Positions 1 to 64,000 of a stretch of DNA of 64,000 bases are shown here, piece after piece. Under the pieces are notes generated by a model. The model made no database searches, was not told the origin of the DNA, and was given only the letters and a program-made list of their open reading frames with translations. A program made the translations under genes and the position numbers. Each line of letters opens with the position of its first letter. Position 1 is the first letter of the stretch. This stretch comes from Gemmatimonadota bacterium. Its GTDB lineage: Bacteria; Gemmatimonadota; Gemmatimonadetes; Gemmatimonadales; Gemmatimonadaceae. The DNA lies in assembly GCA_016182795.1 (NCBI GenBank), contig JACPFW010000018.1, positions 1 to 64,000 on the forward strand. Reading direction: 5' to 3'.

Positions 1-74
1 GCGTAGGCCGACATCGACAGGCGCGCTTCGTAGGGGGCGCCGCACTCGCGGCAGATGAACTCGTAGCTCGGCAT
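1..74 (-). CDS. FmdB-family zinc-ribbon protein, N-terminal part only
   Basis: The complement of bases 74-1 starts with ATG and reads MPSYEFICRECG followed by APYEARLSMSAY, then leaves the window. The opening MP-x-Y-EF-C-x2-C-G is the N-terminal zinc ribbon of the FmdB family, small proteins of about 60-110 residues often annotated as putative regulators. Only the first Cys pair is visible; the second should lie outside the window. The gene is divergent from the PAP2-like gene, with an AT-rich spacer between them. Family assignment rests on 24 residues. The molecular role of the family is not well established, so no function is claimed. Confidence 0.7.
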   Translation of the reverse strand, partial: MPSYEFICRECGAPYEARLSMSAY

Positions 75-128
75 GGCGGCGTGCGAACGGCGGTGGTTGG
101 AGAGCGAATAACTGAATAGCTATAAACA

Positions 129-134
129 TATAAT
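129..134 (+). promoter_or_regulatory. Candidate -10 promoter element
   Basis: TATAAT lies in a short AT-rich island (about 108-135) that stands out from the GC-rich surroundings, about 50 bases before the ATG of the PAP2-like gene. No convincing -35 hexamer is present at 16-18 bases upstream. The promoter is therefore only suggested by the -10 match and the base composition. Confidence 0.4.
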
Positions 135-182
135 AGCGTCGTGGGCGGCAAAAGGGGCGTGCTTCTGCTAGAATGCGCCTCC

Positions 183-782
183 ATGTCTTTGAGCCGCCGC
201 GAAATTCTGCTGTACACCGTCCTGGGTCTCTTCTGCGGCCTGGCGTATTTCGTGACTTGCCGTCTGGTGACGTCGCCGGTGGAAGTGGCGATGCCGGCCT
301 GGGTGCCGTTCCTGCCGATTCTGACGATCCCCTACCTGCTGCAGGTGGTCGTCAGCTACCTGCTGGCGATGTTCATCACCGACACGCCGCTGCGGCACGC
401 GGTGTTCAAGGCGTATTTCCTCTCGCTGGCGGCGACGTTCGCCATCTGGCTGGCGTATCCGACGTCGATGCCGCGTCCCGGTGCGCCGAGTGCGTGGTGG
501 GACTGGCCGTTCGCGGTGATGGACCGCGCGGACCTGCCGGTGCACATCTTTCCAGCCGGTCACATTCTGATGCCCGTGCTGATTGTCTGGGCGTTCGCGT
601 ACCATCGGCCGCGTTGGCTCATCTGGCTGATTCCCGCGGAGTTGGTGGGTACAGTGGGCATTGCGGCCACGTGGCAGCACCGCCCGTCGGACATTCTGGT
701 CGGGGCACTGCTCGCCGCGGGCAGCGGGGTGGTCTTTGGCGTTGGCCGCCACGCCAAACTGGCGGCGGTCACACCCGCCTAG
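183..782 (+). CDS. PAP2-like integral membrane protein
   Basis: A 199-residue protein with about five or six hydrophobic segments. The order of motifs resembles the PAP2 / inositol-phosphorylceramide-synthase-like phosphatase superfamily: a TSMPRP stretch, then FPAGH (in place of PSGH), then TWQHRPSDILVG (in place of SRxxxxxHxxxD). The second and third motifs keep the His residues, but the third lacks a clean His-x3-Asp arrangement, so activity is uncertain. The ATG at 183 is preferred to an upstream in-frame GTG at 141 because the protein then begins MSLSRREILL, just before the first hydrophobic helix. It converges on the prolyl oligopeptidase gene, with a strong terminator hairpin between. 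It could be a lipid phosphatase or phospho-alcohol transferase relative; the substrate cannot be told. Confidence 0.7.
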   Translation: MSLSRREILLYTVLGLFCGLAYFVTCRLVTSPVEVAMPAWVPFLPILTIPYLLQVVVSYLLAMFITDTPLRHAVFKAYFLSLAATFAIWLAYPTSMPRPGAPSAWWDWPFAVMDRADLPVHIFPAGHILMPVLIVWAFAYHRPRWLIWLIPAELVGTVGIAATWQHRPSDILVGALLAAGSGVVFGVGRHAKLAAVTPA

Positions 783-798
783 ACGACGCTGATGGAAC

Positions 799-835
799 GA
801 CAACGCGGGCCGCGCTTCGCGCGGCCCGCGTTGTC
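799..835. terminator. Bidirectional intrinsic terminator, 17-bp perfect stem
   Basis: Bases 799-815 and 819-835 are perfect reverse complements (17 bp) around a three-base loop TTC. The stem has a 12-bp GC core and AT-richer ends, so each strand ends in a T-containing tail. It lies between the stop codons of two convergent genes (782 and 851) and can serve both. Confidence 0.85.
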
Positions 836-850
836 TGTCTCAGACACGCT

Positions 851-3034
851 TTACGGAATGATCTTCGGCTTCTCGCTGAACTTCGGGGTGACGCCGAGGT
901 TGAACCACGAGAAGGCGTACTGGTCGGCCGTGACTTCCAGCGCCTTGGTCAGCGACGAGCTGCCGTGGCCGCTGGACGTCTCGATGCGGATGAGCACCGG
1001 GTTGGCGCCGCGATGCGCCTGCTGCAGCCGCGCCGCGAACTTGAACGAGTGCGCCGGCACGACGCGGTCATCGTGGTCGGCGGTGGTGACGAGCGTCGCC
1101 GGGTATGACACGCCGTCCTTGAGATTCTGCAGCGGCGAATACTTGATGAGATAGGCGAAGTCCGCGGCGTTGTCGCTGGAGCCGTAGTCGGCAACCCAGT
1201 TCCAGCCGATGGTAAACTTCTGGAAGCGGAGCATGTCCATGACACCCACGGCGGGGAGCGCCACCTTGAACAGGTCGGGGCGCTGCGTCATGATGGCGCC
1301 CACGAGCAGACCGCCGTTGGAGCCGCCCTGCATCACCAGCTTGTCCTTGGTGGTGTACTTGTTGGCGATCATCCACTCGCCGGCGGCAACGAAGTCGTCA
1401 AAGACGTTCTGCTTGTTCCCCTTCATGCCGGCTTCGTGCCACGCTTCGCCGTATTCGCCGCCGCCGCGCATGTTGACCGACACGTACACGCCACCCTGCT
1501 CGAGCCAGGCGATGCGCGTGGCGCTGAAGCCGGGGAGGGTGGAGATGTTGAATCCGCCGTAGCCGTAGACGAGCGTCGGGTTGCGGCCGTCGAGCTTGAG
1601 TCCCTTCTTGGCGACGATGAACATCGGCACCTTCGTGCCGTCCTTCGAGGTGGCGAAGACCTGCCTAGTCTCGAACTGCGACGGATCAAACGAGAGCTTG
1701 GTCGCGCGATACAGCGTGCTCTTGCCGGTGGCGATATCGTAGCGGTACGTGGTGGGCGGCGCGGTGAAGCTGCTGAAGGAGAAGAACTCGTCGGTGTCGC
1801 CGCGCTCTCCGCCGCTGAACCCCGCCGTGCCGACCCCCGGCAGAACGACGTCGCGCACCCTGGTGCCGTCGTAGGCGTACTCGACGATCTGGCTCGTCAC
1901 GTCCTTGAGGTACGACGCAAAAAGGTGGCCGCCGACATTGGCGATCCCCTCGAGCACTTCCTTCTGCTCGGGAATGATGGTCTTCCAGTTGGACTCGGCT
2001 GGCGCCCTGGGATCGATGCGCACGACGCGATTGTTGGGAGCGCCGGCGTTGGTCTGCACCAGCAGGGCGCCGCCGTCGTTGTCGATCACACCGAACTGCT
2101 TGGCAAAGCCGGTGACAACCTTGCGCCAGCCCGGATCACCGGCGGCGAGGTCGCGCACCCAGAGCGCATTGCCGTCGGCACCCTGTCCGCGGTCGGAGAT
2201 GGTGAGGAGCAGGAAGCGCTGGTCGTCGGTCACGTCGACCGTGTGGAAGCGCTGCGGGTGGGCGGCATCCTCAAAGACGAGCTGGTCCTGCGACTGCGGC
2301 GTGCCGAGCGTGTGATAGAAGACCTGGTGGTTCTCGTTGACGCCGCTCAGCGCCTTGGTGGTGTCGGCGGGCGTCGGATAACGCGAGTAGAAGAATCCGT
2401 TCTTGTACCAGGCAATCCCGGAGACCTTCACCCAGCGGACCAGATCGGGGAGATCCTTCTTGGTGACCGGATCCATCACGTGGATCTCCTGCCAATCGGA
2501 GCCGGCGCGCGACAGCGTGTAGGCGAGGTGCTTGCCGGCGTCGTCAAACGTGAAGCCGCCCACGCGGGTGGTTCCGTCGGCCGTCAGCGTATTGGGGTCG
2601 ATGAGCACCTCTTCCTTGCCGTCGAGACCGCGCTGCAGGTAGTACACCGACTGGTTCTGCAGGCCGCTGTTCTTGGTGGTGATCACCCATCCTTTGCGGC
2701 GCGACGGGGACGAGATGCGCGGGTAGTTGGAGAGATCCTTGAGCCGCTCGAGCAGCGCGCCGCGGTACGGGATCTTGCCGAGGAAGCCGAAGGTGACGGC
2801 GTTCTGTTCGCCGACCCACTTCTTGACCGCGCTGGCGGTGTCGTCTTCGAGCCAGCGGAAGGGATCGGCGACCTTGGTGCCGTGGTAATCATCCGCGTGC
2901 GGCACGGTGGCGGTGGCCGGGTACTTGAGCGGGGCGGGCTGCTGCGCGGCGAGCGACGCGGCGCTCACGACAAGCGCGGCAACGGCGGCCGATTGGACGA
3001 GTCGGGTGGCGTGTGCGAACTGGCGAACCTTCAT
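851..3034 (-). CDS. Secreted prolyl oligopeptidase (family S9A)
   Basis: A 727-residue serine peptidase that cleaves after proline in short peptides. Residues 1-30 form a Sec signal peptide ending ASLAAQ, so it should act outside the cytoplasm. An N-terminal beta-propeller (about 60-440) is followed by an alpha/beta-hydrolase domain. The catalytic triad is visible: Ser572 in GGSNGG, Asp655/656 in ADHDDRVVP and His690 in SSGHGSS. Length matches the family. The ATG at 3034 is chosen over the longer frame to 3166 because it opens the signal peptide and has GGAG six bases upstream. It is transcribed away from the metallophosphoesterase gene across a 184-base divergent spacer. Confidence 0.93.
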   Translation of the reverse strand: MKVRQFAHATRLVQSAAVAALVVSAASLAAQQPAPLKYPATATVPHADDYHGTKVADPFRWLEDDTASAVKKWVGEQNAVTFGFLGKIPYRGALLERLKDLSNYPRISSPSRRKGWVITTKNSGLQNQSVYYLQRGLDGKEEVLIDPNTLTADGTTRVGGFTFDDAGKHLAYTLSRAGSDWQEIHVMDPVTKKDLPDLVRWVKVSGIAWYKNGFFYSRYPTPADTTKALSGVNENHQVFYHTLGTPQSQDQLVFEDAAHPQRFHTVDVTDDQRFLLLTISDRGQGADGNALWVRDLAAGDPGWRKVVTGFAKQFGVIDNDGGALLVQTNAGAPNNRVVRIDPRAPAESNWKTIIPEQKEVLEGIANVGGHLFASYLKDVTSQIVEYAYDGTRVRDVVLPGVGTAGFSGGERGDTDEFFSFSSFTAPPTTYRYDIATGKSTLYRATKLSFDPSQFETRQVFATSKDGTKVPMFIVAKKGLKLDGRNPTLVYGYGGFNISTLPGFSATRIAWLEQGGVYVSVNMRGGGEYGEAWHEAGMKGNKQNVFDDFVAAGEWMIANKYTTKDKLVMQGGSNGGLLVGAIMTQRPDLFKVALPAVGVMDMLRFQKFTIGWNWVADYGSSDNAADFAYLIKYSPLQNLKDGVSYPATLVTTADHDDRVVPAHSFKFAARLQQAHRGANPVLIRIETSSGHGSSSLTKALEVTADQYAFSWFNLGVTPKFSEKPKIIP

Positions 3035-3218
3035 GGGACGCTCCGCGATGGTGCGTGTGACGGGAACCGGGTAATCCGGGTGCAATTGAACCTCTGCGAA
3101 GTGTCGCCGCGGAGCCAGTCCCGCTGGCGCGGGGGCCCCGTCGTGATGAGCTTTCGCGCGTCGCACGCGTCGGTCCAGAGCGGTCTGGCGATGCCATCCT
3201 GATCAGGAGATCTGCCCT

Positions 3219-4421
3219 ATGCTCCGCCGTCTCTCGTTCGTTTCCACCGCCGTGCGCTGCGGCGTCACGCTCGCGTTGCTGGCCAACGCCGTGCCCGCGC
3301 AGGTGTCGCCCGCCCGGCCCGTTCGTTCGGTGCCCGTGGAGCCGGCGGCCGCGGCGCCGGACACCGTGCGGGCCATCGTGCCGCCGAAGCAGCCGATGCC
3401 GGCGGAGGCGGCGAGCGCCGGCGTGACGCGCTTTTCGTTTATCGCCTACGGCGACACTCGCGGGCGGCGCGACGGCACTGAGGTGCAGTACGAGCATTCG
3501 CTCATCGTCGACGCCATGCTGCGCGTGATCGCGCAGCGCGCCACCAGCGCGTCACCGATCAAGTTCATCCTGCAGAGCGGCGACGCGGTGGTGAACGGAC
3601 GCGATCCGCGCCAATGGAACAAGAGCTTCACCGGGCTGATCAACCGCCTCACTATCGAGGGCGGACTGCCGTATTTCCTCGCCCCCGGCAACCACGATGT
3701 GACCAGCGCGGCCGAGCTGGAGAACCCCGCGCGCAAGGAGGGGCTGGCCAACTACCTGCGGGCCGTGGCGCAGCTCATTCCGCCGGACGGGGCAACGCGC
3801 CGGCTGGCGGGTTATCCGACGTACGCGTTCGGGTTCGGCAACACCTTCGTGCTGGCCTTCGACTCAAACATCGCGGCCGACTCGACGCAGTTCGCGTGGG
3901 CGCGCACGCAGCTCGAGGGGCTCGACCGCAGCCGCTACGTGAACATCGTGGCGTTCTTCCATCACCCCGCGTACTCGTCGGGCCCGCACGGCGGAGCGAA
4001 CATCGAGCGGCCCACGGTGGCGGTGCGTGACAAGTGGATGCCGCTGTTCCGCAAGCACGGCGTGCAGCTGCTCGTCACCGGGCACGAGCACTTCTTCGAG
4101 CACTGGGTGGAGCGCTACCGCGATGCGCAGGGGACGCGCCGTCGCATGGACCAGCTCGTGACGGGGGGCGGCGGCGCGCCGCTGTATGGTTATCGAGGCG
4201 AACCCGACCTGCGCCCCTACATCGCCGCCAGCGGCGCCGACTCGGCGCGCGTCGACCACCTCGTGCGACCGGGTATGAACCCCGGCGACAACCCGTACCA
4301 CTTCGTGGTCGTCAACGTGGACGGCGGTCGGATGTGGCTCGAGGTGCTGAGCGTCGACTGGGGAACGGGGTTCGCGCCGTACCGGAGCAACCGCGCGGTG
4401 CTGCGGGACACGCTGCCCTAG
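3219..4421 (+). CDS. Secreted calcineurin-like metallophosphoesterase
   Basis: A 400-residue phosphoesterase with a signal peptide (about 1-28) and a Pro/Ala-rich linker to residue 68. The metal-binding series of the family is present: Asp79 in AYGDTRG, Asp122 in SGDAVVN, Asn158-His159 in PGNHD, the FFHHPAYSS block, and the final GHEHFFEH. These residues hold a two-metal centre in related enzymes. An AGGAG Shine-Dalgarno precedes the ATG. It is convergent with the DUF6702-like gene and their stop codons overlap in a CTAG. The substrate is unknown; purple-acid-phosphatase-like or nucleotidase activity are both possible. Confidence 0.88.
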   Translation: MLRRLSFVSTAVRCGVTLALLANAVPAQVSPARPVRSVPVEPAAAAPDTVRAIVPPKQPMPAEAASAGVTRFSFIAYGDTRGRRDGTEVQYEHSLIVDAMLRVIAQRATSASPIKFILQSGDAVVNGRDPRQWNKSFTGLINRLTIEGGLPYFLAPGNHDVTSAAELENPARKEGLANYLRAVAQLIPPDGATRRLAGYPTYAFGFGNTFVLAFDSNIAADSTQFAWARTQLEGLDRSRYVNIVAFFHHPAYSSGPHGGANIERPTVAVRDKWMPLFRKHGVQLLVTGHEHFFEHWVERYRDAQGTRRRMDQLVTGGGGAPLYGYRGEPDLRPYIAASGADSARVDHLVRPGMNPGDNPYHFVVVNVDGGRMWLEVLSVDWGTGFAPYRSNRAVLRDTLP

Positions 4422-4926
4422 AACGTCAGCACCTGCTCCGCTCGGTCGCCGGCCTGAAAGTAGAGGCCGCGTCGCTCGTCGCCAGGCTGCTTCGCGACGA
4501 GCACCGTGTTCTGCTGGTCGTTGAACGTCTCGAACATCAGGTGGACGCGCACGCCGAGCGTCTTCACCGGCTTGGGCGCCTTCCACTGCACGAGCACCCA
4601 CCAGATGGGCTGCTCGTTGTCCACGTCGCCGCCGCCGTCGAGCACCTCGCCGGTCAGCTCGGCCCCTTCGGCCCGGACGAGGAAGTGCTGGGTGACGTAC
4701 GCCGACACCGCCGCCCGCGACGCGGCATCGTCGGTGATCTTCCGTTTGAGCGCCTTCTCCAGATCGTCGCGGAACATCCGCACGCGCGCCACGACGGCGT
4801 TGCCCTCGATCACCATCCGCGTGTGCGCAACGTGCAGGTCGTGCGGCACGGCGGCTGGCGCCGGGTGCGCCGGCGCGGAGCGCGCCGGCGTTGAGGCGAC
4901 GAGGAGCAGCGCAGCGAGCGCACGGA

Positions 4927-4930
<4 letters not shown>
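4418..4930 (-). CDS. DUF6702-like secreted protein
   Basis: A 170-residue protein with an N-terminal signal (IRALAALLLVASTPARSA) and a core LHVAHTRMVIEG...VRMFRDDLEKAL that resembles the DUF6702 family, small periplasmic proteins of unknown function. GTG at 4930 is the likely start because it overlaps the TGA of the upstream M1 peptidase gene (GTGA), indicating translational coupling; a longer reading from 4957 is possible but less likely. From what I recall of Bacteroidota-type genomes, DUF6702, M1 peptidase and HupE-like genes occur together, and the same three are consecutive here. I infer a shared function but cannot name it. Confidence 0.75.
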
Positions 4931-7035
<2,105 letters not shown>

Positions 7036-7050
7036 GGCGGCTCTCTACTG

Positions 7051-7080
7051 ATGGCGGATGGCGGATGGCAGATGTCTGCC
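7051..7080. repeat. Short GGCGGAT/GGCAGAT tandem repeat (family B)
   Basis: Tandem copies of a 7-base unit (ATGGCGG ATGGCGG ATGGCAG) run into the near-palindrome GGCAGATGTCTGCC. The element fills most of the spacer between the HupE-like and M1 genes. A closely similar string occurs inside the aconitase gene at 52980-53020, so this appears to be a dispersed repeat rather than chance composition. Confidence 0.6.
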
Positions 7081-7104
7081 ACATCTATGTAAAACGAGGG
7101 GCGC

Positions 7105-7707
7105 CTACGCGGCGTTGGTGAGGCGGTCCACCAGGAGCGTCAGGCCGATGCCGGCGGCAGCGCCGGAGAGAATGAGCACCCAGTCGCGGCGCCTGACATG
7201 GAGCCAGCGGTCCGCCGCGATGCCGAGCGCAAAGAAGACGCTCACGATGAGCACCTGCCCCGCCTCGAGGCCGAGGTTGAACGCAAAGAGCGGCACCGCG
7301 ATGGACGACTCGGCGCCGAGCAGGGCGCGGAGCGCGCTGGCGAAGCCGAGTCCGTGAATGAGGCCGAACAGGCCGGCGGTCACGTAACGCCGCCGCATGG
7401 CGGCGGTGCGCGCGGAATCTGACGGCGGCACCAGCTGGTCGCCGATGGCCGCAAACGCCATAAAGACGATGGTCGCCGCGATCAGCGGCTCGACGATGCG
7501 CGGGCTCACGGTCACCACGTTGAGCGTTGCGAGCGCGAGCGTGGTCGAGTGGCCGAGGGTGAAGGCGGTGACAAGCACCGCGATGCGCTTCCACTCGTGC
7601 ACACCGTACGCCGCGGTTAGCGCGGCGACGAACAGGATGTGGTCCCACGCGCCGATCGACGCGATGTGGTGGTACCCCATGCGGAGGTAGAGTGCGAACT
7701 CGCTCAC
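7105..7707 (-). CDS. HupE/UreJ-like membrane protein
   Basis: A 200-residue polytopic protein with about six or seven helices. It carries blocks typical of the HupE/UreJ_2 group: GAWDHILFVAAL, FTLGHSTTLALA, GLIHGLGFA and FNLGLEAGQ. The conserved intramembrane His residues suggest metal handling; the canonical members are linked to nickel for hydrogenase or urease. No hydrogenase or urease gene is visible, so nickel uptake is not claimed. The start is GTG, overlapping the TGA of the upstream histidine kinase gene (GTGA). It precedes the M1 peptidase and DUF6702-like genes in one leftward run. Confidence 0.85.
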   Translation of the reverse strand: MSEFALYLRMGYHHIASIGAWDHILFVAALTAAYGVHEWKRIAVLVTAFTLGHSTTLALATLNVVTVSPRIVEPLIAATIVFMAFAAIGDQLVPPSDSARTAAMRRRYVTAGLFGLIHGLGFASALRALLGAESSIAVPLFAFNLGLEAGQVLIVSVFFALGIAADRWLHVRRRDWVLILSGAAAGIGLTLLVDRLTNAA

Positions 7708-9740
7708 TCGCCCACCACGCGCGCCACGGTGCCGATCAAGTCGTCGCGCGTATAGGGCTTCTGGAGCGAGGCCACGAATCCCTGCTCCTGGTACGACGAG
7801 GCCTCGTGCGTGTCGCTGTACCCGCTCGACACGATGGCCCGCACATTTGCGTCGAGCGCCTTGAGGCCGGCAACGGTCGCCCGGCCGCCGAGGCCGCCCG
7901 GAATGGTGAGGTCGAGGATCACGGCCGCGAACGGTTGCTGGCTCCGGAGCGCCTCCTCGTACAGCTCCAGCGCGGCGGCGCCGTCGGCCACGGCGACGGC
8001 GTCGAAGCCGCTCGACTTGAGAATGCGCACGACGATGTGACGAATTTCCGGCTCATCGTCCATGACCAATATGCGTCGGTTTGCCCCGGCAACGGCCATC
8101 CCTTTGGGCTCCATGGTCGCCGCCGGCGCGGCAGTCGACGCGGGCAGTTCGATGACAAACTCAGCGCCGTGGCCCGGCGCCGACGTAACGGACAGCGTGC
8201 CGTTGTGCCGGCGAATGATCGAATAGGCCGTCGCCAGCCCAAGGCCCGTGCCGTGCCCCTTCTTCTTGGTCGTGAAGAACGGCTCGAAGATCCTCGACAG
8301 GTCCGCGGCGGCGATGCCCGGGCCGGTGTCACGCACGGCGATGCGCACGGTCCGTTCTTGTGCGCCGGACGCCGGATCACTCCGCGAGGCGTTGGATGCC
8401 CGCACCGTGATGCGGCCGCCCTCGGGCATGGCCTGCTGCGCGTTGAGGACAAGATTGTGCAGCACCTGCTTGAGCTGGCCCTCGTCCACCTCGACCGCGC
8501 TCAGGCCTTCCTCCACGTGCACGTCGGCCTTGACGTTGGAGCCGCTGAGGGAGAAGTCGACCGTTTCCCGTACCAGGTTGGCGATGTGCGCGACCCGGAG
8601 CACCGGCTCGCCGCCCTTGGCGAACGTGAGCAGCTGATGCGTCAGGTGAGTGGCATCGAGGCAGGCGCGCGCCGCGTGCTCCAGGTAGACGCTCCGCTCC
8701 GCGGCGTCCGCTTCGTCCGCGGCAAGATTGAGATTGCCCAGAATGGCGGTGAGCAGATTGTTGAAGTCGTGCGCGATGCCGCCGGCGAGAACGCCGACGC
8801 TCTCGAGCCGCGCGGTCATCTGCAGTCGGGACTCGAGCTCGGCCTGCTTGTCGCGCAGGCGCTTCTGCGCGGTCACGTCGAGCACGGTGGAAATCATGAG
8901 CTGCTGCTCGGGAAGCGGGATGTTGCTCGCCGACACATAGAACGTCTCGCCGTCGGTGCCGACCATCTCGATGTCTTCCCACGCCATGCGAGCGGGATCG
9001 CCGCTCTGCACGTCGGCGAGGATGCGCTGCCCGAGCTCCGGATGCCGCCCGTACACCGCCTTGAAGAAGGCGCCCATGTTGGCGCAGTCCGCGCGCGAGA
9101 TGCGGTACGCGCGCGGAAAGGCGTCGTTGACGTAGAGCACCTGACCGGTCACCGTGTGATTGATGGCGAAGCCCATGCTCACGTTGTCGAGGATGCGATC
9201 CAGCAGCTGCTGCCGTTTCGCCGTCTCGTCGGCCGACCGTTTGCGCTCGATGGCCAGTCCGATCTGGCCACAGATGACCTTCAGCGCGTCCTCGTCGCTG
9301 GCGGTATAGCGCGTGCCGCGGGCGTAGCTCTGCACCACGACGACGCCCACGTCATCGCCGGCACGGAACGGCATGCCCAGCCACGACTCGGCTTCCTTGC
9401 CGAGGATGCGCACGGTCTTGGCCTCGAGCAGTTCCTGCACATCCTCGCGGTGCCCGAGGATCGGCTCGCCCCGCTTGCGCACCAGGTCGGTGAATCCGCC
9501 GCTGAGGTCGACGGGCGAGTTCAGCGTCACCGTGTCGTACTCGTCGACGTGGTAGAGGAACGAGTACCGATCGCTGGACGGATCGTACATCGTCACAAAG
9601 AAGTTCGACGCCTGCATGACGGTCTGCACCTGCTCGTGAATACGCAGCAGGAGCTCGTCAAGCGTGCGGCTTCTCGTCGTCGCATCCAGGATGTGGTAGA
9701 GCGCTCGTTGAATGCGCTCCTGCTTGTTCGGCCCGTTCAC
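7704..9740 (-). CDS. Soluble hybrid sensor histidine kinase (GAF-PAS-HisKA-HATPase-REC)
   Basis: A 678-residue signalling protein without membrane segments. Order: GAF-like domain (about 20-165), PAS-like domain (about 180-295), HisKA dimerisation domain with phospho-accepting His324 in GGIAHDFNN, an ATPase domain with N-box NLVLNAQQAMPEGG, DTGPGIA and GTGLGLATA, and a C-terminal receiver with Asp610 in VILDLTIPG. The HDFNN-type H-box belongs to the NtrB-like class. No separate output regulator is adjacent, so the phosphorelay partner is unknown. It follows the RND pump gene by 33 bases and overlaps the HupE-like gene, so it may be co-transcribed with both. Confidence 0.92.
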   Translation of the reverse strand: MNGPNKQERIQRALYHILDATTRSRTLDELLLRIHEQVQTVMQASNFFVTMYDPSSDRYSFLYHVDEYDTVTLNSPVDLSGGFTDLVRKRGEPILGHREDVQELLEAKTVRILGKEAESWLGMPFRAGDDVGVVVVQSYARGTRYTASDEDALKVICGQIGLAIERKRSADETAKRQQLLDRILDNVSMGFAINHTVTGQVLYVNDAFPRAYRISRADCANMGAFFKAVYGRHPELGQRILADVQSGDPARMAWEDIEMVGTDGETFYVSASNIPLPEQQLMISTVLDVTAQKRLRDKQAELESRLQMTARLESVGVLAGGIAHDFNNLLTAILGNLNLAADEADAAERSVYLEHAARACLDATHLTHQLLTFAKGGEPVLRVAHIANLVRETVDFSLSGSNVKADVHVEEGLSAVEVDEGQLKQVLHNLVLNAQQAMPEGGRITVRASNASRSDPASGAQERTVRIAVRDTGPGIAAADLSRIFEPFFTTKKKGHGTGLGLATAYSIIRRHNGTLSVTSAPGHGAEFVIELPASTAAPAATMEPKGMAVAGANRRILVMDDEPEIRHIVVRILKSSGFDAVAVADGAAALELYEEALRSQQPFAAVILDLTIPGGLGGRATVAGLKALDANVRAIVSSGYSDTHEASSYQEQGFVASLQKPYTRDDLIGTVARVVGE

Positions 9741-9773
9741 GGTCGTTCCTCCGCTCTGCCCGGCGCGGGGTGC

Positions 9774-12700
9774 TCAGTCTCCCGTCAATGTATGCCGCAG
9801 CCCCGACGCCTGCTGCTCGGCGGTAATCTCCATCTCGCGCTGCTCCGACACAAACCGCCGGTGCACCCAGGCACCGAAGTCGTCGAGGTAGCTGTAGGCC
9901 ACCGGGACGACGATCAGCGTCAGCGCCGTGGAGGTGATGAGCCCGCCGATGACCGCGCGGGCCATCGGGGCGCGGAACTCGCCGCCCTCGCCGAGGGCGA
10001 GCGCGATGGGGAGCATGCCGGCGATCATCGCGAGCGTCGTCATCATGATCGGGCGCAGCCGCACCGCCCCCGCCTCGACGAGCGCGTTGAACCGGTGCAT
10101 CCCGCTGCGCCGCTTCTCGTTGGCGTTGTCCACGAGCAGAATGGCGTTCTTCGTCACGAGGCCCATCAGCATGATCACGCCGATCATCGACATCATGCTC
10201 AGGGTCGAACGCGTCAGCAGCAGCGCGAGCAGGACGCCCACGAGCGACAGCGGGAGCGACAGCATGATGGCCACCGGGTGCGTGAACGACTCGAACTGCG
10301 ACGCGAGAATGAGGAAGATGAGGATGACCGCGAGGACGATGGCCTCCACCACGTAACCGGCCGTCTCGGCGAGCATTTCCGTTTCACCGGCGAGGGCGAC
10401 CGAATAGCCCGGCGGCATCGCGATCTGCGCCGACTTCGCCTGAATGGCGGCCGACGCCTCGGAGAGCGAGTAGCCGGGTACCATGTTGCCGGAGATCGTG
10501 ACGACGCGCTCCAGGCGCGTCCGGTCAATCTGCGCCGGGGCGCTCGACACGGTGACCTGCGCGATGTCACCAAGCCGCGCATAGGTGACGCCGTTGGGGC
10601 CGGCCTTGGCCGTGGGCACGGGCATGGCGCTCACGTCGGCGACCGAGCGGCGCAGCTCGGGCGCGACCTGCAGGCGGACGTCGCGTTCCTCGCCGGTGGG
10701 ATCTTCCCACCGCGTGGCGACTTCACCGGCAAACAGGGGGCGCATCGTCGCCGAGATCGAGCCGATGTCGAGGCCGATCTGGTTGGCGGACTCGCGATTG
10801 ATGTCGACGCGCAGCTCGGGCTTGGGGTCGCCGAGTGACGACTTGACGTCCACAATGCCGGGGAGGTGTGCGATGGAGTCGGTGAGGATCGTCGAGAGGC
10901 GCTGGAGTTCGCCCATGTCGGGTCCGCGCAGTTCCACCTGCAGCGGCGCGCGGCTCATGCCCGACATGCCGGGCGCCTGCACGAAGGTGCGCACGCCGTA
11001 CAGCCGGCCGAGCCGCTCGCGGGCGACCATCATCAGTTCGTTCGCCTTGAGCGACCGTTCGGCGGGCGGCACGAGCCGGACGTAGATCTCGCCGGCGCGC
11101 ACGGTGCCGGTGGGGCCGGCGCCGACCGTGGTGTAGCTGTACGCGACCTCCGGCATCGCCCGGAGCGTCGCGATCACCTGCTCGGCCTTGGCCTGCGTCT
11201 GCGCCAGGCTCGACCCCTCCGGGGTCTCGAAGTTCACCTGGAACTCGCTGTTGTCGGACTGCGGCGCGAACTCGCCGCCGATGAACGGCACCAGCGCGAA
11301 CGCCGCCACCAGGCTCACCGCGGCGATGACCAGCGTCTGGCGCCGGTGCATCAGCGCCCACTCGATGATCGCCCGATAGCCCTGCGAAATGCGGTCGAAC
11401 CAGATGTTGAACCTGGCGATGGCGCGGGTCAGCGCGTTGCCGGCGCTCTCGCCGTGGTGGTGCGGATCGACGCCCCACCAGGCGCTGAGCATCGGCGTGA
11501 GCGTGAACGACACGAACAGCGAGACGAGCACGGCCCACGCCACGGTCAGCCCGAAGGCGTAGAAGAACCGCCCGATGATGCCGCCCATGAACGCCACCGG
11601 CACGAAGACGGCGACGATCGAGAACGTCGTCGCCATCACCGCGAGGATGATCTCGTGCGTGCCGTTGCGCGCCGCGGTGAAGTGATCCTCCTTCATCTCG
11701 CGGTGGCGGACGACGTTCTCGATGACGACGATCGCGTCGTCAATCAGAATGCCGATGGAGAGCGAGAGCGCCATCAGGGTGATGACGTTCACGGTGAACC
11801 CCATCGCCCGCATGATGATGAACGCCGAAATCACCGACACCGGCAGCGACATCGCCGTGATCGCCGTCGCCTTCCAGTCGTTCAGGAAGAGCATCACGAT
11901 GACGACCGTGAGGATGGCGCCGAGGATGAGCTCGAACAGCACATCCTCGACCGAGTGGCGGATGAGCACGGAGTTGTCGCGGACGACGCGCAGTTCCGTC
12001 TGGCCCGGCAGCACCTGACTCAGCTTCTCGAGCTGCAGCTTGATGCCGTCGGCCACCTGCACCGTGTTGGCCCCCGACACCTTGATCACGTCAATGCCGA
12101 TGCTGCGCTTGCCGTCGACAAGGGCGAGCGAACGCTCCTCCTCGGTGGCGTCCTCCACCCGCGCCACGTCGCCGAGGCGCACCGTCAGGCCGTTGCGGGT
12201 GGTGATGATGACGTCGTTGAACTGGGCAGGATCCTTGATGCGTCCGCTGACACGCACGAGCTGCTCGCGCGCACCGAGCAGCACGCGCCCGGCCGGCACG
12301 TCGAGGTTCTGCCGCTGCAACGCGGCGGCGATCTGCGGCACGGTGACACCCAGCGCTTCCATCCGCGCCGGCTGCAGGTAGACGCGCACCTCGCGCTTGA
12401 GACCACCCGAAATGCGCACCTCGCCGACGCCGCTCACCGACTCGAGGCGCCGACGGATGGTCTCGTCGGCGAGCGCCGTGAGCTTGGCGATGGGCAGGGT
12501 GGGGCTGGAGACGGCAATCGAGACGATCGGCATGGCGCCGAAATCGATCTTCTGCACCACCGGCGGCTCGACCCCTTCGGGGAGATTGCGGCGAATGGCG
12601 TCGACCTTGGAGCGCAGGTCCTGCGCCGCGAGGTCGACGTTGCGCGACAGCTGAAACTCGATGATGACCTGCGACACGCCTTCGAGCGAAACCGACGTGA

Positions 12701-12986
12701 TCTTCTTGACGTCCTGCACCGGATTGAACGCTTCTTCGAGGCGCCGCGTGACTTCGCGCTCTACCGTGCCGGCGCTGGCGCCGGGATACACGGTCTGCAC
12801 CGTGACGATCGGCAGGTCCACCGACGGGAACTGGTCGATGGGAAGCCGGCGGTAGCTGAAGAAGCCGAGCACGACAAGTGCCGACATCACCATGGCGGTG
12901 AAGACGGGACGCCGAATGGCGAGGGCGCTGAGCCCGCCGCCCGCGAGATCCGAGGCCCGACGGCCGCGGGAGCGATTCTCTGGCAT
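9774..12986 (-). CDS. RND-family efflux pump inner-membrane subunit (AcrB/HAE1 type)
   Basis: A 1070-residue proton-driven drug or hydrophobe exporter. Typical RND features: a first helix after [15 protein letters not shown], the porter-domain opening ([14 protein letters not shown]), two large periplasmic loops, and a central helix with the proton-relay pair in [16 protein letters not shown]. Length and the twelve-helix pattern agree with HAE1 pumps. ATG at 12986 is one base after the adaptor gene's stop codon, so the two are translated in tandem. With the adaptor, TolC-like protein and TetR upstream this makes a complete tripartite system. Substrate range cannot be read from the sequence. 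Confidence 0.95.
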
Positions 12987-12987
12987 C

Positions 12988-14112
12988 CTACTTCTCCTTT
13001 GCCGTCGACACCTTCGTGCCGTCAGCCATCTCGACGCCCGCGGTGACGATCACGCGCTCGCCGGCCTTGAGGCCGCTCGCCACGGCAATCGTTCCCGCGT
13101 TCTCGTCGCGCGCGCCAATGACAACCGGACGGCGGTGGACCACCGATCCGTCGAGCACGAGCACGAACGGATCCTTCTCCGTGGTGCGGACCGCGTTCAC
13201 CGGCACGACCACGGTCTTGACCGCCGCGCCGGTGCGAATGCTGCCGTGCGCGAACTGGCCGGCCACGACCTTGCCGTCGCCATTGGCGAGCCGCACAAAG
13301 ACGCCGACCTGGCGCGTGGCGGCGTCGGCGACGGGATCCACACGCGCCACCGTCCCCTTGAACTCGCGTCCGGGCAGCGCGTCGATGCTGAATAGCACCA
13401 CCTGTCCCACGCGCACGCGCGCGGCATCGATGGCGCCGACCTGTCCCTTGAGTTCGAGCATCCGCGGATCGACGACGGTGAACACGGGATCCTCACCCTT
13501 CACCGACTCGCCTTCCTCGGCCACGCGGTCGCTCACCCACCCGTCGAACGGCGCCTTGAGCAGCGTGCGCCCGGCGGCTTCGTTGGCGCTGGCCAAGGCC
13601 GCCTTGGCGGCGGCGAGCTGCGCGACGGCCGCGTCATACCCCGCCTGCGCGGCCTTCATGTCGACCGCCGACATCGCGCCGGCGGCAAAGAGCTTGCGGG
13701 AGCCTTCGAGACGCTGGAGTGCGACGGCGACGCCGGCGTCGGCGGCGGCGACGTTGGCCTTGGCCCCTTCGGCGTTGCCGAGGACGCCCTGCGCCTCGAT
13801 GCGCGCCATCACCTGACCGCGGCTCACGCGCGCGCCGCGGTCAACCTTGACGTCGCGCAGTGTGCCGCCGACCTGCGCGCGCACGCGCACCACATCGGCG
13901 GGGTCGAGCGCGCCGCTGACGACGATGGCCGGGGCGATGTCGGCGGTGGTGACAACCGCGATGTCCGCGGGGCCGAGCACAATCGGCGGCGCCGAGTCAA
14001 CGGCGGCCGACTTGCCGCCGCAGGCGGTGAGCAGCACGGCCGCGGCGGAGCAGAGCACGAACGTGCGCGCGGCAGCGGTGCCGCGGCGCGAGAGAAGAGT
14101 AGGAGTCGTCAT
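12988..14112 (-). CDS. RND efflux periplasmic adaptor lipoprotein (MFP)
   Basis: A 374-residue membrane fusion protein. The lipobox LLTACGG puts the lipidated Cys at residue 31. A biotinyl-lipoyl-like and hairpin region follows (VRAQVGGTLRDVKV; a coiled hairpin rich in Ala between about 95 and 175), then beta-barrel and membrane-proximal domains. It links the inner-membrane pump to the outer-membrane channel. The ATG at 14112 is used; an in-frame TTG at 14118 would overlap the tolC-like stop codon and is a less likely start. Part of the four-gene efflux operon. Confidence 0.93.
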   Translation of the reverse strand: MTTPTLLSRRGTAAARTFVLCSAAAVLLTACGGKSAAVDSAPPIVLGPADIAVVTTADIAPAIVVSGALDPADVVRVRAQVGGTLRDVKVDRGARVSRGQVMARIEAQGVLGNAEGAKANVAAADAGVAVALQRLEGSRKLFAAGAMSAVDMKAAQAGYDAAVAQLAAAKAALASANEAAGRTLLKAPFDGWVSDRVAEEGESVKGEDPVFTVVDPRMLELKGQVGAIDAARVRVGQVVLFSIDALPGREFKGTVARVDPVADAATRQVGVFVRLANGDGKVVAGQFAHGSIRTGAAVKTVVVPVNAVRTTEKDPFVLVLDGSVVHRRPVVIGARDENAGTIAVASGLKAGERVIVTAGVEMADGTKVSTAKEK

Positions 14113-14114
14113 GT

Positions 14115-15506
14115 TCAACGGGCCGGGTTAAGAGCGGCGGAGCTGACCCCGAGGGCGCGCTGCAGCCCGGCGTCGGCGATGTGGTATTGGGCGACGGCCT
14201 GCGCATAGTTCGCGCGGGCCATCAGGAGCGCGAGGCGAGCGTCGCTCACGTCGAGATGCGTGGCGAGGCCCTGATCGTACCGCAGCACGGTGAGGTCGTA
14301 CACCTTTTGGGCCTGGTCCACCGTGCGCTGCCGGGCTGTAATGGCGGCCGCGGCGCGCGTGCGTTCACCGAGTGCCTGCTGAAACTGCAGCTGCACGGCC
14401 TCCCGCAGCTGCGCGAGCTTGTAGCGCTCCGCTTGCAGGCCAATGCGCGCCTGCGACAACTCGGCGCCGCGCTTGAAGCCGTTGAACAGCGGCACCTTCA
14501 GCGTGAGCGAGGCGTTCCAGTCAGTCAGCCAGTTGCGGCCGTTGAGCGCGAAGACTTCCTGCGGGTACATGATGCGTCCGAGACTCATACGGAAGTCGAG
14601 GGCGGGGATATACGCCGCGATCGCCTGCTTCACGAGTTCGTTGGCGATGCGCACCGCGTCCTCTTCGGCCTTTACCGCCGAGCGGTCGTCGACGCCGCCC
14701 ATCGTGGCGGACGTCGGCGCGAGGCTCGGGGGGGCGGTGAGGGGCGTCGTCAGCACGACCGGCGTGTCCATCGGCACATTCACGAGCCGCTTGAGATCGA
14801 GCGTGGCGACGGCGGCGCCGTTTTGCGCGTCGAGGAGCTGCGGGCGCAGGTTCTCGAGCGAGACCTCGGCGCGCAGCACGTCGAGTTCTGAGCCCGTGCC
14901 GGCGGTGAGGCGCAGGCGCTCCTGGTCGAGAAAGCGGGCGGCCTGGGCGACCGCCTCACGGGCGCTGGCTTCGAGCGCGGCGGCCAGCTGCGCCCGCGCG
15001 TAGGCACTGCGCACCTGGTATTCGGTTTCGGCGAGCTGCTCGCGCAGGCCGTACCGTGAGGCCGATTGGTAGTAGTTGGCGATGCGCAGCGCGCTGCCGA
15101 GCCGCGGGGAGAAGATCGCCTGCGTCGCCGTGAGGTTTGCCGTGTACTGGTTGACCCGGCCGAACGGCAGATTGGAAAAGAGCTTGGCGATTGGAGCCAG
15201 CGACGAGTCGGCGGAGGCGCCACTGGGCGCCTTCACCTGGAACGGCGACGCGTAGGTGCGCTGATAGTTGAAGCTGCCGTCGAGCGCGGGGAGAGCGGCG
15301 GACCGAGCGGCGCGCACCTGCGTGGCGGCGACGTCCACCTGCGCGCGGGCGAGGCGCGCCTCCTCACCCTGGGTGCCGGAGCGCTGGAGCGCGTCATCGA
15401 GGGAGAGCCGAACCGTGTCGGTCGGCGTCGGGCGCTGCGCGCCAAGCACCGGCGCGGCGAGCACGGCGAGCACCGCAAGCCGAGTGCAATGCGAGATCAG
15501 GGTCAC
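14115..15506 (-). CDS. TolC-family outer-membrane efflux channel
   Basis: A 463-residue protein with a signal peptide (about 1-23, ending VLGAQ) and two homologous halves rich in long amphipathic helices, as in outer-membrane factors that form the trimeric exit duct. The start is GTG at 15506, overlapping the TGA of the TetR gene (GTGA), which couples channel synthesis to the regulator. The gene order regulator-channel-adaptor-pump is a standard arrangement for substrate-induced efflux. Confidence 0.92.
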   Translation of the reverse strand: MTLISHCTRLAVLAVLAAPVLGAQRPTPTDTVRLSLDDALQRSGTQGEEARLARAQVDVAATQVRAARSAALPALDGSFNYQRTYASPFQVKAPSGASADSSLAPIAKLFSNLPFGRVNQYTANLTATQAIFSPRLGSALRIANYYQSASRYGLREQLAETEYQVRSAYARAQLAAALEASAREAVAQAARFLDQERLRLTAGTGSELDVLRAEVSLENLRPQLLDAQNGAAVATLDLKRLVNVPMDTPVVLTTPLTAPPSLAPTSATMGGVDDRSAVKAEEDAVRIANELVKQAIAAYIPALDFRMSLGRIMYPQEVFALNGRNWLTDWNASLTLKVPLFNGFKRGAELSQARIGLQAERYKLAQLREAVQLQFQQALGERTRAAAAITARQRTVDQAQKVYDLTVLRYDQGLATHLDVSDARLALLMARANYAQAVAQYHIADAGLQRALGVSSAALNPAR

Positions 15507-16231
15507 GTGTGGGTCCTGCGGTGGCCGCGGGCCGCGCGCACGCGGACCGTCGGACGGAGGCTGTGAAGGAAGAGATCGATGGTGGAGTCCACCATGCGTT
15601 CCCGGTCGAACGGGTCCTGCGCATCGAGTCCCATGCTGCCGCGCCAGAGATGCTGCAGCAACAGACCTGACGTGAAGATCCGCGCGGCGGTTTCGCCGTC
15701 GGCGTCGGCGCGGAACTCGCCGGTGGCCTTGCCGCGCTCGATGAGTGTCGTGATGAGCGCCCAGCCATCGACCAGGGCGTGCTGCACGACCTTGGCGAAG
15801 AGATGCGGCGCATCAGTGTGGAGCGCGAGGTAGACGATGCGCAGGAGGCGGCGCGTCTCATCGGTGGGATCGGCGAAGCCCTTGCGCATCACGGTGCGGA
15901 GCTGGGCCGAGACCGGCCCCGTGCTGGTGGCGACCAACGCGGCGAGCCGGTCCACCTCTGACTGGTCGGCCGCCTCGGCGAGGCGCAGCAGCAGGGCGTC
16001 CTTGTTCTTGAAGTAGTAGTAGATGGTGCCCTTGGTCACGCCGGCCGCGGCGGCGATGTCCGAGAGGCGCGTGGCGCTGTAGCCGCGCGCGGCGAACACG
16101 CGAAGCGCGGCATTGAGCAGTTCGCGCGGCCGTTCGTCCGGGCGTCGCGTCCACTTGGGCGCCGGCGGCGCCGGCGCCCGAGGCGGAACTCGGCGCGGCT
16201 CGCGGCGCGGGGTCGAATGTTTCTTGACCAT
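15503..16231 (-). CDS. TetR-family transcriptional regulator of the efflux operon
   Basis: A 242-residue regulator. A basic Pro-rich tail (1-35) precedes the DNA-binding domain (about 36-85), with the helix-turn-helix in SDIAAAAGVTKGTIYYYFK. The rest is an all-helical ligand-binding domain. As first gene of the operon, it probably represses itself and the pump and is released by pump substrates. Two copies of the palindrome ACCGnnCGGT lie upstream (16250-16259 and 16307-16316) and are the best operator candidates. The ATG at 16231 is the longest natural start; the N-terminal 35 residues are unusual in length for the family. Confidence 0.92.
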   Translation of the reverse strand: MVKKHSTPRREPRRVPPRAPAPPAPKWTRRPDERPRELLNAALRVFAARGYSATRLSDIAAAAGVTKGTIYYYFKNKDALLLRLAEAADQSEVDRLAALVATSTGPVSAQLRTVMRKGFADPTDETRRLLRIVYLALHTDAPHLFAKVVQHALVDGWALITTLIERGKATGEFRADADGETAARIFTSGLLLQHLWRGSMGLDAQDPFDRERMVDSTIDLFLHSLRPTVRVRAARGHRRTHT

Positions 16232-16249
16232 GAAGTCAAATACGGAGTA

Positions 16250-16316
16250 ACCGGACGGTCGTTCGATACGAGAGGGAAACGTCTATGCCACGACGAGAAT
16301 CGCCGCACCGTCCGGT
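16250..16316. promoter_or_regulatory. Candidate TetR operators: two ACCGnnCGGT palindromes
   Basis: ACCGGACGGT at 16250-16259 and its exact reverse complement at 16307-16316 are 57 bases apart, upstream of the TetR gene and of the divergent gene at 16447. Each is itself a palindrome with a two-base centre, and both continue with CG on the + strand. TetR dimers bind short palindromes near their own promoters, so these fit autoregulation; no other copy was noticed nearby. Confidence 0.45.
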
Positions 16317-16446
16317 CGGGCGATGGGTGTATCTATCTCATGGGTAAGTTACTAGGGTCGGCAGCCGTGGTCAAATTCCCACGCGGCGCGCCACCGTGCA
16401 CCGCCTTACAATTGAGGCGTCTCGCACCCCCAACCCACCTCGAATC

Positions 16447-18702
16447 ATGCGCCTGCCCCCCCTTCGTTCACTCGCCGCCCTGCTGGTCGGACTTTCCTCG
16501 GTCGCGTCGTCGCAGGCGACGGCCCCCGTGCTCGACGGGCGCGGCGTGCACCTTGTCCTCGACGCCGCGCACGGCGGGATCCGGCGCCTGGAGTCCGCGT
16601 CAGGCCAGGAAGTGGCGGTCCCGACCAACGAAGCGCTGGCGCTGTTCCGGCTTGAGCGCGCACCCGGTCAGGAGGCCATCGAGGCAACGAGCGCCGCGCG
16701 CTTCACGTGGTCGCGCATCGAGGGCGCACGGCCGGGGCTGAGCCTGCAGTGGGAGGGCTTCCGCGCCTATCCGTCGCTGCGCGTCCGCGCCACAGTGCAC
16801 ATCGACGGCGACTCGACCGCCGCGTGGCACATCGCGCTCGACGGCATGGCGGGAGTGGGGATCGAGAAGGTGGTGTATCCGCGGCTCGGCGGCGTGGGCC
16901 TGACGGAGATGGCCGAACTCTCGGTGCCGCTGTGGATGGGCCAGCGCGCCAAGGATCCGCGCAACCTGCTCTCCGGCCCCGACGGCAAGGGGCGGCGGTT
17001 CGAGTGGCAGTATCCGGGCCAGCTCTCGTTTCAGATGATCGCCCTCACGCGGCCGAACGGCGCCGGGCTCTACGTGGCGACGGACGACTCCCTGGCGTAC
17101 CGCAAGCTGTTCATCATGTCGGGCGACGGCGAGGGATACGGGCGCATCGAGGTGGCGCACCAGCTGTCCGACCCAGCCACGACGACGCAGTACGCACCGA
17201 CCTACGCGGTGAAGCTCGGCGTCATTCACGGCACGTGGATGCACGCGGTGGAGCGCTACCGCGCGTGGGGCGAGCGCCAGGCGTGGGCGCGCAACAGTCG
17301 CGTGGCCCGCGGCACCGCCACCCCGTGGATGCGTGAGACGGGCGTATGGGTATGGAATCGCGGACGCGCCGCGCAGGTGCTCGATCCGGCCATCACCCTG
17401 CGCCAGCAGCTGGGGCTGCCGGTGAGCGTGTTCTGGCATTGGTGGCACGCGGGGCCGTACGACACGTCGTTCCCCGACTACCTGCCACCGCGCGACGGTG
17501 TGCCGGCGTTCACGGCCGCGGTCAAGAAGGCGCACGCGTCCGACGTTAGGGCCATCGTCTACATGAACCAGCGGCTCTGGTGCACGCAGACGCCGAGCTA
17601 CAAGCGCGAAGGCGCCGAGCGCTACGCGGTGCGCGAGCGCGACGGCACGGTGCGCCTTGAGACGTACATGGTGTTCGACCCCTCGCCGTGCGCACCGATG
17701 GACATCGCCACCAAGTTCTGGCGCGACAAGTACGCCGGCATCGCCGACACGGTGGTGCAGCAGTACGGGATCGACGGCATTTATATGGATCAGGCGGTGC
17801 TCAGTCTGGCGTGCTGGTCGCCCGATCACGGCCATCCAGTGGGCGGCGGACACTATTGGATGGACGGGTTCCGCGCGCTCGCCGCCGACATGCGCCAGCG
17901 CAACGGCTCCACGCTCGGCCTCGCCGGCGAGGGCGGGGGTGAAAGCTGGCTCCCCGATCTCGACGCGTTCCTCACCTTGCAGGTGAGTCAGGAGCGGTAC
18001 GGCGATCCGGCGAGCGGATGGGAGCCGCTGCCGATGTTCCAGGCGGCGTATCATCACCACGCCATCACCTACGGGACTTACGGGTCGCTCACCTACCCAC
18101 CGTACGACGAGATGTGGCCCGACTCAACGCGGCCGGCCAACGCGCTGACGCTGCTCGACATCAAGTATCGCCGGCAGTTCCTGATGGAGCAGGCGCGCAT
18201 GTTCGTGTGGGGAATGCAGCCGACGATCGCCAACCTGCTCCCCGAGCAGTTCACCAAGCGCGCCGGCGAGATTGCGTATCTCTCGCGACTGGCGCGCATC
18301 CGGCACGCCAACCGCGCCTGGCTGCAGGATGGGACGTTCGAGATCCCGCCGGCGTCGAACGCGCCCGACCTGCAGTTCACGGGCTCGCGCATTTCCATCT
18401 ATGCCGCGCGACGCGGCGGCGCCACCGAAGTCGCGCTGCACGCGCCCGCGGTGCTCACCGGGGCGTGGCGGGCGTCGAACGGCCAGGTGGGCATTGCGCT
18501 GGCGAGCATCGACGACGCGGCGCGCACGGTGACGCTGACGCTTGATCCGGCTCGGCACGGGACGGCGCGCGGCGCGACGCTCTGGCGCGTGGACAGCACG
18601 GGGAAGCGAAAGGTCGGCACACTTGCCGCCGGCGCGCGCGAGCTCACGGTCGACGTCGCGGCGCTGGAGGGCGTGTTGCTGATCATCGAGCCGGCGCGCT
18701 AG
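16447..18702 (+). CDS. Secreted DUF6259-like putative glycoside hydrolase
   Basis: A 751-residue secreted protein; the start at 16447 gives the signal peptide MRLPPLRSLAALLVG ending SSQA. An N-terminal beta-sandwich-like part (to about 310) precedes a TIM-barrel-like part with VFWHWWHAGPYD, AIVYMNQRLWC, GIDGIYMDQ and LAGEGGGESW. An Asp in a Y-x-D strand end and a Glu in a later strand are typical acid pairs of retaining glycosidases in clans related to alpha-galactosidases. I recognise it only as similar to the DUF6259 group, whose substrates are poorly known. It stands alone, divergent from the efflux operon. Polysaccharide degradation is an inference. Confidence 0.65.
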   Translation: MRLPPLRSLAALLVGLSSVASSQATAPVLDGRGVHLVLDAAHGGIRRLESASGQEVAVPTNEALALFRLERAPGQEAIEATSAARFTWSRIEGARPGLSLQWEGFRAYPSLRVRATVHIDGDSTAAWHIALDGMAGVGIEKVVYPRLGGVGLTEMAELSVPLWMGQRAKDPRNLLSGPDGKGRRFEWQYPGQLSFQMIALTRPNGAGLYVATDDSLAYRKLFIMSGDGEGYGRIEVAHQLSDPATTTQYAPTYAVKLGVIHGTWMHAVERYRAWGERQAWARNSRVARGTATPWMRETGVWVWNRGRAAQVLDPAITLRQQLGLPVSVFWHWWHAGPYDTSFPDYLPPRDGVPAFTAAVKKAHASDVRAIVYMNQRLWCTQTPSYKREGAERYAVRERDGTVRLETYMVFDPSPCAPMDIATKFWRDKYAGIADTVVQQYGIDGIYMDQAVLSLACWSPDHGHPVGGGHYWMDGFRALAADMRQRNGSTLGLAGEGGGESWLPDLDAFLTLQVSQERYGDPASGWEPLPMFQAAYHHHAITYGTYGSLTYPPYDEMWPDSTRPANALTLLDIKYRRQFLMEQARMFVWGMQPTIANLLPEQFTKRAGEIAYLSRLARIRHANRAWLQDGTFEIPPASNAPDLQFTGSRISIYAARRGGATEVALHAPAVLTGAWRASNGQVGIALASIDDAARTVTLTLDPARHGTARGATLWRVDSTGKRKVGTLAAGARELTVDVAALEGVLLIIEPAR

Positions 18703-18717
18703 CGGACCGCGCCGGCT
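18689..18717. terminator. Hairpin spanning a convergent gene junction
   Basis: AGCCGGCGCG at 18689-18698 pairs perfectly with 18708-18717 around a nine-base loop that contains the stop codon of the upstream + strand gene. The minus-strand LuxR gene ends at 18716, inside the right arm. There is no clear T-tract on either side, so it may stabilise 3' ends rather than terminate alone. Confidence 0.45.
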
Positions 18718-19273
18718 ACGGCTCGCGGGGAAGCAGCAGGTCTTCGAGAAAGAAGGCCGCCAGTTCAGCACGTCCGGCGAGGCCAGACTTTTGGTACACC
18801 ATTACGGCGTGCTGGCGCACGGTGCGTTCGCTGCGCTGGGTGGCGCCGGCGATCTGCTTGTGCCCGTAGCCTTTGAGCAGGAGCAGGGCCACTTCGCGTT
18901 CAGCCGGCGTCAGCTTCCACGCGCTGAACTGCTGGTCGATGGCCACGCCCAGTCCGGCGAGCGCTGACTGGGCGTGCGCCCGCCATTCATCGCGCTCGGC
19001 CTGCAGCGTGGCCTGCCGCGACGCGAATGCCCGCCGGGCGGCGGCGAGCGATTGCGAGGCCCGCCGCCAGCCACGATACAGCCAGACGGCAAAGCTGAGG
19101 CTGATCGCCATCAGCGTGACTTCAAACACGACGTGTGCCGACAGCCAACTGGTTGGCCGATCAAACGCCAGGTCAATCGCGCCGCCGACGGCGACGACGA
19201 CGAGGATGCCAGCCACCGCCAGCGGTATGGTGCCGGCGCGATCCTCGTCATCCATGTAAAGAGGTTCGTCCAT
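18716..19273 (-). CDS. Membrane-anchored LuxR-type transcriptional regulator
   Basis: A 185-residue protein with two transmembrane helices (about 15-37 and 46-66), a helical, probably coiled linker (68-98) and a C-terminal LuxR/GerE helix-turn-helix (about 118-180: LTPAEREVALLLLKGYGHKQIA). There is no receiver or ligand domain, so regulation would come through the membrane part or linker. The start at 19273 (MDEPLYMDDE) is preferred; a longer frame reaches 19396. It is divergent from the DUF2231 gene, and a 9-bp inverted repeat lies between them. I infer that it controls that gene, itself or both. Confidence 0.8.
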   Translation of the reverse strand: MDEPLYMDDEDRAGTIPLAVAGILVVVAVGGAIDLAFDRPTSWLSAHVVFEVTLMAISLSFAVWLYRGWRRASQSLAAARRAFASRQATLQAERDEWRAHAQSALAGLGVAIDQQFSAWKLTPAEREVALLLLKGYGHKQIAGATQRSERTVRQHAVMVYQKSGLAGRAELAAFFLEDLLLPREP

Positions 19274-19305
19274 ATCTAACGGTACGTCTGGCAACGCCTT
19301 ATCCG

Positions 19306-19362
19306 CTATCCGGCGTTTGACGGATGGCAACTCTCCATGCTGTCGGTACACCTGCCGGATAG
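19306..19362. promoter_or_regulatory. Inverted repeat between LuxR-type and DUF2231 genes
   Basis: CTATCCGGC (19306-19314) and its reverse complement GCCGGATAG (19354-19362) lie in the divergent spacer, 39 bases apart. Position and symmetry fit binding sites of a dimeric regulator, the obvious candidate being the adjacent LuxR-type protein. Half-sites this far apart would need looping or two dimers. Confidence 0.4.
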
Positions 19363-19415
19363 TGTGCGACGCCAGGCCGGTGCATTCTCGGGGCATTCCT
19401 CAACCGGAGACCGCA

Positions 19416-19961
19416 TTGCTCCCTGATCCGCTGCATCCCATCGTCGTTCACTTCCCGATTGTCCTGTCGATTCTACTCCCGCTGGTCGCGGCGGGCGCGC
19501 TGTACGCTGTCAGCCGCGGGGCGCGGCCGATGCGGGCGTGGGGCATCACCATCGCGGTGGCCGCCGCCCTGACCCTCAGCGCGTGGGTGGCCACCGAGAC
19601 GGGCGAACAGCAGGAAGAGCGCGTGGAAGATGTGGTTGGCGAGTCGCGGCTCGACGCCCACGCCTCGGCGGGTGAGTCGCTGTTCTACGCTTCCATTGGT
19701 GTGCTGGCCGTGCTGGCGCTCGGGTTGGCGCCGGCCAACACGGGGCGCGTGGCCCGATACGTTGGCGCGGCGGCGACGCTGACCGTGGCCGCCGCGTCGT
19801 TCAAGGTGGGAATGACGGGCGGCGATCTCGTTTACAAGTACGACGCGGCGTCGGTCTACGCGAAGTCCGATACCACGGCCGCCGGCGCGGCGGGCGAGAA
19901 GCGTGAGGGCGGCGAGAAGGGAGAGAAGGGCGAGAAGGACGACGACGAGAAGGACGAGTGA
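19416..19961 (+). CDS. DUF2231-like membrane protein with charged C-terminal tail
   Basis: A 181-residue protein beginning PDPLHPIVVHFPIVL, the signature opening of DUF2231 membrane proteins, followed by four hydrophobic helices to about residue 140. The C-terminus is low-complexity and highly charged: (GEK) repeats, then DDDEKDE. TTG at 19416 is the start because GGAG lies exactly six bases upstream and the conserved motif begins there; the longer frame from 19317 is not supported. The function of DUF2231 proteins is not established, although some sit with haem or electron-transport genes. The tail could bind metal or polyanions; that is speculation. Confidence 0.75.
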   Translation: MLPDPLHPIVVHFPIVLSILLPLVAAGALYAVSRGARPMRAWGITIAVAAALTLSAWVATETGEQQEERVEDVVGESRLDAHASAGESLFYASIGVLAVLALGLAPANTGRVARYVGAAATLTVAAASFKVGMTGGDLVYKYDAASVYAKSDTTAAGAAGEKREGGEKGEKGEKDDDEKDE

Positions 19962-20000
19962 CAGCCTGACGACCACCGCTCCTCGTCGCGGCGCTGATTG

Positions 20001-21083
20001 CTATCGCAGGCAGTCAGCGAGCAGCGCCGCGATGGGGCGCAGGCCAGACTTGAGGCGCCATCGGCCGTCGCTCACCGAGTCGGCGGCGCCGGACGATACC
20101 CGGCACGACGGTGGCGCGCCGGCGACGACAACATCAAAGAAGTCGGCGAGTGCCGCGCTCGCCCAGCGCACGGCGTGCCGGGGGCCGATCAGTGTCACGA
20201 GGGCCGGCTCGCCGCGCGCGCCGCGCGTGTCGTCGATCAGCTCGATGCCGGGCAGCGAGGCGCCGTGCACCGTGATGCCTGAGGCGCGCCGTTCGCGATT
20301 GACCAGCGCGGATGCGCCCAGCAGATAGTCCCTCGTCGCGCCGTACATCGCGACGCGACGGGCGAGAGCGGGGAGCACGGGCGCGAACTCGGTGCGAAAG
20401 CGATCGGCGCCGACATCGGGCGAGAAGATGCCGATGGCGCGCAAGGGGCGCGCGATGAGGCGCGCGCGGATGATGGTGTCGGTGACGATCGCGTCGAGCG
20501 CGACGCGGGTGCCCATGGAGTGCGCAATCAGTACGGCGCCGGGCGCGGCGTCGTGCACCGCGCCGATGACGTGCGCCAAGGCGCCACCGCTCTTGGCTGC
20601 GGCCTCGGCGTCTTCGTGGTAGGCGGCGATCGGGGCGCGCACCGCGCGCGACCTGTCGTTGGCCGGCCACAGAAAGAGCACGAGCGGACCGGAATGGTCG
20701 CCGCGGATCTTCACCTGTACGCCTTGGTTGATGGCGGTGGCGGGGTTGGACGAATACCCGTGCACGTAGAGCAGGGTAGCCCCTTCGGCCGACGTGTCGC
20801 GCCTTGCGGCGGCCTGCAACCGGCTGCGCCACTCGCTTTCGTCGAGCGCAACCGAATCCACCCATTCGACCTGCAGCCGCGCGGTTTCCAGTCGCACGGT
20901 GCTGGAGGCGAGGACTCGCACCACATACAGGCCGTGCCACAACGAATCCGTAACCACGTTGGTGAAGCGATGCGCCGCACGATGTCGGTTGGACACGACG
21001 AACACGGTGTCGGCGATCGTGTCGGTGCGCATCGGCGGGGCCGGCACGACCGCCAGCGCGAGACCAGCGATGGCGGCGATCAT
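20001..21083 (-). CDS. Alpha/beta hydrolase, DUF900-like
   Basis: A 360-residue protein with an N-terminal signal-like segment (MIAAIAGLALAVVPAPP) and an alpha/beta-hydrolase core. LLYVHGYSSN provides the oxyanion turn and IAHSMGTRVALDA the nucleophile elbow (G/H-x-S-x-G with His-Ser-Met-Gly). This pairing is typical of DUF900 hydrolases, for which substrates are mostly unknown. Its ATG overlaps the TGA of the upstream phosphotransferase gene (ATGA), making it the third gene of a run with acyl-CoA dehydrogenase and phosphotransferase. It may act on an ester or lactone upstream of that pathway, which is inference. Confidence 0.75.
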   Translation of the reverse strand: MIAAIAGLALAVVPAPPMRTDTIADTVFVVSNRHRAAHRFTNVVTDSLWHGLYVVRVLASSTVRLETARLQVEWVDSVALDESEWRSRLQAAARRDTSAEGATLLYVHGYSSNPATAINQGVQVKIRGDHSGPLVLFLWPANDRSRAVRAPIAAYHEDAEAAAKSGGALAHVIGAVHDAAPGAVLIAHSMGTRVALDAIVTDTIIRARLIARPLRAIGIFSPDVGADRFRTEFAPVLPALARRVAMYGATRDYLLGASALVNRERRASGITVHGASLPGIELIDDTRGARGEPALVTLIGPRHAVRWASAALADFFDVVVAGAPPSCRVSSGAADSVSDGRWRLKSGLRPIAALLADCLR

Positions 21084-22162
21084 GCGAGGTGCGAGATGCG
21101 CCCGGCGCCGATCGCGCGGGCGGCGAGCGCGCCCAGGCCCGCTACGGCGGCGTCGAGACGGGCGAAGCGCGCGTCCTTGGTGTGGCCGGCCACGTAGCGC
21201 GCGAAGATCTGCTGGGCAATGACCGCAACCTTGAAGAGCCCAAACGCAAAGAGCCAGACGGGATCACCGGCGACGCGCCGAGTCGCGCCCTCCCACGCGG
21301 CCACCACCTGCTCGCGCGTCCAGTTGCCCGGCGTCGCAGTGATGCCGATGCCGAGCTGCACGAGTTCGGTCGGGTCGTCGGCCTCGATCCAGTAGCCCAG
21401 CGTAGTCGCGACGTCGAGCCGTGGGTCGCCAATGGTCGCCATCTCCCAGTCGAGCACCGCGCGCACGCGGGTAGGATCGGCCGGATCGAGCACGAGGTTG
21501 TCAAACTTGAAATCGTTGTGCACGAGCGTCGCGTCGCCGGAGGCCGGGGCGTGCGCGGCGAGCCAGCTGGCGAGCCGCTCGACGTCGGGTACGTCGCCCG
21601 TACGCGACGCCTGCCAACGCCTGATCCAGCCGCCGACCTGCCGCTCCACGTATCCGTCGGGCCGTCCGAATTCCTCCAGGCCGCGCACGCGCCAGTCGAC
21701 GGCGTGCAGTCCGGCGAGCGTCTCCACGGCCGCTGCCGACAGGGCGCGCAGCTGCGTCGCGCCAAAGGAGAAGGACTCCGGAACCTGTCCGCGCACGATC
21801 AGGCCGCGGACGCGCTCCATCACCACGAATGGCGCGCCGATAACGCCGGCATCCTCGCAGAGCGCGATCACCCGCGGCACGCGCGGGTAGGCGGGCCGGA
21901 GCGCCGCGAGGAGCCGCCCTTCGCGCAGCACATCGTGCGCAACGCCCGGCTTCACGCCAAAGGGTGGACGCCGCAGCACGAACTCCTCGCCGGCCGCGCG
22001 CACGAGGTAGGTGAGGTTGGAGAATCCACGCGGGAACTGCTCCACCTCGATGCCGTGCACGTGCCCCACCGAATCCTCCCACCACGCACGCAGGGCGTCG
22101 AGGGGGAGCTGCTCCCCATCGCGTACCGGACCGGGCGTGTCGAGGAGGGAATGGTACGGCAC
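21080..22162 (-). CDS. APH-fold phosphotransferase, ACAD10/11 N-terminal-like
   Basis: A 360-residue kinase of the aminoglycoside/choline phosphotransferase fold: FSNLTYLVRAAGEEFVLRRPP (ATP-binding lobe), a catalytic loop LVHNDFKFDNLVLD and a metal-binding VLDWEMATIGDPRLD. This subgroup matches the kinase half of eukaryotic ACAD10/ACAD11, which phosphorylates 4-hydroxyacyl substrates before an acyl-CoA dehydrogenase half completes degradation. Here the dehydrogenase is the next gene upstream. GTG at 22162 is chosen because AAGGAG (complement of 22169-22174) overlaps the dehydrogenase stop codon at suitable spacing. The longer frame to 22300 runs antisense-free but lacks support. Confidence 0.85.
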   Translation of the reverse strand: MPYHSLLDTPGPVRDGEQLPLDALRAWWEDSVGHVHGIEVEQFPRGFSNLTYLVRAAGEEFVLRRPPFGVKPGVAHDVLREGRLLAALRPAYPRVPRVIALCEDAGVIGAPFVVMERVRGLIVRGQVPESFSFGATQLRALSAAAVETLAGLHAVDWRVRGLEEFGRPDGYVERQVGGWIRRWQASRTGDVPDVERLASWLAAHAPASGDATLVHNDFKFDNLVLDPADPTRVRAVLDWEMATIGDPRLDVATTLGYWIEADDPTELVQLGIGITATPGNWTREQVVAAWEGATRRVAGDPVWLFAFGLFKVAVIAQQIFARYVAGHTKDARFARLDAAVAGLGALAARAIGAGRISHLA

Positions 22163-22172
22163 CGAATGCTCC

Positions 22173-23354
22173 TTACGCGCGCGGCGGCAGGCAACGCTCG
22201 AGAGTGTGCCGCGCGACGGCATCCTTGTGTACCTCGTCGGGTCCGTCATAGATCCGCGCGGCCCGTTCGTGCGCCCACCAGTTGGCCAGCGGCGTGGCAT
22301 CGGTCAGTCCGTAGCCGCCGTGCACCTGCAACGCGCGGTCGAGCACCTTCTGCATCACCTGCGGAACGAAGTACTTGATCATCGAGATCTCGTCGCGCGC
22401 CTGGCGCTGTCCGTCACGCTCGAGCTTGCCGACGGTGTCGCGCACGAACAGGCGCGCCGCTTCCGTCTCGGCGCGGCTCTCGGCGATCCAGTGCCGCACC
22501 ACCTGCTTGTAGGCCAGCGGCTCGCCGGGCGCCATCTCGCGCGAGAGCGCGTAGCGGCACATGAGGTCGATGGCCCGGTCGCAGATGCCGATCCAGCGCA
22601 TGCAGTGATGCACGCGCCCGGGGCCGAGGCGCTCCTGCGCGAGCATGAAGCCGGCCCCCTCGGCCCCGATCATCGCCGACACCGGTACCCGACAGTTGGT
22701 GAACGTGAGTTCGCCGTGGCTCGCATAGCCCTCGCCGACGTGACCCATCACCGGGAGATTGCGCACGAGCGCGTAACCCGGCGTGTCGGTGGGGACGATG
22801 AACATCGACGCGCGATGGTGCGGCTTGGCGGCGCCGGGCGTGGTGACGGCGAGCACCACGCAGAACGCCGCGCCATCGGCCGACGTGGCGAACCATTTAC
22901 GGCCGTTGAGGACCCACTCGCCGCCGTCGCGCACGGCGGTGGTGTCGAGCCAGACAGGGTTGGACCCGGCGCGCGCGGGTTCAGTCATGCCAAAGCATGA
23001 GCGGATCTTTCCGGCGGCGAGCGGACGCAGGTAGCGCGTGCGCTGTTCGAGTGAGCCGTGGGCAAGCAGCAGCTCCATGTTGCCCACATCCGGCGCCTGC
23101 ACGTTGCACGCGTAGTGCCCCAGCGGTGTGCGGCCGAGGACGGCGCTCACCTCGGCGAACTCGGCCAGCGGGAGCGCGAGGCCACCGAACTCGGCAGGGA
23201 GATGCGGAGCCCAGAGGCCGCGGTCTCGTGCCGCCTGCCGTGCACCTTCCACTTCGGCCTCGATGGCGGGCCATGGTTTGGCGAGCACCAGGGGCTCGAG
23301 CGGGAGCAGCACTTCGTCAACGAAGGCGGCGTAGCGTGCAAGCAGACGGGACAT
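22173..23354 (-). CDS. Acyl-CoA dehydrogenase, ACAD10/11-like
   Basis: A 393-residue flavoprotein with the standard order: helical N-terminal domain, the FAD-contacting CFGMTEPARAGSNP block in the beta-domain, and the C-terminal helices with LQVHGGYGLTDATPLANWW. The Arg-rich substrate site (WAHERAARIYDGPDEVHK) is like ACAD11-type enzymes. The ATG at 23354 is taken; an in-frame GTG at 23390 would add 12 residues and cannot be excluded. Followed directly by the phosphotransferase gene, suggesting a split version of the fused eukaryotic enzyme for hydroxy-fatty-acid breakdown. Confidence 0.88.
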   Translation of the reverse strand: MSRLLARYAAFVDEVLLPLEPLVLAKPWPAIEAEVEGARQAARDRGLWAPHLPAEFGGLALPLAEFAEVSAVLGRTPLGHYACNVQAPDVGNMELLLAHGSLEQRTRYLRPLAAGKIRSCFGMTEPARAGSNPVWLDTTAVRDGGEWVLNGRKWFATSADGAAFCVVLAVTTPGAAKPHHRASMFIVPTDTPGYALVRNLPVMGHVGEGYASHGELTFTNCRVPVSAMIGAEGAGFMLAQERLGPGRVHHCMRWIGICDRAIDLMCRYALSREMAPGEPLAYKQVVRHWIAESRAETEAARLFVRDTVGKLERDGQRQARDEISMIKYFVPQVMQKVLDRALQVHGGYGLTDATPLANWWAHERAARIYDGPDEVHKDAVARHTLERCLPPRA

Positions 23355-23490
23355 CCGTTGAAAGTACGGGTCGTTCTCGGGTGACGCCACGCGAATGCGC
23401 CGGGGCGTCGCACGGCCACCCTTTCGGCGGCGCGACGCGCGCGTTAGCTCTGACGGGGCGCAACTTCGCGCCAGTCCCCACCGAACCGCT

Positions 23491-24297
23491 ATGCCGCATT
23501 TCACAAGCAACGGCGTTTCCTTCTTCTACGAAGACACTGGGGGACCAGACCCCGCCATTGTCTTCAGTCACGGATTGCTGATGTCGTCGCGCATGTTCGC
23601 GCATCAGCTTGCGTCGCTGCGCGGGCGGTTTCGCTGTATCGCGTATGACCACCGAGGCCAGGGACGGAGCAGCGATCCGGGCGGACGCTCACACGACATG
23701 GACACCTGCTATCGCGATGCCGTTGCGGTCATCGAAGGGCTCGACGCGAGGCCGTGCCACTTTGTCGGGCTGTCGATGGGCGGGTTCGTGGGCATGCGCC
23801 TGGCCATTCACCGGCCGGACCTGCTGTACTCGCTCACCCTGCTCGAGACGTCGGCGGAGCCCGAACCCGCGGAGAACGTGCCGAAGTATCGCCTGCTCGC
23901 GCGAGTGGCGCAGACGCTGGGCACGCGATGGGTGGCGGATCGCGTGATGCCGATCCTGTTCGGCCGGACGTTCATGACCGACCCGGAGCGCGCGGACGAA
24001 CGCGCCGCGTGGCGCCGCGAGATCGCCTCGCGACCGCGCTCGATTGTGCGCGCGGTGCGCGGCGTGATTGAGCGCGAGGGGGTGCTCGACGCGATCAGCG
24101 CGATTCGCGTGCCGACGCTGGTGGTGGTCGGCGACGAGGACGTGGCCACGCCACCGCCCAAGGCGCGCAGAATCCACGAGCAGGTTGCCGGTTCCCGGTT
24201 GGCACGAATCCCGGCGGCGGGCCACTCCAGCACGATCGAGCAGCCGGAGGCGCTCACGCAGGTGCTGTCAGACTTCTTCGCGTCGCTGCCGCAGTAG
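23491..24297 (+). CDS. Alpha/beta hydrolase
   Basis: A 268-residue soluble hydrolase. Visible parts: oxyanion turn VFSHGLLMSS, nucleophile elbow GLSMGGFVG, acid VVGDEDVATPP and His in AAGHSSTIEQP. The architecture is like 3-oxoadipate enol-lactonase or other small ester and lactone hydrolases; substrate unknown. Start at 23491 (MPHFTSNGVSF) matches the family N-terminus; the longer frame from 23395 overlaps the divergent dehydrogenase. Its last 30 bases overlap the 3' end of the convergent membrane-protein gene. Confidence 0.85.
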   Translation: MPHFTSNGVSFFYEDTGGPDPAIVFSHGLLMSSRMFAHQLASLRGRFRCIAYDHRGQGRSSDPGGRSHDMDTCYRDAVAVIEGLDARPCHFVGLSMGGFVGMRLAIHRPDLLYSLTLLETSAEPEPAENVPKYRLLARVAQTLGTRWVADRVMPILFGRTFMTDPERADERAAWRREIASRPRSIVRAVRGVIEREGVLDAISAIRVPTLVVVGDEDVATPPPKARRIHEQVAGSRLARIPAAGHSSTIEQPEALTQVLSDFFASLPQ

Positions 24298-25155
24298 CAC
24301 GCGGGCGTCCCACAGCGCGCGCTCAACCGACCGCAGACGGTCGTGGTACGCGCGTGCATGGCGCAGCAGCACGGTGACCCGATGCGAGCCAAGGCCGCCG
24401 AGCACCACCAGCGCGATGGTGAGCATCAGCCAGAAGACCAGCGGATCAACCCCGGCGCCACCGCCCCACTGGCGTCCGCCGAGGAAGTCGCTGAGGTACT
24501 GTGGGCCGGACAGTGTCACGGCGAAGGCGATGACAAGGGCGATCGCGCCGGTGATGCCTGCGTGCGCGTAGGCGAGGGCGCGCATGGCCCGTTCCTCGGA
24601 CAACTGGCCGCCGAGCGCCTCGGCGGCGTCGGCCAGTTCGGCGCCGTCCATTGTCTCGAGCGCCGGCCGGTTGAACGGCGACGGGTGCGCAATGCGCCAG
24701 GCCCACGATGACTTTCGCCTCCGGCGGCGGAGCCGACGCCCTCCGCTTCCCGCTTCATCCAGCTGCGACAGGCGGGCGAGCACTTCCTGCTTTCGCGTGC
24801 GCGCGATGCGCACCCGCTCCCGCTGTCGATCGTATCGGCGCGCGAAGTAGCCGCCCAGCGTCATCGCCGCGGCCGTCAGGATGAGCAGCGAGGTCATCTG
24901 CGCGAAGCGCGACTGCTGGCTGCCGAGCCAGTCCGACGGCGAGAGTACGAAGACAGCGACCCCGACGAACACGAGCAGGGTGAACAGCAGAAAACCGAGG
25001 AACATCCAGCCGCGACGCGTGCGGTAGTTGATGCGTCCCATCAGGCGGCGGTATTCGACCCGCAGCGCCTCGACCTCTCGCTCGCGAAGCGAAGCGTCGT
25101 CGAGATCAGGTGCGTTCAGGAACGGGGCGGCGATGCTCGAGCGGCTTGGTCTCAC
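24268..25155 (-). CDS. Four-helix membrane protein of unknown function
   Basis: A 295-residue protein I do not recognise. It has two N-terminal helices (about 48-72 and 85-103), a basic Arg-rich linker (125-150, with a run of eight Arg/Lys), and two C-terminal helices (about 198-217 and 243-262). Both termini carry charged helices that look cytoplasmic. It begins 16 bases after the end of the acyltransferase gene on the same strand and may be co-transcribed with it. The overlap with the convergent hydrolase gene is only 30 bases. Confidence 0.7.
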   Translation of the reverse strand: MRPSRSSIAAPFLNAPDLDDASLREREVEALRVEYRRLMGRINYRTRRGWMFLGFLLFTLLVFVGVAVFVLSPSDWLGSQQSRFAQMTSLLILTAAAMTLGGYFARRYDRQRERVRIARTRKQEVLARLSQLDEAGSGGRRLRRRRRKSSWAWRIAHPSPFNRPALETMDGAELADAAEALGGQLSEERAMRALAYAHAGITGAIALVIAFAVTLSGPQYLSDFLGGRQWGGGAGVDPLVFWLMLTIALVVLGGLGSHRVTVLLRHARAYHDRLRSVERALWDARVLLRQRREEV

Positions 25156-25171
25156 GGGGGTCCTTGCTGGA

Positions 25172-25771
25172 CTATTCGACGTACCACGCGGGGCGGTAGG
25201 CCTGGCTCGCCCTGAAGAAGGAACGCAGATGCGCGATATCCCGTTCAGGATCGCCCGTCATCTCTTGTGGCGCGTGAATAATGTAGCGCTTTCGAGGGAA
25301 GTCGAATGCCACCGGTACGATTGGGACCTTGGCGCCAACCGCCACCCAGTAGAACCCGGTGCGCCACCGCTCGATCACCTTGCGCGTGCCTTCGGGTGAA
25401 ATGGCGAGGATCATCTGATCGCGGGCCTTAAAGAGGGCGATCGTCTGGTCCACCACGTTGTTCTTGGAGAAGCGGTCCACCGGCACGCCGCCGAGCCAGC
25501 GGAAGATGAACCCGAACGGCGGCTTGAACAGCGTGTCCTTGCCAAGGAACGTGCCGCGGATTCCGAGCGCGAACATCGCCATCACCCCGACCGGGAAGTC
25601 CCAGTTGGAGGTATGCGGCGCGACGATGAGAACGAACTTGCGGAGGTTGGGGAGCTGGCCTTCGAATCGCCACCCGGTGAGGAGCATCAGGAACGCGGAG
25701 ACGGCCTTGGTGAGGACGTTCCCGCGACGATGGATCTGGTCGCCCACGGGGGCGATGAGGGTGGTCTCCAT
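25172..25771 (-). CDS. Lysophospholipid (1-acylglycerol-3-phosphate-type) acyltransferase
   Basis: A 199-residue PlsC-fold enzyme. The HX4D motif is at His53-Asp58 (HTSNWD) and the EGTR motif at 127-130 (SPEGTRK). Between them lies a conserved GKDTLFKPPFGFIFRWLGG block. Such enzymes transfer an acyl chain to a lyso-lipid at the inner membrane face. The protein is short and lacks an obvious N-terminal helix, resembling the compact glycerol acyltransferase subgroup. The acceptor could be other than lysophosphatidate. It is upstream of the four-helix membrane protein on the same strand. Confidence 0.88.
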   Translation of the reverse strand: METTLIAPVGDQIHRRGNVLTKAVSAFLMLLTGWRFEGQLPNLRKFVLIVAPHTSNWDFPVGVMAMFALGIRGTFLGKDTLFKPPFGFIFRWLGGVPVDRFSKNNVVDQTIALFKARDQMILAISPEGTRKVIERWRTGFYWVAVGAKVPIVPVAFDFPRKRYIIHAPQEMTGDPERDIAHLRSFFRASQAYRPAWYVE

Positions 25772-25861
25772 AGGGCGGGGAAGCTAACGGGGTGGGGGCC
25801 GGGGGCAAGCGGGCACACGGACAGGTGCCATATTTCTGAACACCCCGTCACTGGAGATAGT

Positions 25862-26899
25862 GTGCGTCACCACCTTGTTGTCGGCGCGCTCCTGCCCCTG
25901 GCCCTGTTCGCGCGCTCGACTGTCGCGCAATCTGACACGTCGCTCGTTGCCGCCGGCGCGAAGCTCGAACGGGTCTTTTGCTGCGGGGTCTTTCTCGAAG
26001 GTCCCGCCGCGGCGCCAGACGGCTCGATCTACTTCACCGACATCACGGCGACGTACAACTACGTCGGCCGCCCGCTCGAGCAGCAGGGCGGGGTGATCCG
26101 CCGGTACGATCCGAAGACGGGCGTCACGACGGTGTACCAGTCGCCGAGCGCGATGGCCACCGGCCTCGAGTTCGCGCCCAACGGCCAGATGTACATCACG
26201 CACGCCGCGCACCTCGGCACGCGGATGGTCACGCGCATCGACCTGAAGACCGGGCTCGGATACATCGCCGCGCATCGCTACAACGGCCGGCCGTACAATT
26301 CACCCAACGATCTCGCCGCCGACCATCAGGGGCGCATCTTCTTCTCCGATCCGCGCTACATCGGCGATGAACCCATCGATCAGCCGGTGCTTGGCGTCTA
26401 TCGCATCGACACCGACGGCTCGCAGCACCTCATCACCGCCGACCTCGGCAAGCCCAACGGTGTGGCGCTCTCGCCCGACCAGAAGACGCTGTATGTGTCG
26501 AGCGTGGGCAAGGCGGAGACGGACCGCCTGCCGCAGCCGGTGCCGACCCGGAGTTCGCTCGAGGCGATTGCAGCGTACGACCTCGACGTTGACGGGAACG
26601 TGAAGTTCCGGAAGCTCGTCGTGGACTACCTGGCCACGCCGAGTCGCCCGGAGACGAACGGGCCGGATGGCATCGACACCGATGTGTTTGGCAACATTTG
26701 GGGGACCCAGCTCGCCTGGAAGGCGGTGGTGGCCTACAGCCCCGACGGCCGCGAGCTGGGGCGCATCCCGGTGGAGGAAGGGGCCACCAACCTGGAGTTC
26801 GGTCGCGGGGCGGAAGCGGACGTTCTGTACATCACCGGCAAGACAGGGCTCTACAAGGTGAAGGTCAAGTCGCGGGGCTGGCACGCCGGACAACGCTGA
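25862..26899 (+). CDS. Secreted SMP-30/gluconolactonase-like beta-propeller
   Basis: A 345-residue secreted protein. GTG at 25862 is the start: GGAG lies five bases upstream and the product opens with a signal peptide (RHHLVVGALLPLALFA ... STVAQ). The body is a six-bladed propeller of the SMP-30/Gluconolaconase/LRE class, with FLEGPAAAPDGSIYFTD, NSPNDLAADHQGRIFFSD and ADLGKPNGVALSPD repeats that supply calcium ligands. Lactonase activity is plausible, but the substrate is unknown. The M28 peptidase gene follows 33 bases later on the same strand. Confidence 0.85.
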   Translation: MRHHLVVGALLPLALFARSTVAQSDTSLVAAGAKLERVFCCGVFLEGPAAAPDGSIYFTDITATYNYVGRPLEQQGGVIRRYDPKTGVTTVYQSPSAMATGLEFAPNGQMYITHAAHLGTRMVTRIDLKTGLGYIAAHRYNGRPYNSPNDLAADHQGRIFFSDPRYIGDEPIDQPVLGVYRIDTDGSQHLITADLGKPNGVALSPDQKTLYVSSVGKAETDRLPQPVPTRSSLEAIAAYDLDVDGNVKFRKLVVDYLATPSRPETNGPDGIDTDVFGNIWGTQLAWKAVVAYSPDGRELGRIPVEEGATNLEFGRGAEADVLYITGKTGLYKVKVKSRGWHAGQR

Positions 26900-26932
26900 T
26901 AGATTGCGACTCTCTCCCTGACCGAGCTCCCC

Positions 26933-27979
26933 ATGCCTCCCAAGTTCGCCGGCCTTGCTCTCGGCGTACTGCTGCCGATCGCCGCCGCGGCGCAGCGTCC
27001 CACCAACGCCGCCGATGTGCGGCGCATCCTGTTCACGCTGGCCGATGACTCAATGGGCGGCCGGATGACCGGCTCGCCGGGCGAGGCGAAGGCGGCGCGG
27101 TTCATCGCCGCCGAGATGCAGCGCATCGGTCTCAAGCCGCTTGGCGACAGCGGGTACTTCCAGCGGGTCCCGATTGCGGCGGTGCCGCTGACGCAGCCCT
27201 CGCGCGGCGGTCGCACGGAGCGGCTTGCGCTGCTCAAGTCCTTTGCCGATCGCGGCACCTTTGCCGTTGAGCGGCGGCGGCCATCGGTGAACGTCGTCGG
27301 CGTGCTTGAGGGACGCGACCCGGTGCTCAAGGACGAGATCGTCCTCGTGGACGCGCACTTCGACCACATCGGCGTCGGTCGCGCCATCAACGGCGACTCG
27401 ATCTACAACGGCGCCGATGACGATGCGTCGGGCGTGACGGCGGTGCTGGAGATCGCGCGGCAGTTCGCCGGCGGGCCGGCGCCCAAGCGCTCCGTGCTCT
27501 TCGTCACCACCACGGGCGAGGAAGCTGGCCTTCTCGGCACGCGTTGGTTCATTGACCACCCGCCGATGCCGCTCACGCAGTTCGTCGCCAATCTCGAGAT
27601 CGAGATGATTGGCCGCCCCGACTCGCTGGCCGGAGGGGTAGGCAAGGCGTGGCTAACCGGCTACGAACGGTCAACGATGGGCGAGCAGTTGGCGAAGGCG
27701 GGCATTCCAATCGTGGCTGACCGGCGACCCGAACAGCGGTTCTTCGAACGCAGCGACAACATTGCGTTCGCGCGGCGTGGGGTCGTGGCGCATACGCTGT
27801 CGACGTACAATCTGCATGCCGACTATCACCAGCCGAGTGACGATGCGGCGCACGTCGACCTTGAGCACATGGCCGCGGTGATCAACGCAGGAGCGCGCGC
27901 CGTGCGCGGGCTGGCGGACGGGCCGAAGCCGGAGTGGAAGCCGGGCGGCCAGCCGGGCGCGCCGGCGCCGCGGCCGTAG
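26933..27979 (+). CDS. Secreted M28-family zinc aminopeptidase
   Basis: A 348-residue peptidase with signal peptide to about residue 21 (PIAAAAQ). The co-catalytic zinc ligands of family M28 are visible: His142 in DAHFDHIG, Asp in NGADDDASG (161-167), the Glu pair in TTGEEAGLLG (196-197), an acid in LEIEMIGRPD and His in DYHQPSDD. This is the single-domain exopeptidase form. The C-terminus is Pro/Gly-rich (KPGGQPGAPAPRP). It probably belongs to one transcript with the preceding propeller gene, and ends two bases from the convergent MFS gene. Confidence 0.92.
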   Translation: MPPKFAGLALGVLLPIAAAAQRPTNAADVRRILFTLADDSMGGRMTGSPGEAKAARFIAAEMQRIGLKPLGDSGYFQRVPIAAVPLTQPSRGGRTERLALLKSFADRGTFAVERRRPSVNVVGVLEGRDPVLKDEIVLVDAHFDHIGVGRAINGDSIYNGADDDASGVTAVLEIARQFAGGPAPKRSVLFVTTTGEEAGLLGTRWFIDHPPMPLTQFVANLEIEMIGRPDSLAGGVGKAWLTGYERSTMGEQLAKAGIPIVADRRPEQRFFERSDNIAFARRGVVAHTLSTYNLHADYHQPSDDAAHVDLEHMAAVINAGARAVRGLADGPKPEWKPGGQPGAPAPRP

Positions 27980-27981
27980 CG

Positions 27982-29187
27982 TCAGCGCTCGGCGGCCCAC
28001 GCTCTGGCGACCGGCGCCAGGACAAGCGCGGCCAGCGCCCCGACGACGATCACCAGCGCGCCGACGCCCATGAAGATGGCGTCGTAGCTTGGCACGCCTG
28101 ATGCACGCCGCGTCACCTCCACCGCGATGCCGCCGACGATGGGCCCGGTGAGGAAGCCAAAGCTTCCCGCCACCTGAAACGCACCGAACAGCCCCTCGCC
28201 GGCGCCGCGGCGCGCGAACTCGGAGACGAGCAGCAGGTTGGGGGCGAACATCAGTGCGCTGGTGAACCCCGAGACCACCATCGAGACCGGCAGCAGCGCA
28301 TGCGGCACCGTGCCGTACGTCGCATAGACGACGCCAAAGGCGAGCGTGCCCGAGACGATCGGCCAGTACCAGCCAATCTTGTCGGCCAGTCGCCCTACGG
28401 GCCAGCAAAGCGCGGCGAACGGCAGCATGAAGAGCGCCATCAGCACGCCGCGTTCCGACGGTGAGACCCTGGCCACTTCGCCGAGGTAGAGCGTGAACGT
28501 GGAGACGAAGACGCCGATGGTGAAGCGGTCGAGGAAGCCGAACGCCAGCGGCATCCAGGTGGCGAGCGACCCGCGCTTCCACTCGTAGCGGTGCCGGGTC
28601 ATCACCGGCTCGTCACCCGGGAGCGGTGGAATGGCCAGCGACGCGATGGCCGCCACGGTCAGCAGCGCCGCGCCGCTGAGGTACACGGCCGACGCCCCGC
28701 GCTCCACGAGCCATCCGCCGAGCGGTGAGCCAATGGCGACGCCGGTCATCAACGACGTGGCGACGAGGCCCAGCGTTGCCCCGCGCTTCTCGCCCGCCAA
28801 CCGGTTGGCGGCCACCATGAGCAGCGTGACGGCCGGCAGGTGCGCCACGCCGTCGAGCGCGCGCCACGCCAGGAGCACTGGCACCGAGCCGGCGGCGTTC
28901 ATGCCGAGGAATGCCACGGCGTCGATGAGCAACGATCCGACGAGCCAGGCGCGAAGGTTGGGGCGCCGTCGAAAGAGCACCATCACGATTGGCACGCTCA
29001 CGATGCCGGTCGCCATGTTGACCGCGGTGAACGCGTGCGCGTCGGCGCGGGTGCCGCCGAGATGCACGAGTATCAGCTCGTTCAGGCCGGCCACGACCAG
29101 CGTCAACGGGACGAGCGTGAGGAACGTGGCCAACGCGATGGCCCGGCGCGCGGCGCGCGTCGGTGCCGCGATGTCTGCGGCGCTCAC
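27982..29187 (-). CDS. Major facilitator superfamily transporter
   Basis: A 401-residue protein with about twelve hydrophobic helices in two six-helix halves, separated by a loop near residues 195-215. The MFS loop-2 signature is in degenerate form (FRRRPNLRAWLVGSL). Secondary transport of a small molecule, probably export, is likely; substrate unknown. The start is GTG at 29187, overlapping the TGA of the upstream GspF-like gene (GTGA). Alternative substrate assignments such as sugar or drug efflux cannot be separated from sequence. Confidence 0.85.
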   Translation of the reverse strand: MSAADIAAPTRAARRAIALATFLTLVPLTLVVAGLNELILVHLGGTRADAHAFTAVNMATGIVSVPIVMVLFRRRPNLRAWLVGSLLIDAVAFLGMNAAGSVPVLLAWRALDGVAHLPAVTLLMVAANRLAGEKRGATLGLVATSLMTGVAIGSPLGGWLVERGASAVYLSGAALLTVAAIASLAIPPLPGDEPVMTRHRYEWKRGSLATWMPLAFGFLDRFTIGVFVSTFTLYLGEVARVSPSERGVLMALFMLPFAALCWPVGRLADKIGWYWPIVSGTLAFGVVYATYGTVPHALLPVSMVVSGFTSALMFAPNLLLVSEFARRGAGEGLFGAFQVAGSFGFLTGPIVGGIAVEVTRRASGVPSYDAIFMGVGALVIVVGALAALVLAPVARAWAAER

Positions 29188-30005
29188 CGGAATCCGTCCT
29201 CGTAGAGATCGGCGATCTTGCGCAGCGTCGTCGTGAAATCGCCGGTGCGGTCGGCCACGGCCAGCGCGCCAATGAGATCGGCCGTCATGTGCGGCGCGCC
29301 GGAGAAGGTCTCATGCAATCCTCCGGCCGCCAGTTGGTGCTCATCCATGCCATTCACGAAGGCCGTTAAGTTCGGATCGTTGGCCGCCTCGGCGGCCAGC
29401 CGGATCGCGCGCGGCAGGGGCAGGCCGGCCTCGACGCCGGTGGCGAGCGCGCGGGCGAACCGCGCCCGCACGAGCGGCGGGCGCTTGCCGTAGCGCTCCG
29501 CGGCGGCAATGAGGAACGAGCCGCCGGCAGTGACCCACGCGATGCACCCCGTGGTGACGAAGCCGATGTACGCCGCCGTCTGCCCAAAGTAGAGCAGCGG
29601 GAACGGCGCGATGAAGACCATGCAAATGGCCGTGAACATCGGATACGCCATCTGCTTCTTGATCCAGAGAATCAGGCGGTGCTTCGACTGATAGAACCGG
29701 GCCAGCAACTGCAGGGCTTCCTCAAAGGTGCCCGTCTCCTCGCCAAGCACGAGGAGCGCGCGCTCCATCGGCTCAAAGCGCTTGCCGCCGGTGCGCACCA
29801 GGTACGTGACGCGCTGGCCGCGGCGCGCTCCGTCGAGCAGCCAGTCGCGCATCTCCTCCACGTGCGGCGCCCCGCGGGGGCCGATGGTGCGGAGGGCGAA
29901 CTCGTTGGTGAGCCCCGCGTGCACCGCGGCGCGCCACATGCGATAGAACTCCTCGCGGTGGCGGCCGTCGTCGAGAGCGCGATAGGCGGAGAGGAAGCTT
30001 GGCAC
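29184..30005 (-). CDS. Orphan type II secretion system F-domain (GspF/PilC-like) protein
   Basis: A 273-residue protein with a compact T2SSF arrangement: a helical cytoplasmic domain with LLVLGEETGTFEEALQLLA, two hydrophobic helices (about 120-140 and 147-170) and a second cytoplasmic domain with ATGVEAGLPLPRAIRLA. Canonical GspF/PilC proteins are about 400 residues with three helices and work with a secretion ATPase; no other secretion or pilus gene is nearby. GTG at 30005 is the likely start, as the longer frame reads through the purine-rich repeat. Translationally coupled to the MFS transporter downstream. It may be a relic or an accessory membrane scaffold. Confidence 0.75.
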   Translation of the reverse strand: MPSFLSAYRALDDGRHREEFYRMWRAAVHAGLTNEFALRTIGPRGAPHVEEMRDWLLDGARRGQRVTYLVRTGGKRFEPMERALLVLGEETGTFEEALQLLARFYQSKHRLILWIKKQMAYPMFTAICMVFIAPFPLLYFGQTAAYIGFVTTGCIAWVTAGGSFLIAAAERYGKRPPLVRARFARALATGVEAGLPLPRAIRLAAEAANDPNLTAFVNGMDEHQLAAGGLHETFSGAPHMTADLIGALAVADRTGDFTTTLRKIADLYEDGFR

Positions 30006-30170
30006 GGAGGGAAGATAGTGAGAGGTGGAACGGGGAGGGGGTAGGGGCGAAGGAACGGGGATTGAGAGGTGGAACGAGGAGGGGAGGATACCGTACATTC
30101 TCTCGCGCAGTCCCTCTCCTCGTTCCTGCCCCCCTCGCCCCTCCCTTAGCCCCTACCCCCTCCCCGTTCC
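30005..30170. repeat. Purine-rich repeat cluster with 22-bp inverted repeat
   Basis: The spacer between the divergent GspF-like and AAA+ genes contains GAGAGGTGGAACG twice (around 30021 and 30065). An exact 22-bp inverted pair, GGAACGGGGAGGGGGTAGGG plus GC, lies at 30027-30048 and 30149-30170. A nested inverted pair, GGAACGAGGAG, lies at 30071-30081 and 30116-30126. The whole region is a large imperfect palindrome with strong purine/pyrimidine strand asymmetry. No protein was found in it. Confidence 0.75.
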
Positions 30171-30182
30171 GGAAGTGGTCTA

Positions 30183-31679
30183 ATGCCTCAAGATTCCACC
30201 TTCGACGAACTCGAGCTGCTCATCCGCGCCAAATACGCGCTGATCGTCGTGGATACGGTCGAAGTGGAGCGCGCCGAGCAGGGCCTCGCGCTCACCGCAT
30301 CGCGCCTCAACCTTCTCTATTTCTCATGGAGTCGGTCGCGAGGTCTGCGGCGCGGCGTGATGGCGTCCGATCCGGTGATGACGAGCACGGAGGAGCCGGC
30401 CAAAGCGCTTGCCGCCGCCGTCGAAGAAGGCGCGGGGCTCTTTCACTTCCGCGGGCTCGGCGAGCATCTCGACGACCCGGTTGTGGTGAGCCACGTGGTG
30501 GACGTCGTGCAGCAGTTCAACGCGCGCCGCGGCGCGCTCGTGCTGACGGGGCATAACATCCACCTGCCCGACGCGCTGCGACCGCATGCCACCGTGGTGC
30601 GGCTCTCGGGGGCGACGTTCGACGACTACCGGCAGCTGCTGGAGCGGCTGATTCGCGAGTACTCGTCCAAGATGCCCGTGCGGGTGGAGCTGAGTCGCGA
30701 AGACCGGGTGCGATTCATCAACAACCTGATGGGGCTCACGGTCACGGAGGCGGAGAAGATCATCACGCGGCTGATCGTCGAGGACGGGGCGCTCGACGCG
30801 CGTGACATCGAGCGCGTCAACGCCGCGAAGCGCCAGATCGTCGAGCAGGACGGCCTGCTGGAGTTCTATCCGCACACCGAGGGGCTCGATCAGGTGGCGG
30901 GACTTGGCGGACTCAAGGCGTGGCTGAAGCGCCGACGCTCGGTGGTCACCGATCCGCGGCGCGCCGAGGAGTTCGGGCTCGGGTTCCCCAAGGGCGTGCT
31001 CCTGCTCGGCGTGCCGGGGTGCGGCAAGAGCCTGTGCGCCAAGTCGGTGGCGCACGAGTGGAGCCTGCCGCTGCTCAAGCTCGACCCGTCGAATCTCTAC
31101 GACAAGTTCGTCGGCGAGAGCGAACACAACTTCAAGCGCGCGATGCTCACCGCCGAGCGCCTCGCGCCAATCGTGTTGTGGATTGACGAGTTGGAGAAGG
31201 CATTCGCGTCAGCCAGTGCCGATGCCGACGGCGGCGTGTCACACCGCATCTTCGGCACGTTCCTGAGCTGGTTGCAGGACCGCCGCGGCGATGTCTTTGT
31301 GGTGGCAACGTCCAACGACGTCGCCAAGCTTCCGCCGGAGTTCATTCGCAAGGGGCGGTTCGACGAAATCTTCTTTGTGGACTTGCCGGGTGACGTGGCG
31401 CGGGCCGAGATCCTGCGCATTCACCTGCGCAAGCGCAAACAGGATCCCGACAAGCTCGACCTGCCGGATCTGGTGGCCGCCACGAAGGGGTTCAGCGGCG
31501 CCGAGATTGAGGAGAGCATCGTCAGCGCGATGTACGCGGCGTTCTCCGCCGGCACTGCGGTGGACACCGATGCACTGCTCACCGAGATCGCCGCGACGCG
31601 TCCGTTGTCGAAGACGATGCCGGAGAGGCTGGATGCGCTGCGCCGGTGGGCGTCACATCGAACGGTCGCGGCAGACTAG
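30183..31679 (+). CDS. Ycf46-like AAA+ ATPase
   Basis: A 498-residue ATPase. The N-terminal half (1-230) is an all-alpha/beta domain without a nucleotide site, containing the NNLMGLTVTEAEKIITRLI helix block typical of Ycf46-like proteins. The AAA+ module (about 245-470) has Walker A GVPGCGKS (276-283), Walker B VLWIDELEKAF (Asp335-Glu336), sensor ATSND and an arginine finger in RKGRFDE. Related proteins are distant cousins of FtsH-type ATPases without a protease; roles include carbon-uptake regulation in cyanobacteria. The cellular role here is unknown. The stop codon overlaps that of the convergent lactate permease in CTAG. Confidence 0.85.
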   Translation: MPQDSTFDELELLIRAKYALIVVDTVEVERAEQGLALTASRLNLLYFSWSRSRGLRRGVMASDPVMTSTEEPAKALAAAVEEGAGLFHFRGLGEHLDDPVVVSHVVDVVQQFNARRGALVLTGHNIHLPDALRPHATVVRLSGATFDDYRQLLERLIREYSSKMPVRVELSREDRVRFINNLMGLTVTEAEKIITRLIVEDGALDARDIERVNAAKRQIVEQDGLLEFYPHTEGLDQVAGLGGLKAWLKRRRSVVTDPRRAEEFGLGFPKGVLLLGVPGCGKSLCAKSVAHEWSLPLLKLDPSNLYDKFVGESEHNFKRAMLTAERLAPIVLWIDELEKAFASASADADGGVSHRIFGTFLSWLQDRRGDVFVVATSNDVAKLPPEFIRKGRFDEIFFVDLPGDVARAEILRIHLRKRKQDPDKLDLPDLVAATKGFSGAEIEESIVSAMYAAFSAGTAVDTDALLTEIAATRPLSKTMPERLDALRRWASHRTVAAD

Positions 31680-33271
31680 GCCAGCACCAGCACCCAGAGC
31701 CCGACGAGGCTCGCCAGTACCACGGAGTGCCAGAAGATCCGCCGCAGGATCAGTCCCTCGTGCCCCACGAAGCCAGTGGCGGCGCCGGCGACGACGATGC
31801 TCTGGGCATCGATCATTTTGCCCATCACACCGCCGGCGCTGTTGGCGGCGGCCATCAGCACCGCGCTCACGCCCACCTGCGTGGCGGTCAGCACCTGGAG
31901 TGACCCGAACAGGACATTGCTCGACGTGTCGCTGCCCGTCAGCGCGACGCCCAGCCAGCCGAGCATGGTGCCAAAGAACGGATAGGCGCGCCCGGTGTGC
32001 GCGAACGCGAGTCCAAGAATGGCGTCCAGCCCCGCGTAGCGCATGACGAAGCCGATGCCAAACATCGCGGCGATGGTCAGCAACGGGATGCGCGCGCGTC
32101 GCAGCGCGTCGCCGTAGGCGCTGACGATGCTTCGCCGACCCGCGCGCATGGCGAGCCCCGCCACAATGCCGGCGAGCAGGATGGCCGTGCCGGTGGCCGA
32201 CAGCCAATTGAGGGTGAAAACCGCCGCCTCGGGCTTGGCAACCGCCACCACCGGCGGCGTGCGCTCGACCGCGTTGTGCAGCCACGGCACCTCGATGGTC
32301 GGAGCGGAAATGCCGTTGAGCCCGTTCTTCACCGCCGGCACCCCCCACGCGGTCACGAACACCGCGAGGATGATCCACGGCAGCCACGCCTTCCCCACTT
32401 CGATCTCCCCCTGCCTCTCCCCCTGCACCACACTCTGCCTCTGTCCCTGCACTTCGTCTGAGGGTTTCCAGACGCGGAGGAATGCCCACAGCCCTGCCAT
32501 CGAGCACATCGCCGCGACGATGTCGACGAGCCACGGGCCGTGGTAGGTCGCCATCAAGTACTGCGGAATGGCGAACGCGACGCCGGCGACGAGCAATGCA
32601 GGCCACACAGCGATCGTGCGGCGAAATCCACAGTACGCGGCGATAAGCCAGAATGGCACGATGAGACTGAAGGGCGGCAACAGCGTCCCGACGGCGGCCG
32701 ACAGCGCGTGGACGTCGATGCCCGTGACGCCGCCCAGCGCGATAATCGGCGTGCCGAGCGCGCCGAACGCGACGGGCGCGGTGTTGGCGAGCAGCGAGAG
32801 CACGGCGCTCTCGAGCGGCGCGAACCCGAGTCCCACCAAGAGCGCCGACGTGATGGCCACCGGCGTGCCGAAGCCCGCCGCCCCCTCGAAGAACGCGCCC
32901 AGCGAGAACGCGACGAGCACGAGCTGCAGTCGTCGGTCGGCGGTCACATCGGCGATGTGCTCGCGCAGTGCGTTAAACGCGCCGTGCTCCACGGCCAGCC
33001 GATACAGGAACAGCACGTTGATGAGGATCCACCCAATCGGGAACAGGCCGTAGGCGGCGCCAAGCGCGGCGGCGGCGACCGTCGACGCGGCCGGCATTCC
33101 GGACATCCACACAGCGATGACCATAGCCGACCCCAATCCAAGCAAGGCGGCCCAATGCGCCTGCACCCGCTGCGAGGCGAGGGCGCCGAGAAGCAGAACC
33201 ACGGGAAGCGCGGCGACGATCGTGGAGAGCAGCGCGCTGCCGAGCGGGTTATACGGTTGAGGCCAGGTCAC
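31676..33271 (-). CDS. lctP: L-lactate permease family transporter
   Basis: A 531-residue polytopic protein of the LctP/LldP family, with about 12-14 helices and conserved blocks GAFFEGAAGFGTPVAI, NTAPVAFGALGTPI and LTGSDTSSNVLFGSLQ. It should carry L-lactate or glycolate with protons across the inner membrane. Near residues 270-292 the cytoplasmic loop contains an insertion rich in Gln/Gly/Arg, encoded by a purine-rich repeat (see 32401-32460), which also occurs between queE and queD. No lactate dehydrogenase gene is adjacent. The stop codon overlaps that of the AAA+ gene. Confidence 0.88.
   Translation of the reverse strand: MTWPQPYNPLGSALLSTIVAALPVVLLLGALASQRVQAHWAALLGLGSAMVIAVWMSGMPAASTVAAAALGAAYGLFPIGWILINVLFLYRLAVEHGAFNALREHIADVTADRRLQLVLVAFSLGAFFEGAAGFGTPVAITSALLVGLGFAPLESAVLSLLANTAPVAFGALGTPIIALGGVTGIDVHALSAAVGTLLPPFSLIVPFWLIAAYCGFRRTIAVWPALLVAGVAFAIPQYLMATYHGPWLVDIVAAMCSMAGLWAFLRVWKPSDEVQGQRQSVVQGERQGEIEVGKAWLPWIILAVFVTAWGVPAVKNGLNGISAPTIEVPWLHNAVERTPPVVAVAKPEAAVFTLNWLSATGTAILLAGIVAGLAMRAGRRSIVSAYGDALRRARIPLLTIAAMFGIGFVMRYAGLDAILGLAFAHTGRAYPFFGTMLGWLGVALTGSDTSSNVLFGSLQVLTATQVGVSAVLMAAANSAGGVMGKMIDAQSIVVAGAATGFVGHEGLILRRIFWHSVVLASLVGLWVLVLA
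32401..32460. repeat. GTGTGGTGCAGGGG repeat inside lactate permease (family C)
   Basis: On the minus strand this segment reads as repeated CAGGG(A/G)-AGAGG(C) units around the core GTGTGGTGCAGGGG. It is in frame and encodes QGQRQSVVQGERQGE in a loop. The same core occurs on the + strand at 40559-40597 between queD and queE, with about nine of ten bases matching over some 25 bases. Confidence 0.6.
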
Positions 33272-33444
33272 GGGTGGCGTGGTGGGGAAGGCCCGAAGAT
33301 GCGGCAGTTCGGGCGTGGCCGCTACCGTGGCACGGGCGTGTCGGCGGAGGTATATCTAGGCGCACCCGTGCCTCGATGGCTGACGTTGGATCACGGACGA
33401 TGCCCGTCCGGCGCTCCGCTCACCCCGCACCCGGAACCTCGCCG

Positions 33445-33831
33445 ATGAAGATCCGCCTGCTAGCCGCGCTCGCTCTTGCTCTCGTTCTCCCCGCCGCCGC
33501 TCGCGCACAGGGAGATCCCAAGCCAGCCGCCGTTGACCCTGTGGGCAAGTACTCCGTGCAGGCCGTCGTGCAGGGTCAGGCCGCCGACTTCGACATGGTG
33601 ATCGAGAAGAAGGACGACGGCACATACACGGGGACCCTGTCCAATCCGAACTTTGGCACGTCGGTGGTCTCGTCGCTCAAGGTCGAAGGGCGCACGCTGA
33701 AGCTCGTGCTCGCCACGCCGCAGGGCGTCGAGGCGGTGGCCGAGGTGACCGTCGCCGAGGATGGCGCGCTCGACGGCTCGTGGTCGATGCAGGGGGATGG
33801 GGGGAAGATGACGGGCAAGAAGTTGCCGTAG
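33445..33831 (+). CDS. Small secreted protein of unknown function
   Basis: A 128-residue protein with a clear signal peptide (KIRLLAALALALVLPAAARA) and a beta-rich body of about 100 residues: GKYSVQAVVQG, DFDMVIEKKDDGTYTGTLS, LKVEGRTLKLVLATPQG, DGALDGSWSMQGDGGKMTG. The pattern of short strands with GxY/GTW-like turns recalls small lipid- or ligand-binding barrels, but no family is recognised. The ATG at 33445 fits the signal peptide; a longer frame from 33274 is unlikely. The 12-base repeat element starts soon after its stop codon. The unterminated ABC exporter frame runs antisense through it. Confidence 0.75.
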   Translation: MKIRLLAALALALVLPAAARAQGDPKPAAVDPVGKYSVQAVVQGQAADFDMVIEKKDDGTYTGTLSNPNFGTSVVSSLKVEGRTLKLVLATPQGVEAVAEVTVAEDGALDGSWSMQGDGGKMTGKKLP

Positions 33832-35655
33832 GCAACTTCTTGACAGAGAGACAACAGACAAACAACAGAGAGAAAACAGAGGAGGCCCGGCGCTGGTTGC
33901 GGCCGGGCCTCTGTTGTTTCTCTGTTGTTTCTCTGTTGTTTCTATGAGTTCGCGGTGCGTGCCGCGCTCGACGATCTCCCCGTGCTCGAGGACCAGAATC
34001 TGGTCGGCGCTCTGGATCGTGCTCAGGCGGTGGGCAATCACGAAGGTCGTGCGGCCGCTGCGCAGCGCGCGGAGCCCTTCCTTGATCTGCTGCTCGCTCT
34101 CGCTGTCGAGGCTGGAGGTCGCCTCGTCGAGCAACAGCACGCGGGGGTCGCTGAGAATCGCGCGGGCGATCGCCACGCGCTGCCGCTGGCCGCCCGACAG
34201 CTTGACGCCGCGCTCACCGACCACCGTGTCGTAGCCATCCGGGAACTGGCGCACAAACTCGTCGCAGTGCGCCACGCGGGCGGCGGCGAGCACTTCATCC
34301 TGGGTCGCGCCTGGCTTGGAGAACGCAATGTTGTCGAGCACCGTGCCGTCGAACAGAAAGTTGTCCTGCAGCACGACGCCAAGGTGCGCCCGGTAGTCGC
34401 GTAGGCGGATCGACATCAGGTCGCGCCCGTCCACGAGAATGCGCCCCGACTTGGGTCGGGCGAACGCCATGATCAGCGAAATCAGCGTGCTCTTGCCCGA
34501 ACCGCTCGACCCGACCAGCGCCGTCGTGGTTCCCGCCGGCGCGTGGAACGACACGCCGTTGAGCACCGGGATCCCCTCGCGATACTCAAAGCTGACCTGC
34601 TCGAACGTGATCTCCCCGCGCAGCGCCGGCACGCGGTCGCGCGTCGCGTCGTGCTCGTCCTCAGTCGGCGTATGCATGATCTCGCGAATGCGGTCGAGCC
34701 CGGCAAACGCCTCGGTGATCTGCGTGCCGATGCTTGCGATCTGCACCACGGGGAACGCGACCAGCGCCACCATGAACACGTACATGAACAGATCGCCGAT
34801 CGTCATCTCGCCGCGGATGATCGCGCGGCCGCCAAAGACGATCAGCACCACGTAAATGGCGCCAATGATCACGGTGCTCATCGCGCCGATCGCCGACGTC
34901 CCCGTGATCGTACGCGCGATGTTGCGGAACAGCCGGTGCGCGCCGAGCGTGAACACTTTCTCCTCGCGCTTTTCGGCGGTATAGACCTTCACCACGCGCG
35001 CGCCGCCGAACGCCTGACCGAGGCGGCCGCTGACTTCCGCGCTGATCACACTGCGCTCGCGGAACACCGGGCGCAGCGTCTTGAACGCGTACGCCATCCC
35101 CGCGCCGAAGAGCGCAAGGAAGACGAGCGTCGCCACCGTCATCTGCCAGTTGAGGTAGAACAGCACGCCGAGCGCGACCAGCGCCGTCAGCACACCGCCC
35201 ACGAGCTGGATGATGCCCGTGCCGATGAGATTGCGAATGCCCTCGGCGTCGTTCATCACGCGGTTGATCAACACGCCACTCTGCGTCTCGTCGAAGAACG
35301 CCACCGGCAGCCGCAGCAGCCGCGCATGCACCCGGCGGCGCAGTTCGGTGATCGCCCGCTGTCCGGCCACGCTGATCACCTGCGACAGCGCAAACGACGT
35401 GGCGGCCTGCACCAGCGCCGCGGCGCCGACCGCGAGGGCCAGCGGCCACAGCAGGTCGAACCGCTGCTTGCCGACCACTTCGTCCATCAGCCACTTGGTG
35501 CTCGCCGGGCCCACAAAACCGGCGGCGCGGCTCAACAGCATCAGCGCAAAGCCAACGCTGAGCGTGCGCCGGTGCGCGAGCATCAGGACCTTGGTCTCGG
35601 CCCACGCGGCTTTGTAGTCTGTCTTCTTCTTGTCAGGCAACTTCGGGGCCGTCAT
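33460..35655 (-). CDS. ABC exporter (MsbA/lipid-A-exporter-like half transporter), 3' end altered
   Basis: A half-size exporter: six-helix permease domain (about 30-320) and ATPase domain with Walker A VGSSGSGKST, Q-loop LQDN, signature LSGGQRQRVA, Walker B VLLLDEATS and switch His in IAHRLST. The family part ends near GEIVERGTHREL (about base 33945). Instead of the usual last 20 or so residues and a stop codon, the frame enters the 12-base repeat (TTEKQQRNN) and stays open to 33460, antisense to the small secreted gene. TAG is present at the repeat edge in another frame, so an upstream indel is likely. ATG at 35655 overlaps the GDPD stop codon (ATGA). Function is probably intact, as the catalytic parts are complete. 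Confidence 0.85.
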   Translation of the reverse strand: MTAPKLPDKKKTDYKAAWAETKVLMLAHRRTLSVGFALMLLSRAAGFVGPASTKWLMDEVVGKQRFDLLWPLALAVGAAALVQAATSFALSQVISVAGQRAITELRRRVHARLLRLPVAFFDETQSGVLINRVMNDAEGIRNLIGTGIIQLVGGVLTALVALGVLFYLNWQMTVATLVFLALFGAGMAYAFKTLRPVFRERSVISAEVSGRLGQAFGGARVVKVYTAEKREEKVFTLGAHRLFRNIARTITGTSAIGAMSTVIIGAIYVVLIVFGGRAIIRGEMTIGDLFMYVFMVALVAFPVVQIASIGTQITEAFAGLDRIREIMHTPTEDEHDATRDRVPALRGEITFEQVSFEYREGIPVLNGVSFHAPAGTTTALVGSSGSGKSTLISLIMAFARPKSGRILVDGRDLMSIRLRDYRAHLGVVLQDNFLFDGTVLDNIAFSKPGATQDEVLAAARVAHCDEFVRQFPDGYDTVVGERGVKLSGGQRQRVAIARAILSDPRVLLLDEATSSLDSESEQQIKEGLRALRSGRTTFVIAHRLSTIQSADQILVLEHGEIVERGTHRELIETTEKQQRNNRGPAATSAGPPLFSLCCLSVVSLSRSCLRQLLARHLPPIPLHRPRAVERAILGDGHLGHRLDALRRGEHELQRAPFDLERRDHRRAKVRIGQGPRVCAVVLLLDHHVEVGGLTLHDGLHGVLAHRVNGGWLGISLCASGGGENESKSERG
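33843..33944. repeat. 12-base tandem repeat element, copy 1 (convergent genes)
   Basis: Left arm 33844-33882 carries ACAACAGA-type units. A GC hairpin follows (GGCCCGG 33884-33890 with CCGGGCC 33903-33909). The right arm 33910-33944 carries the complementary TTTCTCTGTTGT units. The whole forms a long imperfect hairpin between the small secreted gene and the ABC exporter gene. The right end contains TAG (minus strand, 33944-33942), out of frame with the ABC gene. Confidence 0.8.
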
Positions 35656-36458
35656 CGTGACTCCGCGCGGGAGATGACCCCGGAGGCGCGCCCCAACAGC
35701 GCGAGCATCGGCCCCGGATCGTCGGAAAGTATCGCGTTGACCCCGCCATCCCAAAGTCGCCGGGCCATGGCCGGGTCATTGATGGTCCAGCAGTGCGTGG
35801 GAATCCCGTGTTCGTGCAGCATCCGGGCGAATCGCCGCACCGGGACGGGCAGGAGTTTCCAGGCGGGCGGAACGCTGCACGCCTGGTACGGCACCGCTCC
35901 GGCAGGAAGCCCGAACAGCGCCCGCCAGAAGAGCCGCGTGATGTCGGGCTTCGAGGCGGTGACGTGGAAGCCGCGTCCGGCCAACTGCGCATGCGCGGCG
36001 TCGCTGAAGCTGCCAATCAGCACCCGGTCCGTTGCCCCGTGCCGCGCTAGGGCGTGGAGCGTCGGCTCGGTGGCCTCCGGCGCCTTGATCTCGAGAATGC
36101 ATGGAACGCCGGGGAAGGACTCCAGCACCTCGTCGAGCGTCGGGATGCGCACCCCGGTGGCGCGGTAGGGAAAGGTGCGCCCCCCGTCGCGGGTGAAGCG
36201 GGAGCCGGCGTCCAGCGCGCGCAGTGCTGCCGCTGAATGCTCAACCACCAGGCCGTGGCCATCGGTCGTGCGCTCCAGCGTCGGGTCGTGGATGACCACG
36301 GGCACACCGTCCGCGCTGAGCCGTACGTCGAACTCAACGCCATCCGCCCCGAGCGCCAACCCCTGCCGCAGGGACTCGAGGGTGTCCTCAGGCGCGTGCT
36401 CCGAGTTGCCGCGGTGGGCGATGACCAGGCGTGCGGAGGGATCAAGCAGCGGAAACAT
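35652..36458 (-). CDS. Glycerophosphodiester phosphodiesterase
   Basis: A 268-residue TIM-barrel enzyme that hydrolyses glycerophosphodiesters to glycerol-3-phosphate and an alcohol. Conserved parts: AHRGNSEHAPEDT (His15-Arg16; the usual APENT is APEDT), VEFDVRLSADGVPVVIHD with the Glu/Asp metal ligands and catalytic His, LEIKAP, and ILSDDPGPM near the end. There is no signal peptide, so it is the cytoplasmic UgpQ-like type. ATG at 36458 is used; the frame is open upstream into the TonB receptor only because that receptor is frameshifted. Translationally coupled to the ABC exporter downstream. Confidence 0.9.
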   Translation of the reverse strand: MFPLLDPSARLVIAHRGNSEHAPEDTLESLRQGLALGADGVEFDVRLSADGVPVVIHDPTLERTTDGHGLVVEHSAAALRALDAGSRFTRDGGRTFPYRATGVRIPTLDEVLESFPGVPCILEIKAPEATEPTLHALARHGATDRVLIGSFSDAAHAQLAGRGFHVTASKPDITRLFWRALFGLPAGAVPYQACSVPPAWKLLPVPVRRFARMLHEHGIPTHCWTINDPAMARRLWDGGVNAILSDDPGPMLALLGRASGVISRAESR

Positions 36459-36513
36459 GTCCGAAATGTAAGGGGGCAGGGGCGGGTGCAGCGTGCCAGA
36501 AGTGGCAGTGGTG

Positions 36514-36604
36514 GGAAAACAGAAGCGGCGGAGCATCTCTGCCCCGCCGCCCTGTTGTTTCTCTGTTGCCCTTCTGTTGTTTCTCTGTTGTCTCTCTGCT
36601 GTTA
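36514..36604. repeat. 12-base tandem repeat element, copy 2 (tandem genes)
   Basis: On the minus strand the repeat starts right at the receptor's TAA (36604-36602) as CAGCAGAGAGACAACAGAGA and continues with AAACAACAG units. A hairpin follows (GCGGCGG 36525-36531 with CCGCCGC 36544-36550) and then the T-rich tail TTCTGTTTTC. In this tandem-gene context there is one repeat arm, a hairpin and a T-tract, the form of an intrinsic terminator. Confidence 0.75.
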
Positions 36605-39353
36605 GAACGCGTACTGAATGCGCGTCATCACCATTGTCGAGCAGGTTCTGCGCCATGACCGACAGCATCGCGCCGCCCAGGAAGTTCGGGCGGAAGTTCG
36701 CCGACGCGTCGTACAGGTTGTATGCGTGCACCGGGCCGACGTACACGCCCGAGTTGCCCGGGAAGGCAGCCGCGTGACGGAAGCGCGCCTCGACGCCGAA
36801 GCCGCTCGTCTCGTCCTTGTAGCGGATCGCCACCGTGCTCTTCTTCCGCGGCGCGTTGAGCGCGATATCCGACACGCCGCCCACCTGCGCGCGCGAGAAG
36901 AAGTCCTTGCTCACCCAGCTGTAGGTGCCGTACACCGACAACCGCTCGGCAACCATGTAGTTGCCGCTGAGGTCAACGCCGCTGACCCGCACGCGGCCGA
37001 AGTTGCGGTACGCGAGCACGATGTCCGTGCTCCCCGAGAGCGGGTTGTCCGGGTTCACGACGCCGAGCGGAACGCCCGTCGTCGCCGAGCCGGAGACGCC
37101 GCCGAGTCCACCGGCGATGGTCGGGGCCAGCTGCGTGGCCAGCGCCGTCGCGGTCGGGCCAGCCGCCGGTCCGAGCGCCGGCGTGAGCGCCGCCGTCAGG
37201 GCCGGAATGAGTCGCGGGCCAACGAAGCCCGCCAGCGAGGCGGCATCGAGGAAGACGTTCGGCGTCTCGACGATCAGCGGGCCGACAAAATCGGTGCGCT
37301 CCGAGTACCACCAGTCCACTGTGCCGTAGAACTTCTTGCCAAGCTGCCCCTTCCAGCCGGCTTCCCAGCTGGTCGTGAGCGTCGGGCGAATCTGATCGAT
37401 GTCGCGCACGTCGCCGGCGCCCACATCCGTAAACCGCGCCGTGGTCGGGTTGAGCACGCGCAGCTTCGTGCTCACCTGCGCCGACGTGGGCTGCATGCCG
37501 GCGAGCGTCGTCATGACGACGTTCGACAGCGCCCCGGCCGTCGCCGCGCCGAAGCTTGGCGTCAGCGCCGCCTTCACCGCATTGCCCATGCCACCCGCGC
37601 TCGCGGCGGCCACCGCCGCCGGGAAGAAGAGCGCCGCATTGGCGGGCACAAACGCGCCCTTGCCCGCCGGATTGAACGGGGACTTCATGCACAGGTTGCC
37701 GAGGCCGCCCGCGCAGTCCCGACGGAAGTGGAAGCCGTCGGACGGCGTGCCAAGCGCCCGCACCGTGTACAGCGCGTTGGACGAGTTGGTGCCGCCAATG
37801 TATCCGGCCGCCAAGTCGAGGAACTGGTTGTTCGTCGACGGGTTGGAGAAGCCCTTGTTGTACGAGACGCGGAAGCTCTGCAGGTCGTTCGGGTTGTACA
37901 CGAGCGCCGCGCGCGGCGACCAGCTCCCTTCGCTCAGACGGCTGTGCTTGTCGTAGCGGATGGCGCCCACCGCCTGCCAGTACTTGTTCAGGTGCGTGAT
38001 CGAGTGCACGTACCCGCCGACTTCGGTGAAGTTGTCGTCGTTCTCGTTGCGGCCGTTGATCGTGCCGCCGGTCACCGGGTTCGTCAGCAGATAGTCGGCG
38101 CCGTACACGAATGTCTGCTTGCCGTCCGGACCGAACGACATGCTGTGCTGCACCTGCCCGACCGTCTGGCTCGACTTGTCAACGATCGGCGCGCCGGTGC
38201 GGAGCAGGAACGTGTCGCCGGCGTTGCTCTCGTTGCGGAAAACCTGCGCGAACAGCCGGCCGCGCTTGGCGCGCAGCTGGTACGCGCGGAACTGCCAATC
38301 CTTCACCTGGGCGGCACCAAGGCCCGTCGGCTCCACGGCGCTGCCAATCAGCGACTGGCCGACGTTCGCGACGACTTCGGTGCGCTTGTCCGGGCGCCAG
38401 TCGGCGCGGAGGTCCAGTGCCGTACGCTCAATGTCAAACACGCGCTGATGGCCGGCCTTGAGCTCTACGCTATCCACGCTCGTAAAATCCGTGGCGGTCA
38501 GGCGCTCGGCCGACACCTTGTAGCCAAACTTCTCGCCGACCGTGTTGGCGTAGCGCGCCGAGATGCGGCGCAGGCTCTGCTCGCCGACATCGGCCGTGAT
38601 CGTGCCGCCCTTCGACGTGAACGGCGACTTCGTGATGACGTGCATCACGCCCTGCGTCGCGTTCGGGCCGTAGAGTGCCGCAGCCGGGCCAAGGACGACT
38701 TCGATACGCTCGATGTCCTCGTTGGCGGTCGGCGCCATGTACGAGATGTTGACGCGCAGCGACGGGACAAAGTTGAATCGGTTGTCCGTGAGCGTCAGCA
38801 GCGAGCCGGAAAAGATGTTGTTGAAGCCGCGGGCGACCACGTTGGTCTGCACCACGCCGCCGGCGGTGATGTCGATACCCGGCACGTCGCGGAGCTGGTC
38901 CGTCGGGGTCGCCGTCACGGTCTCGTTGATCTTTTCCTGGCTCAGCACGCTGATGGCGGCCGGCGCCTTGTTGATCTTCTCCTCTTCCGCGATGCCGGTG
39001 ATCGCCACGGTGTTCAGCTGCGTGGGCATTTCGGAGAGCTTGAAGTCAGCGGTTGCGGTCGCGCCGCTCACCGCCACGCCGTCCTTGCGCGCCGGCTTGA
39101 AGCCGATGCGCGTGACGCGGACGGCGTACGACCCGTTCCGAAGATTGGCGATGACATAACGCCCGTCCTCTCCGGTGGTCGCGACGCCCAGCGTGCGGAG
39201 CCCATCAATGGCCTGCACGGTGGCCGACGCCACCGCTCCGCCCGCCTCGTCGGTCACCTTGCCGACTATGCGTCCCTGCTGCGCCGCCGCGGATCCTGCC
39301 ACGGCAACGAAACCGATTGCCGCCAGCAACCTGCCGACGAATCGAACAACCAT
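36602..39353 (-). CDS. TonB-dependent outer-membrane receptor, frameshifted at C-terminus
   Basis: A receptor of about 915 residues: signal peptide (FVGRLLAAIGFVAVAGSAAA), a CarboxypepD_reg-like domain (about 27-105), the plug with DQLRDVPGIDITAGGV and RIEVVLGPAAALYGPNA, then the barrel. ATG at 39353 has GAGGTG six bases upstream. After QNLLDN (about 36636) the frame shifts. A different frame gives MVMTRIQYAF and TAA at 36602, the expected terminal strand ending in Phe, while about a dozen residues normally present between these blocks are missing. Two Ala-rich stretches in the barrel are unusual. Siderophore, vitamin or glycan uptake cannot be decided. The open 1259-residue frame that fuses it to GDPD is not a natural fusion. 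Confidence 0.85.
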
Positions 39354-39400
39354 AGTGACACCTCGTGGGGTGAGTGTTGCAACGAACCCAACTCTCCCAG

Positions 39401-39414
39401 CGCCGCCAGCGGCG
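39401..39414 (-). promoter_or_regulatory. Leader hairpin before the TonB receptor
   Basis: CGCCGC and GCGGCG pair perfectly around two bases, about 50 bases before the receptor's ATG. It may stabilise the leader mRNA. No riboswitch family is recognised in the 220-base spacer (39354-39573), and no other gene was found there. Confidence 0.3.
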
Positions 39415-39433
39415 AAGGGAAAGCTGTACATCC

Positions 39434-39464
39434 AAGTCCGCTAAAACTTTGGCATGAAGTCCGC
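39434..39464. promoter_or_regulatory. Direct repeat AAGTCCGC upstream of the TonB receptor
   Basis: AAGTCCGC occurs at 39434-39441 and again at 39457-39464, 23 bases apart (about two helical turns), in the spacer before the receptor gene. TTGACC on the minus strand lies next to it. Together they suggest a regulated promoter, but the -10 is weak. Confidence 0.3.
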
Positions 39465-39573
39465 AAAGGTCAATGAGCGGGGCACGGGTTTCTCTCAGAG
39501 GACAATCGATCCTCCCCCCTCCGCTGACTCGCGACGCTCATGGACGACTGGCCAGAGCGAAGATCACACGAAC

Positions 39574-40134
39574 TCAGTTGGGTCCGCTTTGGACTGTAGT
39601 GGAATCCCTGAGCACGCGCCGCACGGAGTTGAGTCGCAGCGAGGAGCCGCGGGTTGGGACCTTCGTCTCCACCACGCGGTGCTGGCTCGTGCTCGCGTGG
39701 ATCATCTTGCCGTCGCCGACGTAGATCCCGACGTGCGAGATGCGCGTGCTGCGTCCGCGGCCGAACATGAGCAGGTCGCCGGGCCGCAGCGTGGTGGAGT
39801 CGGGATTCACCGCCTCACCCTCGCGCGCGATGCGCGCCGCGTTGTGCGGCAGGTCGACGCCCACCGACTTGAGCACGTACTTCACCAGGCCGCTGCAGTC
39901 GAACCCGCGCTCGGGCGACGCCGCGGCGTAGCGGTACCGCTTGCCCAGCTGCGCCCGCGCCCGCTGGACGACCGAGTCGGCCGACATCACCCCGCGCTTC
40001 GAAAACGGTCCGTCCGGATTCGACCCGCGCGCGATCAGGTCGGCGAGCGGGCCAACGCTGCCCTGCGCCCACGCCGGCTGGGCGGCGGCGGTCGCAAACA
40101 CGAGCGCGAAGAGAAGTCGGGTAAGGCGCAGCAT
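39574..40134 (-). CDS. Secreted NlpC/P60 cell-wall peptidase
   Basis: A 186-residue cysteine peptidase with a signal peptide (LLFALVFATAAAQPAWA). The NlpC/P60 domain (about 55-175) has catalytic Cys80 in GFDCSGLVKYV and His134 in RISHVGIYVGDG, followed by the polar residue region MIHASTSQ. Such enzymes cut the gamma-D-glutamyl-diaminopimelate or nearby bonds in peptidoglycan stem peptides. The ATG at 40134 opens the signal peptide. It lies 60 bases after queD on the same strand; a functional link with the queuosine genes is not evident. Confidence 0.9.
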   Translation of the reverse strand: MLRLTRLLFALVFATAAAQPAWAQGSVGPLADLIARGSNPDGPFSKRGVMSADSVVQRARAQLGKRYRYAAASPERGFDCSGLVKYVLKSVGVDLPHNAARIAREGEAVNPDSTTLRPGDLLMFGRGRSTRISHVGIYVGDGKMIHASTSQHRVVETKVPTRGSSLRLNSVRRVLRDSTTVQSGPN

Positions 40135-40194
40135 GGGAAGCTTGAAAGCTAGCCTGCCCCGCGGGGACGCGGAACCGGCCGTCCCCGCCAAATA

Positions 40195-40548
40195 TCAGCC
40201 GCGGTAGATCACCCCGGACGCTCCGGTCTCTGTGATCTCCACCGCGCTCAGGCCGGGCAAGGCGGCGCGCACGCGATCCCATATCCAGACGGCGAGATGT
40301 TCGCTCGTCGGGTTGTCGAGTCCCGGGACGTCGTTCAAGAACCGATGGTCCAGGGCGTCGTGCACCGGCGCGAACGCGCGCTGCACGTCGGCGAAGTCGA
40401 CCACAAAACCGGTGTTCGCGTCAACCGGTCCCGTCACCGTCAACCGCACGCAAAACGTGTGGCCGTGCACCCGTGCGCACGGATGATCGGCCGCGACGCC
40501 GGTGAGCCGCCGACCGGCGGCGATGGAGAACTCGCAGTACGCATCCAT
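40195..40548 (-). CDS. queD: 6-carboxy-tetrahydropterin synthase (QueD-like), variant zinc site
   Basis: A 117-residue protein aligning over its full length with E. coli QueD as I recall it: catalytic Cys in DHPCARVHGHTF, the two-His HGH zinc motif, LDHRFLNDVPGLDNPTSE and the final ETGASGVIYRG. QueD makes 6-carboxy-tetrahydropterin from dihydroneopterin triphosphate for queuosine. The first zinc ligand, His in AAHRL of E. coli, is Arg here (AAGRRL). This may be a subfamily trait or a change in metal binding. It follows queE by 50 bases; queE, queD and a damaged queC form one leftward set. Confidence 0.85.
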   Translation of the reverse strand: MDAYCEFSIAAGRRLTGVAADHPCARVHGHTFCVRLTVTGPVDANTGFVVDFADVQRAFAPVHDALDHRFLNDVPGLDNPTSEHLAVWIWDRVRAALPGLSAVEITETGASGVIYRG

Positions 40549-40558
40549 AATCCGAGTG

Positions 40559-40597
40559 CCGGGGAAGGGGCAGGGTGTGGTGCAGGGGAAGGGGATG
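40559..40597. repeat. Family C purine-rich repeat between queD and queE
   Basis: GGGGAAGGGGCAGGGTGTGG followed by TGCAGGGGAAGGGG fills the 50-base spacer. The core GTGTGGTGCAGGGG is identical to the one inside the lactate permease gene (32401-32460, minus strand), so the two loci share a dispersed element. Confidence 0.55.
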
Positions 40598-40598
40598 G

Positions 40599-41237
40599 TC
40601 AGCGAAGGCCGAGGAGCTTGTGCGTTTGCAGGCTCAAGCGCCATCGCGGGTGGGCCAGGCAATACGCGACCGCGGCGGCGGTGTTGGCCTCTCGATGCGG
40701 GCCGTCCATGGGCTGCAACAGGAGATGCTGAAAGCCGAGGTGTGAAAACTGCTCCGGCTCGGCGCCGGCCTGAGGATATACGAGCTTCAGTTCATCGCCC
40801 GCCCGCAGCTCGAGCGGAGCGCCCGCCTTTGGGCTCACGCAGATCCAGTCGAGCCCGCGCGGCGCCGCCATCGTGCCGTTCGACTCCACCGCCACGGTGA
40901 AGCCGCGCGCGTGCAGCGCGTCGACCGCGGCGTCGTCGAGCTGCAGCAATGGTTCACCACCCGTGCACACGACGTAGCGCGTTTCGGCCGTCTCGTGTGC
41001 CGTTGGCCACGCGGCCTCGACCGCGGCCGCGAGCTCCTGTGCCGTCCGGAACCGGCCGCCGTCGGCGCCGACGCCAAAGAAGTCGGTGTCGCAGAACGTG
41101 CAGACGGCGTTCGCCCGGTCTTCCTCGCGGCCGGACCACAGATTGCAGCCGGCAAAGCGGCAGAACACCGCCGGCCGGCCGGCGTGCATTCCTTCGCCCT
41201 GAAGCGTGAAGAAGATCTCTTTAACGGTATATGGCAT
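40599..41237 (-). CDS. queE: 7-carboxy-7-deazaguanine synthase (radical SAM)
   Basis: A 212-residue radical-SAM enzyme that converts 6-carboxy-tetrahydropterin to 7-carboxy-7-deazaguanine. The iron-sulfur motif is the CX14CX2C form known for QueE, at Cys31, Cys46 and Cys49 (CNLW ... CTFCDTDFFG). Also visible are the TLQGEGMHAGRP opening that binds substrate, CTGGEPLLQ and VAVESNGT. Length matches the family. It lies between queC (53 bases upstream) and queD. Confidence 0.93.
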   Translation of the reverse strand: MPYTVKEIFFTLQGEGMHAGRPAVFCRFAGCNLWSGREEDRANAVCTFCDTDFFGVGADGGRFRTAQELAAAVEAAWPTAHETAETRYVVCTGGEPLLQLDDAAVDALHARGFTVAVESNGTMAAPRGLDWICVSPKAGAPLELRAGDELKLVYPQAGAEPEQFSHLGFQHLLLQPMDGPHREANTAAAVAYCLAHPRWRLSLQTHKLLGLR

Positions 41238-41289
41238 TCAAGGACGCATGCGGGATTCGGGATTGACGACGGGGCCGGCGAACGATCGA

Positions 41290-41996
41290 CTAGCGGTAGC
41301 GCACGGGATCATGCATCCCGGCCTGCTCAAAACCGCGCAGCCTAAGCTGACAGGCATCGCAATGACCGCAGGCGGCGCCATCGGACGATGGATCATAGCA
41401 GCTGGTGGTCATCGCGTAGTCCACATCGAGCGTGCGACCCAGCGTGATGATCTCAGCTTTCGTCAGGTGCATCAGCGGCGTGTGCACCGTGAGACGCGTC
41501 CCCCGGCGCGCGTGGCGAGGTTGGCCATCTGCTCGAACGCCGTGATGAACTCGGGGCGGCAGTCGGGATATCCGCTGTAGTCGAGCGCGTTGACGCCGAT
41601 GAACACGTCGCGCGCGCCCAGCACTTCGGCCCACGCCATCGCGAACGACAGAAAGATGGTGTTGCGGGCGGGGACATACGTCACCGGAATCCCCTTGGCC
41701 ATCGCGTGCGCGTCGCGATCCTTGGGGACGGCGATGTCCGACGTCAGCGCCGAGCCGCCGAACTGACGGAGGTCGATGTCACAGACGGCATGCTTGGCCA
41801 CGTGCCAGTGCGCGGCCAGCGCGCGGGCGCGCTCGAGCTCGTGCTCGTGGCGCTGTCCGTACCGGAACGAGAGGGCGTGCACGGCATAGCCGGCGCGCAT
41901 CGCCCACGCGAGCACTGTCGCGGAGTCAAGCCCGCCGCTCAGCAGCAGCACGGCTGGCGTGCCGGGCGGCACGGTGGAAATCGCCGGGGAGGTCAC
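41290..41996 (-). pseudogene. queC: 7-cyano-7-deazaguanine synthase (QueC), frameshifted
   Basis: The first part (41996 to about 41505) has the PP-loop ATP motif SGGLDS at 20-25, [14 protein letters not shown] and [11 protein letters not shown]. The second part (to 41290) continues in another frame with [17 protein letters not shown] and the zinc site [10 protein letters not shown]. The switch is at a run of five C (+ strand 41500-41504); one extra base there would restore a single frame reading AGGTRLTVH. Both halves are conserved, so this is a recent mutation or a sequencing error. GTG at 41996 overlaps the aguA stop codon. If real, preQ0 synthesis would depend on another copy. Confidence 0.85.
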
Positions 41997-43024
41997 GCCG
42001 GCTGCTGTTGCGTGAGACAGTGCAGCGTGCCCAGCCCCCACACGAGATCCACCGCGTGCACGCCGACGACGCGCCGATCAGGCATCAGCTCGGCCAATTG
42101 GTTCAACGCGACGCGATCATTGGGATCGTTGAACGTCGGCACCAGCACGGTGCCGTTGGCGATGTAGAAGTTGGCGTAGCTGGCCGGCAGTCGCTGGCCG
42201 TCCATCATGACCGCGCGCGGATACGGCAACGTCACCACGCGCAGCGGCTCGCCGCGCGCGTCGCGGGCCGTCTGCAGGCGCTGCAGGTTGTCGACCGACC
42301 GCGCGTGGTTCTCATCGGCGGGATCCTCCTCGTGCGCAAGCACCACCACACCGGGGGCAACCCACCGCGCGATGTCGTCCACGTGGCCGTGGGTGTCGTC
42401 GCCAACGCATCCTTCGCCGAGCCAGATGGTCTTGGTGCAGCCGAGTTCGCTGGCGAAGAGTTGTTCGTAGTCCTCGCGGCCGAACCCGGGGTTGCGGATC
42501 TGGATATCGGAGAGCAGCCACTCTTCGGTGACCATGATCGTGCCGCGGCCGTCGGTCTCGATGCCGCCGCCCTCGAGCACCACCGGGCCGCTGCCGTCGG
42601 GGCGCATGGGCACGTGCCGCGGTCGGCCGGTGACCGCCGCGACGAACGCGCCGATGCTCGCATCGAACGCATAGTTGTCGTACTTCGCCCAGGCGTTGAA
42701 GCCCCAGTCGCACCAGACGAGCGCCCCATCCGGCCCGCGCACGCCGGTCGGCGCGCTGTCGCGCAGCCAGACGCGGTCGCAGGGCTTTACGTGCAGGCGC
42801 ACGGCCCCCGTGATGTGGTGCGCGGCCAGACACGCCTCGGCGTCTTCGCGCACGGTCTCATCGTGGCACAGGATCTCGACCTGCTCCGACTGCGCGAGGA
42901 GGCGGGCGATTTCGGCGTAGACCCACGGAATCGGCTCGAACTTGCCCGGCCAGTCGGGCTCGTAGTGCGGCCAGGCGATCCACGTGGCCGCGTGCGGCTC
43001 CCACTCAGCGGGAAAGCGGTTCAT
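41993..43024 (-). CDS. aguA: Agmatine deiminase family protein
   Basis: A 343-residue guanidino-modifying enzyme. Active-site features: [14 protein letters not shown] at the start, [33 protein letters not shown] with the catalytic His, and nucleophilic Cys336 in [13 protein letters not shown]. AguA converts agmatine to N-carbamoylputrescine. The upstream gene, three bases away, is the amidase for the next step, so putrescine synthesis is well supported; arginine decarboxylase is not in the window. Peptidyl-arginine deiminase of Porphyromonas type belongs to the same family but is secreted, and no signal is seen here. Confidence 0.92.
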
Positions 43025-43027
43025 GGC

Positions 43028-43972
43028 TCAGCGCTCGCGCGGGCCGATCCAACGGTTCAGTATCGGACCGTAGGCGTCGATGCGGCGATCGCGCAGGAAC
43101 GGCCAGTTGCGGCGCGTCTCCTCGATCCGCCGCGGGTCGCACGTCGCCAGCAGAATCGTCTCGTCGGCGCCCGCCTCGGCGATGGGGCGGCCGAACGGGT
43201 CGTAAACAAACGACTGGCCGAAAAACTCCAGGCCGTCAGTCCCCGCTTCCGCCTCGAAACCGGTGCGGTTGACGGCGGCGACGAAGACGCCGTTGGCGAT
43301 GGCGTGGGCGCGCTGGGCGGTGCGCCAGGCGGCGACCTGCGCCTCCCCCCACTCGGCCTTCTCCGCCGGATGCCACCCGATCGCCGTGGGATAGAGCAGT
43401 ATGTCGGCGCCGAGCAGGGCCGTGATCCGCGCCGCTTCTGGATACCACTGGTCCCAGCAGATGAGCACGCCGAGCGTGGCGTACCGCGTCTTCCAGACCA
43501 TGAAGCCGCCTGCCTCGCCGGCCGGGCCGCGTGAGCCGCTCGGCTGCACGGGGTCATGCGACTCGCCGGGCGCGAAGTAATACTTCTCCTCGAAGAGCGG
43601 ATCGTGCGGAATGTGCATCTTGCGGTAGACACCCTGCACCGTGCCGTCAGCGTCGATGACCACCGCCGAGTTCCGATATACGCCAGCGGCCTGACGCTCG
43701 TACATCGGCACCACGAGCACCACGTCGAGTTCGGCGGCGAGCGCGCTCAGGCGCTCGACGGTCGGGCCGGGGATCGGCTCGGCGAGATCGAAGCGCTCCG
43801 GGTCAAGCGTCTTGCAGAAATAGGGAGCGTCGAACAGCTCCTTCAGGCAGATCACCTGCGCGCCGCGCGCGTGGGCGTCGCGAATGCGGGCGACGGTGCG
43901 CTCCAGCGTCTCGGCCTTGGTGGCCGACACGCCGTCCTGGATGAGGGCGATGGTGAATGGGGCGACTGGCAT
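43028..43972 (-). CDS. aguB: N-carbamoylputrescine amidase (carbon-nitrogen hydrolase)
   Basis: A 314-residue nitrilase-superfamily enzyme with the triad Glu45 (LKELFD), Lys118 (YRKMHIPHD) and Cys172 (GVLICWDQWYPEAAR). It releases putrescine from N-carbamoylputrescine; SCGRPF-type neighbours such as EKYYFAPGE are typical of AguB. Start ATG at 43972 (MPVAPFTIALIQ) matches family N-termini; the frame extends seven codons upstream to 43993. First gene of the leftward set aguB-aguA-queC-queE-queD. The spacer upstream contains the terminator of the glycerate kinase gene. Confidence 0.93.
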   Translation of the reverse strand: MPVAPFTIALIQDGVSATKAETLERTVARIRDAHARGAQVICLKELFDAPYFCKTLDPERFDLAEPIPGPTVERLSALAAELDVVLVVPMYERQAAGVYRNSAVVIDADGTVQGVYRKMHIPHDPLFEEKYYFAPGESHDPVQPSGSRGPAGEAGGFMVWKTRYATLGVLICWDQWYPEAARITALLGADILLYPTAIGWHPAEKAEWGEAQVAAWRTAQRAHAIANGVFVAAVNRTGFEAEAGTDGLEFFGQSFVYDPFGRPIAEAGADETILLATCDPRRIEETRRNWPFLRDRRIDAYGPILNRWIGPRER

Positions 43973-44025
43973 ACGGCGCAATTTCACCCGCATCGAGAGC
44001 GCGCGCCACCGGCGCGCGGAAAAGA

Positions 44026-44059
44026 GCGCGGCGCGGAACGCATGCGTCCCGCGCCGCGC
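44026..44059 (-). terminator. Intrinsic terminator of the glycerate kinase gene
   Basis: A 16-base-pair stem with one mismatch closes on a very small loop (44026-44041 with 44044-44059). On the minus strand it is followed by CTCTTTTCC. It lies 16 bases beyond the glycerate 2-kinase stop codon. A second small stem (GCGCGCC/GGCGCGC, 44001-44017) follows. Confidence 0.75.
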
Positions 44060-44074
44060 CCCGACTCCGCTCCG

Positions 44075-45415
44075 CTACATGCGTACCGCGATCACGATGT
44101 CGCCGACGTTCGTGCCGGTCATCCCCGTCTTGAGCAGGGCGCCGGCCAGATGCAGCGCCTCGTAGCTGTCGTGCTTGGCAAGCGCGCGAGACGGATCGAT
44201 GCCGGACTCCATGATGCGCGCCGCCGTGCCGCCATCCACTATGGCGCCCGCGGCATCGGTTGGGCCGTCCCGGCCGTCGGTGCCCGCGGCGAGCAGCGTG
44301 ATGCCGCTCGCTCCGCTGCCGGCCTGCGACAGGCAGACCGCCGCGGCGAGCATCATCTCTTGGCAGCGCCCGCCGGCCGACGGTTCGGTGCTCAGCGTCA
44401 CCGTGGTTTCGCCGCCCCAGAGCGCGACGCCGCCGCGCGGCAGGGCCATGGCGGCCGCCGCGATGCGCGCCCCAGCGCTCGACGCTTCGCCGTACAGCGG
44501 CTCGCTGACGATGACGACGGGGTCGAAACCGAGCACGCGGGCCCGCAGCGCGCCGGCATCGAGCGCACCGCCGTTACCCTGAACCGCCGGGACGCCCGCG
44601 AACAGGAAGGCCGGCGAGTTCGACTGAGGTGACTCCAGCCGGTCCCCGCGCATGACGTCGTCGAGATAGTGTAGGAGTGGAGGCGGTACCTGGTCGGCGA
44701 GCCCCGTTTCGTCGAGGAGCAGGCGCACGTCCACGGCGGTGGAGGGATCCGGCACGCACGGCCCGGACGCGATCTGAGCCAGATTGTCGCCGATCACGTC
44801 AGAGAGCACGATCAGCTCGATTCGCGCCGGCGCCAACTGGGCCGCCAACCGCCCGGCGCCCCACCGCAGGAACCGCTTCCGAATGGCGTTGACGCGACCG
44901 ATGTCGAGCCCTGAGCGCAGCAGCACGTCGCAGAGGGTGATCAGGTCGGCCTGCTGGATGCCGTCGACCGGAGCCGCCACCAGACTCGACGCCCCGCCCG
45001 ACAGCAGCACGAATACGCGCTCGCCCGCGGGCACGCGCTCGCAGAGCGCGCCGAGCGCGTCGGCGGCGGCAAAGGAGGCGGCGCCAGGAATCGGATGATC
45101 GCCGACAATCGCGGTTATCGCCGGGTGCGGCGTGTCCGACACGCTGGGCCCGATAATGAGACCGCCGGCGATCGGGGCGTTCCGTTCCTTCATCTCGTGC
45201 ACGGCGGCGCGCGCCATCGTCAGCGCCGCCTTGCCGAGCGCGATGATCCAGCTCGGCCGGACGTCGGCTCGATCGGATGGGAGCCGCAACCGCACCGCGC
45301 GCGCCGTAAAGGCGGTCGGGTCGGCGGCGATCAACGACGCCGCGAAGAGGTCGCGCACGGTGACGCTGCCCGTGCGGGCTGAGGGGATCGACGTGCGCGC
45401 CATGGCAATCTGCAT
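44075..45415 (-). CDS. Glycerate 2-kinase (MOFRL/DUF4147 family)
   Basis: A 446-residue kinase of the GckA/TtuD type that phosphorylates D-glycerate to 2-phosphoglycerate. Visible blocks: IALGKAALTMARAA, GGLIIGPSVSD, VLLSGGASSLVAAP, IRKRFLRWGAGRLA, VLSDVIGDNLAQIASGP and the C-terminal MOFRL part LAAGTDGRDGPTDAAGA. ATG at 45415 is preceded by a purine-rich AGGGAAGGGG. An internal ATG at 45403 is possible. It appears monocistronic, bounded by an intrinsic terminator. The role would be glyoxylate or serine-derived glycerate use. Confidence 0.9.
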   Translation of the reverse strand: MQIAMARTSIPSARTGSVTVRDLFAASLIAADPTAFTARAVRLRLPSDRADVRPSWIIALGKAALTMARAAVHEMKERNAPIAGGLIIGPSVSDTPHPAITAIVGDHPIPGAASFAAADALGALCERVPAGERVFVLLSGGASSLVAAPVDGIQQADLITLCDVLLRSGLDIGRVNAIRKRFLRWGAGRLAAQLAPARIELIVLSDVIGDNLAQIASGPCVPDPSTAVDVRLLLDETGLADQVPPPLLHYLDDVMRGDRLESPQSNSPAFLFAGVPAVQGNGGALDAGALRARVLGFDPVVIVSEPLYGEASSAGARIAAAAMALPRGGVALWGGETTVTLSTEPSAGGRCQEMMLAAAVCLSQAGSGASGITLLAAGTDGRDGPTDAAGAIVDGGTAARIMESGIDPSRALAKHDSYEALHLAGALLKTGMTGTNVGDIVIAVRM

Positions 45416-45539
45416 ACCCCTTCCCTGATGTCGCGGATCACTACACGCTCCCGACGCGTGGCCCTCTGCCGGCGGTGCGCTGGAGACGCGTACCATCGCA
45501 GGCGATCGTCAGAATGCCGTCACTCGCCGACGCAAAGCG

Positions 45540-45573
45540 GGGGGCGGGAGGCGCAAACGCGCCCTCCGCCCCC
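45540..45573 (-). terminator. Probable terminator hairpin after the peroxiredoxin gene
   Basis: GGCGC and GCGCC pair around AAAC at the centre, extended outward with single-base bulges by G-rich and C-rich arms. It lies about 50 bases beyond the peroxiredoxin stop codon. The minus-strand tail is only CTTTGCG, so termination strength is uncertain. No gene was found in 45416-45621. Confidence 0.45.
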
Positions 45574-45621
45574 GCTGACGTTGTCCTGACGGCCCGCCGG
45601 CCCCGCCGGCACGGACCTGCG

Positions 45622-46203
45622 CTACTTGCCTTCCTTCGAGACCCGGTCGACCGCCGAGTCGAGCTGCGCGTAGCCCTCCGCGGAGAGCGCGGAAAACGGC
45701 CGAAACACTTGTGCGATCTTGCCTGTGGGCCCGACGACGAACACCACCCGCTTGTAGAACTTCTTCATCGGTCCGATGCCGGTGCCGGTCGTGGCATACT
45801 TCTCCGCAATCTCGCCAGACGTGTCGCTGGCGAAGAGCACGGGGAAGTTGGCCTCCTTGGCCCACGCCGCCAGCTCGTCGGCGCCGTCGGAGCTGATGGA
45901 GATGGCGACCACACCCTTGCCGCCGTTGAAGATCGTGGCGTACTGATCCCGGTACGCCTCATGTTGGACCGTTCAGCCCTTGGTCCGCGCCTTGGGGAAG
46001 AACGAGATGACGACGGTCTGTCCGCGGAAGTCGGCGAGGCGCAGGGCCTTCTCCATCACGCCGGCCTTGGACGCGCCGGGGAGGGAGAAGTCGGGCGCCA
46101 TATCGCCAACCTGGGGACCGTCACTCTGGGCCCACGCGCGCGTTGCCGCGAGCCCGAGCAGGGCGACGGCGAGCACCGAGAGCGAGACGGCTCGAAACAC
46201 CAT
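45622..46203 (-). CDS. Secreted peroxiredoxin, candidate selenoprotein (in-frame TGA at catalytic position 77)
   Basis: A 193-residue AhpC/TSA/BCP-type peroxidase with a signal peptide (VSLSVLAVALLGLAATRAWA). The frame meets TGA at 45975-45973, codon 77, and continues without another stop to 45622. The surrounding residues are P70-KAR-T74-KG-(TGA)-TVQHEAYRD, so TGA replaces the peroxidatic Cys of the universal PxxxTxxC motif. Downstream sequence is fully conserved in type (VVAISISSDG, FPVLFASDTSGEIAEKYA, RVVFVVGPTGKIAQVFR). No other Cys is present, so residue 77 would be the only redox centre. A 7-bp hairpin 14 bases after TGA may be a SECIS. Selenocysteine insertion is the favoured reading; a nonsense mutation or a base error is the alternative. 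A GGAG Shine-Dalgarno precedes the ATG. Confidence 0.8.
45937..45958 (-). promoter_or_regulatory. Candidate bacterial SECIS hairpin
   Basis: In the mRNA, GGCGUAC (from 45958) pairs perfectly with GUACGCC (to 45937) around an eight-base loop CGGGAUCA. The stem begins 14 bases and the loop 21 bases after the UGA. Bacterial SECIS elements are coding-region hairpins at about this distance with a G early in the loop, which is G here at loop position 2. The hairpin could also be chance, as GC-rich coding sequence folds readily. Confidence 0.55.
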
Positions 46204-46407
46204 CGGGGGGACTCCTCTGGTGAAGGACTGCGACGGGGACGACCTTGTTATCTAGTGCCCGCGCACCGCTTCCGGCAACCCACCAGATGGCGGCTCGCCG
46301 CGCCGCGGCTGGTGTACAAGGGTGGCCAGCGAACGATTGAAGCGTCTAGCGGGGTCTAACAGACGCGATGCCGAACTCGTAGAACAACTGATGCCCCCGA
46401 CAGCGCG

Positions 46408-48294
46408 ATGACTGACCACTCCGGCGACCCCCTACCATTTGACGCGGTGACGACCCCAGCGGGGATCACCACGCACTGCCCACAATGCGGGGTGCCGCTC
46501 GACGCGCTGACGACCTCCTGCGGCCGCTGCGGGGCGGTGATCACCGGCGGCGGCCACGACGGCGAGCGCGCCGAGCGCGTGCGACAGCGGTTGCAGGCGC
46601 AGATCGGGGCGGCGTTCCAACTGGGCGCCCTCCTCGGGCGCGGCGGCATGGGCATCGTCTTTCGCGCGAGGGAAGTGGCGCTCGATCGCGAGGTGGCGCT
46701 CAAGGTGCTGGCATTCGATGCGCTGCTCAACCCGGAGGCGTTCACGCGGTTCGAACGCGAGGCGCGTCTGGCCGCGCGCTTGGACCACCCGAACATCGTC
46801 CCCATCTTCGCGGTCGGGCAGGGCGACGGCGCCGCGTACTACACGATGCGTTTTGTCCGCGGCGGCAGCCTGGAAACGCGCATTGCCGAACAGGGCGCCT
46901 GCACGTTAGACGAGGCGGTGCGTTTGCTCGGCGAGGTAGCGGCCGCGCTCGACTACGCGCACGCGCAGGGGATTGTCCACCGCGACATCAAGCCGGCAAA
47001 TATCCTGCTCTCCGATGGCGGCCATGCGCTGGTGGCCGACTTTGGCATCGCGCGCGCCTTCGCCGGCGACGCGGTGACGTCCACCTCGGGCTCGCACACG
47101 GGCGTGGTGGGGTCGCCGGCATACATGGCACCCGAACAATGGCGGGGCGACAAGCCCGACGGACGCGCCGATCAGTACGCGCTGGGCGTGCTCGCCTTCG
47201 AAATGCTGAGCGGCGTGCGTCCGTTCCGCGATGTCTCGATGCAGGAACTCCTGCGCCTGCACCTCAGTCAGGAGCCGCCGTCGCTCGACGTGCTGCGCAC
47301 GGGGCTTCCTCCGTACGTGAGCGCCGCGATTCGACGCGCGATGTCGAAGGAGCCGGCTGACCGTTTCGAGTCGTCGAGCGCATTCGTGGCCGCTCTCGCG
47401 GGCCACGGGGCCGTTGCGCCTGCGTCGCGACGCGCGGACGTGCGGGCGGCCTCCGTTACCCCGGCGGGCGCGAACGTGCCGGCGGGATCAAGGGGACGGC
47501 AGTGGCTGGGGAACGCGTTGGCCGCGGTGATCGTGCTGACCGCCGCCGCGGTGGGATGGCGCGCGTGGGAGCAATCGCGGCGTGCCGCCTCTGAGGCGAC
47601 GCTTGCCGCGGACACGCTGACGGAGCGGCTGACCCGCGAGCTGGAGGAGACGCGGAAGATCGCGCTCGACGCGCAGGCCCGCGCCGAGCGCGCGGAAGCG
47701 CAGCAGCGCGCCCAGGCGAAGGCAGCACCGTCGGTGGCCGTGCCCAACGGGCACGTGGCGGTGCTGGTACGCGGTGGCGCGCCGCGGCTGATCATCGATG
47801 GCAACGTGAGCGCCCAGAGCACGCCGGCCATCATCGACGTGCCGGCGGGACGGCACGAGGTGCGCGTGGAGCTGGAGGGCCGTCAGTTTCAGCCGGCGCA
47901 GTACGTGATCGACGTAACCGCTGGCGACACCTCGAAGTTGATGTTCAGCGACGCACGGTTCGGGAGCCGCACACTGAACCCTGGTGCGGAAGGGCTGCTC
48001 GGCATGAGCGAGGCGCCGGCGGGGCCGTCCGCGCCGCGCGTGACGCGCCAACAGCTTGCCGACAGTCTGACCGCGATGTTCCAGGCACTTGGCTCCGAGG
48101 AGCAGAACCCGTTCCACATGCCGCAGCGCATCTGGCAAAACATGTCGCCGCAGGAACAGACGACGCTGCGCTCGCGCTGGAGCCGCTTGTCGGAGGAGCA
48201 GAAGCAGCGCGCCTTGAACGGCATCCTGCGCCGGGATTCGGCGACGGTGCGGTTTCCGCGCCGCCCGCCGCCCACCCCGCCGACCACGCCCTAG
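46408..48294 (+). CDS. Membrane Ser/Thr protein kinase with zinc ribbon and PEGA domain
   Basis: A 628-residue eukaryotic-like kinase. Order: zinc ribbon (Cys24, Cys27, Cys38, Cys41), kinase domain (about 70-330) with glycine loop 77-82, Lys99, HRDIKPAN catalytic Asp193, DFG 211-213 and APE 241-243; a transmembrane helix (367-385); a charged coiled-coil-like segment (386-440); and a periplasmic PEGA-like domain (about 450-513) followed by a polar tail ending in a Pro/Thr run. It probably phosphorylates cytoplasmic partners in response to an envelope signal. No phosphatase gene is adjacent. The stop codon is shared as CTAG with the convergent lipid kinase gene. Confidence 0.93.
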   Translation: MTDHSGDPLPFDAVTTPAGITTHCPQCGVPLDALTTSCGRCGAVITGGGHDGERAERVRQRLQAQIGAAFQLGALLGRGGMGIVFRAREVALDREVALKVLAFDALLNPEAFTRFEREARLAARLDHPNIVPIFAVGQGDGAAYYTMRFVRGGSLETRIAEQGACTLDEAVRLLGEVAAALDYAHAQGIVHRDIKPANILLSDGGHALVADFGIARAFAGDAVTSTSGSHTGVVGSPAYMAPEQWRGDKPDGRADQYALGVLAFEMLSGVRPFRDVSMQELLRLHLSQEPPSLDVLRTGLPPYVSAAIRRAMSKEPADRFESSSAFVAALAGHGAVAPASRRADVRAASVTPAGANVPAGSRGRQWLGNALAAVIVLTAAAVGWRAWEQSRRAASEATLAADTLTERLTRELEETRKIALDAQARAERAEAQQRAQAKAAPSVAVPNGHVAVLVRGGAPRLIIDGNVSAQSTPAIIDVPAGRHEVRVELEGRQFQPAQYVIDVTAGDTSKLMFSDARFGSRTLNPGAEGLLGMSEAPAGPSAPRVTRQQLADSLTAMFQALGSEEQNPFHMPQRIWQNMSPQEQTTLRSRWSRLSEEQKQRALNGILRRDSATVRFPRRPPPTPPTTP

Positions 48295-49181
48295 CCGGCG
48301 AGCACGCGCAACGCGCGGGGCACCACGCCGACACGCACCACCGCCTGGCGCGCGGTGTGCAGATCGCCGTCGAGTTCGAACATCGGCGGTGACGCGAACG
48401 TGAACGTCGCGCTCGCGGCCCGGATGGCCTGTACCTTGGCGTGCGACAGGTGCGCGCCGCGCAGCGCCCGCGCAAAGAGCGGAAAGCGCGCCAGACGGTG
48501 CACGTCGCCGACGCTCACGAAGTCGAGCAGGCCGTCGTCGACCCGCGCGGCGGGGGCAATCAGAAAGGCGCCGCCAAAGTTGCGCCCGTTGGAGATGACG
48601 AGCATCACGCGCAGACGCGGCGCGGTGTCGCCAAAGAGATCGGCCGTCGCGCGAAAACCCTCGTAGCGCAGCAGCAGGCGCAGCGCGGCCGCGATATACA
48701 CCGCGTCACCGCGCAGCCAACCGGTGCGATCGGCGGTGGCGACGTTAACCTCGACATCGAACCCGAAGCCCGCGACGTTGAGGAACCAGTGATCGTCGAC
48801 GCTGCCCAGATCGACGCGCTGCTCGCCCGCGCCGTGGGCAATCAGGGCGGCCATGGCCGCGTGATTGGCCGCGGGGGCGCTCAGGTTCTTGGCGAAGTCG
48901 TTGCCCGTGCCGTTGGCGAGGAACGCCATGCGCGCCGGCGATCCGAGACGCGCGAGCGCCACGGCGCACTTGCCCCAGGTGCCGTCCCCGCCGGCGACGG
49001 CGATCGTCTCGGCGCCGTCGCGCACCGCCTCACCCACGACGCGGGCCTCATCGTCCGGGCGCGCGGTGGTGCGAATGTCGGTGATGCCGTGCGCGGCAAA
49101 CAGCGCCGAGAGGCGAGGCAGCAATCGCGCTCCTACACCACGGCCGGCTTCGGGATTCACGATCACGACGGTGCGAGGCAC
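48291..49181 (-). CDS. Diacylglycerol/lipid kinase family protein (YegS/DagK-like)
   Basis: A 296-residue kinase with the DAGK catalytic fold: VIVNPEAGRG (phosphate loop), VAGGDGTWGKCAVAL (the GGDGT signature), FLANGTGNDFAKNL, and a C-terminal beta-sandwich with VISNGRNFGGAF and FELDGDLH. It phosphorylates diacylglycerol, sphingoid or another lipid alcohol. GTG at 49181 gives the canonical start (PRTVVIVNPEAG). The longer frame to 49292 adds 37 residues with no family match. Confidence 0.9.
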   Translation of the reverse strand: MPRTVVIVNPEAGRGVGARLLPRLSALFAAHGITDIRTTARPDDEARVVGEAVRDGAETIAVAGGDGTWGKCAVALARLGSPARMAFLANGTGNDFAKNLSAPAANHAAMAALIAHGAGEQRVDLGSVDDHWFLNVAGFGFDVEVNVATADRTGWLRGDAVYIAAALRLLLRYEGFRATADLFGDTAPRLRVMLVISNGRNFGGAFLIAPAARVDDGLLDFVSVGDVHRLARFPLFARALRGAHLSHAKVQAIRAASATFTFASPPMFELDGDLHTARQAVVRVGVVPRALRVLAG

Positions 49182-49381
49182 GGCGCCGAACTTACGGGCC
49201 GGGTGTCGATTTTGGAACACCCGTTTCTTGAACTTGCCCCCACTTCCCAATCGTTCGGACAGTGGGGCATCTTGCGCGTCGTCTTGTCTCACGCGCAGTC
49301 CACAGGCGTCCGCTGCGATGCGGCAGCGGCGCCATCCGGCGGCGTCGCCGGATTACGCCCCCCAATCGTCGGAGTAGGCTG

Positions 49382-50710
49382 ATGTTGTTTCGTCTGTCGC
49401 GTTGGATGCTGTGCACGGCAGTACTCTCTGTGGCGTGTGGCGGATCGGAGGGCGGCACCGCGCCGACTCCGGCGCCGGTCAAGGATCCCAACGTCATCGG
49501 CCCCACGGGCGGAACGATCACCGCCACCGGCGGCGGCGCCTCGCTGGTCATTCCCTCTGGCGCCCTCGCGGCAGACGTGAAGATCACGGTGACGCCGAAG
49601 AGCGATCCGGCGGGCGACACCCGCGCCATGGCCGGCACGGGCTACGAGTTCGGTCCCGAAGGCACGCAGTTCTCGCAACCGGTCACGCTGTCCCTCAAGT
49701 ACGACAAGAGCAAGCTTCCCGCCGGTGCCGATCAGCGGGAGCTTCGCGTTGCCCAGCTCACGAGCGAGGGAGTTTGGGTGCCGATGACCGACTCGTTCAT
49801 CATCGACTCGACAAGCGGTCAGGTGAAGATCTCGGTGCGGAAACTCGGCGGCGCCGCGGAGGCGCGGCTGATGGCGGCCACTGAGGAATCGGCAACGCCG
49901 TACGCCGGGACGCTCAAGTCGTGGCACTGGTGGTCGTCGAGCTGGACGGTGTACTATCCGCCCTACAATCCGTGCACGCCGCTCACCATCAGCACGTCCA
50001 CCTCGTACCCGGCGCAGCTCTTAGCGGGCGACTGCGTGCAGGCCGGCAACAGTGGGCGCCGCACCGATTTCTACAACGTGACGACAACCGGGCAGACGGT
50101 GCTGAGCCTCAATGTGAGCGGAGGCATCACGGGTCCGTTTGGCCTGCAGGCCTCGGGTCTCGTGGCCCATGCTGCCGCGACGTCACCGAACACGCTGAGC
50201 ACGGTCGTTCCGGCGGGCACGTGGACGGTGTTCGTGACCGGCGCCGACAGCACGACACGCGGCGACTACACGATCAGCACGTCCACGGCGGCGCTGAGCA
50301 CGCGCACTGGGTGCGAGAACCTCGCCGTGATCGCCGGCCAGTCTATCAGCGGCACCGTGCAGTCCTCCGACTGCTCGGCGCAGGTGCCCACGTCAACGCC
50401 GATGCCGCAGTTCGTGGGCAAGACGTTCTACTTCGACCTGTACCGTGCGCGGCTCTTCGCGGGCAAGACGTATACTGTTTCGCTCACCCATCAGGGCGGC
50501 ACGGCGGCGAACGGATGCCTCGTGGCGTGGCTGAACGGTCAGATCGTCACGTCCGTGCTCGATAAGGGAGCGGCCGTGAATCCCAAGGTGCTGACCATCA
50601 CACCGCCGGGCGACTTGTACTACACGTTTGAGGTCGAGTCCTGTTCCACCAACGGCGATCAGTGGGCGCCGGCGGCGAGTATGGGGTATACGTTGAACAT
50701 CACGGGATAG
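49382..50710 (+). CDS. Secreted lipoprotein with ZU5-like domain
   Basis: A 442-residue protein with a lipoprotein signal; LSVACGG puts the lipidated Cys at residue 19. A Thr/Pro linker leads to a ZU5-like module (about 38-150: IGPTGGTITATGGGASLVIP, ALAADVKITV), seen in many bacterial surface proteins. The rest contains two similar beta-rich segments, each opening with a Cys (DCVQAGNSGRR, DCSAQVPTST) and resembling pre-peptidase C-terminal-like sandwich domains. No enzyme motif is seen, so it is probably a surface or adhesion protein. The ATG at 49382 opens the signal. Its TAG stop is the first base triplet of repeat element copy 3. Confidence 0.75.
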   Translation: MLFRLSRWMLCTAVLSVACGGSEGGTAPTPAPVKDPNVIGPTGGTITATGGGASLVIPSGALAADVKITVTPKSDPAGDTRAMAGTGYEFGPEGTQFSQPVTLSLKYDKSKLPAGADQRELRVAQLTSEGVWVPMTDSFIIDSTSGQVKISVRKLGGAAEARLMAATEESATPYAGTLKSWHWWSSSWTVYYPPYNPCTPLTISTSTSYPAQLLAGDCVQAGNSGRRTDFYNVTTTGQTVLSLNVSGGITGPFGLQASGLVAHAAATSPNTLSTVVPAGTWTVFVTGADSTTRGDYTISTSTAALSTRTGCENLAVIAGQSISGTVQSSDCSAQVPTSTPMPQFVGKTFYFDLYRARLFAGKTYTVSLTHQGGTAANGCLVAWLNGQIVTSVLDKGAAVNPKVLTITPPGDLYYTFEVESCSTNGDQWAPAASMGYTLNITG

Positions 50711-50824
50711 AGAAACAACAGAGAGACAACAGAGAAGCAACAGAGGGGCCGGCTTCGCTGCCTGCCCCTCTGTTGCTTCTCTGTTGTCTCTCTGTTGTCT
50801 CTCTGTTGTCTCTCTGTTGTCTCT

Positions 50825-50827
<3 letters not shown>
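50710..50827. repeat. 12-base tandem repeat element, copy 3 (convergent genes, near-perfect hairpin)
   Basis: Arms 50711-50749 and 50764-50802 are complementary at 38 of 39 positions around a 14-base loop, with 12-base units (AGAGACAACAG / CTGTTGTCTCT) along both arms and further units to 50826. The left end is the TAG of the lipoprotein gene and the right end is the TAG of aconitase on the other strand. The structure is an extended hairpin between two convergent genes. Confidence 0.9.
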
Positions 50828-53602
<2,775 letters not shown>

Positions 53603-53746
53603 GGCCGGTTGTCTTGTCGCCCGCTGAATCAGGTGTGGGGCGGGGTGATGGCCTGAGCCACTGGACGCCGGAATCGACGCGGCACCCAGGCTGATTCAAT
53701 TATAGGCGAGGGTCGCGCGTCGGGCGAGGGGACACCGGCCTGTAGG

Positions 53747-54856
53747 TCAGTCGCCGACGACCTTGAACTCCAGCGTCCGATGGCGGTGCCCGTCGCCCTC
53801 CACTACCTCGGCGGTGATCGCCTGCACCGGACACTCGGTGACGAACGCCCCGTCGGCGCGCGACCACTCGACGGCCGCCTCCATGGGCGCCGCCTTGCTC
53901 TCGGAATCCATCCGCATCAGGTCGGGCGCCAGCGAGGCGCACACCCCGCACCCGGTGCACCGCTCGCGGTCAACCCGCACCTCGATGTGGCGGCGCGGAA
54001 AGACACCCCCAGGTGCCGCCAGCGAGTCGCCGACGCCGTCGAGCACCTCGCACGCCGCGTCGTAGCCGGCATCGATCATCGTGCGCGCGTGCGCGAAGCT
54101 GAACCAGCTGTACTTCCAGACCGGCGGCCGGATCAGCAGCAGCGGCGGGCTGCGCCACGCCGCCAACTGCTGTTGCTGCAGCGCGCGCGTCATCAGCTGC
54201 ACCGAGCGCATGAAGATGTTGGCGAAGCCCTTTTGCCGGATGCGCCGGGCGGCCGTCAGGCTCGTGCTCCCCACGTCCACGGCGATGACGGCGTCCACGC
54301 CGCGCGAGGCGACCAGCGCGGGGGTGTTGCCCATCACGCCACCGTCCACGCAGGTCCGCCCCTCAATGAGGCGCGGCGGGAAGAAGCCGGGGAGCGCGCA
54401 CGACGCGTACACGGCGTCGGTCACGCGTACGTCCTGCAGCCCTGGCAAACCCCACGTCACCTGCGTCCCACGCTCGAGATCCACCGTGTTCACGAGCAGC
54501 GGAATCGGCAGGTCGCGAAACGTCCCCTCCGGGGAAAGCCGGTCGACGATCTGCTGAAGCGGTTCCTCGAGATAGAGCGACGGCGCGAGCATTCGGCGCA
54601 TCACCATGCCCACATGGTCCACGCGAAATAGGTCGATTTTGCGGAGCGACAGCGCGCGCAGCTCCATCTCCTCGACCGTCAGGCCGCGCACATACGCCGA
54701 CGCGATCAACGCGCCAATGCTCGAGCCGGCAATGATGGCCGGCCGCACGCCGCGCTCTTCGAGCGCACGCAACACCCCAATGTGGGCGAAGCCCTTCAGC
54801 CCACCGCCGCCAAGGACGAGCGCAACACGCGACGGGATTCCCGGGCAGGCTGACAT
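53747..54856 (-). CDS. Patatin-like phospholipase fused to a ferredoxin domain
   Basis: A 369-residue two-domain protein. Residues 9-280 are patatin-like: oxyanion GGGGLKGFAHIG (16-27), nucleophile Ser46 in GSSIG and Asp171 in the DGG motif, the Ser-Asp dyad of lipid acyl hydrolases. Residues about 290-369 hold a single [4Fe-4S] ferredoxin: Cys300, Cys303, Cys306 and Cys342 in CTGCGVC ... ECPVQAI. The patatin-ferredoxin combination is unusual; the cluster might sense redox state or contribute to folding. ATG at 54856 is taken; GTG at 54862 is possible. It follows the small membrane protein gene by 40 bases. Confidence 0.88.
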   Translation of the reverse strand: MSACPGIPSRVALVLGGGGLKGFAHIGVLRALEERGVRPAIIAGSSIGALIASAYVRGLTVEEMELRALSLRKIDLFRVDHVGMVMRRMLAPSLYLEEPLQQIVDRLSPEGTFRDLPIPLLVNTVDLERGTQVTWGLPGLQDVRVTDAVYASCALPGFFPPRLIEGRTCVDGGVMGNTPALVASRGVDAVIAVDVGSTSLTAARRIRQKGFANIFMRSVQLMTRALQQQQLAAWRSPPLLLIRPPVWKYSWFSFAHARTMIDAGYDAACEVLDGVGDSLAAPGGVFPRRHIEVRVDRERCTGCGVCASLAPDLMRMDSESKAAPMEAAVEWSRADGAFVTECPVQAITAEVVEGDGHRHRTLEFKVVGD

Positions 54857-54896
54857 CGTCACAAGGCGGCGGCGGACCGAATCGCGGATCGCCGCG

Positions 54897-55220
54897 CTAC
54901 TGCAGGTACTGGTAGAGACCCCACAGGAAGACCACGGCGCCGCCGACGCTGATCAGCGTGCCCGAATCGCCGCCGACCACGGCGCCGGTGAGCATGCCCG
55001 CGCCTCCGACGATCATCATGGCTCGGTTCTGCCGGGTGTCGGCCCGCGGCGGCGCGGGGAGCGGAGCGGGCAGCACGCGCGCGCGCTGCACACCCACCGA
55101 CATCTGCGACGCGACCGGGGCGCCGGAGGCGCGCACGGCGGTCGTGCCTTGAGCGGCGGCGGCCGAGGGGAGCGAGACCGCAGCGAATCCGACGACCAAC
55201 AGGAGCCATAACGAACGCAT
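54897..55220 (-). CDS. Small exported or membrane protein of unknown function
   Basis: A 107-residue protein with a signal peptide (LWLLLVVGFAAVSLPSAAAA), a Pro/Ala-rich middle (ARVLPAPLPAPPRADTRQ) and two glycine-rich hydrophobic stretches at the C-terminus (MMIVGGAGMLTGAVVGG, ISVGGAVVFLWGLYQYL) that could be a helical hairpin. GGAGG lies five bases before the ATG. It is upstream of the patatin-ferredoxin gene on the same strand and divergent from the permease gene. No family is recognised. Confidence 0.7.
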   Translation of the reverse strand: MRSLWLLLVVGFAAVSLPSAAAAQGTTAVRASGAPVASQMSVGVQRARVLPAPLPAPPRADTRQNRAMMIVGGAGMLTGAVVGGDSGTLISVGGAVVFLWGLYQYLQ

Positions 55221-55319
55221 GGAACCTCCGTTGAGCAGGGTGCGATGGTATCCGTTGACGGGTACCTTATACCGACATTACATCGCCGCGGGTCCATCCG
55301 TCACCCCACCAATACCCCG

Positions 55320-56636
55320 ATGAGCGCCGCTCCCCACCTGTCGTCTCCGCTCGATGCCGAACGCGGCCTGACGCGCGCCATCGGCGTGCTGGGCCTCGCC
55401 GCCGCGATCTTCAACACCACCGTCGGCGGCGGCATCTTCCGCCTTCCCGGGGTGGTGACCGAGCTCATGGGCGCCTCGGCGCCGTGGGTGTACGTCATCT
55501 GCGCGCTCGCCATCGGCCTCGTCGTGCTCTGCTTCGCCGAGGCCGGCAGCCGCGTCTCGATGACGGGCGGCCCCTACGCCTACGTCGAGCTCGTCTTCGG
55601 TCCGTATGCCGGCTTCATGAGCGGCGTGCTCCTGTGGCTGCTGGGCACCACCGCGATGGCCTCGGTCTCGAGCGCATATGCCGGCTTCATCGGCGCGCTG
55701 GTGCCGGTGCTTGGCGCGCCGGTCCCGCGTGCGCTCGTGCTCGCGGTGAGCTTCGCCGTGCTGGCCGGCATCAACGTGCGCGGTGTGAAGCAGGGGACCC
55801 AGCTTATCACGGTCGTCAGCGTGGCCAAGCTCCTGCCACTGCTCATTCTGGTCGCCGTGGGCGCCGTGGCCGTGTCGCCGGCGAATCTCGTCGCCGAAAG
55901 CGCGCCCGCCGCCGCCACCTTTGCGCGCACCGCCACCGTGCTCTTCTTCGCCTTCATGGGTATTGAGAGCGCGCTCGTGCCATCGGGCGAAATGAAGGAC
56001 CCGTCGCGCACCGTGCCGCGCGCCATCGCCATCGCCATGATCGGCGTGACACTGCTGTACATCTCCATCCAGCTGGTGTCCCAGGGCGTGCTCGGTGTCG
56101 AGGCTCTCGGTGCCGCCAAGACGGCGCCGCTCGCCGCTGTCGCCGAACGGCTGATGGGATCGCCCGGCCGCCTGCTCCTGCTCGTCGGCGCCGCTATTTC
56201 GACCTTTGGCTACATGTCGGGGATGACGCTCGCCATGCCGCGCGCGCTGTTCGCCTTTGCGCGCGACGGCTTCCTGCCGCGCCAGATGGCGGCCATTCAT
56301 CCGGCCTTCCACACGCCGTGGCTCGCCATCGTCCTGCAATCGGCCGTTGTCTGCGCGCTGGCCGTCGTCAACGAGTTCGAAGCGCTTGCCGTGCTTGCCA
56401 ATCTTTCGGCGTTGCTGCTCTACGCCATGTGCGCGGTCGCCGCGTGGGAGCTGCGCCGGCGCGGCGTGCAGAACGAGGGCACGTCGCCGTTCAATCTGCC
56501 GCTCGGCCCGACCGTCCACATCCTCACCTGCGTCATCATCGCGTGGATGCTGACGAGCATCACCGCCGCCGAATGGCGCGCCGTGGGCCTGGTGCTGGTG
56601 GTGGCCACGGTGCTGTTCTTCTTCCGCCGCAAATGA
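55320..56636 (+). CDS. APC-superfamily amino-acid permease
   Basis: A 438-residue transporter with about twelve helices. The first helix region AIFNTTVGGGIFRLPGVV has the glycine-rich unwound segment that binds the amino-acid backbone in APC transporters; helix 6 has FFAFMGIESALVPSGEMKDP. Length and pattern match bacterial APC permeases. ATG at 55320 is chosen because it begins just before the conserved N-terminal segment. The ATG of the following PLP enzyme overlaps its TGA (ATGA), suggesting uptake and breakdown of one substrate. Confidence 0.9.
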   Translation: MSAAPHLSSPLDAERGLTRAIGVLGLAAAIFNTTVGGGIFRLPGVVTELMGASAPWVYVICALAIGLVVLCFAEAGSRVSMTGGPYAYVELVFGPYAGFMSGVLLWLLGTTAMASVSSAYAGFIGALVPVLGAPVPRALVLAVSFAVLAGINVRGVKQGTQLITVVSVAKLLPLLILVAVGAVAVSPANLVAESAPAAATFARTATVLFFAFMGIESALVPSGEMKDPSRTVPRAIAIAMIGVTLLYISIQLVSQGVLGVEALGAAKTAPLAAVAERLMGSPGRLLLLVGAAISTFGYMSGMTLAMPRALFAFARDGFLPRQMAAIHPAFHTPWLAIVLQSAVVCALAVVNEFEALAVLANLSALLLYAMCAVAAWELRRRGVQNEGTSPFNLPLGPTVHILTCVIIAWMLTSITAAEWRAVGLVLVVATVLFFFRRK

Positions 56637-57829
56637 GCGCGGCCGATCCGCTGCTCGCCCTGCGCGGCGAGTTCCCCATCCTCGAGCGCTGCACGTACCT
56701 GGTGAGCAACTCGCTGGGGGCCATGCCGCGCACGGTGCCCGATCGGCTCGCCGAGTACGTGGATGCGTGGGCCGAGCGCGGCGTGCGGGCGTGGGCCGAG
56801 CGCTGGTGGGAACTGCCCGTCACGGTGGGCAATGAAGTGGCGCCGCTGATAGGCGCTTACCCCGGCGAGGTCGCGATGGTTCCGACGGTGACGCTCGCGC
56901 AGCTGGCGGTGCTGTCGTCGCTCGCGTATCCGGCGGCGCGCGACACCGTGGTGATGACGGCGCTCGACTTTCCCTCGGTGCGGTACGCGATCGACCAGAT
57001 GGCGCCGCGGCTCGGGGCGCGGGTGGACGTCGTGCCGAGCGACGACGGCATCACGATCGACATCGACCAGCTGTGTGCGGCGATCACCGAGCGCACGCGG
57101 CTGGTGGCGATCTCGCACGTCCTGTTCCGCTCGGCGTCGATTCTCGACGTCCGCCGCATCTGCGCGCGTGCGCACGCGATGGGCGCGCTGGTCTCGCTCG
57201 ACGGCTACCACGCGGCCGGCGTCATGCCGGTGGACGTGCGCGCCATCGGCTGCGACTTCTACAGCGCCGGTGTGCTCAAATGGCTCTGCGGCGGTCCGGG
57301 CGGGTCGTTCCTGTGGGCCTCGCCCGACCTGCCGGCCGAGATCGCCCCGGCGCTAACCGGTTGGCAGGCGCACGAGCGGCCGTTCGCGTTTGCCGACCAG
57401 ATGACCTACGCCACCGGCGCGTGGCGCTGGCTCGGCGGCACGCCGGTGGTCCCCGCGCTGTACGCAAACATCGACGGTCCGCGCATCGTGCGGCGCGCCG
57501 GCATCGAGGCGGTGCGCGAGAAGTCGGTGCGCCAGACGGGAATGCTGGTCTCCCTGGCTGATGCGCGCGGGTACGCGGTGTCGGCGCCGCGCGACCCGTC
57601 GGAGCGCGGCGGCACGGTCGCCTTCGACGTGCCGCATGCCGCGGAGGTGGCGCGCGCGCTGCTCGCCCGCGACGTGGTGATCGACTACCGGCCGGGCGCC
57701 GGGATTCGCGTGGCTCCGCACTTCTACACGAGCGACGCCGAGGTGGAGCGGGTGGTCGGCGAGATCGACGACATTCTCCGCACCGACGCGTGGCGCGCCT
57801 TCGAAGGCGTGCAGTCGACGGTGACCTGA
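56633..57829 (+). CDS. Aminotransferase class V-fold, kynureninase-like PLP enzyme
   Basis: A 398-residue PLP-dependent enzyme of fold type I, class V. The PLP-binding Lys is in GVLKWLCGGPGGSF, equivalent to the SYKYLNGGPG block of kynureninase; VSLDGYHAAG has the PLP-ring Asp and the following His. The arrangement is closer to kynureninase than to cysteine desulfurase, but isopenicillin-epimerase-like or selenocysteine-lyase-like enzymes share the fold. Overlaps the permease gene by four bases, so a transported amino acid such as kynurenine is a plausible substrate; no other kynurenine-pathway gene is present. Confidence 0.82.
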   Translation: MSAADPLLALRGEFPILERCTYLVSNSLGAMPRTVPDRLAEYVDAWAERGVRAWAERWWELPVTVGNEVAPLIGAYPGEVAMVPTVTLAQLAVLSSLAYPAARDTVVMTALDFPSVRYAIDQMAPRLGARVDVVPSDDGITIDIDQLCAAITERTRLVAISHVLFRSASILDVRRICARAHAMGALVSLDGYHAAGVMPVDVRAIGCDFYSAGVLKWLCGGPGGSFLWASPDLPAEIAPALTGWQAHERPFAFADQMTYATGAWRWLGGTPVVPALYANIDGPRIVRRAGIEAVREKSVRQTGMLVSLADARGYAVSAPRDPSERGGTVAFDVPHAAEVARALLARDVVIDYRPGAGIRVAPHFYTSDAEVERVVGEIDDILRTDAWRAFEGVQSTVT

Positions 57830-57871
57830 CCCGCAGTTGCGCCGCCTGCTCGGCATTCGTACTTTCGCGGC

Positions 57872-58099
57872 ATGCCAACTCCCCCCAAGAAACTCCGCAA
57901 GCAGTACGTGAATGCCGAGTATCCCAAGCTCGTGCTGAAGTTCGAAGACGGGCACGAGATCCGGATCATGAAGGGCACCGGCAAGACCTTCGATTGCTGG
58001 GCCGGCGAGAGCATCAAGCTGCTCGCGATCATCGATCCTGAGGAGCGCGAACGGACGCACGTCGGCACCAAGAAAGCCGACGAGTTCGACGACGCGTAG
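57872..58099 (+). CDS. Small basic/acidic protein of unknown function
   Basis: A 75-residue soluble protein: a basic N-terminus (PTPPKKLRKQYVNAEYPK), a short beta-like region (LVLKFEDGHEIRIMKGTGKTF) and an acidic C-terminus (PEERERTHVG ... DEFDDA). It lies 42 bases after the PLP enzyme and eight bases before the serine hydrolase gene, with codon use like its neighbours, which supports a real gene. No family is recognised. Confidence 0.65.
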   Translation: MPTPPKKLRKQYVNAEYPKLVLKFEDGHEIRIMKGTGKTFDCWAGESIKLLAIIDPEERERTHVGTKKADEFDDA

Positions 58100-58106
58100 G
58101 CAGTCG

Positions 58107-59075
58107 ATGCGTGCCCGCGCGGCCCTGATGGTGCTTGCCCTGCTCGGGGCGGCGTGCACACAGGTGCGGGCGCAGACGGCAGCGACGCCCGGATCGGCGC
58201 CGGCGGCGCCAACAGCAGCGGCGGCGGCGACGGCCGCGCCGGCGAAGCGTCTCGATGCCCGCGCCGACACCGCCGCCCTCCGCCGCACCATCGACGCGCT
58301 CGCCGACGCCCATCGCGGCGTGGTCGGTTACAGCGTCACCAATCTGGAGACCGGCGAGCATCTCGAGCGCCGCGGCGATGAGACGTTCCCCACGGCGTCG
58401 CTCATCAAGGTGCCGGTGCTCGTTACCCTGTTTGATCTGGCGGAGCAGAAGAAGCTCTCGCTCGACGATCCGGTGGTGCTCACCGACATCGACAAGGTGG
58501 GCGGCGCGGGCGAGCTGCAGTTTCTGCGCACGCCGCTGACCGTGCGCCTCTGGGACGTGGCGTGGCTGATGAGCACGCTGAGCGACAACACCGGCACCAA
58601 TCTGGTGCTCGACCGCATCAAGATCCGGCGCGTCTGGCAGAAGATGGAGGCGCTGGGCCTGCCGCACACCAAGGTGCACTCGGGGTCGATGACGCGCATC
58701 GCGAGCGTCGCTCCCGACAGCTCGGTCAAGTACGGGCTCGGCGTCACGACGCCCAACGAGATGGCCCAACTGTTCGCGCTGCTGGCGCAGGGGAAGGCGG
58801 TGAGCCCGACCGCGGACTCCACCATGCTGTGGATCCTGCGCCACAATCAGGACGACTCCAAGCTGGCGCGGTTCACGTACGACGTGCGGCTCTCGCACAA
58901 GACCGGCGACGTGGATCAGGCGCGCACCGACTGCGGCGTGTTCTACCTGCCGGCGCGCATTGCCATCTGTGTGCTAACCAAGGACAATGTGGACCGGCGG
59001 TACTGGGCGGAGAGCGAGGGCAACGCCGTGATCGCCCGAATCGGGGAAGCGGTTGTGAAGGCGTGGAGGCAGTAG
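58107..59075 (+). CDS. Secreted serine hydrolase, class A beta-lactamase-like
   Basis: A 322-residue protein with a signal peptide (ALMVLALLGAACTQVRA; a Cys at 17 allows a lipoprotein reading) and an Ala-rich linker to about 47. The penicillin-recognising motifs are complete: Ser98-x-x-Lys101 (TASLIK), Ser159-Asp-Asn (LSDNTGTN) and Lys265-Thr-Gly (HKTGDVD). This fits class A beta-lactamase or a related peptidase. The omega-loop Glu cannot be assigned with confidence, so resistance activity is not claimed. Its TAG stop begins repeat copy 4. Confidence 0.85.
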   Translation: MRARAALMVLALLGAACTQVRAQTAATPGSAPAAPTAAAAATAAPAKRLDARADTAALRRTIDALADAHRGVVGYSVTNLETGEHLERRGDETFPTASLIKVPVLVTLFDLAEQKKLSLDDPVVLTDIDKVGGAGELQFLRTPLTVRLWDVAWLMSTLSDNTGTNLVLDRIKIRRVWQKMEALGLPHTKVHSGSMTRIASVAPDSSVKYGLGVTTPNEMAQLFALLAQGKAVSPTADSTMLWILRHNQDDSKLARFTYDVRLSHKTGDVDQARTDCGVFYLPARIAICVLTKDNVDRRYWAESEGNAVIARIGEAVVKAWRQ

Positions 59076-59130
59076 AGAGAGACAACAGAGAAACAACAGA
59101 GAAACAACAGAGAGACAACAGAGCGACAAC
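59074..59130. repeat. 12-base tandem repeat element, copy 4 (tandem genes)
   Basis: Four or more units of (A/G)AGA-ACAACAG run directly from the TAG of the serine hydrolase gene. Unlike copies 1 and 3 there is no complementary right arm; a separate GC hairpin with a T-tail follows at 59133-59157. The downstream gene is in the same orientation. Confidence 0.8.
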
Positions 59131-59132
59131 CG

Positions 59133-59157
59133 GGGCCGGCCTTTGGGCTGGCCCTTT
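59133..59157 (+). terminator. Intrinsic terminator after repeat copy 4
   Basis: GGGCCGGCC (59133-59141) pairs with GGCTGGCCC (59146-59154, one G-T pair) around TTTG, followed by TTTGCC. It lies about 60 bases beyond the serine hydrolase stop codon and just before psuG. Confidence 0.7.
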
Positions 59158-59193
59158 GCCTGTGCGCGGGGAATTGTCAGAGAGCGTGCCGCG

Positions 59194-60123
<930 letters not shown>

Positions 60124-60210
60124 CGATCTGTGCACCCCCCGTTGAATGCGCCGCGCACGCCCGTTTACCTTCCGGTCATCCCTCACCCGTCGAAGGAGGT
60201 CAGTCGAACG

Positions 60211-61323
60211 ATGTCGTCTTCGTTCCTGAGTTCCGAAGAGTACGACGAACGAGCGCACCAGCAGTACAATGAGGGGAACTACGACGGCGCCCTCGTCACG
60301 CTGCACGAGGGGCTGGCGCTTTACCCCAACGCGGTGGAACTCCACGTCGGGCTGGGCTATGCCCGCCTCGCGCGCGACGAGTTTGCGTGGGCGCGCCGGA
60401 GCTTCGAAGAGGCGCTGGTGCTCGATCCGGAGCACGAAGACGGGCTCGCCGGCCTTGGCGAAACGCTGCTCCGCTTTGGTCAGACCGATGCCGCCAAGCG
60501 CATCTTCGCCCGCGTGCGCGCGCTCGGCTACGAGGACGACATCGAGCTCATGCAGCAGATTGGGCGTGCGCTCTTCCGCGACGATGAGTTTGAGGAAGCG
60601 CTCGAGTTCTTCGAGGTCGCCGTGCGCCAGGCACCCGACAGTGCCGAGGCAGTCGGACTGGTGGGGTACGCGCAGCACCGGCTCGGCCAGGATGACGCGG
60701 CCGTCGAGACGCTCCGCCGCGCGCTGAAGCTCGAGCCGGCCTACACGGAAGCCCGGATCTACCTCGGCAACCTGCTGTACGATCGCGGCGAGTACGAGGC
60801 CGCGCTGTACCAGCTCGACCAGACGCAGCCCGAGGACCACTGGGACGAGTTGGGCATCTGGCGCCTCCTCGAACTGCGCAAGTCGCACCTGCGGCTCCCC
60901 GACGGCGACCCGTCGTTCGAGCCGTGGGAGGCGCGTCTCGCGGAACTGGCCCCGGGCGTGGATCCGGTGGACGAGATGCTCACCGAACTCGAGACCCGCT
61001 TCAACGAGCAGGACGAGCGCGAGGCGCGAGAGCAGCTCGAACTGTTTGGCTCGCTGCTCGGCCAACTTTCCGGCGATCGCGACGCGGCCGCATTGCACCG
61101 CGTCGAAGCCGGTGATGGTCGCGCATACGACGGCACGTGGGACGAGATCGTCGATCAAATGCGCGAATCCAGCGCCGCCGCGGCCGCGCGGACCGCCGCC
61201 GAGTTCATGCAGAGCGAGGCACGCCGCGGTCACTCGCTCACGGGTCGACTCATCCCGGCCGGAGACGCTGAGAGCTTCCTGCGCGGCTGCGCCGACGCGG
61301 GGCTCCTGCGCATCGTCCGCTGA
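60211..61323 (+). CDS. TPR-repeat protein
   Basis: A 370-residue soluble protein with about six tetratricopeptide-like repeats between residues 8 and 215 (motifs such as ALVTLHEGLALYPNAVELHV, EALEFFEVAVRQAPDSAEAV and AVETLRRALKLEPAYTEARI). A more acidic C-terminal region follows (ELETRFNEQDEREAREQ) without known motifs. TPR arrays are protein-protein interaction scaffolds. AAGGAGGT lies ten bases before the ATG at 60211. It is next to the M16 peptidase gene, which may be its partner. Confidence 0.82.
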   Translation: MSSSFLSSEEYDERAHQQYNEGNYDGALVTLHEGLALYPNAVELHVGLGYARLARDEFAWARRSFEEALVLDPEHEDGLAGLGETLLRFGQTDAAKRIFARVRALGYEDDIELMQQIGRALFRDDEFEEALEFFEVAVRQAPDSAEAVGLVGYAQHRLGQDDAAVETLRRALKLEPAYTEARIYLGNLLYDRGEYEAALYQLDQTQPEDHWDELGIWRLLELRKSHLRLPDGDPSFEPWEARLAELAPGVDPVDEMLTELETRFNEQDEREAREQLELFGSLLGQLSGDRDAAALHRVEAGDGRAYDGTWDEIVDQMRESSAAAAARTAAEFMQSEARRGHSLTGRLIPAGDAESFLRGCADAGLLRIVR

Positions 61324-61346
61324 GCGCGACGTCGCTTTTCGACACC

Positions 61347-63956
61347 GTGCTCGCGCCGGAGCGCGTGCACCGCCACCGGCTCGCCAACGGCCTCACGCTG
61401 CTTATCCATCGCGACGATCGCGTCCCCGTCGTCGCCATCGTCACGTGGGTGTCGGCTGGCTACTTCGACGAGTCCGACGACGTCGTTGGGGTCGCGCACG
61501 TGCTCGAGCACATGTACTTCAAGGGCACGCCGTCGCGCGGCGTGGGCGAGATCGCCCGGCAAACCAAGGGGCACGGCGGCTACCTGAACGCCGGCACCAT
61601 CTACGACCATACCAGCTACTACACGGTGCTCCCCGCCTCCGGCTTCGCCGCCGGGCTCGAGATCCAGGCCGACGCCTACGCCAACTCGCTCATTGACGCC
61701 GACGAACTCGCCCGCGAAATCGAGGTCATCGTCGAAGAAGCCAAGCGCAAGGCTGACAGTCCGCAGGCGCTCGCCACGGAAACGCTGTACGAGCTGCTGC
61801 ACGATCACCATCGGATGCGCCGGTGGCGCATCGGGCGCGAGCCGGGGCTGCGCGCCCTGACGCGTGAGCACGTGCACGGCTTCTACCGTTCGTACTACCG
61901 GCCGTCCAATACCGTGCTCTCCATTTCGGGGGCCGTGGACGTCGATGACGCCATCGCGCTGGTCGAGCGGCACTACGGCGCGATCCCCGACGGGCCCGTG
62001 GCGCGCGACCGCGGGCCGCACGAGCCGCCGCGCCGCGACTTTCGGCTCCGCCAATGGACGGGCGATATCTCGCGCGCCGAGGTGGCGTTCGGATGGCGCA
62101 CGCACGGCATGACGCATCCGGACACGCCGCGCCTGGACGTCGTCGCGGCGGTGCTCTCGACAGGCCGGTCATCGCGCCTGTATCGCGCCGTGCGCGAGCG
62201 TCAGCTGGCATCGTCCATCTCCGCCTCCAACTACTCCCCCGCCGATGTGGGGGTGTTCATGATCCACGCCAGCGCGCGTCCGGAGCACGTGCTCGACTGC
62301 GCCGGTGCGGCGTGGGATCAACTGTCCCGCGTTCGCGCCGGAGAGGTCACCGACGATGAGCTCGAGCGCGTGCGCCGCGTGCACGTGGCGCAATGGCTGC
62401 GTGGGGTCGAGACGGCCGAGGGACGCGCCACGCACCTTGCCGCGTGGGAAGCGCGCGGCGACTGGCAGCTGGCCCGGTCGTACTTCGAGGCGCGGCAGCG
62501 CACGGGCGCCGACGAGGTGGCCGACGTGGCGCGTCGAGCACTCGATCCCGCCGCCGCCGCGGCCGTGATCTACCATCCCAACGGCTCGGTGGAGACCGTC
62601 CGAGATGCCGCGGCGCTGCGCGCGTCGCTCGACCGCGCCAATCCCGCGCCACTCACGGCCAGCGGCGCGGTGCGGCTGCCCGTCCTCCCGGCCGCGCGGG
62701 CGCGGTTCGACGGTGAGCGCGCCGGCGTCCGTGTGTATCGCACCGAGCAGGGCGTGCCGATCCTCGTCAAGCGAACGCTGGGCGCGAGCATCACGTACGC
62801 CTGCGTCGTCGTGCGTGCCGGCGCCGAGGTCGAACCGCCCGCGCTGCTCGGCGTGTCGGCGCTCGCGGCGCGCGCGTCGCTCAAGGGCACGACCACTCTC
62901 GATGGCGTGCAAATTGCCGAAGCCAGCGAACGCATCGGCGCCGCGCTGTCGGCTGGCGGCGGCGCCAGCACGATGTCGTGGTCCGTGTCGGTGCCCAGCG
63001 CGGACCTCGAAGGCGCGCTTTCTTTGCTTGGCGATGTCGTGCAGCAGCCCACCATACCGGATGACGCGTTCGAGGCCGAGCGAACGGTCGCGCTCGCGCA
63101 GGTCGCGCAGCTACGAGACGACATGCATCGGTACCCGCTCACGCTCGCCACCCAGGCTGCGTGGGGCGAGCATCCCTACGCACGGAGTGCCCTCGGCACC
63201 GACGCGTCCCTGCGCGGGCTGACCGCGGAGGACGCGCGGCGCTGGCATGCCGACATTGCTGTCCGCGGCGAACAGGTGATCGTGCTGGTTGGTGATGATG
63301 ACCCCGACCGACTGGCCGGTTTGGCGGCGGGTGCGTTCGCCACGCTAACGTCGGCGCCGCGGCGCGCGGTGTCGACGCCGCGCTGGCCATCGGAGGGCGG
63401 CGCCGCGTCCGAGCCGCGCGACAAGGCGCAGACCGCGCCCGCCATGGCGTACCCTGGTCCGGCACGCGATGATCCGCGCCGCTACGCGGCCGGCCTCCTC
63501 TGCGGCGTAGCGAGTGGGCTCGGTGGGCGCTTCTTTGAGGCGCTGCGCGACCGGCAGTCGCTGGCCTACACCATTGTCGCCTCCACGGTCACGCGGGAGC
63601 TGGCCGGCCAGATTGTGGCGTACATCGCGACGTCGCCGGAAAAGGAGGAGGAGGCGCGGCGTGGCCTGCTCGCCGAAATCGACAAGCTGCGCGCGGCGCC
63701 GGTGCGCGAGGACGAACTGCAGCGTGCTCGCACGTACGCGCTCGGCGTCTGGGCCATACAGCAGGAGCGCGGCGACTCAGTGATGGGCGATCTCGCCTCC
63801 GCCTGGCTGTTCGGCGCCCTCGAAGATCTCACCGAATACGAGGGCCGCCTGCGCGCCGTCACGGTCGATGACCTCCACGACATCGCGCGTGACTTCCTCG
63901 ACCCGGCACGGCGCGTTGAGGGCGTCGTGCGCGGCGTCGTCGGGCGCGCCGTTTAG
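61347..63956 (+). CDS. M16-family zinc peptidase (two-domain, PqqL/insulinase-like)
   Basis: An 869-residue protein with two M16 halves. The first has the inverted zinc motif His-x-x-Glu-His (GVAHVLEHMYFKGT, about 51-55) and the downstream Glu in VIVEEAKRK. The second half (from about 455) lacks the motif and is the usual inactive domain (ASLKGTTTLDGVQIAEASE). Substrate would be peptides enclosed in the chamber. No signal peptide is visible. GTG at 61347 is the first standard start, but the in-frame stretch from CTG at 61320, overlapping the TPR stop codon, reads SATSLFDT and looks coding. Confidence 0.9.
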   Translation: MLAPERVHRHRLANGLTLLIHRDDRVPVVAIVTWVSAGYFDESDDVVGVAHVLEHMYFKGTPSRGVGEIARQTKGHGGYLNAGTIYDHTSYYTVLPASGFAAGLEIQADAYANSLIDADELAREIEVIVEEAKRKADSPQALATETLYELLHDHHRMRRWRIGREPGLRALTREHVHGFYRSYYRPSNTVLSISGAVDVDDAIALVERHYGAIPDGPVARDRGPHEPPRRDFRLRQWTGDISRAEVAFGWRTHGMTHPDTPRLDVVAAVLSTGRSSRLYRAVRERQLASSISASNYSPADVGVFMIHASARPEHVLDCAGAAWDQLSRVRAGEVTDDELERVRRVHVAQWLRGVETAEGRATHLAAWEARGDWQLARSYFEARQRTGADEVADVARRALDPAAAAAVIYHPNGSVETVRDAAALRASLDRANPAPLTASGAVRLPVLPAARARFDGERAGVRVYRTEQGVPILVKRTLGASITYACVVVRAGAEVEPPALLGVSALAARASLKGTTTLDGVQIAEASERIGAALSAGGGASTMSWSVSVPSADLEGALSLLGDVVQQPTIPDDAFEAERTVALAQVAQLRDDMHRYPLTLATQAAWGEHPYARSALGTDASLRGLTAEDARRWHADIAVRGEQVIVLVGDDDPDRLAGLAAGAFATLTSAPRRAVSTPRWPSEGGAASEPRDKAQTAPAMAYPGPARDDPRRYAAGLLCGVASGLGGRFFEALRDRQSLAYTIVASTVTRELAGQIVAYIATSPEKEEEARRGLLAEIDKLRAAPVREDELQRARTYALGVWAIQQERGDSVMGDLASAWLFGALEDLTEYEGRLRAVTVDDLHDIARDFLDPARRVEGVVRGVVGRAV

Positions 63957-64000
63957 CGCGTCACCGCGTACGGCTCGGCAGGAAGCCAAGCGCCCGGTTC
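63953..64000 (-). CDS. Possible C-terminal end of a gene leaving the window
   Basis: The complement of 64000-63953 reads EPGAWLPAEPYAVTR and then TAA, with codon use like neighbouring genes. The TAA overlaps the TAG of the M16 gene (TTAG), the same tail-to-tail arrangement seen at three other places in the window. Only 15 residues are visible, so no family can be named, and the frame could be fortuitous. Confidence 0.3.
   Translation of the reverse strand, partial: EPGAWLPAEPYAVTR

Follow-up and report, generated by a model that had tools for sequence, protein, structure and literature searches.

The first selenocysteine (Sec) peroxiredoxin enzyme is reportedly that of Eubacterium acidaminophilum, and PprX of Caulobacter crescentus is a Cys enzyme. 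Peroxides in the envelope of C. crescentus are scavenged along a route that runs from ScsB through TlpA to PprX (PMC5403849). Sec-peroxiredoxins are a long-known selenoprotein family (PMC13188914, PMC1794560), and their PxxxTxxU motif has been described as highly conserved (PMC13188914). The gene reported here lies in a window of 64,000 nucleotides, the whole stretch of DNA that was analysed. With bacterial Sec-peroxiredoxins (TxxU; PF00578) it shares the AhpC-TSA domain, a predicted peroxidatic Sec in the TxxU motif and a SECIS hairpin just past the UGA. It appears to differ from them in that its product is probably exported, has no Cys in its mature form and scores 35.3 bits against a cut-off of 270 for the PrxU model NF040737 (thioredoxin-dependent peroxiredoxin equivalog), and in that half of the Sec forms among its relatives lack the motif proline. 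PrxQ/BCP-type thiol peroxidases are its best solved-structure neighbours by sequence and fold. In contrast to these, the window protein has Sec for Cys, a predicted signal peptide and no second Cys, and its score against NF006960 (PRK09437), its best NCBIfam match, falls below the cut-off (75.8 versus 140 bits). By analogy, the protein may work like the ScsB-TlpA-PprX system, since genes for exported peroxiredoxins, TlpA-type and DsbD-type proteins stand side by side in 17 of 39 related loci, though not in the window itself. Unlike in that system, the carrier would be a short protein of CcdA type (about 240 residues), and the likeness to PprX is one of description.

The coding sequence occupies positions 45622..46203 of the minus strand, from an ATG at 46203-46201 to a stop at 45624-45622, and comprises 193 codons. 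A Shine-Dalgarno-like AGGAG (46212..46216, minus strand), a 5-base match in the scoring used for start choice, lies 8 nt upstream of the ATG. Translated with TGA as U, the gene specifies a probably exported seleno-peroxiredoxin of 193 residues with Sec at position 77. The single internal stop is the TGA of codon 77 (45973..45975, minus strand), in the local context FFPKARTKG-(TGA)-TVQHEAYRDQY; there is no Cys codon elsewhere in the frame, and in the alignment 31 Cys homologues have their peroxidatic Cys at position 77. The initial annotation, made without reference to strand, had described one frame interrupted solely by this TGA, placed exactly at the C of PxxxTxxC, with a downstream part still recognisable as peroxiredoxin and no other Cys in the protein. 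All of this holds on the minus strand, where the AhpC-TSA domain spans the TGA and the codons beyond it are under purifying selection. The plus-strand frame over the same interval is also open, yet it does not encode a peroxiredoxin. In a table-11 list of open reading frames of at least 80 residues the gene is present only as a 96-residue downstream piece. Since a standard-code reading cuts the gene in this way, annotations within this common phylum may get the enzyme wrong in many genomes. We estimate at roughly 80% the probability that this is a true selenoprotein gene whose product is an exported one-Sec peroxiredoxin, reduced by a partner of the TlpA/CcdA type.

The selenocysteine reading offered by the initial annotation is supported by close homologues, as all 112 homologous Gemmatimonadota genes read carry either TGA (81) or a Cys codon (28 TGC, 3 TGT) at this site and nothing else, and by the presence of the sel machinery described below. 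A close match was found in nine of the ten other genomes of the genus (G127 gave a weak match only), and the TGA stands at the same codon in all nine, so it is not there by chance. Codon changes past the TGA are mostly in the third position (34-46 third-position versus 9-17 first-position differences over nine comparisons), and the downstream part is therefore translated. Of 179 genomes in the same family, 178 gave a match of some kind to the peroxiredoxin. Among the matches listed, 100 of these genomes have a TGA row and 31 have stop-free rows only, counts that leave aside the 48 genomes without a listed row and in which stop-free rows are confirmed as Cys for the fetched loci only. Five other families (f2, f3, f5, f7 and f9) have TGA rows as well, in at least 49 genomes of the phylum sample among the matches listed. 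Tandem copies consist of a Sec and a Cys gene in nine loci and of two Cys genes in four (L032, L033, L035 and L038). In L095 (genome G032) two Sec peroxiredoxins lie in tandem (at 3214 and 3817), where several other genomes of its genus group, g7, have a Sec/Cys pair instead. The related Sec and Cys enzymes, with nine Sec/Cys pairs each within a single genome, form a natural set for testing why selenium is kept and what role the motif proline plays. In a plasmid collection, the nearest of the best 20 of 96 matching records is a Cys form from Gemmatirosa kalamazoonensis (43% identity), the other matches listed being below 36% identity. A scan of contigs with six short peptides returned 11 loci, ten labelled Gemmatimonadetes, Gemmatimonadaceae or Gemmatimonas and one labelled 'bacterium'.

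A predicted bacterial SECIS hairpin (45937..45958, minus strand) begins 14 nt past the UGA and consists of the stem GGCGUAC/GUACGCC closed by the loop CGGGAUCA. Bacterial SECIS elements are said in the Fig. 2 legend of PMC13188914 to have a loop of 3-9 nt, a stem of 4-16 bp, a UGA-to-loop spacing of 16-37 nt and a minimum free energy of at most -7.5, and the same source gives G in the first two loop positions, with G[G/U] as the published rule. The window hairpin falls within all of these bounds, with an 8-nt loop, 7 bp, a spacing of 21 nt and -10.3 kcal/mol; its loop has G at position 2, followed by another G. A single hairpin sequence is weak evidence when taken alone, because random synonymous recoding of the peptide creates a six-pair stem in 38% of draws, and a stem together with G[G/U] in 19%. 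Comparison of Sec with Cys genes shows all six inner pairs preserved in 80 of the 81 TGA genes versus 1 of the 31 Cys genes, the exceptions being L087 (TGA, one broken pair) and L096 (Cys, intact stem). The loops of the 81 Sec genes are CGTGATCA (69 genes), CGGGATCA (11) and CGTGACCA (1). Their loop Arg codon is always CGT (70) or CGG (11), whereas 25 of the 31 Cys genes use CGC, and the Asp codon is GAT in 80/81 Sec versus 9/31 Cys genes. Genome-wide codon use is not the cause of this difference, because tandem copies within one genome also differ: across the nine genomes with adjacent Sec and Cys copies, the stem is intact in 9/9 Sec and 0/9 Cys genes, and the loop Arg codon is CGT in 9/9 and 2/9, respectively. 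Two pairs have changed on both sides, in 12 cells where shuffling gave 2.1 on average and none of 500 shuffles came as high; covariation by further pair types was no better than in shuffles, 221 of the 500 being as high. Four of the seven pairs are constant, and with so little variation in the core the covariation is modest. Even when up to two mismatches are allowed, the 20-nt core occurs only once in the window. Searched against the whole of its own genome, the SECIS model recovered the peroxiredoxin site (E 5.9e-14) and no second convincing one, the single further match having an E of 0.48; the core had no matches in viral contigs.

The genome that carries the window (G000; 3.13 Mb in 50 contigs, 93% complete) encodes the full complement that the initial annotation had proposed looking for. 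Weak matches to selB, selD and tRNA-Sec appeared in all 14 control genomes, hence only matches above curated cut-offs were counted. On that basis G000 has selA (543 bits), selB (311 bits over profile positions 1-338 of 581, within a 671-residue frame), selD (367 bits) and tRNA-Sec (74 bits), the last also called by ARAGORN as tRNA-SeC with anticodon tca. The selD gene (9891-10817) lies about 100 bases before the tRNA-Sec gene (10921-11013) on contig C16 (G000:C16:9891-11013; L016, L007) and has an in-frame TGA of its own, RCAG(TGA)ASKM.

Across the family, tRNA-Sec was found in 104 of 179 genomes, including 91 of the 100 with a listed TGA row versus 2 of the 31 with stop-free rows only (Fisher p 6e-19, with genomes treated as independent and relatedness ignored). 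The nine TGA genomes without a tRNA-Sec match stayed the same when the search was repeated over a few genomes. Seven of them have selA above cut-off, G081 has a selA fragment at a contig edge, and G124 (78% complete) gave neither a tRNA-Sec nor a selA match. Conversely, selA is above cut-off in 3 of the 31 stop-free-only genomes (G027, G028 and G093) and in none of the four of these that are single contigs (G043, G044, G045 and G149). Independent pairs on the tree, drawn from 82 of 112 rows (family rows without the plasmid row L137 and without Cys copies from genomes that also have a Sec copy), had Sec and tRNA-Sec changing the same way in 5.4, the opposite way in 0.0 and without difference in 1.6 of 7 (averages; median p 0.06). 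Outside the family, tRNA-Sec is present in 16 of the 18 TGA genomes examined; it was not found in G282 (a single contig, 93% complete) or G283, both of which have selA. L087, the one TGA gene whose inner SECIS stem is broken at a pair, comes from G282, where either the tRNA-Sec may be divergent or the Sec trait may be decaying. Of two Cys genomes examined outside the family, G206 lacks selA and tRNA-Sec and G183 has both, presumably keeping the Sec trait for something else. Genomes in which selA accompanies only Cys forms among the copies seen are thus G183, G093, G028 and G027, the first three also with tRNA-Sec; in these another selenoprotein may keep the Sec trait, or the trait may be in the course of being lost.

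A tree of the 112 rows, built with the active-site residue masked, requires ten changes between Sec and Cys, eight of them forced by well-supported branches, and being unrooted does not distinguish gain from loss of Sec. One way to read these changes is that the Sec form was gained many times, convergently, from Cys ancestors instead of arising once and reverting repeatedly. The number of changes would allow this, and Table 1 of PMC1794560 (2006) lists five Cys-to-Sec and no Sec-to-Cys events for peroxiredoxins. We nevertheless regard it as unlikely. Sec genes from six families have almost the same loop and inner stem (GCGTACCGKGATCAGTACGC), which is hardly expected from independent origins and argues for a single Sec origin with repeated return to Cys. 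Moreover, selA is absent from 28 of the 31 stop-free-only genomes of the family, as would follow if the trait had been lost. The lone Cys gene with an intact six-pair stem, L096 (loop CGCGACAA), comes from G206, which has neither selA nor tRNA-Sec, and its stem is possibly the relic of a former Sec gene, although such a stem also arises by chance. If the rooting implied by a single origin holds, this gene set adds the Sec-to-Cys direction to the Cys-to-Sec events tabulated in PMC1794560.

With Sec entered as Cys, the window protein matches Pfam AhpC-TSA (E 4e-24, residues 32-165, spanning the TGA) and Redoxin (E 1.5e-16), both above cut-offs. An AlphaFold2 model (mean pLDDT 91, pTM 0.83) has BCP/PrxQ and Prx1 as its nearest solved folds in Foldseek, with E down to 2.6e-14, and the first 50 matches to this predicted structure are all peroxiredoxins. 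Translation and homologue alignment place the active-site motif P-KAR-T-KG-U-T at residues 70-78 (45970..45996, minus strand). The protein has the full PxxxT/SxxC(U) plus Arg motif, formed by P70, T74, U77 and R152. The Arg152 codon (45748..45750, minus strand) is invariant in a 42-row alignment and is placed like the peroxiredoxin active-site Arg, with which we equate it, and whose role we assume, from general knowledge. All 81 Sec rows have Thr or Ser at -3 (Thr 78, Ser 3) and Gly at -1. The PxxxTxxC proline is kept in 31/31 Cys genes, whereas 41/81 Sec genes have another residue in its place (F 23, Y 13, I 2, V 2, S 1). Its state changes six times on the tree, and of 8 independent pairs, on average, 2.8 had proline loss accompanying Sec, 0.0 had the opposite and 5.2 had no difference, too few for significance. 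We infer from this pattern that Sec may make the motif proline dispensable.

Because the proline is missing from 41 of the 81 Sec forms and the window protein lies below the cut-offs of all seven NCBIfam models listed, the active site is non-standard in half of the family. The exported Sec protein could on these grounds be something other than mainly a peroxidase, either a selenenyl/thiol oxidoreductase or an enzyme that reduces some other oxidant, such as an organic, sulfur, selenium or metalloid species. We consider this improbable in view of the retained Thr or Ser, the invariant Arg152 and the uniformly peroxiredoxin-like matches of the modelled fold, the more so as the window protein itself keeps the full PxxxTxxU.

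The protein is probably exported, because signal-peptide-like N-termini are conserved among its relatives. Residues 1-25 (MVFRAVSLSVLAVALLGLAATRAWA; 46129..46203, minus strand) form a predicted signal peptide with a hydrophobic segment and A-x-A before Q26, where the cut would fall, and A25 and Q26 are among the columns at least 90% conserved in the 42-row alignment. Start codons and signal peptides were assigned by our own scoring (start choice and hydropathy), and a crude hydropathy test of this kind was passed by 80/81 Sec and 30/31 Cys proteins. The expectation of the initial annotation that an exported form would be unusual in this kind of genome was thus mistaken, given also the TGA copies in five other families. 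Outside the active site, Cys is absent from 67 of the 81 Sec proteins; it lies 60-74 residues before Sec, in the signal peptide, in 12 and in the C-terminal tail in 2. Lacking a second Cys, the mature protein has no means of internal resolution and must therefore be reduced by a partner.

Such a partner may be encoded nearby in many relatives. Convergent genes of TlpA and CcdA type lie within 2.5 kb of the peroxiredoxin in 17 of the 39 loci with at least 1.9 kb of downstream sequence and are absent from the other 22; both query proteins came from loci that have the pair. It adjoins 17 of 30 Sec loci versus 0 of 9 Cys loci, relatedness being ignored. Two further loci, L074 and L080, have a CcdA match but too little downstream sequence to enter this count. 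No match to the pair was found anywhere in the window, and two pairs occur elsewhere in the same genome (C45 and C32). The TlpA-CcdA pair is likely to be the electron supply of the peroxiredoxin. The proposed sequence of events begins with the SECIS behind the UGA, which would let SelB and tRNA-Sec(UCA) insert selenocysteine at codon 77. The N-terminal signal peptide would then take the seleno-peroxiredoxin out of the cytoplasm. Once outside, it would most likely act as a one-Sec peroxiredoxin, its selenolate attacking H2O2 or an organic peroxide and turning into a selenenic acid. As the mature protein has no Cys, the selenenic acid would be reduced by a partner, probably an exported TlpA-type thioredoxin kept reduced by a membrane protein of the CcdA/DsbD type. 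The location of Sec enzymes outside the cytoplasm also prompts the question of their reduction in that compartment.

That the TGA is a genuine stop or stems from a sequencing error or from mutation in a pseudogene, leaving a dead gene or a 76-residue fragment, gains a little from the 50-contig assembly and from a window gene, queC, that is split over two frames, so that errors or decay do occur; it is nonetheless rejected as extremely improbable, because homologues have TGA at the same codon (81 of 112 genes, with Cys in the other 31), the downstream part is under purifying selection, the SECIS is conserved and the sel machinery is complete. Insertion of Cys or Trp at the UGA, through a different tRNA or general read-through, is rejected with the same confidence, since tRNA-Sec(UCA), selA, selB and selD are present, UGA use tracks tRNA-Sec and selA over 131 family genomes, and the UGA-linked SECIS is conserved in Sec and not in Cys genes.

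Extending the selenoprotein reading from this gene to the phylum, we tentatively propose, at slightly less than even odds, an extracytoplasmic one-Sec peroxide defence fed by CcdA-TlpA, which would go back to the common ancestor together with a single SECIS and in which Cys would have replaced Sec on several occasions in the course of losing the Sec trait. Sec would in this proposal render dispensable a proline long taken as universal, and the lineages that returned to Cys carry the proline. A literature search by titles and the beginnings of abstracts, with supplements, preprints and most subscription papers outside its scope, returned, among the papers listed, no exported bacterial Sec-peroxiredoxin and no seleno-peroxiredoxin from Gemmatimonadota, and the accessible part of PMC8318568 does not mention peroxiredoxin. 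An exported Sec-peroxiredoxin spread over six families of one phylum is apparently undescribed, and the at least eight Sec/Cys switches, the convergent TlpA-CcdA pair and the loss of the proline in Sec forms only are likewise new as far as searched.

Elsewhere in the window, a minus-strand run at 40195-45496 comprises genes whose translations resemble queD, queE, queC, agmatine deiminase, N-carbamoylputrescine amidase and glycerate kinase. The queuosine-synthesis gene queC (41290-42041, minus strand) has profile positions 2-147 and 146-209 in different frames, a split that reflects either an assembly error or recent decay.
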